From Hahella sp. CCB-MM4 (GTDB lineage: Bacteria > Pseudomonadota > Gammaproteobacteria > Pseudomonadales > Oleiphilaceae), in assembly GCF_002260525.1 (NCBI RefSeq), contig NZ_MRYI01000014.1:1-64000 (forward strand): a DNA stretch of 64,000 nucleotides. Direction: 5' to 3'. Shown here piece by piece: positions 1-64,000 of this stretch. Within the stretch, counting starts at the first letter, position 1. Each line of letters opens with the position of its first letter. The notes beneath the pieces were generated by a model. It worked only from the letters and a program-made list of their open reading frames with translations, had not been told where the DNA came from and did no database searches. A program made the translations under genes and the position numbers.

Positions 1-182
1 TTGCCAATGAGAACAGTTTGCTGAAGCTGCTGTACGCTGGTATGTTGAATGCCACAGAACGGTGGACGCATCCGGTGCAGAACTGGAATCTCACGCTCTC
101 GCAGCTATCGATTCACTTTGAAGGGCGGCTGGACGCTCATATCGATCTTTGACTTGGCTGACACAGAGTTTTGAACACCCTC
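1..182 (+). mobile_element. Right end of an IS256-family insertion sequence (partial)
   Basis: The window opens inside an insertion sequence. The transposase C-terminus stops at 152. About 159-182 (TGACACAGAG followed by TTTTGAACACCCTC) resembles the terminal inverted repeat of IS256-family elements. The left end lies outside the window, so the inverted repeat and any target duplication cannot be verified here. The sequence immediately after 182 continues in the frame of a decapitated VOC gene, which is consistent with insertion into that gene. Confidence 0.7.
3..152 (+). CDS. IS256-family (mutator-type) transposase, C-terminal 49 residues
   Basis: Frame 3 reads without a stop from the window edge to TGA at 150-152. 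It gives a C-terminal segment containing NENSLLKLLY, WTHPVQNWN, TLSQLSIHFEGRL and a final DAHIDL. This is the characteristic end of IS256/mutator DDE transposases, where W-x-P-x-Q-N-W and LSQL-x-I-x-FEGRL are strongly conserved. The catalytic domain lies upstream of the window, so it cannot be said whether the element is intact. Confidence 0.85.
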   Translation, partial: ANENSLLKLLYAGMLNATERWTHPVQNWNLTLSQLSIHFEGRLDAHIDL

Positions 183-413
183 ACCGAGCCAATCGACAGT
201 GAAATGGCGACCTTTGCAAATGGAGGTACCATAGCTTTTAAGTGCGACTCGCCCGAACAAGTTCAAGAGTTCCATGACACAGCGGTTTCCTGCGGCGGTC
301 AGTCCATTGAGGAGCAGCCCGGCCTGCGCGAAGGCAGCTTAGGGGCAATGTATCTCGCCTATGTCCGCGACCCCGACGGCAACAAGCTCTGTGCGGTCTA
401 TCGGGTCAAGTAG
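183..413 (+). pseudogene. VOC/glyoxalase-superfamily protein, C-terminal remnant cut by the IS
   Basis: The remnant contains FANGGTIAFKCDSPEQVQEF, a charged helix, and YLAYVRDPDGNKLCAVYRVK. This is the second half of a small single-domain vicinal-oxygen-chelate protein, including the family's DPDGN...E/AVY end. The usual N-terminal beta-alpha-beta-beta-beta module is missing. The only in-frame start candidate, TTG at 171, lies inside the IS end, so any translated product would be an IS/VOC hybrid of about 80 residues. Family assignment is good. Loss of function is inferred from the missing first metal-binding half. Confidence 0.75.
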
Positions 414-518
414 AATTATCGCTCCGGAATTGAGCAACAGAATCGTGGGGGGCAGATCTGCCCCTTACCTTCACACTTTCGTGTATTTGGTCGCAATCCA
501 CTTGCTTGTTGTTCTTAT

Positions 519-1040
519 TTAATCATCTATAGATTCAAGTGACTTGGTCTTAGCAGGTCTTCTGGTGGCAAGATAAATAGCCCATCCAAGAATTATTAAC
601 TCTAAACCAAATGTCCAGTGTAAGAAAAAATTTATCCACCAGGGGTCATGCAGCGCCTTAACTTCAATCAGGGCAAAGGTATTATCAGAAAATGGTGCCA
701 GCCAGCGGACATCTCCCACGATGCTATCCAAAAGTAAATGAATTATTCCGTTGACTGAAAATAGGAATGCCAGCCAACCCTGTGATCGAAGTCTTGTCAT
801 AAGGAAACAGCTGCAGAGCGACAGCATAGAGAGCCAGACCACAGGAAAGTGGGACCAATAGGAATGATGGTGATGCTGCCTATTATCAAAGAGATAAAAA
901 TACAGCAGGTCAAAATCTGGAGCTATTGCACCCAGTAAGCAAGCAGCCATCCACCGCTTGGGTGAATCAAAACCTTTGCCAAACCACCTGTGAAAGTATC
1001 GTGAGCAGACGTAGCCGGCAGGAAGATGCCCAATAAACAT
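519..1040 (-). CDS. YdjM/DUF457-type inner-membrane metal-dependent hydrolase family protein
   Basis: A 173-residue polytopic membrane protein. The pattern GAIAPDFDLLYF, then a histidine run and SYWSHFPVVW, then HLLLDSIVGD is that of the YdjM/YbcI family (DUF457, LexA-binding inner-membrane-associated putative hydrolase), in which His and Asp residues are thought to bind metal. About four hydrophobic segments are seen. The start ATG overlaps the stop of the upstream gene as TAATG, implying translational coupling. The biochemical activity of the family is not established. Confidence 0.75.
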   Translation of the reverse strand: MFIGHLPAGYVCSRYFHRWFGKGFDSPKRWMAACLLGAIAPDFDLLYFYLFDNRQHHHHSYWSHFPVVWLSMLSLCSCFLMTRLRSQGWLAFLFSVNGIIHLLLDSIVGDVRWLAPFSDNTFALIEVKALHDPWWINFFLHWTFGLELIILGWAIYLATRRPAKTKSLESIDD

Positions 1041-1414
1041 TATCTTGCCGACAACTGACGGAATATTCGCCAGTGAATGAGAAGCAGGATTGAGCCTACC
1101 AAAGCAAAAATCGCTTGTTGGAAAAGGTCCTGCTTTCCATCCCGGGCTTCAGAACTAACAGCGATATCATATGCTTCCAATCTTTGTTGGGTTAGTTCTT
1201 CTTCGGCGGGCATTGCCACAGCATTATCTGCTGAAGAGTATCTGTTCCAATAAGCCGCATTGGATTGAAGTCGTTGATATTCGTAAGAGGGAAGGGTGAT
1301 TTCCGGAGTGGTGATTCTAATGATCGCATATCCGCTGAAGGATAGGGTAAATAGTAGAGATATCACACAGAAGAAGCATACTGCGAGGGCGTAAACCTCG
1401 ATTTTTGATTTCAT
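1040..1414 (-). CDS. Hypothetical two-TM membrane protein
   Basis: Starting at the ATG at 1414, this gives a 124-residue protein with a hydrophobic segment near residues 7-30, a polar periplasmic-type middle rich in Tyr, Glu and Gln, a second hydrophobic segment near the C-terminus (FALVGSILLLIHW), and an RQLSAR tail. A longer form would extend back to 1555 but would overlap the divergent gene, so the 1414 start is preferred. It is coupled to the YdjM-like gene by TAATG. I do not recognise the family. Confidence 0.6.
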   Translation of the reverse strand: MKSKIEVYALAVCFFCVISLLFTLSFSGYAIIRITTPEITLPSYEYQRLQSNAAYWNRYSSADNAVAMPAEEELTQQRLEAYDIAVSSEARDGKQDLFQQAIFALVGSILLLIHWRIFRQLSAR

Positions 1415-1538
1415 TGTCCAAATCCGTAGCCGTTTGCCTGCGGTAAAGGATGTCGGTATAAGTTGGCTTTTAGCTGGGTAACTGTGGCTGACTTTGGTAT
1501 CAAGTGTGGCTAGAAGTGGCGAGGTTGGAGGATTTTGG

Positions 1539-1910
1539 ATGAGAGAAATATTCATGCCCTTATGTTTAGGCTTGATGCTTCTGCTAAGCGGATGCGTTGG
1601 GCATTACGAGGCGACTGATTTTGATCTTGTTGAATTGGAAAGGGCGCTTGTTTCTCTATCGGATACTGATTTGTCTATCAGCAATAAAGTGGGAGAAATT
1701 CCAAAATCTCAATGGCCTGAGGCTATCGTTAAATTAAATGCTGAAGCAGTACGAAAAGATGAGACGGGTATCTATGTTCGTCTGGACAGTAACTGGGTAG
1801 AAGAAAGTGGAGTCTTTTTTCCAACGGTCCCAGAGAAATTCAGTTCCTCGTCTGATCCAAGCTATAAAGCATTAAGCGACCGACTGTACAGCTATTATGT
1901 AAAAGGATAG
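1539..1910 (+). CDS. Small lipoprotein, unknown function
   Basis: The ATG at 1539 is preceded by GGAGG at 1527-1531 with ideal spacing, so it is chosen over the longer form from 1494. The N-terminus is a lipoprotein signal peptide, hydrophobic from about residue 4 to a lipobox LLSGC at about residues 14-18. The mature part, about 105 residues, is acidic and contains GIYVRLDSNWVEESGVFFP, which resembles small periplasmic proteins that monitor membrane-protein output. No firm family call. It is divergent from the two-TM gene, with about 124 bp between for promoters. Confidence 0.65.
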   Translation: MREIFMPLCLGLMLLLSGCVGHYEATDFDLVELERALVSLSDTDLSISNKVGEIPKSQWPEAIVKLNAEAVRKDETGIYVRLDSNWVEESGVFFPTVPEKFSSSSDPSYKALSDRLYSYYVKG

Positions 1911-2284
1911 GGGCATAGAGGGCCTAAATGCGAAGGTCTTGAGACTACACTTGCTCGTACCTGAACCTAGAGAAGATCCATATCCTGAAAGTGAGTTATT
2001 TCTAATAGGAATATATTCTTCACGGTCTTTCTACGGGTAGAAATATGAAGGTGAATATTTATACAAAATGGGAAATCTAAGCTAGTCTGAAAAAAACGAT
2101 TTGTACAAAAAATATTCATCTGTACTTCCATATTTTCGCTATTTGTCATGGAAGATCATGGATTGATTTAGGGGCTTGGGAACTGAAAAAGGGGAAGCCT
2201 CTTGGCGAATACCGGCAGCGAGTGTCGGGATACCGTCGAGAAAAGGACTTCGTGTTTATCGCAGGCAGGCGTAGGGAGTTAAAG
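1911..2284. other. Intergenic, no gene seen
   Basis: About 370 bp between the small lipoprotein and the methyltransferase. The segment 1980-2150 is AT-rich and probably carries the promoter for the downstream gene. I see no convincing RNA or coding signal. The short minus-strand reading frames here lack family features and a ribosome-binding site. Confidence 0.4.
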
Positions 2285-3550
2285 ATGAACGTTCGATGGA
2301 CTGATAGCTTTTTAAATGGTCTCGAAATTGAATTAGTCTCTGCCATTCTGGCAATCACTCTTATATCCATCATGATGATAGCGCTGGTTTCTCTTCTGGC
2401 CAGGATTTGGCAAGGGGTACGGAGCCGGAATATCAAGCCGGGAATATATTTCGGCTTGTGGAATGACCCCATTCGGCATGAAACCAATATTTCCATCAAT
2501 CGCCTGAAACGATCATTTGGAAGATTCTATTTATCCATTTTGTATGCTCCCAATTTGAGGCCGGTTTGGGGAGCCAGAATGACGCCGCTGCTAATCAGTG
2601 GAGACTGCCTGTCAGGGGAGCTAAAGACTCAGGATAGTGGCAGAGTCCATAAGACACCGGTGCTGTTCCAGCTAAGGTCTGAACCTTATATTGGGAAGCT
2701 TTTGGGAGCCGTTTCCGGTGGTCATCAAAAAGGTACTGATGTTGACGACCGAAAACATAAGGGGAGATCAAATGAGTATATTCAATATAAAACCAATCCC
2801 ATTTGGTATTGGTTAACCCAGATAAAGTTGCCGGCAAAGGTCTCTATTATTCAAGGAATTATTGAAAAGCATGAAAGCCTGTCGGGCGATCAGAAATATT
2901 ATTATCAAGGGCTGGAGTTTGATATACCCAGCCATTCGTTCAACCCGACGTTTGGCAAGGTATCTACCTTGTTACTTGAATACGTGAAATCCTGTGTTGT
3001 GCCAAGCTCGAAAGTTCTGGATCTCGGTACGGGAACCGGTTATTACGCGGTTACACTCGCCAGGCAAAGAGGTTGTCAGGTGACCGGCATCGATATCGAC
3101 GATCAGGAAATTAATGTGGCGCGGATCAACGCCTGGCGTAATGGTGTCAGGGAAAATACCGCGTTCTATACTGTCCGCAAAAATCATCCTTTTGAGAAAG
3201 TTGGGACCAATGAAAAGTTTGATCTGATCATTGCCAATCTGCCTTTCTCAAGGACCTCACAGATATGGAAACTTCGTCATCATCGGATGGCACAATGCTT
3301 CCATGGTAAACGCTGGCTTTTGGAAATGCTGATCCTGGGAAGTGCGTATCATATAGAGCGGAATGGCAGACTTGTTTTTGCATATTCCGACAGTGGTTAT
3401 AAAAACTTTCTGGATGACCTGATTGAAGTCTCGCCCTGGACGATAAATTTCCGGGAATGTGTTAATCGCGAGAAGGATGACAGTTTCTATATATATGATT
3501 TAAGGCTGAATGATGACTTCCTGTCGTTGCTTGATAAGCAGAAAAGTTGA
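2285..3550 (+). CDS. Membrane-anchored class I SAM-dependent methyltransferase
   Basis: The start ATG at 2285 is preceded by GGGAG and gives 421 residues. Residues about 15-45 form one strong transmembrane segment (VSAILAITLISIMMIALVSL). After a roughly 180-residue region I do not recognise comes a class I methyltransferase domain: motif I VLDLGTGTGYYAVTLA near residue 245, an acidic GIDIDD after strand 2, and FDLIIANLPFSR, an N-L-P-F variant of the N-P-P-Y motif of PrmC/HemK and RsmC-like enzymes. That motif suggests methylation of an amide or exocyclic amine. The combination of a membrane anchor and an NPPY-like motif is uncommon. Substrate unknown. Confidence 0.75.
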   Translation: MNVRWTDSFLNGLEIELVSAILAITLISIMMIALVSLLARIWQGVRSRNIKPGIYFGLWNDPIRHETNISINRLKRSFGRFYLSILYAPNLRPVWGARMTPLLISGDCLSGELKTQDSGRVHKTPVLFQLRSEPYIGKLLGAVSGGHQKGTDVDDRKHKGRSNEYIQYKTNPIWYWLTQIKLPAKVSIIQGIIEKHESLSGDQKYYYQGLEFDIPSHSFNPTFGKVSTLLLEYVKSCVVPSSKVLDLGTGTGYYAVTLARQRGCQVTGIDIDDQEINVARINAWRNGVRENTAFYTVRKNHPFEKVGTNEKFDLIIANLPFSRTSQIWKLRHHRMAQCFHGKRWLLEMLILGSAYHIERNGRLVFAYSDSGYKNFLDDLIEVSPWTINFRECVNREKDDSFYIYDLRLNDDFLSLLDKQKS

Positions 3551-3604
3551 GGTCACAGCCGGTAAGTTGCCCGTCAGCAGGGAGATTTGCGTAAAATCGA
3601 AAGA

Positions 3605-3633
3605 CGCCTGACAGAACGATTGTCTGTCAGGCG
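3605..3633. terminator. Bidirectional hairpin terminator between convergent genes
   Basis: A perfect 11-bp stem, CGCCTGACAGA with TCTGTCAGGCG, and a 7-nt loop. On the minus strand it is followed by TCTTTCGATTTT, a passable U-rich tail for the CBM21 gene. It also lies just past the methyltransferase stop, so it can serve both. Confidence 0.75.
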
Positions 3634-3645
3634 TAAGTGATTGGC

Positions 3646-4479
3646 TTATCGGTGAATGATGTCTATCTGATAATTCCGCCCAAAGTTATTGTCCCAATAA
3701 GTGTCGCCATTGACCTGGTAGGAGACCGCATACTCAACGATGTTGGAGGTAGGATCCTGCATTTCCTCGCCGGTTGACGTCATGCTCCAGTATTCAACCC
3801 CATTGGCATTGGGATAGGTTACCCAACTGTATCCCACTAATCGTCCGTACTGGAAGGTCAGATCTTTAACATAAGTTGTCTTCCAGTTATCCAGTGTGTA
3901 GTGAACTTTCACGTCTTTGGCATAGCCAAGGTTTTTTAGCAAAACTCCCACACTGAAGCGGCCGTCAAAGTGCGTGCTGTTCTCTCCATATTGAGCATCA
4001 TAAGGTGCGAGTGCTCCAGCATAGTCAACCTGGATATTTGAGCCGATATATTCCCCTGAATCCGCTGGAAGAAAGTAATTTTGCTCATGGTTATTGTCCC
4101 AGAAGACAGTACCATCAACTTCATACTCTAGGGCGAAAGTCAGGTTAAGGGGTTGTTGAGTCGGCTCATTAGGGTGATGCAGCATGCGGGTTTCCGAGAT
4201 TCGCCACACTTCCTTGTTGTTGTCGATCATATGATCGAATCTGGCGTCCTGCCGTTTCCATTGACCATCATCATCCAGGTACTGCATCGAAACTTTTTTG
4301 TCTCGGGCAATATTCTCTATCAGGATATCAGCAGTGTAGGTTTGCCAGGAAAAGCCGTAACGGCCGTGGATTCTGGAGTCTGCCTTTATCAGGCTGACTT
4401 CGTCTGCCAATGCCGAAGTTCCCATCAGGGTGGTGAGTAGGCCGAATATGAATGGCAGCAAAATTGTTGAACGTTTCAT
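3646..4479 (-). CDS. Secreted protein with two CBM21-type carbohydrate-binding domains
   Basis: The 277-residue product has a clear Sec signal peptide (LLPFIFGLLTTLMGTSALA, cleavage after ALA near residue 25). Two similar halves follow. Each is a roughly 110-residue beta-rich unit ending in the CBM21 hallmark, here VFWDNNHEQNYFL (first) and TYWDNNFGRNYQI (second). CBM21 modules bind starch or glycogen and occur in fungal glucoamylase and in eukaryotic PP1 glycogen-targeting subunits. They are less common in bacteria. There is no catalytic domain, so a role as a secreted polysaccharide-binding protein is inferred. It has its own promoter region and a terminator at 3605-3633. Confidence 0.75.
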   Translation of the reverse strand: MKRSTILLPFIFGLLTTLMGTSALADEVSLIKADSRIHGRYGFSWQTYTADILIENIARDKKVSMQYLDDDGQWKRQDARFDHMIDNNKEVWRISETRMLHHPNEPTQQPLNLTFALEYEVDGTVFWDNNHEQNYFLPADSGEYIGSNIQVDYAGALAPYDAQYGENSTHFDGRFSVGVLLKNLGYAKDVKVHYTLDNWKTTYVKDLTFQYGRLVGYSWVTYPNANGVEYWSMTSTGEEMQDPTSNIVEYAVSYQVNGDTYWDNNFGRNYQIDIIHR

Positions 4480-4760
4480 TAACTAGTCCTTTACAAAAAT
4501 GAAGTTCCCATTCGCATAGCATCGATTTTTTGTGCTTATGCCTGCCAGCTGCATGGATGTCATTGCCTGTTAACCGCAAATATGAGCGGCTAACCCAATG
4601 AGGTATCGCCTCGACTACGAATACCGGGGAGAACTATACGCAGGATTCTGCTGTTCCAGAAGGGGGACTTAAGTGCAAGTGCATGCGGTAATGGAGATAT
4701 CCAAACTATAGGCTTTTTGTCTGGATTATTGTGGTGAGGGTTGAGCCGAATAGGGCGGAA
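4480..4760. other. Upstream region of the CBM21 gene
   Basis: Noncoding between the CBM21 start and the aminopeptidase terminator. It should hold the CBM21 promoter. I cannot point to a confident -35/-10 pair and see no RNA gene. Confidence 0.35.
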
Positions 4761-4807
4761 GGCCTTTACGCCTGCGAATCGTATCTATGATCACAGACGT
4801 AAAGGCC
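4761..4807 (-). terminator. Terminator-like long hairpin after the aminopeptidase gene
   Basis: The arms GGCCTTTACG (4761-4770) and CGTAAAGGCC (up to 4807) pair perfectly. The pairing extends inward for about 7 more bases if two G-U pairs, possible only in the minus-strand RNA, are allowed. It lies about 40 bp past the stop of the minus-strand aminopeptidase. There is no U tract, so rho-independent activity is uncertain. Confidence 0.5.
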
Positions 4808-4844
4808 GATTAGCACTGAAGTTATCAGTACGATTTAGATACCA

Positions 4845-6395
4845 TTACTTGATCTGGGTATAGGTGACCTCAAGATTGTAATGAGAGCTTGACCAGCTAT
4901 AACCCCTGACCATGACATAAACCTCATCTTCACCAGGTGGGACGGTAAGGTTGCAGGTTTCGGAGGAACCGTTTTTATATGGCCGGCAGTCGTACTGGCT
5001 GGTGGTTGGAGCCGCGCCAACGCGGACATACAGGTCAGCATCGTTAGTTCCGGTCATCACCGCACTGAATTCAGTGCCGGATTCTACTTTGAACGGGCCC
5101 AACTGATCATTCACTCCACGGTTGACGTCACCTTCAAAGTTCTCGGTGACTTCATCGCCTGGATCCGGATCAGGTCCTGGATCATCAGTGAAATCCCCTT
5201 TCGCCAGTTCTGCCACATAAGCCGCTGCCAGTTTACCAAAGTTGACCGCGTGGTCAGCGTTGCCGCCGCTCTTATCGATCGTGTCGTTGGCAGAATGGAT
5301 GTAAGGGTTGGAGCCGTTAAAGGTGGACTCAAATGGGAATGATGCAGCATAGCCCTGGTTGTTCCAGGAAGCGTGATCCGAACAACCATAACCACATTCA
5401 CTGTAGCCCAGAGTTACAGAGGGTTGATAGGCGCTGACCAAGTCTGCCAGGAACTGGTTTTGAGCGGAGTTGGTGTAGTCCTCCATGATATAGATATCGC
5501 CGCTGGAACCTTTGTAGTTGGTCATATCCAGCTGCAGGACACCCACGACATCTTTGCCCTGATTGCGGAATGACTGAGCGATATCCTGGGATCCGCGCAG
5601 GCCGACTTCCTCCGCGGCATAGCCCATGAACATGACCGTCCGATCCGGCTTGTATCCGGTCTCCATGGCTGCTGTGATCACCGAGGTCAGGGTGGCGATT
5701 CCGGAGGCGTCATCATCGGCACCCGGAGCGCGTGTGTTTTCACCGGTGTTGAAGCCGGCGATAGAGTCCTGATGCCCGCCAAGGATGACAATCTCATTGG
5801 GTTTGCTTTTACCCTGAATTGTCATGATCACTGAGGGTTGCTGCCAGCTGTGGTTGAAAAACTCTACCGTGATATCACTCCGTGATCCGGCAAGGCTTTG
5901 CCATTTATTCTTGATCCATTGGGCTCCCTGCAAGCCTCCGGAGGCGGTGTAGTAGCGATTGGTAAAATTGGCGAGGCTCTGGATGGTGGAGCGAATATCG
6001 GTCTCTTTCACCTTGCCCTGCATGGCGTTGACCACTTCACCGTTGTCGATGCTGTAGTCGGGTGGCTGTACTGCAAGAGCAGGAGCAATCAGTGAGTCAA
6101 ACAGGGCTGCGCCTTGTGCAGACTCTTGAGACTCATGGGCAATAAATCCACCACAACGATTCAGTTCGTGATGCATCATCTCTGAAATTGCAGGGACTTG
6201 CTCTTCACTGACTTTGAGCGCAGAAATGCCGTTTGAGGTGAACGCCCGAACTGCGTTTTGATCAACGAGTTCTGGAAAGTGACGTTGGATGGCATTGAGT
6301 CCTTCTGCATCGGTGGTGATCCATACGTCGTCCGCCAGTGCCAATTGCGACGCCGCCAGCAGCGCTGGAACGGTGAGTCGTAAATATTTGTTCAT
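4845..6395 (-). CDS. Secreted zinc aminopeptidase, peptidase family M28 (Vibrio leucyl aminopeptidase type) with PPC domain
   Basis: The 516-residue preproprotein has a signal peptide (residues 1-21), a propeptide of roughly 85 residues, an M28 catalytic domain (about 110-400), an Asp/Pro linker and a C-terminal PPC (pre-peptidase C) beta domain. Dizinc ligands and catalytic residues are visible: His208 (GGHQDS), bridging Asp in GADDDASG (about 227), catalytic Glu pair E262-E263 (AAEE), Asp290 (LQLDM) and His367 (YIHSANDT). C334 and C338 in ECGYGC match the disulfide of the Vibrio proteolyticus enzyme. It should release hydrophobic N-terminal residues from peptides outside the cell; the PPC domain is normally removed on maturation. 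Confidence 0.93.
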   Translation of the reverse strand: MNKYLRLTVPALLAASQLALADDVWITTDAEGLNAIQRHFPELVDQNAVRAFTSNGISALKVSEEQVPAISEMMHHELNRCGGFIAHESQESAQGAALFDSLIAPALAVQPPDYSIDNGEVVNAMQGKVKETDIRSTIQSLANFTNRYYTASGGLQGAQWIKNKWQSLAGSRSDITVEFFNHSWQQPSVIMTIQGKSKPNEIVILGGHQDSIAGFNTGENTRAPGADDDASGIATLTSVITAAMETGYKPDRTVMFMGYAAEEVGLRGSQDIAQSFRNQGKDVVGVLQLDMTNYKGSSGDIYIMEDYTNSAQNQFLADLVSAYQPSVTLGYSECGYGCSDHASWNNQGYAASFPFESTFNGSNPYIHSANDTIDKSGGNADHAVNFGKLAAAYVAELAKGDFTDDPGPDPDPGDEVTENFEGDVNRGVNDQLGPFKVESGTEFSAVMTGTNDADLYVRVGAAPTTSQYDCRPYKNGSSETCNLTVPPGEDEVYVMVRGYSWSSSHYNLEVTYTQIK

Positions 6396-6730
6396 TAGGT
6401 TCTCCTTCCTTAGAAGCCATTCCTACCTCTACAGAGATAAGCCGCGGTCAGCAGCATCGCCGTAAGGAAAGGCAACGTATTGTTTTGCCTTTGTGTGGGG
6501 TGCAGTCAGGATTGTGTCCTCGACTGCCTGCCAGTATTTAGTCGGTCGATAGGACTGCCATAACTGGTCGAAATCTACTCTAGTCAAGGAGAGTGTTTTT
6601 CACAATAGGCTTTAAAACCTAAATCACTTGTTGATCGCTGGTTATTGGTGCTAGGTAATGAAATGTCATATCTGTCGTTAGGTATGATTCTCCATGAAAA
6701 TGGCGTGCGGTACAGCTGCACGCGTAATTT
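6396..6730. other. Intergenic, promoter region of the aminopeptidase
   Basis: About 335 bp with no coding signal. A good ribosome-binding site (AGGAGAA on the minus strand) sits just before the aminopeptidase ATG. Nothing else is recognisable. The end near 6730 is the 3' flank of the enoyl-CoA hydratase gene. Confidence 0.4.
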
Positions 6731-7564
6731 CTAACGTCCCAGAAAACGACTGACAGCCTTTTGGTGAAACTCTGTGGTAAAACAAATGGGCTCGATAAAT
6801 TCTTCCAGTTCAATTGCCTGATCCCAAGGCACCTCCCCGGCACGGCGGAGGAGTGTTTTAGCCATTCCGAAAACACTGGCGGGCAGATGGTGAACCTGTT
6901 CAGCATAAGCAATCGCGGCATCGAGAAGCTCTTCATGAGCGACAACCTGATTGAGAATGCCGTGAGACAGAGCTTCTTCTGCACTCAACTCCTGCCCCTT
7001 AAGGTAATACTCTATTGCCTTGTTATAGCCAAGCTTCCGGGTGAGATACCAGCTGGTGCCGACTTCCGGGGTCAATCCAATTTTGCCGAAGGCGGGGACA
7101 ATGCGGGCTTTTTCTGATCCGATCAAGATGTCGGAAGCAAAGGCGAAAGATAACCCGACACCCGCTGCGGCACCGTTAATCGCTGAGATGACCAATTTTT
7201 CAGTTTGCTTGATGAGGCGGGCGACACCACCGAATTGATAACGAATCCAGTTGCGCATGATGGTGACCCCCTCCGGCGACTGGTGTCCTATGCTGTCATG
7301 GGCCATTTGCATCAGCTCCATATCTCCACCTGCACTAAAAGCGGGGTCTGCTCCTGTCAGGATGATGGTACGTACATCCGTATCGGCGGCAGCCTGGGAT
7401 AACTTGTCCAGTAGTTGAACGGTGAGAGGCCCGCTCAGACAATTCAGCCGTTTGGGGTCATTCATGGTGACAACGGCGTAGTGACCTTCTTTTTCCAGTG
7501 TTACTAGTGAAGCTTCCGTATCGGTACAGCGTTTTATCAGATCGTTATAGCTATACTGTGTCAT
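6731..7564 (-). CDS. Enoyl-CoA hydratase/isomerase family protein
   Basis: Start ATG at 7564, preceded by AGGAG on the minus strand. The longer reading frame to 7780 has no family sequence and would cross the operators. The 277-residue product is a crotonase: VTMNDPKRLNCL near the N-terminus, an oxyanion-hole strand GADPAFSAGGDMELM, and AAVGLSFAFASDILIGSEKARIVPAFGKIGLTPEVGTSWYL. In the second active-site position PEVG aligns with the catalytic loop, with Glu in the place of the second catalytic Glu. It probably acts on an acyl-CoA in fatty-acid or aromatic degradation. It is divergent from a MarR regulator, with two operator copies between them. Confidence 0.85.
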   Translation of the reverse strand: MTQYSYNDLIKRCTDTEASLVTLEKEGHYAVVTMNDPKRLNCLSGPLTVQLLDKLSQAAADTDVRTIILTGADPAFSAGGDMELMQMAHDSIGHQSPEGVTIMRNWIRYQFGGVARLIKQTEKLVISAINGAAAGVGLSFAFASDILIGSEKARIVPAFGKIGLTPEVGTSWYLTRKLGYNKAIEYYLKGQELSAEEALSHGILNQVVAHEELLDAAIAYAEQVHHLPASVFGMAKTLLRRAGEVPWDQAIELEEFIEPICFTTEFHQKAVSRFLGR

Positions 7565-7597
7565 TTCACTGACTCCTGCGTGATGAGTTCTAAAAAA

Positions 7598-7638
7598 ATA
7601 GTACGATGACGTACTATAATGGTACGATACAGTACTAT
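7598..7638. promoter_or_regulatory. Two tandem palindromic operators, probably for the MarR regulator
   Basis: Copy 1 at 7598-7617 is ATAGTAC-N6-GTACTAT, a perfect 7-bp inverted repeat. Copy 2 at 7619-7638 is ATGGTAC-N6-GTACTAT, one mismatch. The two copies are 21 bp apart, i.e. on the same DNA face. A TATAAT hexamer (7615-7620) facing the MarR gene lies inside the pair. This layout is typical of autoregulation by a MarR dimer that also represses the divergent gene. The binding protein is inferred from position only. Confidence 0.75.
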
Positions 7639-7825
7639 TTGTGCTTGAGCAACATATGAGCAATATGTGAGATCTGTAGACTGGGCCAGTAAGTGTGATT
7701 CGAAAGGCTGAATAGAAAATGTGGGCGGGAAGTGAGAACCTGAAGAACTGAGAGGAGAGGGGCTCTATCCTGTGAGGCACCGGTAACCATGCGGTAAAAC
7801 CGCGTTCAATTTCGAGATGTGAGTG

Positions 7826-8290
7826 ATGACAGAAAGCGTTGAAGATGAATTGAGACTGGGAGAGAAAGCGCTCTTTTTCCAGATCTCAGTAATCAATAAG
7901 GCCATTCAGCGATTGCTGGAAAGGCGACTCAAGTCGGAGCTGGATGCGAATCTGTCCGTCAGCCATGCAGATATCCTGATGTACCTGAACCTCTATCAGA
8001 GAGCTACCGTAACGGAATTAAGGGAATTCCTGGGCGTCACCAAATCGACGATGACCGTTCTGCTTAAAAAGCTGGAAGATTTGAATTATGTCTATCGGGA
8101 GGTTGATGAGGTGGATAAGCGAAAGACCTGGATCTTTCTGACTACTCCGCTTCAACCCAGGTTGGGGAAGGCCAGGAAGGTCGGTGAGGAGGTCTCTGAG
8201 CAAGTTCTCAGAGACCTGAACAAGGATGAAAAGAAAGAGCTGGCGCGGCTCCTGGCCAAGGTGAAGCAAGGGTTGTCAGGGATTGAGTGA
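7826..8290 (+). CDS. MarR-family transcriptional regulator
   Basis: About 154 residues. Winged-helix features are clear: a dimerisation helix at the N-terminus, ATVTELREFLGVTKSTMTVLLKKLEDLNYVYR as helix-turn-helix and recognition helix (about residues 58-90), then a wing VDEVDKRKTWIFLT. The D-x-R-K-x wing is the MarR signature. GTG at 7823 directly precedes the ATG at 7826 and could also be used; no strong ribosome-binding site is visible for either. It likely represses itself and the divergent enoyl-CoA hydratase gene through the palindromes at 7598-7638, perhaps relieved by an acyl-CoA or aromatic ligand. Confidence 0.85.
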   Translation: MTESVEDELRLGEKALFFQISVINKAIQRLLERRLKSELDANLSVSHADILMYLNLYQRATVTELREFLGVTKSTMTVLLKKLEDLNYVYREVDEVDKRKTWIFLTTPLQPRLGKARKVGEEVSEQVLRDLNKDEKKELARLLAKVKQGLSGIE

Positions 8291-8347
8291 ATGTTTGATG
8301 CTACCCGGCATTAACACCTGTGTTTGTGCCTGCGCCGGGACATGAAA

Positions 8348-8983
8348 CTACATCATCTCCTTGTTGGCCTTTTCCTGTTTGAGCAGAGCAACGGCGACCT
8401 TGATGTCTTCCGGTAAAGAGTTGCTTTCTTCCTTTTTCGCAACAGGAAGTACCATGAAGTTAATTCCGCCATCGGCGGTTTTAACGCTGGTGGCAACAAT
8501 CACGTCTGCTTCCGCGGCTGTACCATAATAATCTGCGATAATATCTGACGGGGTTTCACTGAGACCTCCCAGCCTGTCAGCTTCGGTGTTATCGAACAGC
8601 ATTATTTCTCCTGTCTGCGATAACTTACGCAGCAGTTTTTCGGTTTGCGGGTCGAATGGATAGGTGCTGATATCAACGTATCTGAGCTGTTCTGCTTCGA
8701 TAAAATCGTAAAGCTCAGAACTTAGCTCTGTTGAAGCCTGTGATACCCAGGGCCCTGTATCCCGGACAACCTCTTCCTCATCTGTCGGATTGTTGGAATC
8801 TGTATCCGGTGCCTCAGATGATAGTGTCCTGCTTTGGCCCTCTTCGGCAACAACGCTGATCGTTTCGTCTGTTTGCCCGCTAACCGACTGATCCTTGGAG
8901 TTGGTGCCGGGAAAATAAACGAGAGCTCCTGCCGCGAGCAGACAAAGAGATGATCCCCAAAGAGCAAGTTTTTTGAGTGACAT
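8348..8983 (-). CDS. Hypothetical exported or membrane-anchored protein
   Basis: The 211-residue product has an N-terminal signal or anchor (LALWGSSLCLLAAGALVYF, no lipobox). A roughly 60-residue low-complexity Ser/Thr/Glu/Asp region follows, then a compact domain (about residues 85-211) with EAEQLRYVDISTYPFDP, GEIMLFDNTEADRLGG and DVIVATSVKTADGGINFMVLPVAKK. The domain looks like an alternating alpha/beta fold, but I cannot name the family. It lies immediately downstream of and parallel to the leukocidin-like toxin gene. A shared transcript is possible despite the hairpin at 9041-9068. Confidence 0.6.
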   Translation of the reverse strand: MSLKKLALWGSSLCLLAAGALVYFPGTNSKDQSVSGQTDETISVVAEEGQSRTLSSEAPDTDSNNPTDEEEVVRDTGPWVSQASTELSSELYDFIEAEQLRYVDISTYPFDPQTEKLLRKLSQTGEIMLFDNTEADRLGGLSETPSDIIADYYGTAAEADVIVATSVKTADGGINFMVLPVAKKEESNSLPEDIKVAVALLKQEKANKEMM

Positions 8984-9040
8984 GCTGAATACCTTTTTGA
9001 TTACACTTCTGTGTGTCTTCTGTTTGCCTGTTAAGTCCTA

Positions 9041-9068
9041 AGGTGCCCTGTTAATTGTCAGGGCACCT
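9041..9068 (-). terminator. Hairpin downstream of the leukocidin-like gene
   Basis: Perfect 10-bp stem AGGTGCCCTG / CAGGGCACCT with an 8-nt AT-rich loop, about 20 bp past the toxin stop. The minus-strand tail is only weakly U-rich, so it may be a partial terminator or an mRNA-stabilising hairpin. Confidence 0.6.
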
Positions 9069-9087
9069 GTGAGGTTTCAATGGAGGC

Positions 9088-10011
9088 CTAGTGATACAGG
9101 CTGTCGTTCCAGGAAACCGTGACGATGCGGCTCGCTTTGGTCCACTCGCTATAGTCGCTGTAGCCCTTCCAACTGAAGTTGGAATAGAACGAACACCAGT
9201 CGCGGGCGAAGTGGTAGTGGGTTTTCTGCCAGTTAGCTTCAAGCTTCAGGCGGGAGTAGTTAACTCCATCGTTCAGGTCCCGCTTGCGGTAGAGGACCGC
9301 TGCTTCCGGTTTGAAGTCTGAAGTCATGACCGTGGGGAGTTCACTGGTGGGAATCAGGTTATTGATACTGCAGCCCCAGAAAAGGTAGGTCCACGCATAC
9401 AACAGGTTATCCTTGGGTGGCGTACGGTGTTTGATCGTCTGATTGACGATATCCCAGGTGATACCTTCGTTTGACTGGTCAAAGTCTGTGATGGTCTTGA
9501 ATTCCTCCTGGTTATAGGTGATCCGTGTGCTCCAGGATACCCCACCGGTAATGCTGGGAGACTCCTCGTTCAGTGTCACCCCCAGGTTGAAGTCTGTGGA
9601 TTCACTGACTTGAGCGCTGGCAATGGTGTTGGCAGGAGCGTGACTCAAGTGACGCAGGATAGCGCCATCCTGGTAGCCCACCTTAAGCTGAAATGCTGTG
9701 GGAACTGTGTAACGGTAGTCGGCGCTGGTGCCGTACTCATAGAGGGTTTGTCGGGAGGGAATATTGGTCATATCAAAACCCGAACCGCCGTTGAGTACCA
9801 GTTTTACTTCCTTGATACCTTCCGGGTAATGGCTCTGATTCCAGGCGTTCTGTACGGTATAGATCAGTCTTATCCGTTTAGCCCTGGCGTCGCTGTCATC
9901 CAGCTGGTACAGGGTACTGGTATAGGACTTTATGGTATCTCCCGCATGGGCGAAGTTGGCCGTAAGGCACAGCCCGGTTAATACAATTGCAAATGGCTTG
10001 ACGATTTTCAT
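9088..10011 (-). CDS. Leukocidin/alpha-hemolysin family beta-barrel pore-forming toxin
   Basis: ATG at 10011 gives a 307-residue preprotein with a typical Sec signal (MKIVKPFAIVLTGLC to AHA, cleavage near residue 23). The order of features fits the staphylococcal leukocidin/hemolysin fold: an N-terminal cap strand YTVQNAW with LNGGSGFD; a stem-type stretch SPSITGGVSWSTRITYNQEEF that alternates polar and nonpolar residues, followed by KTITDFDQSNEGITWDI; then a rim/cap end with TVMTSDFKPEAAVLYRK, LEANWQKTHYHF and a final WKGYSDYSEWT...IVTVSWND. This matches the alpha-hemolysin C-terminus pattern (WKG...KWTD...YKIDW). It probably forms pores in eukaryotic membranes. Single gene, so a homo-oligomer is inferred. 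Two Cys residues in the C-terminal half (WGCS, DWCS) are unusual. Confidence 0.75.
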   Translation of the reverse strand: MKIVKPFAIVLTGLCLTANFAHAGDTIKSYTSTLYQLDDSDARAKRIRLIYTVQNAWNQSHYPEGIKEVKLVLNGGSGFDMTNIPSRQTLYEYGTSADYRYTVPTAFQLKVGYQDGAILRHLSHAPANTIASAQVSESTDFNLGVTLNEESPSITGGVSWSTRITYNQEEFKTITDFDQSNEGITWDIVNQTIKHRTPPKDNLLYAWTYLFWGCSINNLIPTSELPTVMTSDFKPEAAVLYRKRDLNDGVNYSRLKLEANWQKTHYHFARDWCSFYSNFSWKGYSDYSEWTKASRIVTVSWNDSLYH

Positions 10012-10253
10012 CGTTGCTTTACCTCGCGTAACATCCATCGTTATTTTTGTTTATTTCCTGAACTGCATTCAGTTATCAGGCGTATCGATAGGCGACCTGC
10101 ACCGGCCTCAGCAATAAGTACCGGATGAAGAGTCATCCGTTGCGACACATTTGCAATGTATAAGTATGTTTTTTGAGCTACAAGGTGAGAGGTGGTCGTG
10201 ATGGCGTAAACGGAACTCATTATGGCGTTCCGAGATAACTTTCAAGCTAAGCT

Positions 10254-10286
10254 CCCCATTATGCTTAGACCCTTTGGGCTAAGGGG
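10254..10286. terminator. GC-rich hairpin in the intergenic region
   Basis: CCCC at 10254-10257 pairs with GGGG at 10283-10286, and inside it CTTAG-A-CCC pairs with GGG-CTAAG around a TTT loop. It could be a terminator or part of a small RNA. There is no U tract on either strand, so the role is uncertain. Confidence 0.35.
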
Positions 10287-10428
10287 AAGTACGTTTCTGT
10301 TTGCCTTCTCTGTCGATGCAAAAGCTGTCGGTTGAAAGCTGTAGATAGTAAGAAACTCAATCCCTCATATTGTCATCGTGCTCAGAACCTTCATTTTTAT
10401 ACCTGCCTTCTATTTTTCACACATCTTC

Positions 10429-10465
10429 TGACTCACTTTATAACTTTTGACTCACTTTATAACTT
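10429..10465. repeat. Two copies of an 18-bp sequence in 19-bp tandem register
   Basis: TGACTCACTTTATAACTT occurs at 10429-10446 and again, identical, at 10448-10465, followed by a partial third copy (CTGAC). The TGACTCA core is a perfect palindrome, so each unit could be a protein-binding half or whole site. No regulator is identified. Confidence 0.7.
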
Positions 10466-10655
10466 CTGACTAGCCACATACCTTCTAATGCAGAACTTTT
10501 CAGATTGAGGATGTATATCCCGCATCCTGCGTTTCAATTATTTTCTAGTGTATTCACTGTATTGTTAACTTTTTGTCACTTATAATCTTGCAGCCAATGT
10601 GCTTTGGGGCTACCTTCCTTCAAGATAATAACTTTTTGTCAGATATTGTTGGTGG

Positions 10656-10970
10656 TTGGTGAAGAAGTTAAGGGAATACGTCGTGGTCACGACGGGATTG
10701 TTGGTAATGACTGCAATTGCCGTCATATTTTATGCCATGGCATATATGCGGTCCGGCCATCCTCCTGCTTCAGGATATGTCTTCCTGATCGTGATGTTTA
10801 TCACTTCGCCGCTGGCAATAATTTCAGTGTTGTTTGGTTTCTTTATCAATAAAGCAACAACCACTTTAAACCCCAAGTTGGTCTTCTCCATGCTTGGAGT
10901 GAATATCGTGTTTGTATTTATTGTGCTCTGTATTGTGATTTTCAAAGTGATTCTTGGGAAACCGATATAA
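10656..10970 (+). CDS. Small three-TM membrane protein, unknown function
   Basis: About 104 residues with three hydrophobic helices (roughly residues 8-30, 41-64 and 78-99) and a short Lys-rich N-terminus. The start is TTG at 10656 or GTG at 10659; no ATG is available before the first membrane segment, and no strong ribosome-binding site is seen. The hydropathy pattern over the whole length supports coding, but the family is not recognised. Confidence 0.5.
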   Translation: MVKKLREYVVVTTGLLVMTAIAVIFYAMAYMRSGHPPASGYVFLIVMFITSPLAIISVLFGFFINKATTTLNPKLVFSMLGVNIVFVFIVLCIVIFKVILGKPI

Positions 10971-11090
10971 GTTTCTCCGATAGTGGAGTGATCAAGAATA
11001 CGATCATCAAATCAGAGGCAAGATAAGGAGGTGAGACGGAAACTACCCTGGCTGTGGCTTTTTATAATGAATATAAACGGAGTTTAGTAA

Positions 11091-11477
11091 ATGAAAAAAT
11101 TCTTTTTGGCAGTATTGTTGGCGGTAGGTGCACTGGCACCAACCATGTCTTACGCTAAAGGCGTTCCATTGTTCTTTCAAACCGGGGATGAACTCTTCGA
11201 AATTGATGGGGCACCTACATTCGAAGATGGATATTCAGTGGGTTATGCCTGTCAGAGATTCGCGTTGCTGGGGGCTGATGTGTGGACCTGGGATTGCGAT
11301 CTGATGGCCATCAATGTTGAAGAATTCTCGGCAGGTGATCTGGATGACGAATACAAGGCAGAGCTGTCTCAGCAGTATTCTTTGTCTGATCGTAAGAGGA
11401 ATCCCTGGAATCACTACGGGATCTTTGCGTTGTCAGCCTTGTTCATCGGTGGGGCAGTACTGAAAACACGTAAGTAA
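11091..11477 (+). CDS. Hypothetical exported protein with C-terminal TM segment
   Basis: 128 residues. Signal peptide MKKFFLAVLLAVGALAP...SYA, cleaved near residue 22. The mature part begins KGVPLFFQTGDELFEI, has two Cys (YACQRF, TWDCDL) that may form a disulfide, an acidic stretch, and a C-terminal hydrophobic helix (YGIFALSALFIGGAVL) followed by KTRK. The C-terminal helix plus basic tail resembles a sorting or membrane-retention signal. The start is supported by GGAG about 9 bp upstream of ATG. No known function. Confidence 0.7.
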   Translation: MKKFFLAVLLAVGALAPTMSYAKGVPLFFQTGDELFEIDGAPTFEDGYSVGYACQRFALLGADVWTWDCDLMAINVEEFSAGDLDDEYKAELSQQYSLSDRKRNPWNHYGIFALSALFIGGAVLKTRK

Positions 11478-11495
11478 ATACCACCATCTTTGCAA

Positions 11496-11518
11496 GCAAG
11501 CCGTCCTGTACGGCTTGC
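11496..11518 (+). terminator. Hairpin downstream of the small exported protein
   Basis: GCAAGCCGT pairs with ACGGCTTGC around a 5-nt loop, about 19 bp past the stop codon. It lacks a U tract. Confidence 0.55.
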
Positions 11519-11857
11519 ATAAAGCGATAACATCGAGAACAATTTAATCGCCATCTCAATAAGTTACAGTCTTATATCCTGTCATAACACCATCTTTAGC
11601 CCCTGCCGCAACACAAGTTTAAATCTGTCATTTTTCCTGTCTATAATGGCACTCCCTAACGTCGTTGAAGGAGTGTTACAACCCGGACACATATCAGTTA
11701 AATTCAAACAATAAATCCCGGGCATGGATCGGCTGAGGATTCTTAATTCAAGAATAATAAAAGCAACTCTTGCGGAATAACGGTTGTCTATACCGTTAGA
11801 TTCATTGCCTGAGCCGGCTGTAATGTCAGTCGCTCTACGCCTGGAAAAAGGAACTTA
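11519..11857. other. Intergenic, upstream of the S37-type peptidase
   Basis: About 340 bp without coding signal. It probably carries the peptidase promoter. The ribosome-binding region before 11858 is AAAAAGGAAC. No RNA gene or repeat of note. Confidence 0.4.
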
Positions 11858-13288
11858 ATGAAAAAGGCTACAATGGATATGCATACTAGTTCACGTCATT
11901 CGACATTCTTTGCGCTTCTCTTTTCCCTGTTTTTTTGCAGTATCAGTTTCGCCAGCCCTGTACCAGCACCGGATATCCTTGAGTACCTGAATGCGGTACC
12001 GGGAATGGAAGCACAGGAACTGGATAATCCTCCCTCCGGCTATCGTTACATACTGATTCGTTATGAACAGCCTATTGATCACAAAAACCCTGCGATGGGA
12101 ACGTTCAAGCAGCGTATGGTTCTACTGCATAAATCAGTGGACGCGCCCATGGTATTGGCCACTAATGGTTACGATATCTCGGTCAGCACCTACCGCTACA
12201 ATCTGACGAAGGTACTGGACGCGAGTCAGTTAAAGATAGAACACCGTTATTTTGCGGAATCCACGCCGGAACCATTGGACTGGAAATATCTGACTATCGA
12301 ACAGGCGGCCAATGACCACCATCGCATTGTTCAGGCGATTCGTCCGTTTTATTCAGGAAAATGGATCTCCCGCGGTGCCAGTAAAGGCGGTATGACAGCC
12401 ATGTACCATCGCCGCTTTTTCCCTAACGATGTGGATGGCACTGTTGCCAATGTAGCGCCGTTAAGCTTTGGCCGCCTGGACCGTCGTTATGTCAAATTCC
12501 AGAATGAAGTAGGTACCAAGGCCTGTCGCGACGACCTTAAGCAATATCAGCGTACGGTATTGGAACACCGTGAAACCATGAAGGCTTACATTCAGACTTA
12601 TGCGGTCCAGCACGGTCTGGAGTTCAATATGCCAGGAGGGTTAGACCGGGTTCTTGATCTCACCATTGGCGAACTGTATTTCCAGTTTTTCCAGTACGGA
12701 GATCTGGCCTACTGTAAGGATATTCCAGCCGATACAGCCAGTGACCAGGAATTGTTTGATTTCATGTTGGCCTGGGGTCCATTGACGTTTTCTTCGGATA
12801 CGGGCCTTGCTCAGTATGAAGCTTATTTCTATCAGGCAATCACCCAGTTAGGTTACCCAAAACTGCTGACCAAACACATGGATGACCTGCTTCAGTTTGA
12901 TCCTAATGACTACAGCGCATACGTCAGTGAATGGCCAAGTCAGCGTTTCGACTATTGGGCCATGTGGGATGTGGCAACCTATGCAGCATTGAGAAGTAAC
13001 AATGTTATGTTCATCTATGGCGACATTGATCCTTGGACAGCAGCCGCGTTTTTTGTTCCCAACTCCGAGCCTCGCAGCACTTACACTTTCATGGTGAAAG
13101 GAGGGAACCACGGTTCCAACATCCTCACGCTGAACCAGAAGGATAAGAAACGTGCCTATGCGATGCTGGAACAGTGGACAGGAGTCGCGCCCAATGACCC
13201 ACCTTTGATGCTCAGAAGCTTTGGTATGGATGACATGACAAGCCTCGAAGCAATGGAAGAAGAAGGTCTGCAACGCCGGCCGCTATAG
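11858..13288 (+). CDS. Secreted S37 (PS-10)-type tripeptidyl aminopeptidase
   Basis: 476 residues with a signal peptide (hydrophobic residues 16-32, cleavage after SFA). The protein is an alpha/beta hydrolase peptidase of the PS-10/S37 group. Visible triad candidates are Ser175 in SRGASKGGMTAMYHRRFFP, Asp389 or Asp391 in MFIYGDIDPW and His418 in VKGGNHGS. The segment VAPLSFGRLDRRYVKF after the nucleophile elbow is typical of the family, whose Streptomyces members remove tripeptides from protein N-termini. Together with the M28 aminopeptidase it suggests extracellular protein scavenging. No clear operon partner. Confidence 0.85.
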   Translation: MKKATMDMHTSSRHSTFFALLFSLFFCSISFASPVPAPDILEYLNAVPGMEAQELDNPPSGYRYILIRYEQPIDHKNPAMGTFKQRMVLLHKSVDAPMVLATNGYDISVSTYRYNLTKVLDASQLKIEHRYFAESTPEPLDWKYLTIEQAANDHHRIVQAIRPFYSGKWISRGASKGGMTAMYHRRFFPNDVDGTVANVAPLSFGRLDRRYVKFQNEVGTKACRDDLKQYQRTVLEHRETMKAYIQTYAVQHGLEFNMPGGLDRVLDLTIGELYFQFFQYGDLAYCKDIPADTASDQELFDFMLAWGPLTFSSDTGLAQYEAYFYQAITQLGYPKLLTKHMDDLLQFDPNDYSAYVSEWPSQRFDYWAMWDVATYAALRSNNVMFIYGDIDPWTAAAFFVPNSEPRSTYTFMVKGGNHGSNILTLNQKDKKRAYAMLEQWTGVAPNDPPLMLRSFGMDDMTSLEAMEEEGLQRRPL

Positions 13289-13291
13289 TTT

Positions 13292-13377
13292 TTAAGAGAC
13301 GCAGTTTTTAAGAACGTCAGTTTTTTAGAGCACTAGTCTTTAAGAACACTAGTCTTTTAAAAACATTAGCTTTTAGC
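13292..13377. repeat. Degenerate tandem repeat after the S37 peptidase gene
   Basis: Five imperfect units of about 16-18 bp, consensus near ACTAGTCTTTTAAGAAC, follow the stop codon (cores at about 13300, 13317, 13334, 13351 and 13367). The units are AT-rich and drifted. They do not encode a protein in any frame of note. Confidence 0.6.
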
Positions 13378-13519
13378 GCCTTTTCAAATGATCCGGCTGT
13401 AGATGATGAGTCTGCCGCCGGGTCTGATTGCCCTGAAACCTAGGGGTACCCCCAGGTTGTAATAAGGTGACAACCTTTCTAGATTGCACCTCCAAATAAT
13501 TCATGGAGGCTGAGGGAAA

Positions 13520-14269
13520 ATGGTTATCAGGGAACTGGTGCTGCTATTGCTTATCGTATCGCTGAGTGCCTGTACGATGAATGGGCACCACACCTACGTT
13601 AATGGAAAGTGCATCTCTTGCTGGAACGATATTGTCACGAGGGATACTCTCGACTATGAGACGCCTGGCGCCAACAACTATCGTCAGCTGACCTGGCATC
13701 CGATGATGCTGGAGTGGTTATCAAACCAGCCCGGTAATGATATGAGCCCTTACGGTGAAGACTATCTTAAGAGCCGGATAGGCCTGAAGGCTGTATCGCT
13801 CCGGAATAATGAAATCACCTATCAAAAAGAAATTCAGCGTTCGGCCGGTCTTTTGGCTGACGATCTAAGTCGGCATTCATTGAAACCGACGTATCAAATC
13901 ACCATCTCCTCAGAGTTAGGTAAATATGATGTGAAACAACACGGCTTTCCTGTCAGGCACAAGAAAGTCATTGAGTTGAAGGGGAATAATTCAATGATCA
14001 ACCTCCCCAAGCGAATTAACGTCAATATTACCAACTATGATCAGTTACCAATGCTGTCGATGGATCTTAACGAGGCGGAAAGATTTCTAGGGGCCAGAAA
14101 TAATGGTCGCTGGTTGTACCTGAGGTACATCATTGAGGTTGAGGGTGGGAGTTCGATTCCCGAATTCAATGGACGGGTAAAGGAAGTTCAGTTCATCAAT
14201 GTCAGCCCAAGTATCGTGACCAGGGAGAAAAAGGAAGAATACGCCCCCATGCAGATTTATACGTTGTAG
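13520..14269 (+). CDS. Lipoprotein, unknown function
   Basis: 249 residues with a lipoprotein signal, hydrophobic residues 4-16 ending in LSAC (Cys18). The mature protein starts with a Cys- and His-containing segment (NGHHTYVNGKCISCWNDI) that could bind metal or form a disulfide, followed by a beta-rich domain with YQITISSELGKYD, VNITNYDQLPML and RYIIEVEGGSSIPEFNGRVK. The ATG has AGGGAAA directly upstream. The family is not recognised with certainty. Confidence 0.7.
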   Translation: MVIRELVLLLLIVSLSACTMNGHHTYVNGKCISCWNDIVTRDTLDYETPGANNYRQLTWHPMMLEWLSNQPGNDMSPYGEDYLKSRIGLKAVSLRNNEITYQKEIQRSAGLLADDLSRHSLKPTYQITISSELGKYDVKQHGFPVRHKKVIELKGNNSMINLPKRINVNITNYDQLPMLSMDLNEAERFLGARNNGRWLYLRYIIEVEGGSSIPEFNGRVKEVQFINVSPSIVTREKKEEYAPMQIYTL

Positions 14270-14465
14270 ATGAATGAGGGCGAAGGGTAGGTAAATGAGG
14301 GAGAAGGAAATCCGCAGGCTATATGGTCGGGACGATAGATGGGACTCCGCAGGTTTTCTGTTGATATGAGGTATATTGTCAATATTTAATGAGCCACGAT
14401 CTTGCTGCCGGACCCAATCCGTGGACAATGCATATGAATATTCTGGTGACACTGGTGGAGGCAGC

Positions 14466-14687
14466 ATGCCTAAGGACGAATACGACAACATACCCGATGC
14501 ACGCGATGGTCTGACGAAGAAAGAACGCGTCGTACTGTATTGTCTGAACCAGATACAGCAGGAAAGAAATGGTCGCAATGTTCCCACTCCCATGCTTTAT
14601 GGTCGGGTGGTCGAGCACGTTGATATGAGTGTCGACGAGTTACAGACCATTCTTCGGCGACTGACCGGCAACTATGTGCCTGATTGA
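14466..14687 (+). CDS. Small conserved-type cytoplasmic protein, winged-helix-like
   Basis: ATG at 14466 with GGAGG at 14457-14461 gives a 73-residue protein, preferred over the longer frame from 14376. It is charged, with RDGLTKKERVVLYCLNQIQ and a C-terminal VDMSVDELQTILRRLTG, a helix pattern that resembles a small DNA-binding or adaptor fold. Its end overlaps the next gene by 14 bp, indicating co-translation with the Crp/Fnr-like regulator. Confidence 0.65.
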   Translation: MPKDEYDNIPDARDGLTKKERVVLYCLNQIQQERNGRNVPTPMLYGRVVEHVDMSVDELQTILRRLTGNYVPD

Positions 14688-15291
14688 AATCAACGGATTG
14701 ATTGTGGTTCATCAATACATTGGCCCATTGGTGGCCCTGCGTAATCAACAGAATACCTTTTCCGGTATCTCTGATCCTGCGTGGGAGGCATTTATTGATT
14801 TAATGCGGCCCATGAACCTGGCAGCCGGTGACTGTCTCCTGAGAGCCGGTCAACCTGCCCGCTACCTGGCCTACATAGTAAAAGGGTCAATGAGAGAGTA
14901 CTACGCCACCTCTGAGGGATCTGAATTCAATAAGGCATTTGTGCTTTCCGGAAGCTTTACCGGATCATTGTTCGATCTGTTGTCTGGAGAGCCCTCAACG
15001 GTCTCAATCCAGGCGTTGAAGGACTGTGAACTGCTGGTCGCTCCGTTCATCGACTTCCAAAAGCTTTACGACACCTACCCGTGTTGGGAGCGAGCGGGCC
15101 GATTGTTGACGGAGTCCCTGTTTATGAAGAAGGCCCGGCGTGAACACGAATTTCTGACGATGAGCGCCTGGGAACGATATCAAAGCCTGTTGCGTGAATA
15201 CCCGGATCTTGAGCAGCAGGTGCCCCAATATCATATTGCCTCTTACCTGGGGATCACTCCTGTGATGTTGAGCCGCTTAAGGCGTCGCTGA
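14674..15291 (+). CDS. Crp/Fnr-superfamily transcriptional regulator
   Basis: 205 residues: an N-terminal cyclic-nucleotide-binding-type beta-roll (LAAGDCLLRAGQPARYLAYIVKGSMREYY, then LSGSFTGSLFDLLSGEPSTVSIQAL) and a C-terminal helix-turn-helix (QYHIASYLGITPVMLSRLRRR). The N-terminal Cys cluster of FNR is absent, and the recognition helix lacks the E-x-x-SR of FNR/DNR, so this is not an obvious regulator of the nearby nos operon. It more closely resembles the single-domain CRP-like regulators whose recognition helix reads LGITPxxLSRxR. Overlaps the upstream small gene. ATG at 14674 is used; TTG 14698 or GTG 14704 are alternatives. Confidence 0.8.
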   Translation: MCLIEINGLIVVHQYIGPLVALRNQQNTFSGISDPAWEAFIDLMRPMNLAAGDCLLRAGQPARYLAYIVKGSMREYYATSEGSEFNKAFVLSGSFTGSLFDLLSGEPSTVSIQALKDCELLVAPFIDFQKLYDTYPCWERAGRLLTESLFMKKARREHEFLTMSAWERYQSLLREYPDLEQQVPQYHIASYLGITPVMLSRLRRR

Positions 15292-15423
15292 CTTTTATTC
15301 TGCATTTTCTTTCAACCTGCTTTTTCTTTCATCCTGAATCGTGCCGGAAATAAAACTAGTTTAATGCGCTGAACTCTGTGTTGGGTAAGCTCTGGATATC
15401 TTGAAATGACAGGAGATTCCACG

Positions 15424-16107
15424 ATGAGTAAGTCCCAACAATTGGTCTTCACCTCTTTGGCTTCCGGAATAATGCTGATCTCAATGATCGGTATCAGTCT
15501 AGTCACCGGTGTATCACAACAAACCTTTGAATGGTTTATGCCGCCATCTGCCTATGCGGCTCAGCTAATTGAAGGAGCAGGGCCTCTTCGGACCATAATC
15601 GGATTGGATAACATTTTTATCGCTTGTTATTCCATGACGGTTTTTCTGTTGGTTCAGGTGCTATGGCAGCACCATGCCCGCAATCTTCTGTTATTGGTAT
15701 TGGTCTCAGGTTTGGCTGGCGGGGTACTGGATTTCCTTGAGAATCATCATATCTTGAGTATGCTCACCATGGCGGAAATGAATGAACCTCTGAATGCACA
15801 GGATATTCAATGGCAGATGGTGTTCAGTATGTTGAAGTGGCATTTGGCATACTTTGCGTTTTTTGCCCTGGCTTTTACTATTCGCCCCTCCAATAAATTC
15901 GAAAGGTTGTTTCGCTGGTCATTGGTGTTGATTCAACTACCGGTAGGCGTTTTCTATTATGTTGAAGCCCCCACGCCCATGGGGGAAGTTCTCTTTTACT
16001 GGCGCTATCTCAACCTGGTATCCGGCTTTTTGGTCTTTGCCTATCTCTTTTCAAGAGAGACGGCAGAGCGCCAAAGCAGGTTGAATGCGCTCCAGACTGC
16101 AGGGTGA
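15424..16107 (+). CDS. Polytopic membrane protein, unknown function
   Basis: ATG at 15424 is preceded by AGGAG. The 227-residue product has about six hydrophobic helices, with LIEGAGPLRTIIGLDNIFIACY and a DFLENHHI motif between helices 3 and 4. There is no enzyme signature. It follows the Crp/Fnr-like gene by 130 bp on the same strand and could be its target, but that is only positional. The family is not recognised. Confidence 0.65.
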   Translation: MSKSQQLVFTSLASGIMLISMIGISLVTGVSQQTFEWFMPPSAYAAQLIEGAGPLRTIIGLDNIFIACYSMTVFLLVQVLWQHHARNLLLLVLVSGLAGGVLDFLENHHILSMLTMAEMNEPLNAQDIQWQMVFSMLKWHLAYFAFFALAFTIRPSNKFERLFRWSLVLIQLPVGVFYYVEAPTPMGEVLFYWRYLNLVSGFLVFAYLFSRETAERQSRLNALQTAG

Positions 16108-16195
16108 ATGACAGTCATTTTGGGGATAGAGAGAAGTCCCGGGCTTTCAACTATTGTGTGCTACTGTCAGTTTAAATTGGTGAGCCGCCGTCAGT

Positions 16196-16705
16196 TTAAA
16201 GCTCATTCAAGGATATTTGCTCGAACGAAAATAGTCTGCCGTGGTATTCGTCGATGAATTTTTGGGCATCCTCGGCGCGTTTGAAAGAGGCGATGGTCGG
16301 TCCCATGCCGGATTGGACCGACGATCCGATCACATACCAGGCTGTTTTGGCTTCAATCAGATGGGAATCATCAGGGCGGTTCCAGTCGGTTCTGGCCATG
16401 TCGTGGACGAAGATTTCTCCCTGTAAGTGCTGGTTTTCCGGTTGTAGCATCCAGACAAAGAGTTCGTGGGTAGAGCAGAATTTGTAGACACGTTGATCTT
16501 TTCCTACGAACTCGCCTTTGGGGCCCGGTTGGCGTGAAATCATCATTCCGCAGATATGACATTCGTCACCGGGTTCAATTCCCACGGGCCCAAAAGATGA
16601 GGGTTGGTCCGTGGCTTCTGTAGGAGAGCAGCCGGTTAGTAGTGAGAGAATGATCGTCACCAGGGATAATATGCGTAAATTTGCACGGAAATCATTTTGC
16701 AACAT
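16196..16705 (-). CDS. nosL: NosL, copper chaperone lipoprotein of N2O reductase maturation
   Basis: ATG at 16705 gives 169 residues; upstream sequence belongs to the end of nosY. The lipobox SLLTGC anchors it to a membrane. The mature part has DECHICGMMISRQPGPKGEF, the NosL C-x-x-C-G-M-M motif that binds Cu(I), and RVYKFCSTHELFVWML. NosL delivers copper for the CuZ centre of NosZ in the periplasm. Last gene of the nosRZDFYL operon. Confidence 0.93.
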   Translation of the reverse strand: MLQNDFRANLRILSLVTIILSLLTGCSPTEATDQPSSFGPVGIEPGDECHICGMMISRQPGPKGEFVGKDQRVYKFCSTHELFVWMLQPENQHLQGEIFVHDMARTDWNRPDDSHLIEAKTAWYVIGSSVQSGMGPTIASFKRAEDAQKFIDEYHGRLFSFEQISLNEL

Positions 16706-16734
16706 GTTGGAACCCTTGCTCCAGATAGATAAAT

Positions 16735-17562
16735 TTAAATCGTTCTGCGACTGAACAACCAGCGGGCCAGGGACAGTGGAATCGCAATCCACCCTAACAG
16801 TACCCACCAAAGGCCATCGCTAACCGGCAGATCTGAGCCCAGAGCCAAAACTCCGCTTACACCCCCAAAGCCATCCAAGGCCGTGAGGTTTATCAGGCGA
16901 TAAATATCTGCAGGGTTGAGCATTAGCAGCCAAGGCAATAGCTCTGGACTGAGTTTTCCCTGGCTGATTGCCAAAAAAGCCAGTAGAGAAAGGTCGAAAA
17001 CCAGTACGAACAAAAACCAGATGGCCAGAGCCAGCCCCGCAGCCCGGGACTTCTCGGCAACTTTCGCACTGGCGATATAACCCATTGCCAGAAATACCCA
17101 ACCAAGCAACATGGAAGAGAAAACGAATCGCCCGAACGCCAATGACATTTCCATCAGATTAATGCCTTCTGCGAACAGGCCGATAGCCAATGCTGCTGAA
17201 CCGAATCCTGCCAGGGCAGCTAATCCCAGTATTAAGGCATGTCCGCAAAACTTGCCCACCAGCAATTCTCCTCTGGAAATTGGATAGGCCAGCAGTAGGA
17301 GTAATGTGCCTCCTTCCTCCTCTCCCACGATGGCATCGTAAGCTATCAGCAGGGCAATTAAGGGGATCAGGAAACTGGCCAGACTCGTCAGGCTGGCGAT
17401 AGTGGCCGGTATAGATGTGAAGCCAACCTGCCCTGATGCCGCAGCGCCAAACCAGGTGATGCCCAAAGAGAGCAGGGCGAATACCAGAGTGATTGCCAGT
17501 ATCCATCGGTTGCGCAAGCCATCTCGAAATTCTTTTTGGGCAATATACCGGATACTGTTCAT
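16735..17562 (-). CDS. nosY: NosY, permease of the NosDFY ABC system
   Basis: 275 residues, six hydrophobic helices, and the N-terminal signature MNSIRYIAQKEFRDGLRNRW typical of NosY-type ABC-2 permeases. It works with NosF (ATPase) and periplasmic NosD to support CuZ assembly in NosZ. Its ATG overlaps the nosF stop by 4 bp (ATGA), implying coupled translation. Confidence 0.93.
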   Translation of the reverse strand: MNSIRYIAQKEFRDGLRNRWILAITLVFALLSLGITWFGAAASGQVGFTSIPATIASLTSLASFLIPLIALLIAYDAIVGEEEGGTLLLLLAYPISRGELLVGKFCGHALILGLAALAGFGSAALAIGLFAEGINLMEMSLAFGRFVFSSMLLGWVFLAMGYIASAKVAEKSRAAGLALAIWFLFVLVFDLSLLAFLAISQGKLSPELLPWLLMLNPADIYRLINLTALDGFGGVSGVLALGSDLPVSDGLWWVLLGWIAIPLSLARWLFSRRTI

Positions 17563-18548
17563 GCGACATTCTCCGTAGAAGATAATCTGGCTTGTGAAAC
17601 CCGGACGGGATTTTGATCACGCTGGCTGTCAGGGGCGGTTGTGCCGCCTGTCATAAAGTATTGATAGATGTCTTCCAGACCAGGCAGGCGGAGATCCACA
17701 TCGGTAATGTGAGGGTGCGCCATTAAAGCTTTGAGAATGACCATCTTGTGTTCAGGGGAGATAGTGATCTCGGCGACCCGGTCAGATATTTGATGGGGGA
17801 TACTTACAATTTCCCTCCACCTCCCAAACCAGGAATCTTCAGAAGAGATGCCTTGGATGCGAATGCGAACGGGGAGGTTAGCATGGTGTCTTAGCTCAGA
17901 TAATGTTCCTGTTGCCAACAGTTGGCCCCGAGACATAATTGCTGCTCGATCCAGCAAAGATTCGACACCAGGGAGCACGTGCGAGCAAAGAATGACACTG
18001 GTGCCGGTCTGGCGCAGCTGTTCTATCAGGGCATAGAGTTCAGCCGTGGCGATTGGATCCAGACCGACTGTCGGCTCGTCCAGCAATAATAGTTGGGGCT
18101 GTCCCAGAAGGGCTTGGGCGAGGCCCAAACGCTGGCGCATTCCTTTGGAGTAGGTTTTAACCTTTCTACTTGCCGCATCAGACAGGCCCACCTGCTGCAG
18201 GAGTTGCTCCACTTGGTGGCTGTCGGTCTGTTTTAATCTGGCAAAGTAGTTCAGTGTCTCCCTTCCTGTCAGTTGGGGATAGAACATGACATTTTCAGGA
18301 AGGTAACCCACACTTCTCCGGACTTGAACATGTCGTGGGGAATAGCCTAAAACCTGGATATCTCCAGAGTCCACCGGCAGGATGCCCAGGATCATTTTGA
18401 TCGTGGTGGTCTTACCCGCACCATTGTGTCCAAAGAGACCGAGAATTTCGCCTTTTGCCAGGTTCAGACTCAGATTGTTTACCGTCGGTTGTTTCAGCTT
18501 GTTTGAGGCTGCTTCCAGGCATTTGGTGACATTTTTCAGATGTAGCAC
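17559..18548 (-). CDS. nosF: NosF, ABC transporter ATPase
   Basis: 329 residues with Walker A GHNGAGKTTTI, Q-loop region YLPENVMFY, signature YSKGMRQRLGLAQAL, Walker B LLLLDEPTVGLDP and the switch His in LCSH. The start is GTG at 18548 with GGAGGT upstream. The C-terminal extension of about 40 residues beyond the usual length is hydrophilic. It supplies energy to NosY, and with NosD delivers sulfur or copper for CuZ maturation. Confidence 0.94.
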   Translation of the reverse strand: MLHLKNVTKCLEAASNKLKQPTVNNLSLNLAKGEILGLFGHNGAGKTTTIKMILGILPVDSGDIQVLGYSPRHVQVRRSVGYLPENVMFYPQLTGRETLNYFARLKQTDSHQVEQLLQQVGLSDAASRKVKTYSKGMRQRLGLAQALLGQPQLLLLDEPTVGLDPIATAELYALIEQLRQTGTSVILCSHVLPGVESLLDRAAIMSRGQLLATGTLSELRHHANLPVRIRIQGISSEDSWFGRWREIVSIPHQISDRVAEITISPEHKMVILKALMAHPHITDVDLRLPGLEDIYQYFMTGGTTAPDSQRDQNPVRVSQARLSSTENVA

Positions 18549-18549
18549 T

Positions 18550-19896
18550 TCAATTACCTCCGTCTGCCGTCCTGGTTAACGTTACTCCTGGATCAGGAGG
18601 TTGCATGAGCGGAGCACTGTCTCGCACGCCCGGAGACTTGACCACCGGAAAGGCTTGCTGTGCCCATCTGAGCACATCCACTGCCGGGCTGTTCATCAGC
18701 AAGCGTGCCTGCGGATAAGTCCAGAGTAGCCGGTCAACACTGTCGTTTGGCTCGTAGGGGATGTCACCAATCTGGTCTCCATTGCGGTCCCAGCCGAGAT
18801 AGTCACTCCAATAATTGCCGTGCCCCTCAAGAGACCATTCCTGTAGTCGGGTTGCTACGTATTTGACCTGACGCTGGTTGTTGATGAAGGCGTTGCCGCT
18901 CACCTGGTTGTCTTCTGATCCTGCGGTGAGATGTATCCCGATATCGCTGTTTTCGAAGCGATTGTTTTCAAAAATATTGAATGGCGAGTTGTACACAAAC
19001 AGGGCTTTTCCTTCTGCACCGTCAATGGCGGAACCTCCCGCAGTACCCTGCCTGACGCCGGTGATACGATTTTGCCGAAGTGTGGAGTAGGTGATGTAAT
19101 TCATCAGGATGCCGTAATTCTGATCCTGTTCAGACAGGTTGCCGGTCACTGTCAGCCGGCGGCTTTGCATTAATGCGTAGCCGGTTCGGGTGCGTAGTGT
19201 GTGGTTTCCAATGACCTCATTGTTGTGCGAATACATGTAGTGCACACCGTAGCGCAGGTCGTGAAGGAAGTTTTCTTTCAGGGTGTTGCCGTTAGAGGTA
19301 TCGATATAGATTCCATCCCGGGTATGCCAGACTTCATTGCCGGTCACCAGGGCACCGGTCACTGCAAACAGATGTATCCCGTTACCGCGGTCCTGGGAAC
19401 GGATGGATGTATCACCGTGGATGCGATTCCCGGACAGTGTCACATCAGGAGTTGCGTCCACCCAGATACCGAATCCGGCGCCCTCCAGTACAGTCTGTTG
19501 AACAACGGTATTGGTGGCTTGACGTTCAACGAAAATGCCGGCATTGAGGTCTGTCAGGTTTCGCCCCCAATGGCGGACGTTGCAATCCCGGACCTGGGTG
19601 TTCGGTGCTTTAATGCGAATGGCGTCGCCTTGTCCATTGGCGTCAATCATAGCGCCGGCTTCGCAATAAAATTCCACGCTACGGGAAATGATAAAGTTGC
19701 CGGTGTACAGACCTGCCGGTAAATACCAATCCCCTTGATTGTTCTGTTGCAACGGCAATTCCCGCAGATCCGCTGTCGCCATGGAGGAGGCAAGACTCAA
19801 CCATAGCGCCAGGATAATCCCGTTGCGGATGTACTGGGCGATGACAATGATCACCGTCCTGTACCGGGATGGATCTGACGGGAATACCGTTTTCAT
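18550..19896 (-). CDS. nosD: NosD, periplasmic CuZ maturation protein
   Basis: 448 residues: an N-terminal export signal (NGIILALWLSLASSMATA), then a right-handed beta-helix built of repeated NxVxGNxxxx-type turns (for example GNRIHGDTS, GNEVWHTRDGIYID, NEVIGNHTLRTRTGY), as in NosD and CASH domains. The conserved GHGNYWSDYLGWDRNGDQIGD segment is near the C-terminus. Two bp separate its ATG from the nosZ stop. Confidence 0.94.
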   Translation of the reverse strand: MKTVFPSDPSRYRTVIIVIAQYIRNGIILALWLSLASSMATADLRELPLQQNNQGDWYLPAGLYTGNFIISRSVEFYCEAGAMIDANGQGDAIRIKAPNTQVRDCNVRHWGRNLTDLNAGIFVERQATNTVVQQTVLEGAGFGIWVDATPDVTLSGNRIHGDTSIRSQDRGNGIHLFAVTGALVTGNEVWHTRDGIYIDTSNGNTLKENFLHDLRYGVHYMYSHNNEVIGNHTLRTRTGYALMQSRRLTVTGNLSEQDQNYGILMNYITYSTLRQNRITGVRQGTAGGSAIDGAEGKALFVYNSPFNIFENNRFENSDIGIHLTAGSEDNQVSGNAFINNQRQVKYVATRLQEWSLEGHGNYWSDYLGWDRNGDQIGDIPYEPNDSVDRLLWTYPQARLLMNSPAVDVLRWAQQAFPVVKSPGVRDSAPLMQPPDPGVTLTRTADGGN

Positions 19897-19898
19897 GC

Positions 19899-21797
19899 TC
19901 AGGCCTTGTCGACGATCATTCGGCCACGCATTTCCATATGCAATGCATGGCAGAACCAGTTGCAGTAGTACCAGTGCACTCCGGGTTTGTCTGCGATAAA
20001 GGTCACCGAAGAGGTCTGCTGTGGACTGATCTCCATGCTGACACCGTGATTGACCATGCAGAATCCGTGGGTGACATCTTCCACCATGTCCTGATTGGTA
20101 ATATATACGGTGACCTCATCGCCTTGTTTGACGCGAAACTCGGTGATGCCATAGGTGGGGGCTACTGAGGTCATATAGACGCGAACTTTGTTTCCATCGC
20201 GAATAATTTTATTGTCAGCATCCAGATTGACCCCGTCCTTCTTGGCCTGGGCAACCGCTGAGGCAAAGAACGGATCATCCCGCTGCCATATTTTCCTTGG
20301 CCGGATCTGATCGCGCCTGACCAGGATACAGTCATGGGGTTCGGCATAGGTCGGACCATCATGTACCAATACCATCTCATCGCCGGAAATATCGATGAGC
20401 TGATCGTTTTCAGGATGCAGTGGGCCGGTTGGAAGGAAGCGATCTTTGGAGAACTTACATAACGCCACCAGCCATTTGCCGTCGGCATCCTTGGACTCCG
20501 CCAGGCTGGCATGGTTATGGCCGGGTTGATACTGCACATCCAGTTTTTGTTTGATGTAATTAACCTTCTCCCCGTTATAGGCGCGAATGGCCTCGGCAAT
20601 GTTCCACTTGGCAATCTGGCTATCAATAAACAGGGTGGTATAAGCGAAGCCGCGACCATCAAAGGTGGTATGCAGAGGTCCAAGACCGAGTTCCGGCTCG
20701 GCGGCGATAACATCCCGCTCATTCTGCAGCTTACCGGCAAACAGATCGTCGAGCTTGTCGATCGCGATAATGGAGACGGTAGGGGAAAGCTTGCCGTTGG
20801 CAACGAAATATTTTCCGTCAGGTGAAGTGTTAAGACCGTGCGGGTTTTTCGGAACCGGGATATAGCGAGTCAATTCTGACCCGTGTCTGCCGTCAACAAC
20901 CGGTACTTTGGAGTCCCCGATGGTTTTGAATTTCCCGGCTTTTACTGCCGCTTCAATCCTGTGAACATTAAAGACGACGACCCAATCTCTTTCGTTACGC
21001 ATGGTATCCGCCAGCAGCAGCCCTTTTTCAGAGTTATAGCAGGTGGAGGCGACATATTTGCCGGTGTAATCGGCGTCGGTATTATCCAGGTTGCCATCCA
21101 CAATGACTTGCCACGCCACTTCCATCGTGTCCGCGTCGACGGCATTGAACATCGTGTAATGGTTATCCAGGTTTTCCATGTTGGTGCCGTCATTCGGCTG
21201 GGGAATGACAAATTCAGCATTACAGAAAACGTACTTGGTACGAGGCACTTTTTGCAGTCGCAAACCATGGATCGCCTGTACATTGGGAATACTGGTAATC
21301 CGGTCGCATTTCATAATATCCAGGCGAATACGGGCGACACGGGTATTGGCTTTATCGTTGATGAAAAGATATTTGCCGTCGTACTGCCCGTCAGTCATGG
21401 AAACATGGGGGTGGTGGCAGTCACCGTTGGAATATTTTGAGGATTCGCCCAGCACCTGCTTGCTTTCATTGGTCAGGCCCCAGCCACTGGCAGAGTCAAC
21501 GTTGAATACCGGAATTCGCATCAGCTCCCGCATGGAGGGCACTCCGAGAACCCGGACCTCGCCTGAATGGCCGCCGCTCCAGAAACCGTAGTATTCGTCC
21601 AGTTCACCGGGTTCTACCACGGCGTTCTGCTGGGCGGATTTAACCGCTGCCGCCCAGGATTCAGGTGTCATCACCGAAGAACCTAATCCTGTCATGGCGG
21701 TGACGCTTGTTACTGCCGTAGCGCCGAGGAACATACGCCGGCTGAGGCCGGTGGGGTTGTCCTGATCCGGTTGCGCGTTGTTGTCTTCTCTTTTCAT
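19899..21797 (-). CDS. nosZ: NosZ, nitrous-oxide reductase (clade I, Tat-exported)
   Basis: 632 residues. The N-terminus carries a twin-arginine signal ([15 protein letters not shown]), which places it in clade I. The seven-bladed propeller domain carries the CuZ His ligands (for example [10 protein letters not shown]). The C-terminal cupredoxin domain shows the CuA motif [16 protein letters not shown]. It reduces N2O to N2 in the periplasm, the last step of denitrification. No denitrification genes before N2O are present in the window. Confidence 0.97.
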
Positions 21798-21824
21798 ACG
21801 TATTACTCCTGTCGGGTTTCGTAG

Positions 21825-23978
21825 TCAGTCATCAAGCTGTGCTACAGGAATCATTTCGTGGTCTTGTGAAGCTGCTTTTTTGCGACGCCGTTTTTGTTTC
21901 AACACCAGGGGAGGGCATTTCTGATCGTTGTGATAAGTCATCTGGCAATCCAGGCAGTGATGACATTCATTGGCATTGATGCGGCCATCCGGATGAATGG
22001 CTTGAATTTCACATTCCACGGCGCAAAGCTGGCATGGATTTCCACATTCCTTACGCCTTTTAAGCCAATCGAATAATCGAAACTTGGTCGGTATCGCCAG
22101 GGCTGCGCCCAACGGGCAGACATAGCGGCAGTAGAATTTACGGGTAAACACATTGATTAACAGCAGTAGTGCCGCATAGGACACAAACCACCACTCTCGT
22201 TGGAACAGGAGAGTGATGGAGGTTTTGAAAGGTTCAACCTCGGCGTACTTTTCCGCTGTTGCCATAGACTCCAGTGAGATGCCGAACAGCGCGAGTAACA
22301 CAATGTACTTCACCGCCCACAGACGCTCATGGAGACCAAAGGGTAAATCGAACTGCGGAACCTTGAACTTGCGGGCTGCCTCATTGATGAGTTCCTGCAG
22401 AGCTCCGAATGGGCAGAGCCAGCCGCAAAAGACGCCCCGACCCCAGAGGACTATGGTGGCGGCGGTGAAAGTCCAGAGGATAAATATCACCGGATCGATC
22501 AGGAACAACTCCCAGTGGAAGTCCTGCATGACGGCATGTACAAAGGTCAGTACATTCACGATGGAGAGTTGGCCCAGGGTGTACCAGCCAAGGAATACCA
22601 CCGTATATATCAGGTAAAAGCGACGGATATTGTGCAGAAGGCGGGGGAAGCGAACAAAGTAGTCCTGCAGGAACAAAATGGTCATTAGTATTGCCAGACT
22701 GGTGATGACGACCCCAATCTGCAGACTCTTGTTACGCCAGATACTGATCCAGACCGGTTCATCTGCCTCGGAGGTTGATGCTTCCACGGGAGGCCTTTCC
22801 ACAAGAGCTTCAGGAATCTGGTAAGAGCCTGAGAAGCTCGTAAATACTCCGTCAACCGGCCCTGTCTGGCGACGTACCAGCAGTTCAAGATCCCAGGGAG
22901 TGCCAGGGTCAAAATCGTATTGAGGGCGCACGATAAATATCGCCATTTCCCGAAAGTCAGGCATGCCTTCTGCGTAAACATCACTCAGGCGCTGATAATC
23001 CAGGTCTCGAAAGCTGATCAGATCTCCGTGCTGGCGTATTTGTACGCGGTCAAAGATTCCTCCGCGAACATAGCCGGAGCCTTTGAAGGAATACTCCCCA
23101 TTGGCCAGGACGGCTATGGCGTGCTCACCTGGTTTCAACTCCTCCTTCAGCCACCGAAACTGATTCTTTCCCAGCAGGTTCTGACCAATCGAGGGAGCAT
23201 TGAGATAGGCATAGTAGAGGTCAATAAACGTATGATCTTTGGCGTCGGGGGATGCTTCTCCGATACCCTCTGCCTCTGTTCCCTGGAAGGCTTTGTCCAC
23301 TTCCCCTTTGGTCAGGTGCAGGCGACGTATTGAGCCGTCCCCGGTAAGACTGTTCCAGCTCGCCGCTGTGAATTGTCCTGCTCTGATACGGGCGCGGTTT
23401 CGCCCTTTGTGACCGGTGAGATCCTGCTCGATTAAGCCGAGCTTGGCAGCTACTTTATGAGCTGACCGCATGATGGACTCATTGACCACCATGACAGTGA
23501 CTGTTGCGCCGGTAATGGCATCGACCGATATGCTGGATGGATCGGTTGATCGACCAACCACTACTCTTTGGGACGCATTGATGCCCTGGTAGGCCGCTGC
23601 AAAATCGAATAGCTTTTGTTCGGGAATGCCGACCAGAAGGATGGGTTCGTGATGCTCAAGTACAAATGCGTCCTTTATCGTACCTTTGGTGTCCAGAATA
23701 ATTTGCAAATTAACCGGCTTGCCTGAGTACGCCGGAATTTCGACAACCTCACGAGTCTGGTACACATAACCCAGAATGTTGTTGCCCTGCATGATTTGAC
23801 TGACAGACGGAACGGATGTGCTGGGAGTTAGGTTGTCATAGCCAGGGAAAATAGAGGTGAGACGCTGAAGACCTTTGTCGTTTTGTGCCGCAGCCTGTCC
23901 ACAGATCAGGGCCAGCAGAAAGAAACATATCCATCGATGAAGGTGATTTGCGCACAAGAAATGACTCACCTGGAACAT
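21825..23978 (-). CDS. nosR: NosR, membrane flavo/iron-sulfur protein for NosZ electron supply and expression
   Basis: 717 residues: a signal/anchor at the N-terminus, a periplasmic FMN-binding domain with the covalent-flavin motif DAITGATVTVM (about residues 165-175), several membrane helices, polyferredoxin-type C-x-x-x-C-P clusters flanking them (FCGWLCPFGALQEL, YCRYVCPLGAALAIP), and a final region with CGNPCQLCAVECEIQAI and NECHHCLDCQMTYH for two 4Fe-4S clusters. First gene of the operon, preceded by an FNR-type box. Confidence 0.96.
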   Translation of the reverse strand: MFQVSHFLCANHLHRWICFFLLALICGQAAAQNDKGLQRLTSIFPGYDNLTPSTSVPSVSQIMQGNNILGYVYQTREVVEIPAYSGKPVNLQIILDTKGTIKDAFVLEHHEPILLVGIPEQKLFDFAAAYQGINASQRVVVGRSTDPSSISVDAITGATVTVMVVNESIMRSAHKVAAKLGLIEQDLTGHKGRNRARIRAGQFTAASWNSLTGDGSIRRLHLTKGEVDKAFQGTEAEGIGEASPDAKDHTFIDLYYAYLNAPSIGQNLLGKNQFRWLKEELKPGEHAIAVLANGEYSFKGSGYVRGGIFDRVQIRQHGDLISFRDLDYQRLSDVYAEGMPDFREMAIFIVRPQYDFDPGTPWDLELLVRRQTGPVDGVFTSFSGSYQIPEALVERPPVEASTSEADEPVWISIWRNKSLQIGVVITSLAILMTILFLQDYFVRFPRLLHNIRRFYLIYTVVFLGWYTLGQLSIVNVLTFVHAVMQDFHWELFLIDPVIFILWTFTAATIVLWGRGVFCGWLCPFGALQELINEAARKFKVPQFDLPFGLHERLWAVKYIVLLALFGISLESMATAEKYAEVEPFKTSITLLFQREWWFVSYAALLLLINVFTRKFYCRYVCPLGAALAIPTKFRLFDWLKRRKECGNPCQLCAVECEIQAIHPDGRINANECHHCLDCQMTYHNDQKCPPLVLKQKRRRKKAASQDHEMIPVAQLDD

Positions 23979-24035
23979 CCTTAAGGTCTATGAGTTTGTC
24001 GCCAGGGAGCCTAAGTGAGTGGAGTAAAAAGGTAA

Positions 24036-24049
24036 TTGACTCACATCAA
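24036..24049 (-). promoter_or_regulatory. FNR/DNR-type box upstream of nosR
   Basis: TTGACTCACATCAA matches TTGAT-N4-ATCAA except one base. Its centre lies 64 bp upstream of the nosR ATG, which fits a class II promoter with transcription starting near 24001. It suggests anaerobic or NO-responsive induction by an FNR/DNR regulator encoded elsewhere. Confidence 0.75.
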
Positions 24050-24211
24050 TACCGTCTGGGATGTCAGAGCCAATACATATTCAGTGGTATATAGGTGTGA
24101 ATATGGTGTATCCCCTAAGGGGTATTCCGGGAGGGAGGCCTGGATGTCGGAGGAAGCAATAAAGAGCAGAAATGGGGAAAAGAATAGGATAAAAGAATAA
24201 GAGAAAAGAAA

Positions 24212-24236
24212 AAGGGCGAACAGCTTGTTCACCCTT
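24212..24236 (-). terminator. Intrinsic terminator of the hut operon
   Basis: On the minus strand an 11-bp stem (AAGGGTGAACA / TGTTCGCCCTT, one G-U) with a 3-nt loop is followed by a U-rich run. It lies 28 bp after the hutH stop. Confidence 0.85.
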
Positions 24237-24263
24237 ATTGGAAGGTCAGGAATTCCTGACTTT

Positions 24264-25802
24264 TTATCGATCGCTTGGAAGAAGGTCTTCCGGCATCCAC
24301 TCGTTCAACTTGGCAGATTCCAATAGACCCTTGGCCCTTTCAATATCTGGCCCGAAATAGCGGTCGTGGTCGTAGAACGGTACAACTCCGCGAACAGCTT
24401 TGCGAGCGTTTTCGACCAGAGGAGAGGACTTGAGAGGGTTACGGAAGTCCAGTCCCTGAGCTGCCGCCAGAATCTCGATCGCTAGGATCCCCCGGGTGTT
24501 GTCGGCCATATCGTACAGGCGTCTGCCGGCATAGGTTGCCATGGAGACATGATCTTCCTGGTTGGCAGAGGTCGGCAGGCTGTCAACACTGGCGGGGTGC
24601 GCCAGGCTCTTGTTCTCACTAGCCAAAGCTGCGCTGGTCACCTGGGCAATCATGAAGCCGGAGTTTACGCCTCCGTTTTCCACCAGAAACGGTGGCAGTT
24701 TCGACATGTTGCTGTCGATCAGCAGTGCCATGCGGCGTTCAGACAGTGAACCGATTTCGGCAATTGCCAGAGCCAGATTATCTGCCACCATGGCGACCGG
24801 CTCTGCATGGAAGTTGCCGCCGGAAAGAATTTCATTATCATCGGCGAACACCAGCGGGTTATCCGATACTGCATTGGCTTCGATTTCCAGCACTTTGGAT
24901 GCGTGGCGGATCTGGTCCAGACAAGCACCCATGACCTGGGGCTGGCAGCGCAATGAGTAGGGGTCCTGAACTTTGCCGCAGTTGGTGTGGCTACGGGCAA
25001 TCTCTGAGCTGTCTTCCAGCAAGTGGCGATACAGAGCAGCCACATCGATTTGTCCTGGTTGTCCCCGGACCTCATGAATGCGGGCATCAAAAGGTACCCG
25101 ACTGCCAAGAGCCGCTTCCACACTCATCGCTCCGGTCACCGCACCGGCGGCAAACAGGTCTTCAGCGTAGAACAGGCCTTCCAGTGCGAAAGCCGTTGAA
25201 GCCTGGGTTCCATTGAGGAGCGCCAGTCCTTCTTTGGGAGCTAACGTCAGCGGTTGAAGTCCGGCGATATCGAGCGCTGTATGGGCGTCGATAATCTCAC
25301 CTTCATAACGTGCTTGACCTTCGCCCAGTAAAACACAGCTCATATGGGCCAATGGTGCTAAATCGCCAGAAGCACCCACAGACCCTTTTTTGGGAACGAT
25401 AGGATAGACCCCTTTGTTGACCAGTGCGATCAAGGCATCCACAACTACCTTGCGCACACCTGAAAAACCACGGGCCAATCCGTTGATTTTCAGAGCCATC
25501 ATCAGGCGCACGGTGTTGTCGTTCATGAACTCGCCGGTACCAGCTGCATGGGACAGGACGATAGAGCGCTGCAAGGTTTCAAGCTCTTCTTCAGCGATGC
25601 GGGTGTTAGCCAGCAGGCCGAATCCGGTGTTAATGCCGTATACCACACGTCCTTCCTGCATGACCCGACTGACGGTATCCGCAGACTTTTCCATATTGGC
25701 GTAGGTGTCTTCAGATAACGACAGGGTGACCGGCTCGCGGCTGATTCGACGTAAATCTGCAAGTGTCAGATGGCCTGGGTTCAAGACAATCTTATGGTTC
25801 AT
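24264..25802 (-). CDS. hutH: Histidine ammonia-lyase
   Basis: Start ATG at 25802, with AGGAG 9 bp upstream inside the end of hutU, gives 512 residues, the family's normal length. The MIO prosthetic group forms from the Ala-Ser-Gly in [15 protein letters not shown]. Other hallmarks are [32 protein letters not shown] and [10 protein letters not shown]. It converts histidine to urocanate and ammonia. Last gene of hutIGUH. Confidence 0.97.
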
Positions 25803-25803
25803 A

Positions 25804-27543
25804 TCAGGCATCTCCTGCGTGCTTGGTTGCTGTGTCCAGCATCGGTAAATCCAATTCGTTTTCTTTAGCGCAGTTGCGGGCGATGTCATAACCGGCATCT
25901 GCATGGCGCATCACGCCGGTGCCTGGATCGTTTCTCAGTACCCGGGCAATCCGTTTTTCTGCCGCGTCGGTGCCGTCACATACGATGACCACCCCAGAGT
26001 GTTGGCTGAAGCCCATACCAACGCCACCACCATGATGCAGTGAAACCCAGGTCGCGCCACCGGCAACATTCAGCATCGCATTCAGTAATGGCCAGTCAGA
26101 AACAGCGTCAGATCCATCGAGCATGCTTTCGGTCTCACGATTTGGGCTGGCGACAGAGCCGGAATCCAGATGGTCACGGCCAATGACTACCGGGGCTTTC
26201 AATTCGCCGTTGCGGACCATTTCGTTGAATGCCAGGCCTAGACGGGCACGGTCTTTCAGTCCCACCCAGCAAATACGTGCCGGCAGGCCCTGGAAGGCGA
26301 TACGTTCACGGGCCATGTCGAGCCACTGATGCAGATGGGGATTGTCCGGTATCAGTTCTTTCACTTTGGCGTCTGTTTTATAGATATCTTCCGGGTCACC
26401 CGACAGGGCTGCCCAACGGAACGGGCCGATGCCCTCGCAGAATAGTGGGCGAATATAGGCCGGGACAAAGCCAGGGAAATCGAAGGCATTGCTGACGCCT
26501 TCTTCCAAGGCCATCTGGCGAATGTTATTACCGTAATCCAGAGTCGCTGCGCCTGCTTTTTGCAGATCAAGCATGGCCTGAACCTGTACGGCCATGGATT
26601 TTTTGGCGGCTTTCACCACAGCCTGTGGGTCTGTTTGACGCTTCTCGGCCGCATACTCCATCGTCCAGCCTTGAGGCAGGTAGCCGTTCAGAGGATCGTG
26701 GGCAGAGGTCTGGTCGGTGACCACATCTGGAACAATATTTCGGGCTGCCAGTTCAGCAAATACATCCGCGGCGTTGGCGCACAAACCGATGGAAATCGCT
26801 GCGCCTTCCTCTTGCGCCTGATGGATCATGGTGAGGGCTTCGTCCAGATCCTTTGCCTGTTTATCAAGGTAACGGGTACGCAGACGGAAATCGATGCGAG
26901 TCTGATCACAATCTACGGCCAGCATACAGAACCCGGCCATTGTTGCTGCCAAAGGTTGCGCTCCACCCATGCCACCCAGGCCTCCGGTCAGCACCCATTT
27001 ACCTTTGGCGTTGCCGCCAAAATGCTGGCGTGCCACAGCACCGAAGGTTTCATAGGTCCCCTGAACGATGCCTTGGGAACCGATATAAATCCAGGAGCCG
27101 GCCGTCATCTGGCCATACATCATCAGGCCTTTTTTATCCAACTCGTTAAAGTGATCCCAGTTGGCCCAGTGAGGCACCAGGTTGGAGTTGGCAATCAGTA
27201 CACGAGGAGCGTCGGCGTGGGTCTTGAATACACCGACAGGTTTACCGGATTGAACCAGGAGAGTCTCGTCTTCTTCCAGGCGCTTCAGAACTTCGACGAT
27301 TTTGTCATAACATTCCCAATTACGGGCGGCCCGTCCGATTCCTCCGTAAACCACCAGTGCATTCGGGTGTTCGGCCACATCCGGATCCAGGTTGTTCATC
27401 AGCATGCGCAGGGGGGCCTCGGTCAGCCAGGATTTTGCGGACAATTCGGTTCCGTGTGGCGCGCGAATTGTACGGCTGGTATCCAACCGTGAGCCGATAT
27501 TAGAACTAGAGTTGGAATGAGAGCTAGAATTGGAATCGGACAT
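25804..27543 (-). CDS. hutU: Urocanate hydratase
   Basis: ATG at 27543 with AGGAGGTGA upstream gives 579 residues. The N-terminus has a short Ser/Asn-rich tract (about residues 3-14) not usual in the family. The rest is typical: [34 protein letters not shown] (NAD-binding glycine-rich loop), [36 protein letters not shown]. It converts urocanate to imidazolonepropionate with bound NAD. One bp separates its stop from hutH. Confidence 0.96.
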
Positions 27544-27556
27544 GAACGTCACCTCC

Positions 27557-28636
27557 TCAATCGTGGTTGGAAAGCGATGTGCTTTCGATGTTGTTATGGG
27601 TTGTGGCCGTGTCAGTGATGTCATCGGTTGTCACTGAGCCATAAACTCTGGAGTTTTCCAGCATGCCGGCCAGGGTGGCTGCCAGTCTGGCGGCCAGACG
27701 GGCGGTATGGCCGTCAATATCAAAAGTCGGATTAAATTCGGCGATTTCTGCCAGTAGAACCGGAATCCGGCTTGCTTCAATCTGTTCCAGCAGTGTTTCC
27801 ACCAGCTCGACACTGATACCACGTGGGGCTGGGGCACTGACTCCCGGGGCTACGGCCGCAGGAAAGGCGTCCATATCGATGGTGATATAGAGAGCATCGA
27901 TTTGCTGGAGAAAACCGGCGAGGCGGTCTGCGGCGGATGCAATCTGATGCATCCCGGCTTCGGTATCCGCAATCCAGGTCACCCGCCATTCTTCTGCGCG
28001 GTCAAACAACGTTTGGGTGTTGGAATGGCGGCTAATCCCGACCGCGGCGTAATGAAATTCAAGGCCGTGCTCGGCGCAGTCACGGGCTACTTGAAAAAAT
28101 GGTGTTCCCGAGCTTGCCCCTTCGCTGTCGCTGCGCAAATCGAAGTGAGCATCAAAGTTCAGAATGCCGACTTTGGGCAGAGGGGCTGATGTCCGTTTGC
28201 TTTGTTCCAGCAGAAAAGTGCGTAGACCCTGAAAACTCCCCCAGGCAATGTCATGACCTCCGCCCAGAACCAATGGCGCGCATTTTTGCTGGAGAATATA
28301 AGCCACCTGATCGGCCAATAAAGCTTGGGTGCTCTCCAAAGTAGGCTGTACTTTGACATTACCCGAATCATAGATTTTCCCTGTATGGTGCCAGGGCAGT
28401 TTGGCCAATGCCTGCCGAATTTGATTTGGCCCTTCTGCGGCACCGATTCGGCCCTGATTCGCTGCCACTCCTAGGTCGCAGGGGTAGCCTACAATGGCAA
28501 CCGCAGGTTCGGCATCGGAGGGCATTGCCTGGACCATCTGGTGCCAGCGACGGGCATTTTTGCCGTCGGCAGTATCCACACGACCCTGCCAAAGCTTTTG
28601 GTTGAATCCTTCAGAAGAGGCTGGATTAAAAGTCAT
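27557..28636 (-). CDS. hutG: Formimidoylglutamase
   Basis: ATG at 28636, preceded by AAAGGAG, gives 359 residues, slightly long for an agmatinase/arginase-type HutG. Mn-binding motifs are [18 protein letters not shown] and [22 protein letters not shown]. It hydrolyses N-formimidoyl-glutamate to glutamate and formamide, which defines the four-enzyme hut route without HutF. Its start lies inside the hutI reading frame (11-bp overlap). Confidence 0.93.
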
Positions 28637-29849
28637 TACTGACAACTCCTTTAAAGACCCGCTGATAAACGTCCTGGGTGCCGAACTGATAACTGAGCTG
28701 TGCCGGGTGCTGTAGATCCCAGACAACAAAGTCAGCAACGTACCCTTCCTGCAGTTGTCCCAGCGATGATTGCTCGCCGAGCGCCTTGGCTGCATTTCGG
28801 GTGACACCGGCCAGGTTTTCCTGGGGAGTCAGGCCAAACAGCGTGGAGCCCATATTCATCATCAGGCGAAGAGATGCCAGAGGTGACGAACCGGGATTAA
28901 GGTCACTGGCCAGGGCCATGGGCACCTGATAGCTCCGCAACAGGTCTATCGGGGGAAGTTGGTGTTCACGCAGGAAATAGAAAGCGCCCGGTAACAGAGT
29001 GGCGACGGTTCCGGATTCGGCGATGGAGGCGACACCGACTTCATCCAGATATTCCACATGGTCAACCGAGAGCGCATGGAAGGCCGCGGCCAGTTTTGAA
29101 CCTCCGGAAAGAGTCAGCTGTTCCATGTGTCCTTTCACCGGCAGGTCATACTGAGCGGCTGTCTCAAATACTTTTCGGCACTGCTCTGTGGTGAAGGCAA
29201 TACTTTCACAGAAAACATCGACCGCATCGGCGAGATTTTCTTTGGCTGCGGCAGGAATAGCTTCCCGGCAGACCCAGTCGATGTATTCATCGGACCGGCC
29301 TTTATATTCTTCTGGCAGGGCATGGGCTGCCAGCAAAGTGGTTTTGATTCGTACCGGAAACTTCTCGCCCAGCGCTCGGGCGACTCTGAGCATTTTTAGC
29401 TCGCTTTCCAGATTTAAGCCGTAACCTGATTTGATCTCGACGGTGGTGACCCCCTCAGACATCAGGGCCATCAATCTGTTGGTGGAGTTTTCCATCAGTT
29501 CTTCAAACGACGCCGCACGTGTAGCCCGGACGGTCGAGAGAATTCCGCCTCCTTGCCGGGCAATTTCTGCATAGCTGACGCCGTTTAGACGTTGCTCAAA
29601 TTCTTCCGCCCGGTGTCCTGCGTAGACAAGGTGGGTGTGGCAATCGATCAGTCCGGGAGTAACCAGGCGTCCTTTTACATCAAAGACAGCCCCAGTGGTC
29701 TGCTGAGCTCGCCCTGCTTTCCAGGACGACATGGGAATGATTTGTTGGATATGGCCTTTGGCGACTCCAATGGCATAGCTGCCATGAGCCTCATCATCCA
29801 ATGGATGGGGCTGGCAAGAAGCTACTTTCGCGTTGATCCACCATTGCAT
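28626..29849 (-). CDS. hutI: Imidazolonepropionase
   Basis: 407 residues, full length. Amidohydrolase metal-binding motifs: [22 protein letters not shown], the His in [23 protein letters not shown] and the Asp in [10 protein letters not shown]. It opens imidazolonepropionate to N-formimidoyl-glutamate. First structural gene of hutIGUH, with a HutC operator 33 bp upstream of its ATG. Confidence 0.96.
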
Positions 29850-29881
29850 ATTTGTGCCCGCTTTCTATCGTTGTCATTATC

Positions 29882-29897
29882 AAATGTATATACATTT
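29882..29897. promoter_or_regulatory. HutC operator 1
   Basis: AAATGTATATACATTT is a perfect 16-bp palindrome with the core TGTATATACA known for HutC repressors. It lies 33 bp upstream of hutI. Confidence 0.85.
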
Positions 29898-30065
29898 AAA
29901 TTTAAAAAATCACTGCCTGCAACTATTAAGTTGCGTCTACCTCATAGGTCGTGTTTATGGTGATATAGAATAGTGTTAATAAACAGATGTGTAGCGCTAT
30001 TTCTAAGATTGCTGAAAAATATTGCTAGTGAGCGTTGAGATGTCGGGGGTGGGAAGTCTTGCTCT

Positions 30066-30083
30066 AAATGTATATACAAATTT
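30066..30083. promoter_or_regulatory. HutC operator 2
   Basis: AAATGTATATACAAATTT contains the same TGTATATACA core (30069-30078). It lies in the hutC-hutI gap, 187 bp from operator 1. Confidence 0.8.
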
Positions 30084-30146
30084 GAGGGGGAAATCTCGTC
30101 AATGATGGGGGGAAGTCTTGTCAATAGATGCGATGTAGCGCTTTGG

Positions 30147-30854
30147 TCAGCGGAAGTGGCTCTCAGATTGCAGACGGTAGCGGGATCCTGGATAGGTCAG
30201 GTAAGCACTACTGATAAGATGCTGCTGGCTCCAGGTACGTCGATGAACCCGCAGGCATGGATCTTCAGGTTGAATCTCCAGTAGTTCACAGCATAGCTCG
30301 TCAGGCAGGATGGCTTCGATGATATGCTCTGCGTCGGAAGCCGGACTGGTTTGAGTCAGATATTGATTGGGGGTGATCTTCCGGTAGTCCTGGGCCAGGT
30401 ACTCCGGAGCAAACGCGGGGTTTACATAGCGCTCCTCCAGTTGTACCGGAATGCCGTTTTCCAGATGGACAATCCGGCTGTGGAAGATGTCTGAACCGGT
30501 ACGAATGCCCAGCTGGGTGGCGACTTGGGAAGAGGCTTTGATCTGTTCCAGCTTAACAATACGGTTGCTGTATTGATGGCCACGTTCCGCAATTTCTTCA
30601 GCGATATTGCGTATGTCGGCAAAGGAGGAAACCGGTTTTGATTCGCAGACAAAGGTACCCTGGCCTTGATAGCGTACCAGATGGCCGTCATTGACCAGAT
30701 CTCGAATGGCTTTGTGGACGGTCATGCGGCTGACATTGAATTGCTGGGCCAGCTGCATTTCAGTGGGAATGCGGCTGCCTACCGGGTAGCGCTGATTTTC
30801 AATTCCGCTGAGGAGAAAGTCTTTAACCTGTTGAAATCTTGGTTTGCCGGACAC
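30147..30854 (-). CDS. hutC: HutC-type GntR-family histidine utilisation repressor
   Basis: 235 residues: an N-terminal GntR winged helix (RIPTEMQLAQQFNVSRMTVHKAIRDLVNDGHLVRYQGQGTFV) and a C-terminal UTRA ligand domain. The start is GTG at 30854. The known family member binds urocanate, which releases it from TGTATATACA-type operators. Such operators lie immediately downstream of this gene, before hutI. Confidence 0.93.
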   Translation of the reverse strand: MSGKPRFQQVKDFLLSGIENQRYPVGSRIPTEMQLAQQFNVSRMTVHKAIRDLVNDGHLVRYQGQGTFVCESKPVSSFADIRNIAEEIAERGHQYSNRIVKLEQIKASSQVATQLGIRTGSDIFHSRIVHLENGIPVQLEERYVNPAFAPEYLAQDYRKITPNQYLTQTSPASDAEHIIEAILPDELCCELLEIQPEDPCLRVHRRTWSQQHLISSAYLTYPGSRYRLQSESHFR

Positions 30855-30969
30855 TGACGAGTTGCCTTCTATTATTGGTTAGATGATCAATGGATTAGGT
30901 GGACGACCAATGGGTTAATTGGAAACCAAGCGACCATCAATAAAAAAATCTGGGATGTATTGTGTCAGT

Positions 30970-32142
30970 TCAGTTCTCTGCTGTCAGGTCCGGCCGGAAG
31001 AAGTTCTCAATCTGGCGGGCATGGGATTGGGCATCCATGTAACCCAACTTGATCAAATCCCGCATAAAACCTCCTTCAAACAGGAGGTAGCTTGCCAGGC
31101 TGGCCCCGCCTTCCGGACTATCGTTATTCTGTCCGACAAACTTGCGCACGGTCGCAGGAAGTTCTTGGATATGAGCTGCTGCCAGTTCATCTATGGGTTG
31201 ACTGGGGGAAATATTGAGGATCTCCAGCGGGCGCAGATCGATGCCGAATTTTTCCAGATTAGCAGGTGGGATAGCCTTGATGAGTTGATTGATCAGTAAT
31301 GCCTTATCAACATCATTCTCTATGACATCGATAAAGGCGCCGTTCAGCATATGTTCCATGATGTAGGCCAGGGGAGGGAATTTTTCATGTTTCTTCCGGA
31401 CCGGAGCCATGACCCGGTTGGCGCTGACACCTATCAGAAGTATACGATCGCTGCCCAGATGTACCGCAGGGCTCAACGGTGCCATGTTGCGTACTACGCC
31501 GTCGCCGAAGTATTCCCGATTGATTTTGACCGGTGGGAAAATGGTGGGTATCGCGGAAGAAGCCATCAAATGCTCTATTGTCATCATGGTTTTGACGCCC
31601 ACCCGCTGCCCCAGGTGCCAGCCGCTGATATGGTCTTTACCCTGGAAAAAGCTGATGCTTTGGCCGCTTCGGTAGCCGCAGGCCGTAATGCAGACGGCGT
31701 CAACACCGCGTTCACGAATATTGTCAGACAGTTGATTGAAGTTGATATGGCTTGTGAGAAACTCCCGCAAAGGGCTGTTGTCCAGCATTGAAGCAGGCAT
31801 TTCGCGCTCTTCTCCGCCCAGTGCTGCCTTAATAAAGTACCCCATGCGCCGGGTCATGCCCCAGAAGTCTGAGCGGTAAACCTTATCGGTTTTCAGTTCG
31901 CTCCAGAGTTCTTCCAGGTGTTCAACACTGTGGCGAAAAATATCCCCGGTCGCGGCGAGGCCGATCGCATTGATTGCGCCGGCGGATGTTCCGCAAATGA
32001 TGGGGAAGGGAAAGTGCAGGTCCGGCAACTGGTCTGATATGGCTTTCAGGACGCCTACCTGATAAGCCGCCCGAGCACCTCCCCCCGTGAGTACCAGTGC
32101 CGCTTTGGATGGGTGGGAAGAATGTTTGTCAGATGTTGCCAC
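30970..32142 (-). CDS. Patatin-like phospholipase
   Basis: GTG at 32142 has GGAGG 5 bp upstream and is preferred over TTG at 32175. About 390 residues. Catalytic features of the patatin family: the oxyanion loop LTGGGARAAYQ, nucleophile elbow CGTSAG and the D-G motif FGDGVVRNMAPLSPAVHLG. No signal peptide, so it is probably a cytoplasmic or membrane-associated acyl hydrolase. The C-terminal region (from about residue 250) has AHIQELPATVRKFVGQ and RDLIKLGYMDAQSH, as in the YchK/RssA-like group. Confidence 0.87.
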   Translation of the reverse strand: MATSDKHSSHPSKAALVLTGGGARAAYQVGVLKAISDQLPDLHFPFPIICGTSAGAINAIGLAATGDIFRHSVEHLEELWSELKTDKVYRSDFWGMTRRMGYFIKAALGGEEREMPASMLDNSPLREFLTSHINFNQLSDNIRERGVDAVCITACGYRSGQSISFFQGKDHISGWHLGQRVGVKTMMTIEHLMASSAIPTIFPPVKINREYFGDGVVRNMAPLSPAVHLGSDRILLIGVSANRVMAPVRKKHEKFPPLAYIMEHMLNGAFIDVIENDVDKALLINQLIKAIPPANLEKFGIDLRPLEILNISPSQPIDELAAAHIQELPATVRKFVGQNNDSPEGGASLASYLLFEGGFMRDLIKLGYMDAQSHARQIENFFRPDLTAEN

Positions 32143-32472
32143 GGAACCTCCAGGTATGCCCTTGGGAACTCTCAATGAATGTTTTTAATTAGTGCTCGCA
32201 AATATTGAGAGTGAATTGTTTTCTTGATTATGAAAGGCGAACAAAACTTATCGATACCGGATTTTGCCATAGGCGTATTTAATCAGTTTAGCCCGACTTT
32301 ATGGGGAGGGTGTAATCGGGTTAAATCCTCGTCATTGTTACAAGGTTGCTGTACTGGGCACCTGAGCATGAGTATCATGTGTTCCTTTTGGGAATTTGCA
32401 GGGTCCAAAGACCTCTACGGCAAGAGGCACACCCTTCTCTTGGTTATGAACCGCATCGTTATCTGGGGCTGA
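32143..32472. other. Divergent intergenic region between the phospholipase and lptD
   Basis: About 330 bp. It must carry promoters for both genes. I do not see a clear sigmaE promoter for lptD, and no RNA gene or repeat. Confidence 0.4.
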
Positions 32473-34911
32473 ATGATAGAACACAAGCTGAACCGGGCAG
32501 TTTGGTTGATACGACAGAAAAACAGGGCAACTTATGAGGCTGATAATTTCCGGCGTCTGCTGATGGCCTGTGCTGGCGCTTGTCTGCTGCCTGCCGCTGT
32601 TGCGGGGGCGGAAGAGCTGACTGCCGCTTCGCAGGACTGGGTGGCCCGGGATCAACTGACGGAATCGCAGTTGACTGATTTAGAGCCATACTGCCACGGA
32701 ACCTATGTGGAACCTGAGTACGGTTTCTCCGATTACCGTGTGGAAGAGAATTCTACTCTGCTCAAAGCAATGGCTGATCGGGTGACGGCAGACCCTGAAA
32801 GCAATATTGAACTTTGGGGGAATGTGGAACTACAGCAGGGAACCTGGTGGTTGCGGGCTGACAAAGCCACGTTGGACCGGCGTTCCAATGTGGCTAATAT
32901 TGACGGCCATATCACCGGCCGCTCCTCTGGACTGGCCATGCACGGCAGCGCTGCAAGCTATGATCTGAACTCTGCGGACTTCACCCTCGAAGATTCTTCC
33001 TATCTATTGTATGACCGGCATGCCAGAGGCGAGGCAGATTCTCTGTCCAGTATCGGCACACAAAAGGTCATCATCCAATACGGCAGTTTCACAACCTGCT
33101 CCCCAGATAGTCGCGCCTGGTCCCTGGTGGCAAGCGAAATTGTGTTGGATCGAGATAAAGGCGAAGGCAATGCCAAGCATATGCGGCTGGAAGTGTTGGA
33201 TGTGCCGGTACTTTACTTCCCTTATCTGGCATTTCCCATTGATGATCGCCGCCGGAGCGGCTTTCTGTTTCCCACGATTGGGACCTCGAATACCGGAAGA
33301 GGGCTCAGTTTCGGGGTTCCCTATTATTTCAACCTGGCGCCAGACTTCGATGCGACCTACTCGCCCAGGTATATCCATGGGCGCGGGCTGTTAAATGAAG
33401 TGGAAGGCCGTTGGCTGACTGAAAACAGTTATTCCGAGCTCAGGCTGGGATACCTCCATCATGACAGCGAGTTCCTGAAAGAGTTTCCCGATGAGAACAA
33501 TGGGAACCGTTGGGCCTTGGACTTCCAAAACAGTTACCGAATCGCGGAAGGCTGGCGTTCCAGCATTGATTACAACGCCGTCGGTGACAATGAATACCTC
33601 AATGACCTTAACCGTACTCTGGAGATCGAGGAAACCTCCCATATCAAACGATTGTGGGACGTCAACTATGGAGGGGAAACGCTAACCTTCCGCAGCCGGG
33701 TCTCCGGGTACCAGACCATTGATGATGGTGTCGCTGAAAGTGACTACCCCTATTACCAACTGCCTCAACTGACGCTTGATTGGAATGACAGCAGCGAATG
33801 GTTCAACTACGGGGTAAATTCCGAATATACCTATTTCTGGCGAGAGAATGAAAACCTCTCCGGTCTGAAACGAACCAATGGCAGCCGCTGGCGTACCCAG
33901 CCTGATCTGGAGCTTGACCTTAGTCCTGTATGGGGATATTTCAAGCCCGGTATTCGGTTGGATCATACGGACTATCTGTTGGAGGATGAGCCAGAGGGTA
34001 ACGACAGTCATGTTGGTCGGACCGTACCTTTTTACCGGGTAGATAGCGGATTATATTTTGACCGACATGCAGAGATGTTTGGGCATGATTACAACCAGAC
34101 TCTTGAGCCCCGTCTGTTCTACGTTTATTCGGACTATACCGAGCAAAGTGATATCCCGGACTTTGATAGTTCGGTGCCGACTTTCAGTTATTCCCGTTTG
34201 TTCCAGGAAGACCGCTTTGTCGGTGGCGACCGGGTTGGAGACAACAATCGTTTGAGTGCGGGCATCACAACCCGCTTCAATGATATGGAAACCGGGGTCG
34301 AAGTGTTTCGGGCGAGTCTTGGGCAGATCTTTTACTACGGAAAAGGTGATGTTGATCTGAGCGGAAGTGGAGAGGTGAACGAGAGTGAATCCTCCTATGC
34401 CGGAGAAATGCTGTGGCGTCCGAATCAGAATATGGATATCAAGGTGAGCGGATTGTGGGATCCACAAGAATCCAAAACCGAGAAAGGAACTTCCACGCTG
34501 TCCTTTCATGATCCGGAATATCGAAAACTGCTGAATTTGAGTCATCGTTATTCGGTGACGGATTCTGATCCGGATGATCATATCGAGCAGACTGATGTGT
34601 CGACTCTGTTCCCGGTTTCTGACTCTGTCAGTTTGCTGGGCCGCTGGCTGTTTGACCTGCGCAGGCATCGTACCATTGGTACCCTGGCAGGTGTAGAATA
34701 CAGCGACTGTTGTTGGCGTATGCAGCTGGTGGCACGCAGCTTCCTGGAAGATGAAGATAATAATGAGAGCCGGCTGGATCACGGCATTTTTCTGCGTTTT
34801 CAGCTTCGTGGGCTGGGAGGGCTGGGAACCGGCGACGAATCGGCTCTGTCCTCTGGTTTGAAAAACTACAGCGCTCGTGAATCCTACCGGGACGAGCGTT
34901 ATCAATGGTAA
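32473..34911 (+). CDS. lptD: LptD, outer-membrane LPS assembly protein
   Basis: 812 residues: signal-type N-terminus (MACAGACLLPAAVAG), a LptA-like domain, and a C-terminal 26-strand barrel. The disulfide Cys set is present: Cys74 (YCHGTYVEP), FTTCSPDSRAW, and the CC pair in SDCCWRMQ. Conserved LYFPYLAFPIDDRRRSGFLFP is clear. With LptE it inserts LPS in the outer leaflet. First gene of the classic lptD-surA-pdxA-rsmA-apaGH block. Confidence 0.96.
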   Translation: MIEHKLNRAVWLIRQKNRATYEADNFRRLLMACAGACLLPAAVAGAEELTAASQDWVARDQLTESQLTDLEPYCHGTYVEPEYGFSDYRVEENSTLLKAMADRVTADPESNIELWGNVELQQGTWWLRADKATLDRRSNVANIDGHITGRSSGLAMHGSAASYDLNSADFTLEDSSYLLYDRHARGEADSLSSIGTQKVIIQYGSFTTCSPDSRAWSLVASEIVLDRDKGEGNAKHMRLEVLDVPVLYFPYLAFPIDDRRRSGFLFPTIGTSNTGRGLSFGVPYYFNLAPDFDATYSPRYIHGRGLLNEVEGRWLTENSYSELRLGYLHHDSEFLKEFPDENNGNRWALDFQNSYRIAEGWRSSIDYNAVGDNEYLNDLNRTLEIEETSHIKRLWDVNYGGETLTFRSRVSGYQTIDDGVAESDYPYYQLPQLTLDWNDSSEWFNYGVNSEYTYFWRENENLSGLKRTNGSRWRTQPDLELDLSPVWGYFKPGIRLDHTDYLLEDEPEGNDSHVGRTVPFYRVDSGLYFDRHAEMFGHDYNQTLEPRLFYVYSDYTEQSDIPDFDSSVPTFSYSRLFQEDRFVGGDRVGDNNRLSAGITTRFNDMETGVEVFRASLGQIFYYGKGDVDLSGSGEVNESESSYAGEMLWRPNQNMDIKVSGLWDPQESKTEKGTSTLSFHDPEYRKLLNLSHRYSVTDSDPDDHIEQTDVSTLFPVSDSVSLLGRWLFDLRRHRTIGTLAGVEYSDCCWRMQLVARSFLEDEDNNESRLDHGIFLRFQLRGLGGLGTGDESALSSGLKNYSARESYRDERYQW

Positions 34912-34947
34912 GTAAGACCTTACTTAAGTGCATGTTGAAGCATTCCA

Positions 34948-36240
34948 ATGAATAAAAGCCTGTTGATTATGTTGAAGAAGTATTGTTTTCCTGCGTTGCT
35001 GGTTGTCCTGATGGGACTGTTTAGCGGGCAATTGATGGCGGAAGTCAAACCGCTGGATCGGGTCATCGCCATCGTGGATGACGGTGTTGTGCTGCAGTCG
35101 GAATTGGACGAAAGGGTCGCTATGTTCAAGCAGAGGTTCCTGGCGAAGGGAACTCCGTTACCCGCTGAAGAGGTTATGCGTGAGCGACTGCTGGATCAGT
35201 TGGTGTTGGAACAGATCCAGTTGCAGATGGCTGATCGTCTAGGGGTCAGGATCAGCGACTCTCAATTGAACCAGACGATGGAAAGTATTGCGCAACAAAA
35301 CGGATTGAGCCTGGACGCATTTCAGCAGCAATTGGCCAAAGACGGTGTGACTTACCAGGGCGCTCGAGCACAGATTAAAAGGGAAATGTTGATAAGCCGG
35401 GTGCAGCAGAGAAGGGTTAATCCACGGGTCCGTATCACTGAAAAGGAAGTGGAAGACTTCCTGAAATCAGCGGCAGGAAAAGCCAATAGTCAGGAAGAGT
35501 ACCGGATCGCTCATATACTATTGAGCAATGATAGTGGTCGTGACAATCTGGCTTTGGCCCAGGAGATTATTGATAAGTTGAAGGCCGGTGGTTCCTTTGC
35601 TGAACTGGCTGCGACTTATTCTTCTTCGTCCACTGCGCTTGATGGCGGTGATCTTGGCTGGCGTAAGCGTGATGAGCTGCCGACATTATTTACTGAAGTG
35701 GTTCCCAAGCTGCAACCTGGAGAGGTTTCGCCGCCGATTGAAACCAGTGGCGGCGTTCACCTGGTCAAACTGACTGACAAACGTGGCGGTACCAGTAAGC
35801 TGGTAACCCAGGCCAAAGTCCGGCATATCCTGATTATGCCAAACGAGGTGCGAGACGATCAGGCGGCCAAGGCAACCATAGACGAACTCTATAAGAGGGT
35901 GCTTGCCGGTGAAGACTTTGCTGAAATGGCCAAGGAGAATTCTGATGATGCGGTCAGTGCCAGTGCGGGTGGTTCATTGGATTGGGTCAGCCCTGGTGAA
36001 ATGGTGCCGGAGTTTGAACAGATGGTAGATCAGACAGCAATTGGCCAGATCAGTAAGCCTTTCCGTTCGCCCTACGGGTGGCATATTCTTCAGGTCGAGG
36101 AACGACGCACAGCGGACATTGGCGATCAGCTGCAGGCCAACCAGGCCAGGCAAGCGTTGCATCGCCGTCGTTATGAGGAGGAGCTGCAGAACTGGCTGGG
36201 TGAAATCCGTGACGAAGCATTCGTCGAGTTGAAAATATAG
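34948..36240 (+). CDS. surA: SurA, periplasmic peptidyl-prolyl isomerase and OMP chaperone
   Basis: 430 residues. Signal peptide, N-terminal chaperone domain (LDRVIAIVDDGVVLQSELDERV, the SurA opening), and two parvulin domains (YRIAHILLS and VRHILIMP). It folds outer-membrane proteins including LptD, the product of the gene 36 bp upstream. Confidence 0.96.
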   Translation: MNKSLLIMLKKYCFPALLVVLMGLFSGQLMAEVKPLDRVIAIVDDGVVLQSELDERVAMFKQRFLAKGTPLPAEEVMRERLLDQLVLEQIQLQMADRLGVRISDSQLNQTMESIAQQNGLSLDAFQQQLAKDGVTYQGARAQIKREMLISRVQQRRVNPRVRITEKEVEDFLKSAAGKANSQEEYRIAHILLSNDSGRDNLALAQEIIDKLKAGGSFAELAATYSSSSTALDGGDLGWRKRDELPTLFTEVVPKLQPGEVSPPIETSGGVHLVKLTDKRGGTSKLVTQAKVRHILIMPNEVRDDQAAKATIDELYKRVLAGEDFAEMAKENSDDAVSASAGGSLDWVSPGEMVPEFEQMVDQTAIGQISKPFRSPYGWHILQVEERRTADIGDQLQANQARQALHRRRYEEELQNWLGEIRDEAFVELKI

Positions 36241-36289
36241 GCCCCAGTAGTTCTTGATAACGAGCAGTTCCAAATAACAAAGGTTTTTT

Positions 36290-37306
36290 ATGATCATTGC
36301 GATCACGCCGGGAGAGCCGGCAGGCATTGGGCCGGACATTTGTATCCAATTATTGCAACAAAGCTGGCCTGTGCGGTTGGTGTTGGTATGTGATCCCGAG
36401 ATGTTGCGGGAGAGAGCCAGAATGTTGGATCTGCCGCTGGAAATTGAGCTTTATGATGCCCAGGCATTTGCGGCTACGCGTCATGAAAGCATCAGTTCCC
36501 GTTCCGGTGTTGCCACGGTATTGCCTATTGTATGTGAGGAAAATCCGGTGGCGGGAGTTCTGACGCCGGCTAATGCCCAGTATGTTCTTGATACCCTGAG
36601 GAGGAGTATCACCGGCTGTCTCAGTCGGGAGTTTGATGCTCTGGTCACGGCACCTGTTCATAAAGGCGTGATTAATGAAGCGGGTATCGCATTTACCGGA
36701 CACACCGAGTTTCTGCAACAGCTCACCCGGGTACCCAGGGTTGTCATGATGCTGGCATCGGACGTTATGCGAGTGGCGTTGGCCACGACACATGTGCCTT
36801 TATCCCGAGTTTCAGGGCTTATTTCCGATGAGCGACTGGAGCAGGTGCTGACTATTCTGGATCATGACCTGCAGACCAAATTTGGAATTCCGCAGCCCCG
36901 CATACTGGTTGCGGGCCTAAACCCGCATGCCGGAGAAAGTGGGCATATGGGGCGTGAGGAGATCGATATTATCGAGCCCTGTCTCAATCGCCTGCGTGGT
37001 AAAGGTATGAACCTGATTGGGCCGCTGCCCGCGGACACGCTGTTTACACCGAAATATTTGAATCGGGCTGATGCTGTTCTTGCCATGTATCATGATCAGG
37101 GACTGCCTGTTTTGAAATATCAGGGCTTCGGAAAAGCCGCCAATATTACCTTAGGACTGCCCATGATCCGGACTTCTGTTGATCACGGTACAGCGCTGGA
37201 TTTGGCCGGTACCGGCCAGGCAGATGTCGGCAGTCTGAAAACCGCCTTGCAATGTGCTATCGATATGGTGGCCAGCCAGGCGAGTCAATCGCCATCCATG
37301 GAGTAA
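36290..37306 (+). CDS. pdxA: 4-hydroxythreonine-4-phosphate dehydrogenase
   Basis: 338 residues. Opens with [17 protein letters not shown]; metal and substrate motifs [25 protein letters not shown] and [20 protein letters not shown]-dependent step of pyridoxal phosphate synthesis. It is 4 bp from rsmA. Confidence 0.96.
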
Positions 37307-37310
37307 TCGG

Positions 37311-38144
37311 ATGTCCAAAAACTCTTCCCGAGGTTCGCGTAAGCCGGTAGGGCATCAGGCCCGAAAACGCTTTGGTCAGAACTTCCTGCATGACATGACG
37401 GTGATTGACCGCATCGTGCGTTCCATTAATCCCCGAGTTGAAGAGCAATTGGTGGAAATCGGTCCGGGACTGGGAGCGATGACGGAGCCACTGCTGGATT
37501 CCGGCGTACCCTTTACCGCGATAGAACTGGATCGGGATCTGGTGCCTGTATTGCGGACCAAGTTTTTTAACTATCCCAATTTCAATATTATTGAAGCGGA
37601 TGCATTGAAGTTTGATTTCCGGACTTTGATCAAGGAGGGGCATCCGTTTCGTCTGGTAGGGAATCTTCCCTACAATATTTCCACGCCCCTGATCTTTCAT
37701 TTGTTGGAAATAGGACCGTCTGTGACCGACATGCACTTTATGCTGCAGAAGGAAGTGGTGGATCGTCTGGCTGCCAAACCTGGAGATGGTCAGTACGGCC
37801 GATTAAGTGTCATGGCGCAGTATTATTGTCGCGTGGAATCGATTTTTAATGTGGGGCCGGGTGCCTTTAATCCCCCTCCAAAAGTCTGGTCGGCTATCGT
37901 GAGGCTGGAGCCGCACCAGGAAAAGCCGTTTCCATGTAGAGACGAGAAGTTGCTGTCACGTGTAGTCAGGCAGGCATTTGCCATGCGCCGTAAGACACTA
38001 AGAAACTGCCTGAAAAAGGAGATTAGTGCAGAAGCGCTGGAATTGCTGGGAATAGACCCACAAGCCCGTCCAGAAACTCTTGGTGTGGCTGATTTTGTCA
38101 AAATTGCCGACTATATTCTGGAACATCCATTGACTGAAGACTGA
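37311..38144 (+). CDS. rsmA: 16S rRNA dimethyladenosine transferase
   Basis: ATG at 37311 gives 277 residues. RKRFGQNFLHD, LVEIGPGLGAMTEPLL, NLPYNIS and FNPPPKVWSAIVRL are the KsgA signatures. It dimethylates A1518 and A1519 of 16S rRNA. Confidence 0.97.
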   Translation: MSKNSSRGSRKPVGHQARKRFGQNFLHDMTVIDRIVRSINPRVEEQLVEIGPGLGAMTEPLLDSGVPFTAIELDRDLVPVLRTKFFNYPNFNIIEADALKFDFRTLIKEGHPFRLVGNLPYNISTPLIFHLLEIGPSVTDMHFMLQKEVVDRLAAKPGDGQYGRLSVMAQYYCRVESIFNVGPGAFNPPPKVWSAIVRLEPHQEKPFPCRDEKLLSRVVRQAFAMRRKTLRNCLKKEISAEALELLGIDPQARPETLGVADFVKIADYILEHPLTED

Positions 38145-38153
38145 CTGGGAGCC

Positions 38154-38540
38154 ATGAGCGAAGAATCCCCCACTTACGACATCAAGGTGCAAGTGCGCAC
38201 CCAATATATTCCTTCGCAATCTGATCCTGAAAACGATCATTATGTGTTTGCATACCATATCACCATCATTAACCGGGGAGTGAAAGCCGCTCAGCTATTG
38301 AGTCGGCGTTGGTTAATCACGGATAGTGATCACCGCCAACAGGAAGTGACTGGTGACGGTGTGGTGGGGCAGCAGCCTGTGATTGCGCCTGGAAAGTCCT
38401 ATGAATACAGCAGCGGTTGTGTGCTGGAAACGGAAGTCGGTACCATGGAGGGCCATTACATTATGAAGGCGGAAGACGGTCATGAATTCATCGCGCCCAT
38501 TCCCCGCTTTGTACTCTCTACACCGCGTACACTCCACTGA
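38154..38540 (+). CDS. apaG: ApaG protein
   Basis: 128 residues, full-length ApaG (DUF525) fold: QYIPSQSDPENDHYVFAYHITIIN, QLLSRRWLITDSDH, GVVGQQPVIAPGKSYEYSSGC, GTMEGHY. A small fibronectin-type protein of uncertain role, usually next to apaH. 9 bp after rsmA. Confidence 0.96.
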   Translation: MSEESPTYDIKVQVRTQYIPSQSDPENDHYVFAYHITIINRGVKAAQLLSRRWLITDSDHRQQEVTGDGVVGQQPVIAPGKSYEYSSGCVLETEVGTMEGHYIMKAEDGHEFIAPIPRFVLSTPRTLH

Positions 38541-38552
38541 CCTGGAAGCCAC

Positions 38553-39374
38553 ATGTCCGTATATGCCATTGGGGATGTTCAGGGTTGCTATGATGCCCTG
38601 GGACGCCTGCTTGATAAGCTGAACTTTGATCCGGCATCGGATCAGATTCTATTCGCCGGGGACCTCATTAATCGTGGTCCTGAGTCGTTGCAGACAATGC
38701 GTTTGATTTATTCTCTCAGGCACTCTGTGATGTCTGTTTTGGGGAATCACGATCTGCATGCCCTGGCGGTGTACTTCGGTCGCCAGAAAAGCAAAAAGAA
38801 AGATACGTTGTCGGACCTGTATGAGGCAGAGGATGCGGAGGTTCTGTTGGAGTGGCTCAGAGAATGTCCTCTCGCATACTACGACCAGTCTCGTCATCTG
38901 ATGATGACTCATGCGGGGATTCCGCCGCAGTGGAATGTTGATCAAACACTGCGCCTTGCCGGTGAGGTGGAGCAAGTGGTTCGTGGTTCTCATGCCATAG
39001 ATTTTTTTCATGCCATGTATGGCAACCTTCCCCATTGTTGGGATGAAAGTCTCTTGGGAATGGAAAGGCTGCGGGTCATCACCAATTATCTCACTCGTAT
39101 GCGTTTTCTGGATGCCGGAGGATGTTTGGAGTTGACTCACAAGCAAGGATTGGAAACTGCGCCGGAAGGGTTCAGGGCCTGGTTCATGTATCCCCGTGAA
39201 GACAAGCTCACTATCCTATTTGGTCATTGGGCCGCGATTCAGGGAAAAACGGGCATTGAGCGATGTCATGCACTGGATACCGGTTGTGTCTGGGGTGGTG
39301 TTTTGCGGGCAATGAATGTCGATACCGGTGAATACATCGAGGTCGAAAGCCATGCAAAGGAGAAGGTTGAGTAA
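38553..39374 (+). CDS. apaH: Diadenosine tetraphosphatase
   Basis: 273 residues. Metallophosphatase motifs YAIGDVQGCYDAL, FAGDLINRGPESL, VLGNHDLHAL, MTHAGIPPQW and FGHWAA. Hydrolyses Ap4A to ADP. Last gene of the block. Confidence 0.96.
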   Translation: MSVYAIGDVQGCYDALGRLLDKLNFDPASDQILFAGDLINRGPESLQTMRLIYSLRHSVMSVLGNHDLHALAVYFGRQKSKKKDTLSDLYEAEDAEVLLEWLRECPLAYYDQSRHLMMTHAGIPPQWNVDQTLRLAGEVEQVVRGSHAIDFFHAMYGNLPHCWDESLLGMERLRVITNYLTRMRFLDAGGCLELTHKQGLETAPEGFRAWFMYPREDKLTILFGHWAAIQGKTGIERCHALDTGCVWGGVLRAMNVDTGEYIEVESHAKEKVE

Positions 39375-39402
39375 TCGGGATGAGTAGGGTGGAGTCGCTG
39401 AA

Positions 39403-39843
39403 ATGAATAGTGTGGGTGCTACGGCATTTATTGCTTCATTGTCGCCTCGGCAGAGAATTGGATTGGGAATTGGTTTAATCCTGATCGGAACCTCTGTGGC
39501 CATGGGGGCCGTAGGGAGTCATATTGTCCAGCTACATTATCCGGAAGGCGCATCGACATTTGCGATTGCACTTCGTTACCATACTTTGCATGGTATTGGG
39601 GTAGTATTGCTTAGTCTGCTGGCCTCTTTATGCCATCGACGGTTGGTCATGCTGGTCAGCGGCTGCTTCGTTGCTGGTCTGATCTTGTTTTGTGGTCTGC
39701 TATACCTCAAATCTTTCGGGATCATTCAGTTATCGGGTCCCTGGGTTCCAGTTGGGGGAATGAGCCTGATCATCGGCTGGATACTTTGGGGTAGTGGGGT
39801 GCTGTGGGGGGCTGTAGAAAGTCGCTCCCCTTCAGATACCTGA
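39403..39843 (+). CDS. DUF423 (YgdD-type) membrane protein
   Basis: 146 residues, four hydrophobic helices, with the family pattern MGAVGSHI...F, ALRYHTLHGIGVV and a C-terminal GGMSLIIGWILW. Inner-membrane protein of unknown function, common in proteobacteria. Confidence 0.85.
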   Translation: MNSVGATAFIASLSPRQRIGLGIGLILIGTSVAMGAVGSHIVQLHYPEGASTFAIALRYHTLHGIGVVLLSLLASLCHRRLVMLVSGCFVAGLILFCGLLYLKSFGIIQLSGPWVPVGGMSLIIGWILWGSGVLWGAVESRSPSDT

Positions 39844-39928
39844 CCGGTCATTGCCAACCGGATACAGCAATCATCACAAATAAATTAAACAATCATCACA
39901 AAAAAATTAATAGCTGGTAGATTCCTTT

Positions 39929-40132
39929 ATGCTGAATATCCGTCTAAACGGTGAGATCCGTGCATTGGAAAGCTCTGTTTCCGTGACTGAACTTCTGCAG
40001 CAGCTCGGTATTTCCGGAAAGCGCCTGGCCGTTGAACTGAATCAGGAAATACTGCCTAAAAGCCTGCACCCGACAACCTTGCTGAATGATGGTGATGTTG
40101 TCGAAGTTGTTGGTGCTGTGGGCGGAGGCTGA
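39929..40132 (+). CDS. thiS: ThiS, sulfur-carrier protein
   Basis: 67 residues with the ubiquitin-like fold ending in the functional GG (VVGAVGGG). Its C-terminal thiocarboxylate donates sulfur to the thiazole of thiamine in the ThiG reaction. thiG follows 59 bp downstream. Confidence 0.95.
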
Positions 40133-40191
40133 TTTCCCGTCTGAACTTCATTCCAATCTCTTCTCCCAATAAGAACACGAGCATACATCTC

Positions 40192-40992
40192 ATGACACAA
40201 AACACACCTGGACAAGACAAACCTCTCGTTATCGCCGGTAAGACCTATAGCTCAAGATTGCTGGTCGGCACCGGAAAATACAAAGACCTGGATGAAACCG
40301 CCAGGGCTATTGAGGCCAGCGGTGCGGATATCGTTACCATGGCCGTACGTAGAACCAACCTGGGACAGAATCCGGATGAGCCTAACCTGCTGGATGTAAT
40401 TTCTCCGGAGCGATACACCCTGCTGCCAAATACTGCGGGTTGTTATACCGCGGATGATGCTGTTCGTACCTGTCGACTGGCCCGCGAGCTTTTGGATGGT
40501 CACAATCTGGTAAAGCTGGAAGTGCTGGGAGATCAGAAGACTCTGTATCCTGACGTCGTACAAACTCTGAAAGCTGCCGAACAATTGGTAAAGGAAGACT
40601 TCCAGGTTATGGTCTACACTAGTGACGATCCTCTGGTGGCCAAGCAGCTTGAGGAAATAGGATGTATTGCGGTCATGCCTTTAGGAGCTCCTATCGGGTC
40701 TGGTTTAGGAATTCGTAATCCTTACAACATTCGTATCATTCTGGAAAATGCCAATGTGCCGATTCTGGTGGATGCGGGGGTAGGGACGGCTTCCGACGCC
40801 ACTGTTGCGATGGAGATGGGATGTGATGGTGTTCTGATGAATACCGCCATCGCTGCGGCGCAGGATCCTGTGCGTATGGCGCGCGCCATGCGTTTGGCCA
40901 TTGAAAGTGGTCGGGAAGCTTATCTTGCGGGACGGATGCCGCGTAAATTGTACGCTAGTGCCTCTTCCCCGATTGATGGGACTTTCTTTTAG
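40192..40992 (+). CDS. thiG: Thiazole synthase
   Basis: 266 residues. [19 protein letters not shown] at the start; Schiff-base Lys in [43 protein letters not shown]. It forms the thiamine thiazole phosphate from DXP, ThiS-COSH and dehydroglycine. Confidence 0.97.
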
Positions 40993-41034
40993 TCTGTACG
41001 GTTTTTACTCTGTGCATTGACTCAATCCTTTAAA

Positions 41035-41058
41035 CACAGATGAAAGGACGCATCTGTG
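41035..41058 (+). terminator. Hairpin downstream of thiG
   Basis: Perfect 8-bp stem CACAGATG / CATCTGTG with an 8-nt loop, 43 bp past thiG. No U tract. Confidence 0.5.
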
Positions 41059-41199
41059 CGGTTGTGAGTGATCAGGTAGATGATCCTGCCGCAACTGCAA
41101 ATTCAACGCCGGCTCTCCGGTAAGGGATAGGAAGGAACCGCCCTGTCTGATAACTACTAATAATCAACATCTCTTGAAGCAGTATATCTGGAGAATATA

Positions 41200-41793
41200 G
41201 TGAAACCCGAACGAGGTCAGCGTAAGCAGCAGATTCTGGAATGTCTGGCAATCATGCTGCAGGAACAAAGTGGTGCTCGTATTACCACTGCAAAATTGGC
41301 GGAGGCGGTTGGCGTCTCTGAGGCTGCGCTTTACCGGCATTTTCCCAGCAAGGCGAAAATGTTTGAAGCATTGCTGGAATTTATGGAAGAAGCGCTGTTC
41401 AGTCGCATCAATGTGATCGCCGGCGAAACGGATAGCCTGAAGGACAAAGTCAATAAAGTGGCCATGTTGTGGCTGACCTTTGCCAAACGTAACCCTGGCC
41501 TCAGCTGTCTGATGAATGGTGAGGCTCTGGTGGGTGAAAATCCCCGGACCCAACAGCGTGCCCGAGGACTTACCGACCGTCTGGAAACCGAGCTTCGCAG
41601 CCTGATCAGAAATGCTGAGATTCAAAATCAAGTTTCGTTGAAGGTCTCCAGTACCATTGCCGCCCAATTGCTGGTGAGTGTCATTGAGGGAACGCTTCAG
41701 CGTTTTGTGAGAACTCAATTCAAGTACGATCCTACGTCTGCCTGGCCGGTTCAGTGGGATATCGTATGGCAGGGAATTGCTCGGTCTGAGTGA
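41200..41793 (+). CDS. slmA: SlmA, nucleoid-occlusion factor (TetR family)
   Basis: 197 residues from a GTG start. TetR HTH ITTAKLAEAVGVSEAALYRHFPSKAKMFEALLEFMEEALFSRI is almost diagnostic of SlmA (Ttk). It binds SBS sites on DNA and blocks FtsZ over the chromosome. Confidence 0.94.
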   Translation: MKPERGQRKQQILECLAIMLQEQSGARITTAKLAEAVGVSEAALYRHFPSKAKMFEALLEFMEEALFSRINVIAGETDSLKDKVNKVAMLWLTFAKRNPGLSCLMNGEALVGENPRTQQRARGLTDRLETELRSLIRNAEIQNQVSLKVSSTIAAQLLVSVIEGTLQRFVRTQFKYDPTSAWPVQWDIVWQGIARSE

Positions 41794-41800
41794 GAAGCTT

Positions 41801-42112
41801 GTGATTAAAAGTTTCCTTCTCGAATATATATTCGCAATAGCCATTGCTATCGTTTTGATCGGCGCATCATTTTTGCTGCCGATCAAATACGGTCATGACT
41901 TGATTGCGATGCTGTATTGGCCGATAGAGAACCTGCTTGCTGACAGAGAGCGGCAGCGTGAGCTTACTATTCTGCTGTTCGGACAGATGACGCCGAACTT
42001 CGCGCCAATCACCTTCCTGTTATATTTTCTGATCTGGCCCATGATTATTTTTGTACCCGTCAGGTGCTGGAGATGGTTAACACTACCAAAAAGAAGAGCC
42101 GCCTATAGATAG
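41801..42112 (+). CDS. Small two-TM membrane protein
   Basis: GTG at 41801 (preferred over TTG at 41777, which overlaps slmA) gives 103 residues with two hydrophobic helices (FAIAIAIVLIGASFLL and ITFLLYFLIWPMIIFV) and a basic C-terminus. It sits 7 bp after slmA, probably co-transcribed. Unknown function. Confidence 0.6.
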   Translation: MIKSFLLEYIFAIAIAIVLIGASFLLPIKYGHDLIAMLYWPIENLLADRERQRELTILLFGQMTPNFAPITFLLYFLIWPMIIFVPVRCWRWLTLPKRRAAYR

Positions 42113-42341
42113 TCTGAAATCTATATCAGGCTATCTATATTAGTGTGGGGCTTTCAGATTCCCGCAATTCTGCTACGCCTCATCGGGTGGTATTCTATCC
42201 AAATTGCATGAGTAAAAATCTCTAGTCGCTTATCCGCTTGGGATATGGCATTCCCTTATTGCACGCCTTACTATTCTGATTGCCCGCAGGGAGGTGAATC
42301 CCCGGGGGTGATAAGAATGACAATGTATAGGGAATAAAAAA

Positions 42342-43757
42342 ATGGCAACGGATCATGATTCACCTTTACCCACCCAGGAAGCCAATCTGACTGAAAAATT
42401 CTATCGTGCCGTATGGCGCTGGCACTTTTATGCCGGGCTTTATGTTATCCCCTTCCTGTGCGTGCTGGCCGTAACAGGATTGATGATGCTTTGGACGAGT
42501 GTTATCGACGGACGCGACGGAGAAAAGGCATATGCGGTACAACCCAAGGGAGATCCTATCGCCGTTTCCATGCAGGCAGAAACGGCCGTTAGCTCCATCC
42601 CCGGCGGAGTGCTGAAAAAATATATCGGGCCATTGGATGTAGATGGGGCAGCGTTGTTTCGGGTGGATATGGGTGACGAGGCGCTTATGGTAGCCGTTAA
42701 CCCCTACACCGGTGAGCATATTGATACATGGTCGCGAAGGGCGGGGTTGTATGATCTGGCAAATGATATACATGGTTCATTGCTAATAGGTGATGTTGGT
42801 GACAGGTTGATCGAAATTGCCGCGGGATTGGGGGTGGTTTTGATTGTCTCGGGCTTATATCTCTGGTGGCCAAGAAACGGGGCAAGCTTTGCAGAAACTT
42901 TGATACCGGATTTGAGGCTGAGAGGTCGTGCCCTATGGAAAACGCTGCATCAAAGTATTGGCTTTTATATTTCGGCAGTATTACTGGTCTTTTTATTGTC
43001 CGGCTTGTCGTGGTCGGGAATCTGGGGAGAAAAGTTCGTGCAGGCCTGGAGCACTTTTCCCGCGGAGAAATGGGATAACGTCCCGTTGTCCGATGATATT
43101 CACGCCTCAATGAATCATGGCGCAATCAAGGAAGTTCCCTGGGCGCTGGAACAAACTCCGATGCCTGAGTCCGGCTCTGTCGCTGGCGTCACAGGTATGC
43201 CCACTGGGACACCCATTAGTCTTGATACTGTTGTGGCTTTTGGTTACACGGTTGGTTTTGGAGAGCGCCGGTTTCAGGTAAACCTTCCTCAGGGGGAGGG
43301 AGGAGTCTGGACGCTTTCACAGGATTCAATGAGTGACGATACCACAAATCCCTCTTCTGACCGGACGATGCATCTGGATCGTTATACCGGAAAAATTCTC
43401 GCCGATGTGAAATACGAAGATTATTCACCAGGTGGAAAGGTCATGGCTGTTTCAATCGCTTTTCACGAAGGAGATATGGGAATCTGGAATATTGCGCTGA
43501 ATACAATCTTCTGTCTGTCAGTCATCTTTGTGTGTGTCAGTGGGGTGGTGATGTGGTGGAAGCGCCGTCCTGCGAAAGCGGGACGATTGGTAGCACCTCC
43601 AATGCCGATAGATATGCCTCTCTGGAAAGGGGCTATTTGTATCGGGCTGGCTTTGTGTCTGGCTTTTCCGTTGGCCGGGATCGCAGTGTTGGTGATATTG
43701 GCCATGGATATGTTGGTGCTACAGAGAATACCTCCTCTCAAGCGAGCGTTTTCCTGA
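42342..43757 (+). CDS. PepSY-associated TM protein
   Basis: 471 residues with four membrane segments. The family opening is RAVWRWHFYAGLYVIPFLCVLAVTGLMM, followed by a PepSY periplasmic domain (DEALMVAVNPYTGEHI, DIHGSLLIGD), ALWKTLHQSIGFYISAVLLVFLLSGLSWSGIWG, and DRYTGKILADVKYEDYSPGGKVMAVSIAFHEGDMG. Such proteins often accompany TonB-dependent siderophore uptake and may be ferric reductases. No iron-uptake genes are in the window. Confidence 0.87.
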   Translation: MATDHDSPLPTQEANLTEKFYRAVWRWHFYAGLYVIPFLCVLAVTGLMMLWTSVIDGRDGEKAYAVQPKGDPIAVSMQAETAVSSIPGGVLKKYIGPLDVDGAALFRVDMGDEALMVAVNPYTGEHIDTWSRRAGLYDLANDIHGSLLIGDVGDRLIEIAAGLGVVLIVSGLYLWWPRNGASFAETLIPDLRLRGRALWKTLHQSIGFYISAVLLVFLLSGLSWSGIWGEKFVQAWSTFPAEKWDNVPLSDDIHASMNHGAIKEVPWALEQTPMPESGSVAGVTGMPTGTPISLDTVVAFGYTVGFGERRFQVNLPQGEGGVWTLSQDSMSDDTTNPSSDRTMHLDRYTGKILADVKYEDYSPGGKVMAVSIAFHEGDMGIWNIALNTIFCLSVIFVCVSGVVMWWKRRPAKAGRLVAPPMPIDMPLWKGAICIGLALCLAFPLAGIAVLVILAMDMLVLQRIPPLKRAFS

Positions 43758-43835
43758 CATGAAGGCTGTTTTGAATAGATAAGTAATGGCCGGGTTCACC
43801 CTGGGGGTCGTTGGGTAAGCCCAGCCAGTGTCTTA

Positions 43836-44384
43836 TCAGGCGACGAAGTTCCGAAACCCTTTGGACAAATAATCCATCTGATCTGCCAGAATTGCGCGGT
43901 TGCGCAGATACATATACTCGTATCGGTTAGGAGTATAAGGTACTGACAGTAGTGCCATGCCAGCTTCTTCCGGAGTTTGGGCTGCCTTGCGCTGGTTGCA
44001 TGCCATGCAGCTGGCGCAGGTATTTGTCCAGGTATGATGCCCTCCGCGACTTGTCGGGATAATGTGGTCAATCGTGAGTATTCTCTCTGGAAAAATATCC
44101 CCGCAGTACATGCATGTATATCGGTCCCTGGCGAACAGATTGTGGCGGGTCAACGGGATGGACTGCGCGATACGTGCGTAGTCGCTCCTGCTGGCCAGAA
44201 TGGCAGGTATCACCAGAGAGGATTGGGATCCCTTTTTGTTGAAACCGCCTTTCAGGACAATATCTGTCTCGCCAAATGACCAGGAGACTCTTCCTGCTGT
44301 CAGGTGTTGGGCGGCCTGGTGCACTGTTAGCCAACTTTGAGGTTGGCCGCCTGAGGTAATTTTCAGAATTAGTGGGTACTTCAT
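43836..44384 (-). CDS. HNH endonuclease-family protein
   Basis: 182 residues. A Zn-binding HNH core: CMYCGD...LTIDHIIPTSRGGHHTWTNTCASCMACNQRKA (two C-x-x-C pairs, the D-H of the HNH and the N). The flanks match a conserved chromosomal gammaproteobacterial family with no known role. It lies 91 bp downstream of, and parallel to, the tRNA array, with no terminator seen between. Confidence 0.85.
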   Translation of the reverse strand: MKYPLILKITSGGQPQSWLTVHQAAQHLTAGRVSWSFGETDIVLKGGFNKKGSQSSLVIPAILASRSDYARIAQSIPLTRHNLFARDRYTCMYCGDIFPERILTIDHIIPTSRGGHHTWTNTCASCMACNQRKAAQTPEEAGMALLSVPYTPNRYEYMYLRNRAILADQMDYLSKGFRNFVA

Positions 44385-44475
44385 GACAATAACAGCGTCT
44401 TTGAGCGGCTGGCTCCTTTTGTTAAAGCTTGGTTGTAAATGCTGTGCAGTTGCTAAATATATGGTTAAAAGTATT

Positions 44476-44550
44476 TGGGGTGATCGACGAGAATCGAACT
44501 CGTATCACCTGGGCCACAACCAGGCGCTCTGCCATTGAGCTACGATCACC
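44476..44550 (-). tRNA. tRNA-His(GUG)
   Basis: Full cloverleaf with an encoded extra 5' G opposite discriminator C73, as expected for His. Anticodon GTG in the loop TTGTGGC; D-loop with GG; normal T-loop TTCGATT; CCA encoded. Variable loop of 4 nt. Last tRNA of the array in transcription order. Confidence 0.95.
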
Positions 44551-44560
44551 ATAATGCAAA

Positions 44561-44636
44561 TGGCTGGCCGCCCCGGATTTGAACCGGGAACCCTCTGAGT
44601 CAAAGTCAGATGCGCTGCCCATTGCGCCAGCGGCCA
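44561..44636 (-). tRNA. tRNA-Gln(UUG)
   Basis: Anticodon TTG in loop CTTTGAC; acceptor begins with the U1-A72 pair and G73 typical of Gln; T-loop TTCAAAT; encoded CCA. Spaced 10 bp from tRNA-His. The body differs strongly from the usual gammaproteobacterial tRNA-Gln. Confidence 0.85.
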
Positions 44637-44659
44637 AATGATCCTTTGGATCTGTTAAT

Positions 44660-44736
44660 TGGTGCGCAAGAGGGGAGTCGAACCCCTAAAACCTGGTTTC
44701 TAAGACCAGTACGTATGCCAGTTCCGTCACTTGCGC
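44660..44736 (-). tRNA. tRNA-Leu(UAG)-like, without the long variable arm
   Basis: Anticodon TAG in loop CTTAGAA, a Leu-style D arm (ACG, 11-nt loop, CGT), good acceptor GCGCAAG / CTTGCGC, A73 and CCA. The variable region is only 5 nt (GTTTT), whereas bacterial tRNA-Leu has a long class II arm. Either an unusual tRNA or a degenerate copy. Confidence 0.75.
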
Positions 44737-44748
44737 TCATGTTTAAAT

Positions 44749-44824
44749 TGGTACCCGTGGATGGAGTCAAACCATCGACCTCAGGTTTCGTAGACCTGCG
44801 CTCTGTTCTCTGAGCTACACGGGT
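44749..44824 (-). tRNA. tRNA-Arg(ACG)-like with non-canonical D and T loops
   Basis: Acceptor ACCCGTG / CACGGGT, anticodon ACG in CTACGAA, A73 and CCA. The D-loop AGAGAACA has no GG pair, and the T-loop is TTTGACT with T at position 56, so the G18/G19-T-loop contact that holds the elbow is lost. Confidence 0.75.
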
Positions 44825-44849
44825 ATATCATTTGCCATCTTTCAAAAGA

Positions 44850-44925
44850 TGGAGAGGGTTGCCAGATTCGAACTGACAGAAACAAGAGTTGCAGTCTTGC
44901 GCCTTCACCTTTCGGCCAAACCCTC
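44850..44925 (-). tRNA. tRNA-Cys(GCA)
   Basis: Anticodon GCA in CTGCAAC; acceptor GAGGGTT / AACCCTC; U73 discriminator typical of Cys; normal T-loop; CCA encoded. Confidence 0.93.
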
Positions 44926-44931
44926 AATATC

Positions 44932-45007
44932 TGGCTTCGGAAACAGGGCTCGAATCTGTGACCTGGCGGTTAACAGCCGCCCGCTCTACCCACTGAGCTA
45001 TTCCGGA
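44932..45007 (-). tRNA. tRNA-Asn(GUU) with stem mismatches
   Basis: Anticodon GTT in CTGTTAA, G73 and CCA. The acceptor TCCGGAA / TTCCGAA has a C2-A71 mismatch, and the T stem ACAGA / CCTGT ends in an A53-C61 mismatch where G-C is nearly invariant. Confidence 0.8.
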
Positions 45008-45013
45008 ACATTC

Positions 45014-45089
45014 TGGTGGGTCGAGAGGGATTTGAACCCTCAACCTCGGGCTTAAAAGGCCCTTGCTCTGCCAATTGAGCTATCAACCC
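45014..45089 (-). tRNA. tRNA-Lys(UUU)
   Basis: Anticodon TTT in CTTTTAA; acceptor GGGTTGA / TCGACCC; A73; CCA. The anticodon stem has an A27-G43 mismatch at its top. Otherwise canonical. Confidence 0.92.
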
Positions 45090-45095
45090 AAAATC

Positions 45096-45172
45096 TGGTG
45101 GTCCCGGCGGGATTCGAACCTGCATCTGCCGGCTTATGAGGCCGGTGCTTTAACCTGTTAAGCGACAGGACC
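45096..45172 (-). tRNA. tRNA-Met(CAU), probably elongator
   Basis: Anticodon CAT in CTCATAA; acceptor GGTCCTG / CGGGACC; CCA. The A51-C63 mismatch in the T stem also occurs in E. coli elongator tRNA-Met, which favours Met over tRNA-Ile2 (lysidine). Not an initiator, since the first pair is G-C. Confidence 0.88.
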
Positions 45173-45231
45173 ACAATTCGTTTCACTTGCTCATCGATGT
45201 GCTAAATATCGATGTGTTAATACACTGATAA

Positions 45232-45318
45232 TGGCGGTAGGTGTTGGATTCGAACCAACGCGCCTCTTTCAAGACGTCGGATTAGCAATCCGATGCATTA
45301 CCACTCTGCCAACCTACC
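45232..45318 (-). tRNA. tRNA-Ser(GCU)
   Basis: Class II tRNA with anticodon GCT in TTGCTAA, a paired long variable arm, acceptor GGTAGGT / ACCTACC, G73 and CCA. Canonical. Confidence 0.95.
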
Positions 45319-45334
45319 GAATACACGATTCATC

Positions 45335-45417
45335 TGGTGGATGGGGGCGGATTCGAACCGCCGCAGTTTTTGGCTACAGATTTACAGTCTGCTTGTCTCT
45401 CCATCGACAGCCCATCC
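45335..45417 (-). tRNA. tRNA-Tyr(GUA), weakened variable arm
   Basis: Anticodon GTA in CTGTAAA; acceptor GGATGGG / CCCATCC; A73; CCA. Position 8 is C instead of the near-invariant U, and the 13-nt variable arm forms only about two pairs. First tRNA of the array. Confidence 0.87.
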
Positions 45418-45484
45418 GATATTTCATTGTTAAGTCAGATTTGTGTCCGGATCCGGGACGTTCTTATCACGGTTGTCCGGGCAC

Positions 45485-45822
45485 AAAAAAACCTGGTGTC
45501 TCAATAAGCCCACCAGGTTTCCGGGTATTAACAGATATCCTGGAGGGCGCATGTGACCCTCCAGACGTCTAGTCAGAAGGGATCAGTCAAGTTGCTTTGC
45601 TGTATGTCATGCTTAGCATGGAGATTCAGTCGACACATTTCAGCGGCGCTATTACTGAGCGCACGTATACTATTGGCACAAAGGCGATAGTTGCCTTTGC
45701 CGGTTGGCCAATAGATTGTGAAAAGTTCATGTCTCATGCTGAATTCCAAAGTTCTTAAAAACAGTTAGCTGCTAATGATGTTAGGCAGCTTGTTTGTATT
45801 CGTGCTTACATCTGCAATTTTT
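45485..45822 (-). ncRNA. Candidate structured RNA between rtcR and the tRNA array
   Basis: Noncoding and rich in perfect hairpins. At 45541-45563: TGGAGGG/CCCTCCA. At 45608-45620: CATGC/GCATG, 3-nt loop. At 45646-45662: GCGCT/AGCGC, 7-nt loop. At 45670-45714: outer 8-bp stem CTATTGGC/GCCAATAG enclosing a 7-bp stem CAAAGGC/GCCTTTG with a 7-nt loop. It ends in the terminator at 45489-45520. A minus-strand transcript of about 335 nt from the candidate promoter at 45831-45848 is inferred. Confidence 0.5.
45489..45520 (-). terminator. Strong intrinsic terminator upstream of the tRNA array
   Basis: On the minus strand a 10-bp stem AAACCTGGTG / CACCAGGTTT with a 12-nt loop is followed by seven T (to 45485). 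It lies about 68 bp before tRNA-Tyr, so it ends a transcript coming from the rtcR side or acts as an attenuator of the array. Confidence 0.9.
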
Positions 45823-45830
45823 ATATGTAT

Positions 45831-45848
45831 TAACACTTTCCGTGCCAA
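45831..45848 (-). promoter_or_regulatory. Candidate sigma54 promoter facing the tRNA array
   Basis: On the minus strand TTGGCACG-N4-GTGTT. The -24 half is a perfect TGGCACG. The -12 half keeps the spacing (GG-N10-GT) but has GT in place of GC. It lies divergent to rtcR, a sigma54 activator gene. Chance occurrence of the -24 half alone is not negligible. Confidence 0.4.
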
Positions 45849-46048
45849 CTTTTGAAAAGTCCCAAAATTGTGAGAATTGAGGAGAAAATTTCTATTCAAG
45901 TGAACAATAAAGGTATCTATTTAAATAGTGTTTATATCAAAACTATAAATTTTGATATTCTGTTGTGCTTTGAATGACACTGATGAAATAACAACCGTGA
46001 TTCATGGAACAAATTTGGATAATTGTTTATCTGTAGGTGTAAAGAGCG

Positions 46049-47677
46049 ATGACATCCTCAAAGGTTATATATTCCATTGTCGGGCAGAGATTGGATAAAG
46101 CGTCAAAGCGTCGGGGAGCATATGAAAAAAGATTTGAACGCCGATGGCGGCCGACGGTGTCTTTGGCCCTGATGGATAATGTCTCTGAAGTACATTTGCT
46201 CTATGACAACGAGAGGGCGTTGGCAGAGGAAGTGAAGGAGGATATCCAGAAACTAAATAGTGACGTTTGCGTCAGTCTTCATCAGGTCGGATTTGCTGAT
46301 CCATGGGAGCTGGCTGAGGTGCATCTCACTTTGGTTGATTTTGTTGAGAAGGAGGTGGTCAACTTTAAGCCTGACCACGAGTATCTTTTTCATATTACAA
46401 CCGGAACCCATATTCAGCAGATCTGTATCTATAAATTAGTGGAAGGGCATTATTTTCCTGGAAAAATCCTTCAAACCGCACCAGGAGAAAAAGGCGGGGA
46501 AGCCAGGTTTCAGGTGATTGATCTGGATCTTTCCAAATATGATGCGGTTGCAGAACGTGTGCGTCGGCAAAAAGAGGCTGAAGAGAATGATCTTAAAAGA
46601 GGCATTCCAACACTGAATCTGAAATTCAATCAAATGATCGAGGAGCTGGAAATTATCAGTCGGCGTAGTCCCTATCCAATATTGTTGATGGGCCCCACCG
46701 GTGCGGGTAAATCAGACCTTGCCCGGCGAATTTATGCGTTAAAGCATAAATCATCTCAAATTAGCGGCGATTATGTAGAGATCAACTGTGCCACTCTGAT
46801 GGGGGACAATGCTATGTCGGCGTTGTTTGGCCATAAAAAAGGGGCGTTTACCGGCGCGTCTGAAAACAGAGAGGGCCTGCTGCAGCGCGCGAATAACGGA
46901 TTGCTATTTTTGGATGAAATCGGTGAGTTGGGGCTTGAGGAGCAGGCCATGTTGTTGTCTGCCATAGAAAACCAGTCATTTTATCCGTTGGGAAGTGACC
47001 GTCTGCAGGAAAGCAGGTTTCAACTGATTGCCGGAACTAATCGCGATCTACGTGAATCCTGCCGGCAAGGAACCTTTAGAGAAGATCTGCTGGCGCGGAT
47101 AAATTTGTGGACCTTTACTTTGCCGGGGTTAAAAGAGCGCCTCGAAGACCTGGAGCCTAATCTGGATTACGAGCTTGATCAGGTCAGTCGAGCCCTTGAT
47201 CAGCGTTTTCGTATGGCCTCGGATGCCCGCAGGCGCTTTGTGGAATTTTCTTCGCATCAGGATGCTATATGGAGCGGAAACTTCCGTGATCTGATTGCCA
47301 GTGTCCGAAGAATGACGACGTTGTCCGATGGCGGCATTATTCGAACGGATGATGTTGAAAGAGAGATCAGTCGACTTAAAGCTATTTGGTTCGGCGACAA
47401 TACTACTGGGGAATGTGTTGGGGATAAGTCGGCTCTGGATTGTATTGACCAGACCACGCTTAGCAATATCGATGCGATTGACCTTCATGCGTTGACTCTG
47501 GCGGTTGATACAATCAAACAATCGTCTTCCTATGCCGAAGCGGGTCGTAAGCTCTTTGATCGTTCCCGTCTACGCCGCAAACAGACCAATGATACTCATC
47601 GGATCAAATCCTGGTTGCAGAGGTTTGATATTGAATTGAAGGACATACCATTACGAGCGAAGAAATATCTGGTTTAG
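46049..47677 (+). CDS. rtcR: RtcR-type transcriptional regulator: CARF domain plus sigma54 AAA+ activator
   Basis: 542 residues, close to E. coli RtcR. Residues 1-180 are the CARF-like sensory domain (IYSIVGQRLDKASKRRG, then FHITTGTHIQQICIYKLVE). The AAA+ domain has Walker A GPTGAGKS (215-222), the sigma54-contacting GAFTGA (265-270) and Walker B LLFLDE (285-290). A C-terminal HTH region ends the protein. RtcR activates rtcBA, the RNA ligase and cyclase, in response to 2',3'-cyclic phosphate RNA ends. No rtcB or rtcA follows here; the divergent neighbours are tRNA genes. The start at 46049 has weak GAGCG spacing but fits the family. Confidence 0.93.
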   Translation: MTSSKVIYSIVGQRLDKASKRRGAYEKRFERRWRPTVSLALMDNVSEVHLLYDNERALAEEVKEDIQKLNSDVCVSLHQVGFADPWELAEVHLTLVDFVEKEVVNFKPDHEYLFHITTGTHIQQICIYKLVEGHYFPGKILQTAPGEKGGEARFQVIDLDLSKYDAVAERVRRQKEAEENDLKRGIPTLNLKFNQMIEELEIISRRSPYPILLMGPTGAGKSDLARRIYALKHKSSQISGDYVEINCATLMGDNAMSALFGHKKGAFTGASENREGLLQRANNGLLFLDEIGELGLEEQAMLLSAIENQSFYPLGSDRLQESRFQLIAGTNRDLRESCRQGTFREDLLARINLWTFTLPGLKERLEDLEPNLDYELDQVSRALDQRFRMASDARRRFVEFSSHQDAIWSGNFRDLIASVRRMTTLSDGGIIRTDDVEREISRLKAIWFGDNTTGECVGDKSALDCIDQTTLSNIDAIDLHALTLAVDTIKQSSSYAEAGRKLFDRSRLRRKQTNDTHRIKSWLQRFDIELKDIPLRAKKYLV

Positions 47678-47706
47678 TGCAGGTGTGCAAAGCGTTAGGG
47701 TCCAAT

Positions 47707-47982
47707 ATGAACATAAAAGAACTAATACTAGAAATTAGGGGGCGAGTGGTGTCTCTTTCAAAAATAGACACTAAAGAGTCCGTGAAAGGGAAACTTGGAG
47801 ATCCTGATGATGTGGGGGGCTTCTTTGGAAAAAGGAAAACCCCGTTAATATATAAGTACGATGAAATTGAATTTCATTTTGATACAGACAGTAGCCTGTT
47901 CATGATATTTCAAGATCAGAAATTGGAAGGGCAGGAAGGTGGAATTGTCACGTTATGCCTGGATTTTAGAAAGACATACTAG
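47707..47982 (+). CDS. Small hypothetical protein
   Basis: ATG at 47707 with AGGG upstream gives 91 residues. An in-frame GTG at 47677 overlaps the rtcR stop (TAGTG) and would add 10 residues. The sequence SVKGKLGDPDDVGGFFGKRKTPLIYKYDEIEFHFDTDSSLFMIFQDQ resembles small proteins often seen near toxin/immunity genes, but no family is named with confidence. Confidence 0.6.
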   Translation: MNIKELILEIRGRVVSLSKIDTKESVKGKLGDPDDVGGFFGKRKTPLIYKYDEIEFHFDTDSSLFMIFQDQKLEGQEGGIVTLCLDFRKTY

Positions 47983-48024
47983 CGAGTGAATTTCACAAGC
48001 CAAAATACTTGGACTTGGTAAAGC

Positions 48025-48040
48025 TGGCACAGTATGTCCT
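48025..48040 (+). promoter_or_regulatory. Possible second sigma54-type site
   Basis: TGGCACA-N4-GTCCT, about 65 bp upstream of the lipoprotein gene. The -24 half is perfect and the -12 half poor (CC in place of GC). Listed because it shares the divergence pattern of the site at 45831-45848. Confidence 0.25.
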
Positions 48041-48102
48041 CGGGGCAAGCTCTAAATTTCCCGCATTGAAGGGTTTGTCATTAAAAAAGGAAGCAATAGG
48101 TA

Positions 48103-48630
48103 ATGGACAATACCAATACATTGAGGATGGTTCCCCTACTCTCAAGTAAAAATAGTTCTCTTTCGGCAGTCATCGTTTTGTCTGCGACACTGATGGTTTC
48201 CAGTTGTTCGACGGTAAGTGAGGAGCAGCTGGAAAAAGACAGATACACCGGTGCTGCTGAGGCAATGGCGTTGTTGATTGAGGCATATAGGGCGAAGAAT
48301 ATAGAAGCGGCCGTTGCGGTGAAAGGGTTCAAGGAGGAGGCAAAGCTAATGCTAAGAGACCTGGGAGACTCATTTGATCAGGACCCTGGGTTGGTTATTC
48401 AAGCGGCGGAAGTGCTGGAACTAACCTATCGGCATGAAATTAGAGAATACGGATTTCCAGATTTCAGCGAGGCGAGCTGCGAGTTGGGGTTATTGAGGCA
48501 TCATCAAGATAATATCTTTATTGCGACTGAGGATTGTGAATCTGAAAGTGGGTTTGTAAGCTATTTCAATACCTACGTCGCTGAAACAGAGGATGGATGG
48601 AAAGTCCTGACTAGAGCGCCTAAGAAATAA
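48103..48630 (+). CDS. Lipoprotein, unknown function
   Basis: 175 residues. A rather long n-region, then AVIVLSATLMVSSC with a lipobox Cys at about residue 35. The mature helical part (AAEAMALLIEAYRAKNIEAAVAVKGFKEEAKLML) looks like a stress- or growth-related periplasmic domain of unknown family. 14 bp before the DUF4139 gene, so probably one operon. Confidence 0.65.
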   Translation: MDNTNTLRMVPLLSSKNSSLSAVIVLSATLMVSSCSTVSEEQLEKDRYTGAAEAMALLIEAYRAKNIEAAVAVKGFKEEAKLMLRDLGDSFDQDPGLVIQAAEVLELTYRHEIREYGFPDFSEASCELGLLRHHQDNIFIATEDCESESGFVSYFNTYVAETEDGWKVLTRAPKK

Positions 48631-48643
48631 AAGGACGACTGCT

Positions 48644-50254
48644 ATGCATGCCCATGTAGAACCAGAAAACATTCTAGAATCCGGTGCTGATAACACCATA
48701 GATAGTGTGCTCGTATTTGCAGACCAGGCACAGGTCAAACGTTCAGTCTCGACCCAACTGAAGCAAGGCATGAATGTTATCTCGGTGGAGGTAACGGCGT
48801 TTAAGGTATTTGGCGATACTGTGCAAGCAGAGGTGTATGCCAATGGCAATATTGTGGGTGTGCAGTATAAGGAAGTTCCGCAGAAGCAGTTCCGACAGCA
48901 AGAGCTGATGCAGCTGGAAGCGGACAAGAAGCAATTGCAACGAGAGCGTCAATTGCTCGACCAGAAGAAGGAGAACGAGCTCAAGCGCCGGGAATTTCTT
49001 GATTCGATCTCGAAATTTTCAAAAGTCCAAGTGCCGCAAGAAATTCAAACGTCACTGGTTTCGGTAGAGAAGATGCGCGAAATCATGGGATTTATTTCCG
49101 AAGGTTATGAGGACGTCACTCAAAGCGTTACAGAGCTTGAAGCCGGGATTGAAGCGCGCGATGAATCCATAAGTGTGATTGACCAGAAGCTAAAGGATAA
49201 AGCCCGTTCTGACAAAAAAAGCCTGAAGCTGATCGAAGTGATATTTGAGAGCAACGAAGAGCAAACAGCCAAGCTCGATATCTATTACAACGTGGGGTTG
49301 GCCAGCTGGCAACCTATATATAAGCTCGATGTAGATCGTCATTCTGATGAAATTACTCTGCAACAATTTGCCAAAATAGCCCAGCGCACCGGTGAGGATT
49401 GGCCCAATACCAAAATCAGTATCTCCAATGCTGTGGCTATCCAGAGCGCTCGTCTGCCAAATTTGAATAGCTGGTTACTGGATATCTACCGTGCACCGCC
49501 TATGCCCGTCGCTAGTCCCGTTGCTCACGAAGTTATGCTTGGCGCTGCGGCTGCTGGAGAAATGCTGGAAGATCTGGAAGAGCCCGCTCCTGCGGCCTTC
49601 ATGCAGGCTGAACAAAGGGAGCAGGGGATCTCCTTTGAGTTTGATTTACCGCAGCGGGTTCAGATTAACTCGGGCGGCGACGATGCAACCTTGCCCATTA
49701 TGCAGAAAAAGCTCCCCTGTAAGTTCTATCACTACTCCGTCCCAAAAATTGATTCGCACACCTATTTCGTCTGTGCCGTGCAACCGGATAGCAACCTGCT
49801 CCCTGGCTCTGTGAATGTTTACTACGGTGGGCGTTATATCGCGAATACACTGCTTCAGGACAAAGCGGCAGGAGAGCCGATGGTCTTTAACCTGGGGGCT
49901 GATCGAGGTGTGAAGGTTTCAAGGCAAAAGGTCAGCGATAAAAAAGCAGAGACCTTTTTCGGGATGGTGGATCGGTCCAGTGTGGCGAGAGAGATAGAGT
50001 TTCTCACCAGGATTGAGAACCTTAAGGATGAATCGATTACGGTTAAATACATTGACCATATTCCAGTAGCCAAAACAGATGTTATTCAGGTCAAAGGTGT
50101 GGAGTTAAACCCCGAACCGACAGAAAAAGAATATCAGTCCAAGGAAGGCGTGCTGGGTTGGGATATCGAACTTGGCCCAGGCGTAACGAAAGAGATCCGG
50201 CTGAAGTTCTACATTAAGCATCCCAAAAATGAAGCGCCTGTCGGGCTTTCATAG
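48644..50254 (+). CDS. DUF4139 (MuiA-like) protein
   Basis: 536 residues: an N-terminal DUF4140-type strand set (DSVLVFADQAQVKRSV...GMNVISVEV), a coiled coil about residues 85-120 and 150-195, a DUF4139 beta domain (YYNVGLASWQPIYKLDV, AKIAQRTGEDWPNTKISISNA) and a C-terminal LTRIENLKDESITVKYIDHIPVA. Function unknown; similar proteins are named mucoidy inhibitor A. No signal peptide. Confidence 0.8.
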   Translation: MHAHVEPENILESGADNTIDSVLVFADQAQVKRSVSTQLKQGMNVISVEVTAFKVFGDTVQAEVYANGNIVGVQYKEVPQKQFRQQELMQLEADKKQLQRERQLLDQKKENELKRREFLDSISKFSKVQVPQEIQTSLVSVEKMREIMGFISEGYEDVTQSVTELEAGIEARDESISVIDQKLKDKARSDKKSLKLIEVIFESNEEQTAKLDIYYNVGLASWQPIYKLDVDRHSDEITLQQFAKIAQRTGEDWPNTKISISNAVAIQSARLPNLNSWLLDIYRAPPMPVASPVAHEVMLGAAAAGEMLEDLEEPAPAAFMQAEQREQGISFEFDLPQRVQINSGGDDATLPIMQKKLPCKFYHYSVPKIDSHTYFVCAVQPDSNLLPGSVNVYYGGRYIANTLLQDKAAGEPMVFNLGADRGVKVSRQKVSDKKAETFFGMVDRSSVAREIEFLTRIENLKDESITVKYIDHIPVAKTDVIQVKGVELNPEPTEKEYQSKEGVLGWDIELGPGVTKEIRLKFYIKHPKNEAPVGLS

Positions 50255-50274
50255 TTAAGAAGTATAGGTGAACG

Positions 50275-51408
50275 CTAATAAGGTGGAAGTAGCCGTCTAA
50301 AACCGTGTAGCAGCACGATCATCAAAAAGACCATGTTGCGTATAAAAATCAATGGTCCGGGTAAGAGTGGAATAGACGCTTTGGAATTGGTTTGTTTGCA
50401 CTGCTGCAATTGGGCTGCGACCTTTTCGACATAGCGCACCGTTATGGGCCAATCCGCAATATTGTCCAGCCAGTCTCCTGGAATGCCGGCCTTACCGATA
50501 CCTGCACCAATCACTCCGCCTAAAATGGCAGAGGTGGTATCCGTATCCCCGCCTAATCGAATCATCGATTCTATTGCACCTGAAAAATCGTTTTGATGCT
50601 TTAACCAGATGAATAGAACCATCGGGACGGTGTGATAGATATAACCACTAATGCCACTCTCTTGCTTCAGCACCTTGGCGAATCCCACTGCGTCCATAGA
50701 CGAATTTTTATCGATTGAATCTATAAGTGACAGGAATTCATTGACTGCCAGTTCGTCTTCACGGGTCAGCAATTCAGTTAACCTATTGCGATAGCTCTGG
50801 ATCGTCACTGCTTCGCCCTGAGCTGCCAGATAAGCAGCCTGTGCGACAGCTAAGGAAGCAATGGCCGCTTTAGGGTCCTTGTGGGTCAGTTCGGTGGAGC
50901 CTTTGACAACGCGCTTCATCACCTCAGGTTGATCTCCTAAGGCAACACCGATAATCGGGGCTCTCATTGCGGGGCCGTTTCCTGCTGAATACACGCCGCT
51001 GTATTTCGCAGGAAAGCCTAACCAGAGCTTTATGATTGAGCGACCCGTGGCGAGTCCAATCCCGGCCGGTAAACGTAAAAACCACCAGCGCAATCGCCAG
51101 GCTAAGCTGGACTGAACGTGATTCCAGTCATTCCAGCACTGTATGAGAGATGCCGCCGTCATTACGGCATGCTCGGTATCATCCGAGATCATACCTTTAC
51201 CGAAAATCAGGCGCTGTCTTGGCCTGTCTTTGAGCAATTTGGAGATTCGCCGCGAAGAAATTCCCTCATAAGGCAAGCCTAAAGAATCGCCCACCATCAA
51301 GCCCAATAGCGAGCCTGTGATCGCATTTTTCTGTCCGGCCTCTCTCTCCTTCTTATTTATATCACGCTTATTCTCAAAGGGGCTGGTGTCGGTCGTTGAG
51401 TTGGTCAT
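50275..51408 (-). CDS. ADP-ribosylglycohydrolase family protein with C-terminal membrane helix
   Basis: 377 residues. Dinuclear-metal motifs of the ARH/DraG family: GDSLGLPYEG (about 40-49), ISDDTEHAV (74-82) and GGDTDTTSAILGG (286-298). The last 30 residues contain a hydrophobic helix (NMVFLMIVLLHGF) that could tether it to the membrane. It removes ADP-ribose from proteins, small molecules or nucleic acids in known relatives. It is convergent with the DUF4139 gene. Confidence 0.87.
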   Translation of the reverse strand: MTNSTTDTSPFENKRDINKKEREAGQKNAITGSLLGLMVGDSLGLPYEGISSRRISKLLKDRPRQRLIFGKGMISDDTEHAVMTAASLIQCWNDWNHVQSSLAWRLRWWFLRLPAGIGLATGRSIIKLWLGFPAKYSGVYSAGNGPAMRAPIIGVALGDQPEVMKRVVKGSTELTHKDPKAAIASLAVAQAAYLAAQGEAVTIQSYRNRLTELLTREDELAVNEFLSLIDSIDKNSSMDAVGFAKVLKQESGISGYIYHTVPMVLFIWLKHQNDFSGAIESMIRLGGDTDTTSAILGGVIGAGIGKAGIPGDWLDNIADWPITVRYVEKVAAQLQQCKQTNSKASIPLLPGPLIFIRNMVFLMIVLLHGFRRLLPPY

Positions 51409-51507
51409 GAGGGCCTCGTTGACGTATTAACTCAAACTGATAGGGATGAGAGAGGGGTCTCAGGTGTTCCTTGCGTCAGAGGAGGAGCCATTTACAGCAA
51501 AGCGGGA

Positions 51508-52326
51508 TTACTCCCGCGCATCAGCTTCCTGTAGTAACTCTTTCAACCTATCGTAGATCGCTGGTGTTGCGATGATATTGTCAATACCATACAACTCTTC
51601 CGGAATGTCGTCAGGTACAGGGCCCAGGTGGCCGCAGCGGGCTCCGGCTTCTGATGCAATCAGGCGGGCTGCGGCAAAGTCCCAGGGGCTGACGGTTTCG
51701 TAATAGGCGTCCAGACGACCCATGGCGACCCAGCAGATATCGAGAGCTGCTGATCCGATGCGGCGGATGTCGCGGCATTCGCTGAGAACGGCCTCAAGCC
51801 GCTTAACCAGATGATGCACCGTATTCTTGTGGTAAGGAAAACCTGTGGCGATCAAGGACTGACGGAAGTCAGATTCGCCGCTGACTGAAATAGGTTTGTG
51901 GTTGCAGTGGGAAAACTGACCGCGAATAGCGTGAAAAGTCTCCTTCTGCATTGGGGCATGAACGACGCCCACTTTGGCCTCTCCGCCTTCGAAATAGGCG
52001 ATAGAAACGGCAACCTGGCTATGGCCGTAGGCAAAATTGACGGTACCGTCGATAGGGTCAACCACCCATAGCGGGGCATTGGTGTCCTTGATTTTGGAAA
52101 GATCGTTGGCGCCTTCTTCAGACAAAATGACATGGTCCGGGAAGTTGCTCTGGATACTTTTCCGAATCATCTCATCCACCTTCAGATCAGCTGAAGTAAC
52201 CAATTCCTGGTGGCTTTTGAACTGGGTTTCAAAGGCCGCATGGCGTTGCTCTTTTTCGATGACTTCACCGGCCTTCAGTGCCAGGTTGACGGCGAAGATG
52301 GATATATCGTTCAGCCATTGGGTCAT
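51508..52326 (-). CDS. Inositol monophosphatase-family protein
   Basis: ATG at 52326 gives 272 residues. Motifs: LSEEGANDL, WVVDPIDGTVNFAYGH (metal-binding DPIDGT) and SPWDFAAARLIASEAGAR. The family includes SuhB, CysQ and HisN-like phosphatases; this is closest in pattern to generic IMPases. A longer form from 52386 is possible. It follows the prephenate dehydratase gene. Confidence 0.88.
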   Translation of the reverse strand: MTQWLNDISIFAVNLALKAGEVIEKEQRHAAFETQFKSHQELVTSADLKVDEMIRKSIQSNFPDHVILSEEGANDLSKIKDTNAPLWVVDPIDGTVNFAYGHSQVAVSIAYFEGGEAKVGVVHAPMQKETFHAIRGQFSHCNHKPISVSGESDFRQSLIATGFPYHKNTVHHLVKRLEAVLSECRDIRRIGSAALDICWVAMGRLDAYYETVSPWDFAAARLIASEAGARCGHLGPVPDDIPEELYGIDNIIATPAIYDRLKELLQEADARE

Positions 52327-52400
52327 GGTATCGGGTACTCCGTCAGGTGAGGGCGGCAGCCGTTCAATCCGCTGCCGTTTTCTCATCGGTATATGATCGT

Positions 52401-53246
52401 TTAATCGTGAAAGCTGCGGCTGGCACGTGCGGGATGTGCTCTGTATGTGCCCAGTATGCGGACATCTTCAGCAAAGAAATTCAGCTCTTCCAGCGCCAGT
52501 TGAAGCTGGCGTGAGTTGATGTGGCCTTCCAGGTCCACATGAAACTGACTGGCATTCAGAGTGCCGCCGGGCATATAGCTTTCCAGTTTCACCAAATTCA
52601 CCCCATTGGTGGCAAACCCTCCCAAGGCCTTATACAAAGCCGCCGGGATATTGCGGACCTTGAACAGCAATGAGGTGATATAGGCAACACCTGGCTCCAA
52701 AGGAGGTAAGTTCTGCTCATGGGAGAGAATAATAAATCTGGTGGTATTGCCGGATTGATCCTGGAATCCCTGTTCAACAATGTTCAGTTGATACAGCTCT
52801 GCTGCCAGACTCGATGCGATCGCGGCGGCATCAGTCTTGCCGCTTTGACTGACCTGTAATGCAGCGCCGGCAGTGTCCAGAGTCGCTACCGGGTTATAGC
52901 CCAGTTGACGAATATGCTCGTTGCATTGGGCAAGTGCCTGGGGGTGCGAATATACGGTTTTGATGCTGTCTTTGGTTGCCCCATCGGGCGCCATCAGGCA
53001 GTGATTGACCGACTCAAAATGCTCCTCAATGATAAACAGGCTCATTTTGGGGATCAGGCGGTAAATTTCCTCAACTCTGCCAGCGGTTGAGTTTTCCAGA
53101 GGAATCATGGCCAACTCAGCCTTGCCCTGTTCCACTTCCTCCATGGCTGCTCTAAACGATGAGCAGGCCCGCGCTTCCTTATCGGGGAATACATGCTTGC
53201 AGGCTAGGTGGGAATAGGCGCCTTCATGGCCTTGATAAACGATCAC
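52401..53246 (-). CDS. pheA: Prephenate dehydratase, monofunctional, with ACT domain
   Basis: 281 residues from GTG at 53246 (GAGGT upstream). QGHEGAYSHLACKHVFP, the catalytic TTRF in SGNTTRFIIL, ENSTAGRVEEIY, and an ACT domain with the Phe-binding ESYMPGG. No chorismate mutase domain, so it is not the bifunctional P-protein. It makes phenylpyruvate for phenylalanine. The symbol is by function. Confidence 0.9.
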   Translation of the reverse strand: MIVYQGHEGAYSHLACKHVFPDKEARACSSFRAAMEEVEQGKAELAMIPLENSTAGRVEEIYRLIPKMSLFIIEEHFESVNHCLMAPDGATKDSIKTVYSHPQALAQCNEHIRQLGYNPVATLDTAGAALQVSQSGKTDAAAIASSLAAELYQLNIVEQGFQDQSGNTTRFIILSHEQNLPPLEPGVAYITSLLFKVRNIPAALYKALGGFATNGVNLVKLESYMPGGTLNASQFHVDLEGHINSRQLQLALEELNFFAEDVRILGTYRAHPARASRSFHD

Positions 53247-53417
53247 GATATACCTCTGGTCAGGTGTTAAACAGGGAGCTTACTTTAAGTTATTTTACGC
53301 AGCGAATGAAGAGAGCGAGGCATTCTTGGCGCGCAGGGTGTCGATATTTGCCTGTTCAGGTTGATATTTGCTTGTGCTGATAGCAGATTAGGGGGAAACA
53401 GCAGGAGGACTTTATCC

Positions 53418-54131
53418 ATGTCTGGACAGGGCGCTAAGCCACCGGCAAAACGATCGGATATTGATCAGTTTCTGGCAAAAGTCAAATCAACTCCACCGGC
53501 TCCCCGGCATGGTAAAGGAAGGTTGCTGTTTGCCATTGATGCGACAATGAGCCGGCAGCCATTGTGGGATCAGGCCAGCCAGTTGCAGGCAGAAATGCTG
53601 TTGGCTGCCGGTCATGACACAGGTTTGTTAGTACAGTTTGCCTACTACCGGGGACTGCTGGAGTTTTATCATAGTTCCTGGGTAGATCAGCCTGAACGGC
53701 TGACCAATGAGATGACACGGGTATATTGTCAGGCAGGGCAAACTCAGTTAGGAAGAACACTGCAGCATATGCAGAATGAAACCCGTCAGCACAAAGTGAA
53801 TGCGGCTGTTTTTGTTGGTGATGCCTTGGAAGAGAGTGCTGAGGACCTGTACAAGCTGGCGGGGCAACTGGGGCTATTGGGAATGCCGTTGTTTATTTTC
53901 CAGGAAGGTTATGATCCCAGGGTGGAAGCGGTGTATCGCAAGCTGGCTCAGTTGACCGGTGGTGCCTATTGTCGATTTGACGCTGGGAGCGTTGCGCAGC
54001 TGAAGGAGTTATTGAAGGCTGTCGCAGAATACGCAGCTGGTGGTTATATGGCACTGGAAGATTATGCCAGACGTCATCAGAATACGCGGGCGTTGGAATT
54101 AATCAGACAGTTGCCTTCACCCAAGCGTTGA
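53418..54131 (+). CDS. VWA-like protein, unknown role
   Basis: ATG at 53418 with AGGAGGAC upstream gives 237 residues. The core GRLLFAIDATMSRQPLWDQASQLQAEML and VFVGDALEESAEDLYKLAGQLG follows a von Willebrand A-like fold, but the metal-site DxSxS is ATMSR, so metal binding is doubtful. It is followed 204 bp later by a J-domain protein; a pair of similar proteins is known in other gammaproteobacteria. Confidence 0.72.
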   Translation: MSGQGAKPPAKRSDIDQFLAKVKSTPPAPRHGKGRLLFAIDATMSRQPLWDQASQLQAEMLLAAGHDTGLLVQFAYYRGLLEFYHSSWVDQPERLTNEMTRVYCQAGQTQLGRTLQHMQNETRQHKVNAAVFVGDALEESAEDLYKLAGQLGLLGMPLFIFQEGYDPRVEAVYRKLAQLTGGAYCRFDAGSVAQLKELLKAVAEYAAGGYMALEDYARRHQNTRALELIRQLPSPKR

Positions 54132-54335
54132 CGGCATCGGTCTGCCATATGCCAGTCTGTCGCATAGTTTTGTCACATGTCTTTGTCACATGTCACTGTC
54201 ACATAATTATGCTATTCCGGCTGTCGTCCTGATTCCGGCCTTTGGGTAATAATTGTGGACATGCGGGTATTAATTTTAGACCTGCGAGTATTATTTTGAT
54301 TTAGTCAAAAAAACAAATTCTAAGGATTTATCGAC

Positions 54336-55070
54336 GTGCAGATATTTTTGGGAATTGCGCTGTTGTTAGTAGTGTTCTATCTGCTCAATAACGCTTTCAA
54401 GAATCCCTCCACACCCAGCCAGAAAAGGATGATCTATATCGCGCTGGGGCTGGCCGGCATCATCCTGTTGATGTTGGTGATTACAGGAAGACTGCACATT
54501 CTGGCAGCTCTTGGCGCGGCGGCTCTGTTGATACTGCGACAGTTGCCCTGGATATTGAAATCACTGCCGGTGATCAGGCAACTCATGGGAAATGCTCAGA
54601 GCTCTATGGGGCAAGGGCAGGAATCAACTCTGGAAACCAGCTTGATAAGGATGAGTCTTGACCATGCTTCAGGTGCTATGGACGGTACAATACTGACGGG
54701 AACCTATACTGGACAGAGGCTTAGCGCTATGTCTGTTCAGCAGTTGGCCGATCTGTACCGGACAGCAGTGCGAGGCTATAGCGATAGCATTGAAGTCCTG
54801 GAAACCTACTTTGAACGAACCTATGGGGTGCATTGGAGGACACAGTTCGAAGTGGACGATGTCGGTTCTCGTGATAGAAGCTCGAATGGTTCCATGAGTA
54901 TGGATGACGCCAAGGATATCCTGGGATTGGAAGGAGAGGTGACCAAAGAGCAAGTCGTTGAGGCTCATCGTAGACTGATGCAGAAATTTCATCCGGACCG
55001 GGGAGGCAGTAATTATCTGGCGGCCAAGATTAATGAAGCCAAAAAGAAGCTGCTGGATGAATTGCGTTGA
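54336..55070 (+). CDS. Membrane-anchored J-domain protein
   Basis: 244 residues from GTG. Three hydrophobic segments in the first 90 residues, then a polar region, then a short C-terminal J domain with the HPD motif in KFHPDRGGSNY (about residue 219). It probably recruits DnaK to the inner membrane. Confidence 0.85.
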   Translation: MQIFLGIALLLVVFYLLNNAFKNPSTPSQKRMIYIALGLAGIILLMLVITGRLHILAALGAAALLILRQLPWILKSLPVIRQLMGNAQSSMGQGQESTLETSLIRMSLDHASGAMDGTILTGTYTGQRLSAMSVQQLADLYRTAVRGYSDSIEVLETYFERTYGVHWRTQFEVDDVGSRDRSSNGSMSMDDAKDILGLEGEVTKEQVVEAHRRLMQKFHPDRGGSNYLAAKINEAKKKLLDELR

Positions 55071-55156
55071 GGCGAGTCACGGATATCGAGAAAAAATGTT
55101 AATTATGTCGAATTAAGGGTTGCAGAAACCCTCGGCTAGCGGATAGACTCAGGCCC

Positions 55157-55294
55157 ATGAATACTTTAAGCGCACTCATCAACAACAAAATCAACCATTC
55201 AGCAGCGGCTGAAGGTGTTGTTGCATCTGGCGCTTATTTTAGCGGTTGGCACTTTTGGTTTTATTTTTTTAGAACCTTTAAGCGCGCCGCCTGA
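55157..55294 (+). CDS. Aromatic amino-acid leader peptide of the DAHP synthase gene
   Basis: 45 codons, ATG to TGA. Codons 27-41 read YFSGWHFWFYFFRTF: six Phe, two Tyr and two Trp in fifteen residues, ending shortly before an attenuator. The density of all three aromatic amino acids upstream of the first enzyme of the aromatic pathway is strong evidence for ribosome-mediated attenuation. Confidence 0.85.
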   Translation: MNTLSALINNKINHSAAAEGVVASGAYFSGWHFWFYFFRTFKRAA

Positions 55295-55378
55295 AAAGAA
55301 TTACAGGAAGGAACGCTTAAGCAAGCGGCCTTCCGGAAACCCAAAAGCCCCGAAGGTCGCACCCTCGGGGCTTTTTTT
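55278..55378 (+). promoter_or_regulatory. Attenuator upstream of the DAHP synthase gene
   Basis: Terminator: 11-bp stem AAAAGCCCCGA / TCGGGGCTTTT (55343-55353 / 55365-55375), then T7. Alternative pairings: TTAAGCG (55278-84) with CGCTTAA (55314-20); GGAAGG (55306-11) with CCTTCC (55329-34); CCTTC (55329-33) with GAAGG (55352-56), which would disrupt the terminator. Together with the leader peptide this forms a complete attenuation module. Confidence 0.85.
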
Positions 55379-55658
55379 ATGTCCCGGATCTGCAGGATCG
55401 CTCAACTAGGTACAACCGGAAAACCTGAGAAAACGGGAATTAAAATGAAAGGTCAGGAAAATCAGCAAGATAAGGTGGAAGCATCCAGAATGCAGTCAGT
55501 ATTCCGGCGGTGGGAACCTTATCACTTCTATTGGATTCGCTGGTGGTGCCAGTCTCGGTTTAGTCACTAAATCTAACCGCCTTTTCAGGCAAATAAGATT
55601 CAGAAAGTGAAATGACCCAGACAATTTAATGCGAAACGAATCCAAAGGAGTAATACTG

Positions 55659-56744
55659 ATGAACCAGGCTATTTTAGAATCAACCCTCAAGAATTCAGAA
55701 ATTCAGATCAACGGTGCGGTATCCGAGTCCATGACTGAAGACCATTTACCTTCTGCCCAGCAACTGGCTGAGCGTTACCCTGTATCGGAAACTTTGCAGC
55801 TGCAATTGCAGTCCCATCGGGAACAGATCAACGCCATTCTGGATGGTACTGACAAGCGTCTTCTGGTGGTGGTCGGCCCCTGTTCCATTCATGATGTGGA
55901 TGCCGCCATTGAGTACGGCCGCAAGCTGGCGCAACTGCAGACTCAGTTGAGCGATAAACTGTTGCTGGTGATGCGCGCCTACGTAGAGAAGCCTCGCACC
56001 ACCGTCGGATGGAAGGGGCTGGTATACGATCCACACCTGGACGGACGTCACGATATGGCATTGGGGTTGTCAGAGGCTCGTCGGCTGATGGTCTCCCTGG
56101 CAGAGCTGGGGCTGCCACTGGCGACAGAAGCTCTGAGCCCGATTGTTTCTGATTACCTCCAGGATCTGGTTTCCTGGACCGCCATTGGTGCACGTACTAC
56201 GGAGAGTCAATTGCACCGCGAGATGGCCAGTGGTCTCACGTCCACAGTAGGCTTCAAGAATGGAACTGACGGTGGCGTCGATGTGGCCATTCAAGCCATG
56301 CAGTCTGCCCAGGCCCCTCATGCTTATCCCACCCTGTCAGCCTGTGGTCGTCCACAGCTCAGAAGAACTCTCGGTAATTCTCACGTTCACCTGGTATTGC
56401 GTGGCGGGGCACAGAAGCCCAACTACGATGAAGCTTCTGTGAAGCGGTACAGCAAGATTCTGGAGCAGCATGGCATGTCGTCCCGCATGATGGTGGACTG
56501 CAGCCATGACAACAGTGGTAAAGATTATCGCCAGCAGGGCAATGTGGTTGCGGAAGTGGCCCGTCAATTGAGCCTCGGACATTCACCGATCATGGGCGTC
56601 ATGATCGAGAGCCACCTCAATGAAGGGAAACAGAAAGTCTGTCCAGGACAGCCCCTGGAGTATGGAGTATCCATTACTGACGGTTGTATCGGCTGGAATG
56701 AAACAGACGACGTGCTCCACACGCTGCACAGCGCGCTGAGCTAG
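55659..56744 (+). CDS. 3-deoxy-7-phosphoheptulonate (DAHP) synthase, AroF/G/H type
   Basis: ATG at 55659 with AAAGGAG gives 361 residues. VVGPCSIHDVDAAIEYG, MRAYVEKPRTTVGWKGL, GARTTESQLHREMASGL and MMVDCSHDNSGKDYRQQ mark the class I alpha enzyme. It joins PEP and erythrose-4-phosphate as the first step of the aromatic pathway. The segment at residues 220-238 (YPTLSACGRPQLRRTLGN) is divergent but aligned in length. Controlled by the attenuator at 55157-55378. Which of aroF/G/H it equals cannot be told. Confidence 0.93.
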   Translation: MNQAILESTLKNSEIQINGAVSESMTEDHLPSAQQLAERYPVSETLQLQLQSHREQINAILDGTDKRLLVVVGPCSIHDVDAAIEYGRKLAQLQTQLSDKLLLVMRAYVEKPRTTVGWKGLVYDPHLDGRHDMALGLSEARRLMVSLAELGLPLATEALSPIVSDYLQDLVSWTAIGARTTESQLHREMASGLTSTVGFKNGTDGGVDVAIQAMQSAQAPHAYPTLSACGRPQLRRTLGNSHVHLVLRGGAQKPNYDEASVKRYSKILEQHGMSSRMMVDCSHDNSGKDYRQQGNVVAEVARQLSLGHSPIMGVMIESHLNEGKQKVCPGQPLEYGVSITDGCIGWNETDDVLHTLHSALS

Positions 56745-56751
56745 TCTTTTT

Positions 56752-56832
56752 CTTAGCGATCTTAGCGATCTTAGCGATCTTAGCGATCTTAGCGATCTTA
56801 GCGATCTTAGCGATCTTAGCGATCTTAGCGAT
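56752..56832. repeat. Nine perfect tandem copies of a 9-bp unit
   Basis: CTTAGCGAT repeated nine times without error, directly after the DAHP synthase stop. The 9-bp unit would stay in frame if translated, but no gene covers it. Confidence 0.95.
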
Positions 56833-56834
56833 GA

Positions 56835-56856
56835 CGGATGCCCGTGAAGGGCATCC
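56835..56856. terminator. Hairpin after the tandem repeat
   Basis: GGATGCCC pairs with GGGCATCC around a 5-nt loop, between convergent genes (DAHP synthase and chemoreceptor). No U tract. Confidence 0.5.
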
Positions 56857-56873
56857 TCCATTAATCCCTGGGG

Positions 56874-58808
56874 TCACACTTTGAACTGTGATGCCTGAAC
56901 CTCTAAAGCTTTGATCTGCTGACTGATGTCCGTACTGGCCTGTTCTGCCTTATGCATGGCGGTGGCCGTGGTTTCTGCGGAATCAGCAATATGAGTCACG
57001 TTCTGGGTGATTTCCTCAGATACGGCACTTTGTTCTTCCGCTACCGAGGCAATCTCAGTGGCTCGCCCGTGTAGATTACTCACCAGGTTCTGAATATTTT
57101 CCAGGTTTTGGTCCGCTTCTCTGAAAGATTCAGTGGATACCTGTACCTTTTGCGAGGCGTTCTCGATAGCGGCAACGGCCTCTTCACTGCCGAGTTGCAG
57201 TTGAGTGATGATGTCTTCTATCTCCGTCGTGGATTGCTGGGTTTTGCTCGCAAGATTACGGACTTCATCTGCGACCACAGCAAACCCTCTCCCACTTTCG
57301 CCAGCTCGGGCAGCCTCGATTGCGGCATTTAGTGCCAGCAGGTTGGTTTGCTCCGCGATGCTTTTAATGACGGTGAGCACGGAACCGATTTCCTGGCTCT
57401 GGTGATCCAGTTTTCGTACGACAGTGGCGGCAGCTTCCACTTCACTTACCATGGCAGACAGAGTTCCGCTGACGCGACGCGAGATTGTGGCAGTAGCCTT
57501 GGTCTCCGCATTCACATGGTCAACGTCATTGGCAACATATTGAACGTTTTCTGCCACTTGTTGGATGCTGGCAGACATCTCCGTAATCGCTGACGATATC
57601 TGGTCGATTTCCTGCTTCTGCTTATTGACGGCAGAGGAAGCCTGATCACTGTTGGCGGTCAATTCTCCAGCTTTGAGAGTGGCCGCCTGGGCCGACTTGG
57701 CCACCTCTATGATGATATTCTGGATGCGGGCGATAAATTGGTTCAGGCCTTCCGCCATATGGGAGATTTCATCTTTGCCTCTGACGTTGGCTCGCTGTGT
57801 CAGGTCTGCTTCGCCTTCGGCGATATCCCATATCGCACTCTTCAGGACGTTAACTTTCAGCAGGACGCGGACACCAAGCATCAGCGCAATCACAATAAAC
57901 AGAGCGATCCCCAACATAAAGGCGGTCATAAATAAGCTGGCGATTATCTGATTGGCACCTCCGTCGATGGTTTCCAGCACCTGGGTACTGGCCTCTGTAG
58001 AGGTTTTTTCGGTCTGTGCCAGGGATTGTGCCAGACGAGAGGAGACCTGGCCGCTTTGCTCATCAAGAATGGTGGATACCGCCTGTTGGCTTTGTGTGGT
58101 CAATTGCTCAAATTCGCCCTTGAGTACCTGCATTTCACGATCGATGCGATCGGTACTCAGTCCCATGATGAATTTGCCGATGGAGACTTCATTGGGAGAA
58201 ATATCAGAAGTAATGATAATAATGGAGGGATCATTCTCTGCCGCATTAATGGCTTTACCCAGGCTGCCTTTACCTGTTCCCTTGGATACTAACTCTTTCA
58301 AGCGTTCATCGGTGCGGTCCACATAGCGGGTGAGGCGTTCGCCGTATTGATCATAAAAGCCGGCAAACACCACCGATTCATTGGCATCGGCCATTTCCGC
58401 CAGACTGGTCAGGACGGGGACGTCCCGATCCCAGATTGAGGGGGCCGCCACGGCTGCCACAATATCCGCCAGATTCTGTGCGTTCGTGGTCATGGAGGCC
58501 TTGATGTCAGATTCAATCTTGGTTTGGGTTTCCGTTAAGGCTTTATTGAGGCTTTGTCCCAGTTGGGAGGCGGCATCACTTCTCATGGACTGTAGCCTTT
58601 CCAGCACCGCCTTTTCCGCCACTTTAAGCTCGGCGTTAACGGTGGCTGTGCTGTCGTTCAAATCCCTTTGAATTTGCTCTGCAAGTCCCTGTACCTGGGA
58701 CTGGGTCAGCCAGGTATTAATCAATATCTGCAAGGCAACTGCGGCAATCAAAACCAGGAATACCGGCATTAACAGCCTGCTTTTAAATAGAGATAAGAGA
58801 TTCTTCAT
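56874..58808 (-). CDS. Methyl-accepting chemotaxis protein
   Basis: ATG at 58808 gives 644 residues: TM1 (about 13-35), a periplasmic or PAS-free sensory region of about 250 residues, TM2 near 297-320, a HAMP domain and a cytoplasmic signalling hairpin whose tip reads [35 protein letters not shown]. The ligand is unknown. Gene starts have no chemotaxis neighbours. Confidence 0.93.
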
Positions 58809-59099
58809 AATGGGGTGTCCATTAAAACAACATGGTGAACGACGGACCAGGAGCCAGAAACGCATACTTCTGATAAAACACTTTGCAACCGTTTCAGTCT
58901 CATTTCAGGATTGTGTCCCGTTAGCCAGCAATTTGAGTGCCCTTGATCCGGGCCGGTGATATGCGTGGCCTAAGTATCAAAAAATTCAAAAAGATATTGT
59001 TTAGAATAGACAATCGTACGGAGGCTGCCAGCCTGAAGGAGTCGTTGGGGGTAGGGAGAACGATGAATGAATATCAAAATAGAAAGCTACGATGGCATC

Positions 59100-59723
59100 T
59101 TATTCGTTACTCCTTTCGTCTTCAGAAAACAGGAAGGCGGGTAGTGAGATGCCGAAGAATATCCCGGCTAATCGGAAGACAAGAGTCGTCGCCATGCCGA
59201 GAATTGCCGCCAATTGTTCGTTGACCTGAAAGTGGTGTAGAGAAAGGAAGATCAGCCCGCCTGCAATTGCGGCAGTCGCGTATATCTCTTTGTGGAAAAT
59301 CAGAGGTATTTCATTGCAGATAATGTCTCTGAGCACACCGCCGGCAACGCCGGTCATCAAGCCCATCAACAGACAGATTTCAGTACTGTGCCCAAGCGCC
59401 AGGGCTTTTTGGGTACCGGCCAGGGTAAAAAAGGCCAGTCCGATCGCGTCACAGACTTCCAGCGTGTGTTTGGGAATCCAGTGCATTCGTACCAGAACAA
59501 AAGTGGCAAGTGCCGCGAGAATGCCGATAAATAGGTATGAAGTATTGGCAATCCATATAACCGGGTGGGCGTCCAGGATCAGGTCTCTAAGGGTGCCGCC
59601 ACCCAGACAAGCCACCAGAGCCACGACCAGAACCCCGAAAACATCAAGCTTTTTGTGTCCGGCACTTAATGCGCCACTGATGGCAAATACTGCAATACCG
59701 AAGACATCGAGAAAGAAATACAT
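59100..59723 (-). CDS. TRIC/YicG-family channel protein
   Basis: 207 residues, seven hydrophobic helices in two homologous halves: DVFGIAVFAISGALSAGHKKLD...GGGTLRDLI and CDAIGLAFFTLAGTQKAL...GGVLRDIICNEIPLI. The paired GGGxxRD / GGxxRD motifs are family signatures (UPF0126, bacterial TRIC channels). Confidence 0.9.
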   Translation of the reverse strand: MYFFLDVFGIAVFAISGALSAGHKKLDVFGVLVVALVACLGGGTLRDLILDAHPVIWIANTSYLFIGILAALATFVLVRMHWIPKHTLEVCDAIGLAFFTLAGTQKALALGHSTEICLLMGLMTGVAGGVLRDIICNEIPLIFHKEIYATAAIAGGLIFLSLHHFQVNEQLAAILGMATTLVFRLAGIFFGISLPAFLFSEDERSNE

Positions 59724-59896
59724 GTAGCTTCACTGCTCTCCTGAAAGTATATTCTGACCGCCCACTTTAACCTGTGGACGACCGCTGGCAAGGCTGTCAG
59801 ACGCTGCCATAACAGAAATTTGTGCTATGATCCCGCCAAAGGCACTTCAAGGCCAGTGATAATTGACGAGAACTTGACGTAGAGAAGTCGAACGGG

Positions 59897-60622
59897 ATGA
59901 CCCAGAAGAATAAACACATTTTAGTGGTCGATGATGATGCTGAGATTCGTTCCCTGTTGAGTGATTACCTCACCCGAAACGGATTCAATGTGTCATCGGC
60001 TGCCGATGGTGAAGCGTTCTTTCAGATGTTGGCTCAATCCACACCCGACCTGGTGGTTCTGGATATCATGTTACCCGGTGAGGATGGATTCGCCATCTGC
60101 CAACGCTTGCGGCGGGAATCCGGGGTTCCGGTGGTCATGCTGACTGCAAACTCCGATGAGACCGACAGAATCGTGGGGCTTGAAATGGGGGCAGACGACT
60201 ATCTTGCCAAACCGTTTAACCCCCGGGAATTGCTGGCAAGAATCAAAGCCATATTGCGGCGGGTTCAGGAGCCGGTGAAATCTGCCCAGCAACCCAAACT
60301 CTATCATTTTGGTGGACTGACTCTGGACACCACGACACGTATGTTGCAGTTTCCTGATGGCGAACAAACCCATCTGACCGGAGCGGACTACAGCCTGCTG
60401 CTGATGTTTCTCAACAAGGGCAACGATGTATTGAGTCGGGATGAAATCTCCGACGTACTACATGGTCGTGAGTGTAGCCCGTTTGATCGCAGTATTGATG
60501 TTCACATGAGTCGTCTTCGTCAACGTCTGGGCGATGATGCCAAGAATCCGCACCTGATTAAAACTGTGCGAGGTGCCGGCTATGTGTTAACGGTCCCGGT
60601 GGACGTCGATGCGGGCGAATAA
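59897..60622 (+). CDS. OmpR-family response regulator
   Basis: 241 residues: receiver domain with the acidic pocket VVDDDAE and phospho-Asp in VVLDIMLPGEDG, Lys in YLAKPFNPREL, and an OmpR winged helix (DRSIDVHMSRLRQRLG). Its end overlaps the kinase gene by 14 bp. With the downstream sugar-binding protein gene, this resembles the GltR-GtrS glucose regulators of pseudomonads. Confidence 0.9.
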   Translation: MTQKNKHILVVDDDAEIRSLLSDYLTRNGFNVSSAADGEAFFQMLAQSTPDLVVLDIMLPGEDGFAICQRLRRESGVPVVMLTANSDETDRIVGLEMGADDYLAKPFNPRELLARIKAILRRVQEPVKSAQQPKLYHFGGLTLDTTTRMLQFPDGEQTHLTGADYSLLLMFLNKGNDVLSRDEISDVLHGRECSPFDRSIDVHMSRLRQRLGDDAKNPHLIKTVRGAGYVLTVPVDVDAGE

Positions 60623-62162
60623 GGCCGCTGCTGGAAGATTCCTGAATCGGTGGTTACCCAAATCTTTGGCATCCCGCTTTGTTCTGCTGTTATTGATTGC
60701 CGTTCTCTCAGCGCAAGGATTGTCGTCGCTGGTGTGGGTTACCCAGCTCAAGACCCGGCACCACGAAAGTGTGATCGGTATGGCTAGTCAGATTGCCTAC
60801 AGCATCAGTTCAACCGTCCGCTTCTTCAAATCGTTACCCGTGGACTATCGCCATATCGTGCTGGATCAGTTGCGCCGTCTCGGCGGCTCGCGCTTTTTCG
60901 TCACCTTCAACAGCGAATACATCAACATCACTCCCACGCCTCAAAGTGAGCTCAAACAAGCGGTTCTTGAGGAAATGAACGAGGTGTTAAAGGCTCAGTT
61001 GGGATCAGAAGTTGATCTTCATGCGGACTTTTCCCTGGCGTCCACACTCCATGTGTTCAACAACGATATCCGGTTGCTGGACCTGCCGCCAGGATGGGGG
61101 CACCACAGTCTGCTGCTGGAGCCGGCAAAAACACCGATTCTGGTTATCCAGGTGGGACTCAAGGAAAACGAGTGGCTTTATCTCGCCACCCTAATGCCCA
61201 CGCCGGATGGATTGCTGGAAAATGATAATCTGCCTGCAGATCGCTTGTGGTTTATGGGGATTACCATAGTTCTGGTGATGCTGGTTTCCCTGTTGACCAT
61301 ACGTTATCTGACCCGACCTTTGAAATTGCTGTCCCGCGCCGCAGAGGAATTGGGGCGTGATATCGATCGTCCTCCCATCCCTGAATCCGGGAGCGCAGAA
61401 ATGGTGACTGCAGCGAGAACCTTTAATGCCATGCAGGAACGGCTGCGGCGATATATTGAAGATCGCGAGACTCTCTTCTCCGCCATTTCTCATGATTTAA
61501 AAACACCTATTACCCGTTTGCGTCTGAGGGCCGAACTGCTAGAGGACGAGCAGGTGAAAGGGAAGTTCGTGCAGGATCTGCTGGAACTTGAGCACATGGT
61601 GCAGGGCGCCCTGCAGTGTGTTAAAGACACCGCTATTCATGAGAATCCGGTCAACATCGACATGAACATCATGCTGCAGCAAATATGCGATGGCGCGAAC
61701 CTGGAAAAGCGTCAGGTGTCCCTGACTGGTCTTGTGAATAAAAAATACTGGGGCAAGCCGCTGGCGCTGAAGCGGGCATTTACCAACTTGGTGGATAATG
61801 CCGTGTTCTATGGAAGGCAGGCGGAAGCGCATTTGTCGCAGACCTCCAAGGGCATGCATGTCGTAGATCTTCAGAAACCGGTCAATGTGCATTTGTCGCA
61901 AACAGAAGAAGCCATGATGGTCACTATTCGGGACCACGGTCCCGGTGTGGCTGAACGGGATATGGAACGAATTTTTGAGCCCTACGTCCGGCTGGAAAAG
62001 TCTCGCAATCGCAACACCGGTGGCTCTGGTTTGGGGTTAAGTATTGTCAGGAATATTATTAAGGGACATGGAGGCGAAATTCGCCTGCGGAATCATCCCG
62101 GAGGAGGCCTGGTGGTTGAGGTGACTCTGCCAATTACCGACAAGGCCCTGGCACTGGACTGA
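60609..62162 (+). CDS. Sensor histidine kinase, inner membrane
   Basis: 517 residues: two TM segments (about 17-40 and 213-236), a periplasmic domain between them, HAMP, H-box FSAISHDLKTPITRLR, N-box LVDNAVFYGR, G1 DHGPGVAERD and G2 GGSGLGLSIV. A 60-bp in-frame duplication/insertion separates the N- and G1-boxes (HLSQT repeated). Partner of the preceding regulator. Confidence 0.9.
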   Translation: MRANKAAAGRFLNRWLPKSLASRFVLLLLIAVLSAQGLSSLVWVTQLKTRHHESVIGMASQIAYSISSTVRFFKSLPVDYRHIVLDQLRRLGGSRFFVTFNSEYINITPTPQSELKQAVLEEMNEVLKAQLGSEVDLHADFSLASTLHVFNNDIRLLDLPPGWGHHSLLLEPAKTPILVIQVGLKENEWLYLATLMPTPDGLLENDNLPADRLWFMGITIVLVMLVSLLTIRYLTRPLKLLSRAAEELGRDIDRPPIPESGSAEMVTAARTFNAMQERLRRYIEDRETLFSAISHDLKTPITRLRLRAELLEDEQVKGKFVQDLLELEHMVQGALQCVKDTAIHENPVNIDMNIMLQQICDGANLEKRQVSLTGLVNKKYWGKPLALKRAFTNLVDNAVFYGRQAEAHLSQTSKGMHVVDLQKPVNVHLSQTEEAMMVTIRDHGPGVAERDMERIFEPYVRLEKSRNRNTGGSGLGLSIVRNIIKGHGGEIRLRNHPGGGLVVEVTLPITDKALALD

Positions 62163-62274
62163 TCGTCCGGGCTGAACAAAACGACTGCCGAAGTCCATTA
62201 TTGCCTGATTTTGCTATCCCCGTTAACAGAACGGCTATACTGAAAATAAAGCAGAAATCATTGGGTGCGAGTCA

Positions 62275-63045
62275 TTGCGGAACGGGCTTTCTGTTATCTC
62301 AAAATGGTTGGCGGTTTTATCGCTTGCGATGAGCAGTCTGGCCTTTGGGGCTTCCAAATATCTTATCTCCGTCTACCCGGAGAATCCCCCTTTTCTATAT
62401 AACGATAATGGCAAACCCGCTGGAATGTACCTGGATATTGTCCTGGCTGTATTTGGTGCCATGGATCAGCCGGTAGAGGTCCAAATACATCCATTCCGGC
62501 GTGCGCTGCAGATGGCTTACGACGGTAAATCCATCGTGGCGGGGATCCTGAAAACTTCAGAAAGACTGAAGTACCTGGAATATTCAGACCCGATTTACCA
62601 GGAGGACATGGTTGTATTCAGTGTTATGAACCACCCCAAATATTACCAGGTTGTTGAGGATATGAAGGGCAGAACCTTTGGGGTGATTCTGGGGTGGAGC
62701 TATGGTGAGGTGGTTGACAAAGCGCGCGACTCCCTGCTGTTCAATACGGTTGACGGCACTTTGACGGCCAATATTCTTGCGACCGACCAAGGTACTGTCG
62801 ATGGGTTTCTCCACTCCAGACTGTCCGGGCTCTATCAATTGCAGGTTTCGGGGATGTCGGACAGAATACGGGTGGTTTCTGATCCAATTTCCAAGGTGGG
62901 TATCTTTATTGCCGCAAAGAAAGGCAAATATTCGGATATTCTGCACGACTTTAACGACACGCTTACCCTGCTGAAGGGCAATGGAACTCTGGACAAAATT
63001 ATTCAGCAATACTCAACCTTTCCTCTTTCTGATACAGCCCGCTGA
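62275..63045 (+). CDS. Periplasmic SBP_bac_3-type solute-binding protein
   Basis: 256 residues from TTG, the only start giving a signal peptide (WLAVLSLAMSSLAFGA). Family pattern YPENPPFLYNDNGKPAGMYLDIV, IHPFRRALQMAYDGK, LEYSDPIYQEDMVVF. Such single proteins may feed ligand to a sensor. It follows the two-component pair. Confidence 0.8.
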   Translation: MRNGLSVISKWLAVLSLAMSSLAFGASKYLISVYPENPPFLYNDNGKPAGMYLDIVLAVFGAMDQPVEVQIHPFRRALQMAYDGKSIVAGILKTSERLKYLEYSDPIYQEDMVVFSVMNHPKYYQVVEDMKGRTFGVILGWSYGEVVDKARDSLLFNTVDGTLTANILATDQGTVDGFLHSRLSGLYQLQVSGMSDRIRVVSDPISKVGIFIAAKKGKYSDILHDFNDTLTLLKGNGTLDKIIQQYSTFPLSDTAR

Positions 63046-63351
63046 TCGCCTTTTTTCAGTAAGTTGCAGAATTTTCAAACAAGCCCGGTGGGGTGAGACA
63101 AATCAATATCGTCGTCGTATGTATGTGCGAAATGGGAGTCAGATCCGGGAAGATTGCCCTGTAACGCCCGTCAAATGAGGGTGTAAGGTTTTGTTACATT
63201 AGGTTGCTCTATCTTACCCCGTTGGTGAAAAACTCTCCTTATACTAATTGTCAGCCTTTTCAGCAGGGCTTTCGCTTATCTCGGGTTTGACAGCGATCAG
63301 TGCTTGCTGACTGGCAAACCTGGTTAAAAAAAATAAACAGAAGGTTTGATC
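63046..63351. other. Intergenic, upstream of the sugar-binding protein gene
   Basis: About 305 bp. It should carry a regulated promoter for the sugar transporter operon. I see no clear operator or RNA. AGAAGG before ATG 63352 is a fair ribosome-binding site. Confidence 0.4.
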
Positions 63352-64000
63352 ATGAAAAATTTCAAAAAGTATCTGGCTCCAATCGTTCTCTCATGCGCCA
63401 CAGCTACAGCTACCAGCGTACAGGCTGGTGAAGTGGAAGTGCTCCACTGGTGGACTTCCGGCGGAGAGGCAGCATCGGTAGCCGTGCTTAAAGATCTGCT
63501 GGAAAAACAGGGTCACTCCTGGAAAGACTTCGCAGTAGCTGGTGGTGGCGGTGAAAGTGCCATGACCGTATTGAAGTCCCGCGCAGTATCCGGCAATCCT
63601 CCTGCTGCAGCTCAAATCAAAGGTCTTGATATCCAGGAATGGGCGGATCTGGGTCTGTTGACCAATCTTGATCCTGTCGCCAAGCAAGGCAATTGGGACA
63701 ACCTGCTTCCCAAAGTTGTTTCAGACGTTATGAAGTCTGACGGCCACTACGTCGCAGTTCCCGTCAATGTTCACCGTGTTAACTGGCTGTGGGCCAACCC
63801 TGAAGTTTTCAAGAAAGCCGGTGTTGGTATCCCGAATAGCTGGGAAGAATTCTCCACTGCGGCTGACGCAATCCAAAAAGCCGGTTTCATCCCTCTGGCA
63901 CATGGTGGCCAGGCATGGCAGGACGCAACTCTGTTTGAAGCTGTGGCCCTGGGCATGGGCGGTAGCGATTTCTACCGTAAGGCGTTCGTGACCCACGATA
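63352..64000 (+). CDS. Sugar ABC transporter substrate-binding protein, N-terminal part (runs off window)
   Basis: 216 codons are visible. Signal peptide to SVQAG, then [56 protein letters not shown] and [22 protein letters not shown], the pattern of glucose/mannose-binding GtsA-type family 1 proteins. The adjacent GltR-like pair fits regulation by glucose. The gene continues past 64000. Confidence 0.88.

Follow-up and report, generated by a model that had tools for sequence, protein, structure and literature searches.

Large redundant tRNA arrays are found in plasmids, phages and some chromosomes; the reason is an old question, to which the locus described here offers a testable answer. The locus lies in a 64,000-nucleotide stretch of DNA from the marine bacterium Hahella sp. 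CCB-MM4 (the window), in which a full rtcR gene stands beside ten different tRNA genes on the opposite strand (Table 1). That much had been noticed in the original prediction and is borne out by ARAGORN, Rfam, Pfam and PADLOC. Judging from its sequence, the array is probably a conditional operon for replacement tRNAs, controlled by two tests in series, one set by RtcR2 and sigma54 and the other by attenuation in a leader.

The second RtcR and the tRNA array

RtcR2 is full-length, with a CARF-like domain, an AAA+ domain and an HTH (PF06956, 168 bits, and Sigma54_activat, 156 bits, in Pfam; PADLOC RtcR model, 653 bits), and what we take to be its Walker A motif (GPTGAGKS) and GAFTGA loop are intact. 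It is 50% identical to the canonical RtcR of the same genome and is a long-branch copy, with a profile score of 171 bits vs 279 bits for the canonical protein. The canonical rtc system is elsewhere in the genome: a whole-genome search gave two RtcB genes, both on contig C74 and none on the window's contig, one of them followed by rtcA, with the canonical rtcR nearby. The original prediction of an rtcR without rtcBA thus holds for the locus, since rtcB, rtcA, rsr and slipin are absent among the ten genes scanned around rtcR2, but not for the genome. The genome has rpoN. Scans of viral contigs, with both RtcR2 proteins as queries, returned no RtcR2 relative, and the support for a single origin of the array-type RtcRs is 20.

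The array, found by ARAGORN on the minus strand from 44476 to 45417, has ten different anticodons, and Rfam recovers the same ten tRNAs at 42–71 bits against a gathering score of 29. CCA is encoded in all ten genes, which therefore specify complete tRNAs. Besides the nuclease targets listed in the original prediction, the array holds Cys, Ser, Leu, Gln and probably Ile2. The last assignment concerns the gene annotated as Met(CAT). TilS reads the acceptor pairs C4-G69/C5-G68. These pairs are present in the array tRNA, matching the gene that we take to be the genome's Ile2 and not the one that we take to be elongator Met; therefore, the array CAT tRNA is probably a tRNA-Ile2 that reads AUA.

For every array tRNA the genome encodes a housekeeping isoacceptor at another place, with identities of 49/77 to 59/76 (64–78%), and six of the ten anticodon loops are identical to those of the housekeeping counterparts. 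The sequences support an accessory array, redundant with the housekeeping set. A housekeeping operon is ruled out, as every isoacceptor is duplicated and the array is absent from five of the seven genus members searched. A bacterial Y RNA (Yrl), in which a tRNA-like domain replaces the complete tRNA, is likewise ruled out by ten complete tRNAs with encoded CCA. The original prediction left a choice between a replacement and a decoy array under RtcR; the redundancy, the linkage to rtcR and the sigma54-like element fit replacement, and decoy RNA is less likely given the encoded CCA and the cloverleaf pairing kept between species in the nine tRNAs compared.

Table 1. Features of the rtcR2–array locus, with positions in the window
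Feature	Position	Strand	Evidence or remark
rtcR2, divergent RtcR, 542 aa, second copy in genome	46049..47677	+	Pfam, PADLOC
Sigma54-like promoter element TTGGCACGGAAAGTGTT	45832..45848	-	motif score 11.2
Putative leader ORF, 54 codons	45573..45737	-	30 codons read by array tRNAs
Segment A, last codons of leader ORF; pairs with B	45576..45584	-	
Segment B (CTGGAGGG); partner A or C	45557..45564	-	
Segment C (GCCCTCCAGG); partner B or terminator 5' arm (antiterminator)	45539..45548	-	
Terminator 5' arm, T5 (AAACCTGGTGGGC); partner C or 3' arm	45508..45520	-	
Terminator 3' arm, T3, and U run (CACCAGGTTTTTTT)	45485..45498	-	identical in H. ganghwensis
Hairpin, terminator to first tRNA	45443..45484	-	
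tRNA-Tyr(GTA), first of array	45335..45417	-	ARAGORN, Rfam
tRNA-Ser(GCT)	45232..45318	-	ARAGORN, Rfam
tRNA-Met(CAT), probably tRNA-Ile2	45096..45172	-	ARAGORN, Rfam, sequence comparison
tRNA-Lys(TTT)	45014..45089	-	ARAGORN, Rfam
tRNA-Asn(GTT)	44932..45007	-	ARAGORN, Rfam
tRNA-Cys(GCA)	44850..44925	-	ARAGORN, Rfam
tRNA-Arg(ACG)	44749..44824	-	ARAGORN, Rfam
tRNA-Leu(TAG), 77 nt, without long variable arm	44660..44736	-	ARAGORN, Rfam, sequence
tRNA-Gln(TTG)	44561..44636	-	ARAGORN, Rfam
tRNA-His(GTG)	44476..44549	-	ARAGORN, Rfam
HNH endonuclease gene, next gene 3' of array	43836..44384	-	

Putative promoter, leader ORF and attenuator-like RNA

The sigma54-like element occupies the position usual at RtcR loci. 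Its -24 part is perfect and its -12 part degenerate; the scan of the window gave 15 such sites scoring at least 10, three of which exceed the element's 11.2. At the aligned place Hahella ganghwensis has CTGGCACGGTGCATGCA, with a score of 17.2 and a good -12 part, and the -12 part is also good, by eye, in L144, a second rtcR–tRNA array described below. Of 26 other RtcR loci, 6 have tRNA-like RNAs that diverge from rtcR and follow a sigma54-like element. No sigma70-type site was found in 44380–46060, where 2.8 are expected.

With the CAT tRNA taken as Ile2, the array reads 30/54 leader codons against a background of 33.8% (binomial P 8.5e-4), and 19 of 14487 sliding windows are as rich; counting the CAT tRNA as Met gives P 0.0036. 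Taken alone, this enrichment is modest. The leader of H. ganghwensis also has 54 codons, with three-base indels relative to the window, and differences between the two ORFs favour third positions; its own enrichment, scored with the nine tRNAs intact in that species, has P 0.046. Scored against the array of L144, the window's leader falls to background (15/54). In Pfam the ORF product has no match at E 1 or below, and in PHROGs it has one weak match only (E 0.06, a family of unknown function).

Five mutually exclusive segments can be drawn in silico, as in a ribosome-mediated attenuator, with the terminator preceding the first tRNA by about 70 nt that are filled by a hairpin. When the RNA is folded up to T5 with A free, A:B and C:T5 form in the window, H. 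ganghwensis, L144 and the megaplasmid array L088; in three further megaplasmid arrays (L087, L203 and L204) the minimum-energy fold lacks this combination, yet the segments are complementary. Folding the complete RNA with a ribosome at the stop codon gives B:C and the terminator in all seven leaders. When the RNA reaches only to T5 and the ribosome sits at the stop codon, C:T5 is still the minimum in the window and L144, and therefore off-switching would need B:C to form first. Tested singly against shuffled sequences, the pairings are only weakly significant (P 0.0005–0.23), and three criteria taken jointly give 0 to 0.0525. A T-box riboswitch was also considered; at Rfam gathering scores, the window yields the ten tRNAs and no T-box.

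Related arrays and alternative readings

L144, from a genome of another family (G151), has the same layout with a partly different tRNA set. Its array reads 29/50 codons of its leader (P 1.2e-7), or 29/51 with the start codon included, a value reached by 0 of 2637 windows. The same leader layout is found in four homologous Pseudomonas megaplasmid arrays, in which own-array codons make up 25/27 (L087), 23/25 (L088), 20/25 (L203) and 21/24 (L204) of the leader, with P from 7.4e-7 to 1.1e-3. Like Hahella, arrays of this pMPPla107 family have a leader ORF in their own codons, complementary segments and a terminator just before the first tRNA; unlike Hahella, rtcR is not adjacent (in pMPPla107 it lies about 20 kb from the array, next to a TROVE gene), and L087 and L088 have, by eye, a sigma70-like promoter. 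Scored against sibling arrays, the megaplasmid leaders do equally well, and against the window's tRNA set they exceed background (11/25 to 17/27). Because Tyr, Lys, Asn, Cys, Gln and His are shared between the megaplasmid and window sets, codon specificity shows only in part. The match of leader to array is moderate in the window and strong in L144 and the megaplasmids, and the leader–array design is apparently common to Hahella and some bacterial megaplasmids.

A rule-based survey was given 35 loci and met 23 clusters of at least four tRNAs. Within the last 140 nt, 13 had a terminator and nine did not, and ten of the 13 also had an ORF in range; L205 was left out, its upstream sequence being short. 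Enriched ORFs were six: those of the window, L065, L144, L087, L203 and L204, with L065 at only P 0.046. In L088 the rule passed over the homologous leader in favour of an ORF that is longer and lies in a different frame (P 0.51). The Gram-positive arrays L210, L211 and L259 read 95–98% of codons, so that no enrichment is discernible there, and L209, L214 and L260 have a terminator and no ORF in range. Neither a terminator nor a coupled leader was found in the Calothrix plasmid array L212. L206 has a cluster of three tRNAs and no codon enrichment, L207, L208 and L258 have no cluster of at least three, and L215–L223 none of at least four. When all upstream ORFs are scored, low P values arise by chance, e.g., 2e-5 in L224, which is a housekeeping cluster and lacks a terminator. 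A search with a pattern built from the megaplasmid leader matched two unrelated viral contigs, and the stretches fetched from them hold no tRNA.

It is conceivable, though unlikely, that RtcR2 drives a gene for a small protein, the 54-codon ORF, with its own terminator, and that the array downstream is an independent constitutive unit. The intrinsic terminator does separate the ORF from the array, and the third-position bias and three-base indels favour this reading. However, the hairpin-filled gap between terminator and tRNA offers no sigma70-type site, the ORF has no known protein family, and the order of ORF, terminator and array recurs in L144 and the four megaplasmids, with codon content following the array. 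We regard as equally improbable a damage-inducible array controlled by RtcR only, in which the hairpins would serve RNA processing or stability. The conserved sigma54-like element and the 6/26 RtcR loci with divergent tRNA-like RNAs are in its favour, but it leaves the terminator, the complementary segments and the codon enrichment unexplained, and the megaplasmid arrays have the same leader layout without an adjacent rtcR. The original prediction had the array controlled by RtcR; the leader ORF and attenuator-like terminator, which it overlooked, imply a second, tRNA-specific test.

Linkage in relatives, named in the original prediction as a test, came out in its favour: two genus members have the array, rtcR-linked in both, and the other five of the seven searched are without it. 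H. ganghwensis also keeps the gene order, with an RtcR2 that is 86% identical and, in the same place, an HNH endonuclease that is 82% identical. The window's HNH gene may be co-transcribed with the array. Its persistence in H. ganghwensis and its reappearance in a second family make the rtcR–array arrangement more than chance. In the nine tRNAs compared, 673/704 positions are identical, and the 194 predicted pairs show three double and six single pair-preserving changes. Because the linkage is kept and the stem changes preserve pairing, the array tRNAs look like working spares, presumably under selection. That they are instead the decaying remains of an array from a phage or megaplasmid, unused in this host, is very unlikely: the likeness to megaplasmid arrays (the Asn–Lys stretch is 76% identical to pBASL58, the best match among 390 genomes), the tRNA-His broken in H. 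ganghwensis and the unusual Leu speak for it, but 0/194 pairs are broken while the spacers have diverged, and leader, terminator and rtcR2 are all kept.

Proposed mechanism and known systems

For the conditional operon of replacement tRNAs, we infer the transcription start, the switching and the function from sequence as follows. RtcR2 would bind tRNA halves with cyclic-phosphate ends and activate the sigma54 promoter in the divergent region, giving a transcript that opens with the leader ORF and the five-segment RNA. If the leader is translated to its end, the ribosome would cover A, B:C would form, and the terminator would keep the array off. If an array tRNA is depleted, the ribosome would stall, A:B would form, C would hold T5, and polymerase would enter the array. 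Once the ten replacement tRNAs had restored translation, ribosomes would again reach the end of the leader and synthesis would cease. Wherever in the leader ORF a ribosome stalled, the five-segment arrangement would lead to read-through, which would suit a sensor for ten tRNAs.

We are evenly divided on a broader proposal, that there is a class of self-sensing tRNA operons, on chromosomes and megaplasmids, whose leaders are written in the codons of their own tRNAs, and to which Hahella adds an RtcR AND gate. In the general class, tRNA loss, e.g., through anticodon nucleases that act as toxins or in phage defence, would stall leader ribosomes and release the replacement set; in the Hahella form, RtcR would be a second lock that detects broken tRNA halves, making an AND gate for tRNA cleavage. 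If true, such arrays form an inducible protection against the loss of tRNAs, attenuation senses about ten tRNAs at once, and the role of RtcR extends from repair of cleaved tRNA to its replacement. The leader peptide would reveal which tRNAs are guarded, and operons of this kind could be recognized in any genome by reading their leaders.

In the ribosome-mediated attenuators of the trp, his and leu operons, a leader ORF with control codons is followed by exclusive hairpins and an intrinsic terminator. Hahella has all of these, the leader ORF being short and the hairpins mutually exclusive. Unlike the amino-acid operons whose ribosome-mediated transcription attenuation has been described (PMC1183508), the product of the Hahella operon is tRNA itself, the control codons are for about ten tRNAs, and the five segments would give read-through wherever the stall occurs. 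Our literature search found no tRNA operon under leader-peptide attenuation.

In Anabaena PCC 7120, the trn operon of 26 tRNAs on a megaplasmid is repressed by TrcR and normally silent; translational stress induces it, and under such stress it is beneficial. TrcR also controls rtcB, and levels of a slipin and an HNH gene are higher when the repressor is mutated (PMC10272220). As that operon is described there, the Hahella array is like it in being a supplementary set beside full housekeeping tRNAs. Unlike trn, with a ribbon-helix-helix repressor at its promoter, Hahella has the RtcR/sigma54 arrangement and an own-codon leader.

In Salmonella, RtcR binds 5' tRNA halves with cyclic phosphate, and the anticodon-loop-cut tRNAs in that study include Tyr, Cys and Leu-UAG (PMC7790460). 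The RNA repair operons described as RtcR-controlled are rsr-yrlBA-rtcBA and rtcBA (PMC7790460; PMC9650030), with which our analysis also counts slipin-RlaP. Hahella resembles them in its RtcR-family regulator, its divergent sigma54-like element and a signal that is presumably cleaved tRNA. Unlike these operons, whose targets are repair enzymes, RtcR2 would have ten complete tRNA genes as its target. Candidate tRNA-Met genes near rtcR in L138 and L145 were rejected: by eye, these are tRNA-like RNAs that separate rtcB from slipin within canonical operons. The canonical rtcR of the Hahella genome also has a tRNA-like RNA after its sigma54-like element, as at some other RtcR loci.

The array and its rtcR

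The original prediction of an rtcR without rtcBA, divergent from a ten-tRNA array, holds at this locus, where ten genes with ten different anticodons, each encoding its CCA, lie opposite an intact rtcR2 that starts 632 bases away. Both RtcB genes of the genome are on another contig, C74, one of them together with rtcA, a zinc-finger gene and a canonical rtcR, opposite which are a tRNA-like RNA, a slipin (Band_7) and RlaP. Since the canonical rtcR is present there, rtcR2, which is 50% identical to it, is the genome's second copy.

Positions of the features discussed, in the window unless a locus or contig is named
Feature	Position	Strand	Remark
HNH endonuclease gene	43836-44384		directly 3' of array, likewise in H. 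ganghwensis; weak PtuB similarity
tRNA array	44476-45417	minus	in transcription order: Tyr, Ser-GCT, CAT, Lys, Asn, Cys, Arg-ACG, Leu-TAG, Gln, His
tRNA-Leu(TAG)	44660-44736	minus	77 nt; the long variable arm typical of leucine tRNAs is absent, here and in H. ganghwensis
Leader ORF	45737-45573	minus	54 codons; downstream of the sigma54-like element
Candidate sigma54 element	45848	minus	TTGGCACGGAAAGTGTT
rtcR2	46049-47677	plus	
Three ORFs (one DUF4139)	47677-50254		between rtcR2 and ADP-ribosylglycohydrolase gene; missing there in H. ganghwensis
GOLLD RNA (RF02032)	L144:4767-5230		180.7 bits; within the array, around its tRNA-Ile
Deinococcus sp. QL22 plasmid array	L257:4750-5957		
tRNA-like gene divergent from rtcR	L101:3600-3672		C74:743599-743671 of the window's genome

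A search of the genome gave at least 58 tRNA matches, with 150 of 273 candidates scored. For every array tRNA the genome has one or more housekeeping isoacceptors that differ greatly in sequence (identity 49/77 to 59/76); the array tRNAs are thus spares. The anticodon loops equal the housekeeping ones in six of the ten and differ in His, Gln, Leu and Ser. The CAT tRNA is probably a tRNA-Ile2, because its acceptor pairs match those of the genome's apparent Ile2 gene, under the rule that TilS reads these pairs.

Array DNA finds some match in 117 of 121 family genomes; among the matches listed, it extends beyond one or two tRNAs only in the window's genome and in G296, of seven genus members. G296 has the same array as Hahella ganghwensis DSM 17046, in which nine tRNAs in unchanged order diverge from an rtcR 86% identical to rtcR2, and the 5' part of the tRNA-His is missing next to an insertion. 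The order thiG, TetR, PepSY, HNH, array, rtcR2, ADP-ribosylglycohydrolase is common to H. ganghwensis and the window. The nine tRNAs agree at 673 of 704 positions, and in pairwise alignments 185 of the 194 predicted pairs are unchanged, three are changed on both sides, six on one side with pairing kept, and none is broken.

The candidate sigma54 element is -24 like with a weak -12 part and scores 11.2; three of the 15 window sites scoring at least 10 lie above it. At the aligned position, H. ganghwensis has CTGGCACGGTGCATGCA, which at 17.2 is the top site of its locus. The element is 201 bases from rtcR2 in the window and 204 in H. ganghwensis. In 17 of 25 loci of the order (L036-L060), read by hand, the best sigma54-like site is divergent from rtcR, 145-270 bases from the match start.

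The leader ORF and its RNA

Between the window and H. ganghwensis, 53 aligned leader codons comprise 20 identical, 7 with silent and 26 with non-silent changes. Because the differences fall 11, 13 and 24 times at codon positions 1, 2 and 3 and the two indels are each of three bases, the ORF is probably translated and weakly constrained as protein. It matches no Pfam family. Thirty of its 54 codons are read by the ten array tRNAs, all ten being represented (P 8.5e-4), against a background of 33.8% of 17031 codons; 19 of 14487 sliding windows reach 30. With CAT counted as Met, the figure is 29/53 (P 0.0036). The H. ganghwensis leader gives 29/54 on the ten-tRNA set (P 0.0019) and 23/53 on its nine intact tRNAs with CAT as Met (P 0.046). 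ATA makes up 0.67% of the codons in 19 genes of the window, and both leaders have it twice.

Three hairpins follow the stop codon, the second being an intrinsic terminator that ends 71-72 nt before tRNA-Tyr, and the stretch from ORF end to first tRNA folds more stably than shuffles (z -4.1 in the window, -5.7 in H. ganghwensis). Five segments form a series in which each is complementary to the next: A, in the last ORF codons; B, beyond the stop; C; and the terminator arms, T5 (5') and T3 (3'). The duplexes A:B, B:C, C:T5 and T5:T3 have energies of -8.2, -14.5, -16.8 and -14.5 kcal/mol in the window. For the window, H. ganghwensis and L144 (the rtcR-array locus of genome G151), RNA ending at T5 with A free is predicted to form A:B and the antiterminator C:T5, and complete RNA on which a ribosome occupies the stop codon is predicted to form B:C and the terminator. 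For the stretch covering the last ten codons through T5, the respective energies are at z -3.3, -3.4 and -2.8, and 0, 3 and 8 of 500 shuffles are as low. With a ribosome at the stop and RNA only to T5, C:T5 is still preferred in the window and L144, and the off state thus requires that B:C has already formed, which the earlier transcription of B and C would allow. When the stop-to-T5 stretch was shuffled in 2000 cases, all three pairings at 80% strength were reached at 0.0035, 0.0015 and 0.015 in the three loci and at 0.0525, 0.021, 0.032 and 0 in four Pseudomonas megaplasmid arrays; single-pairing tests gave P 0.0005 to 0.23.

Proposed working and known systems

Salmonella RtcR is described as binding 5' tRNA halves with cyclic phosphate, its operon being induced as tRNA fragments accumulate; Tyr, Cys and Leu-UAG are among the tRNAs cleaved there (PMC7790460). 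By analogy, tRNA cleavage may cause RtcR2 to fire the divergent promoter. The leader would then test whether the array's own tRNAs are truly scarce, and polymerase would pass the terminator only if ribosomes stall. Spare tRNAs would be useful, since three phage T5 tRNAs together are reported to rescue E. coli growth when PARIS, a tRNA-cutting defence, is active (PMC12409363).

The nearest functional relative is the Anabaena trn operon, whose 26 tRNA genes are described as silent until translational stress induces them. Its repressor, TrcR, also represses rtcB, and the trcR mutant shows raised levels of an HNH gene and a slipin (PMC10272220). Among the abstract openings listed from an open-licence library, none on tRNA arrays or operons with leader peptides or attenuation, and none on RtcR with tRNA genes, describes such control; this does not prove absence. 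Attenuation is already known, as are RtcR and tRNA arrays; what appears new is their combination, together with leaders composed of the codons that the operon's own tRNAs read.

Leaders on other arrays

We scanned 86 distinct RtcR loci (hand count) for tRNAs, with flanks of at least 1.5 kb where contigs allowed, some being cut by contig ends. A divergent array of at least four tRNAs occurs in three: the window, H. ganghwensis and L144 (contig 57), which belongs to another family of the same order and whose rtcR is likewise a second copy. The array-type RtcRs are on long branches of the tree. L144 runs TTGGCACGAGCCCTGCA, a 51-codon ORF, hairpin, terminator, then Ser-GCT, Ile-GAT, Leu-TAG, Pro, Trp and Gln. 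Its leader scores 29/50 on its own array (P 1.2e-7); with the start codon counted, no local window out of 2637 is as high. It is also high on the window's set (28/51), because Gln, Leu and Ser are common to both arrays; the window leader on L144's array is at background (15/54). GOLLD is otherwise described from phage tRNA islands, its function being unknown (PMC12286853).

Twenty-three tRNA clusters were surveyed under one rule. The window array DNA is similar to pMPPla107-family arrays, among other plasmid arrays. In each of the four megaplasmid arrays there is an ORF of 25-28 codons and a terminator that precedes the first tRNA by 8-33 nt, and leader codons of the own array number 25/27 in FeN3W (L087; P 7.4e-7), 23/25 in pBASL58 (L088; P 4e-5), 20/25 in pMPPla107 (L203; P 1.1e-3) and 21/24 in pPL1 (L204; P 2.3e-5). 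These leaders look homologous and were therefore counted as one origin. They score as high on sibling arrays as on their own, 11/25 to 17/27 on the window's set and at background on that of L144 (4/24 to 7/27). Their ORF ends are complementary to the next segment, as in the window, and the predicted intermediate A:B with C:T5 is the minimum fold in one of four, L088. Codons read by the window's ten tRNAs start with U, C or A, never G, which is not so in these arrays.

Upstream of the Deinococcus array, an ORF rich in Thr, Asn, Arg and Gly, matching its array, has 27/43 codons of that array (P 7e-7) and ends 18 nt before the first tRNA. No terminator was found, and perhaps another mechanism is used. 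An ORF 5' of the Calothrix plasmid array L212 is HNH-like by eye. The plasmid NZ_CP100662.1, labelled Pseudomonas fluorescens, has a tRNA array Bacillus-like by eye and is possibly a mislabelled contig (L205).

At some loci (L101, L048, L049, L051, L054, L055, L121, L156, L164 and L196), tRNA-like genes, between one and three per locus and mostly with unusual anticodons, are divergent from rtcR and are possibly Y-RNA-like; in the six of these loci that were also searched for sigma54 sites, a divergent sigma54-like element lies upstream of them.
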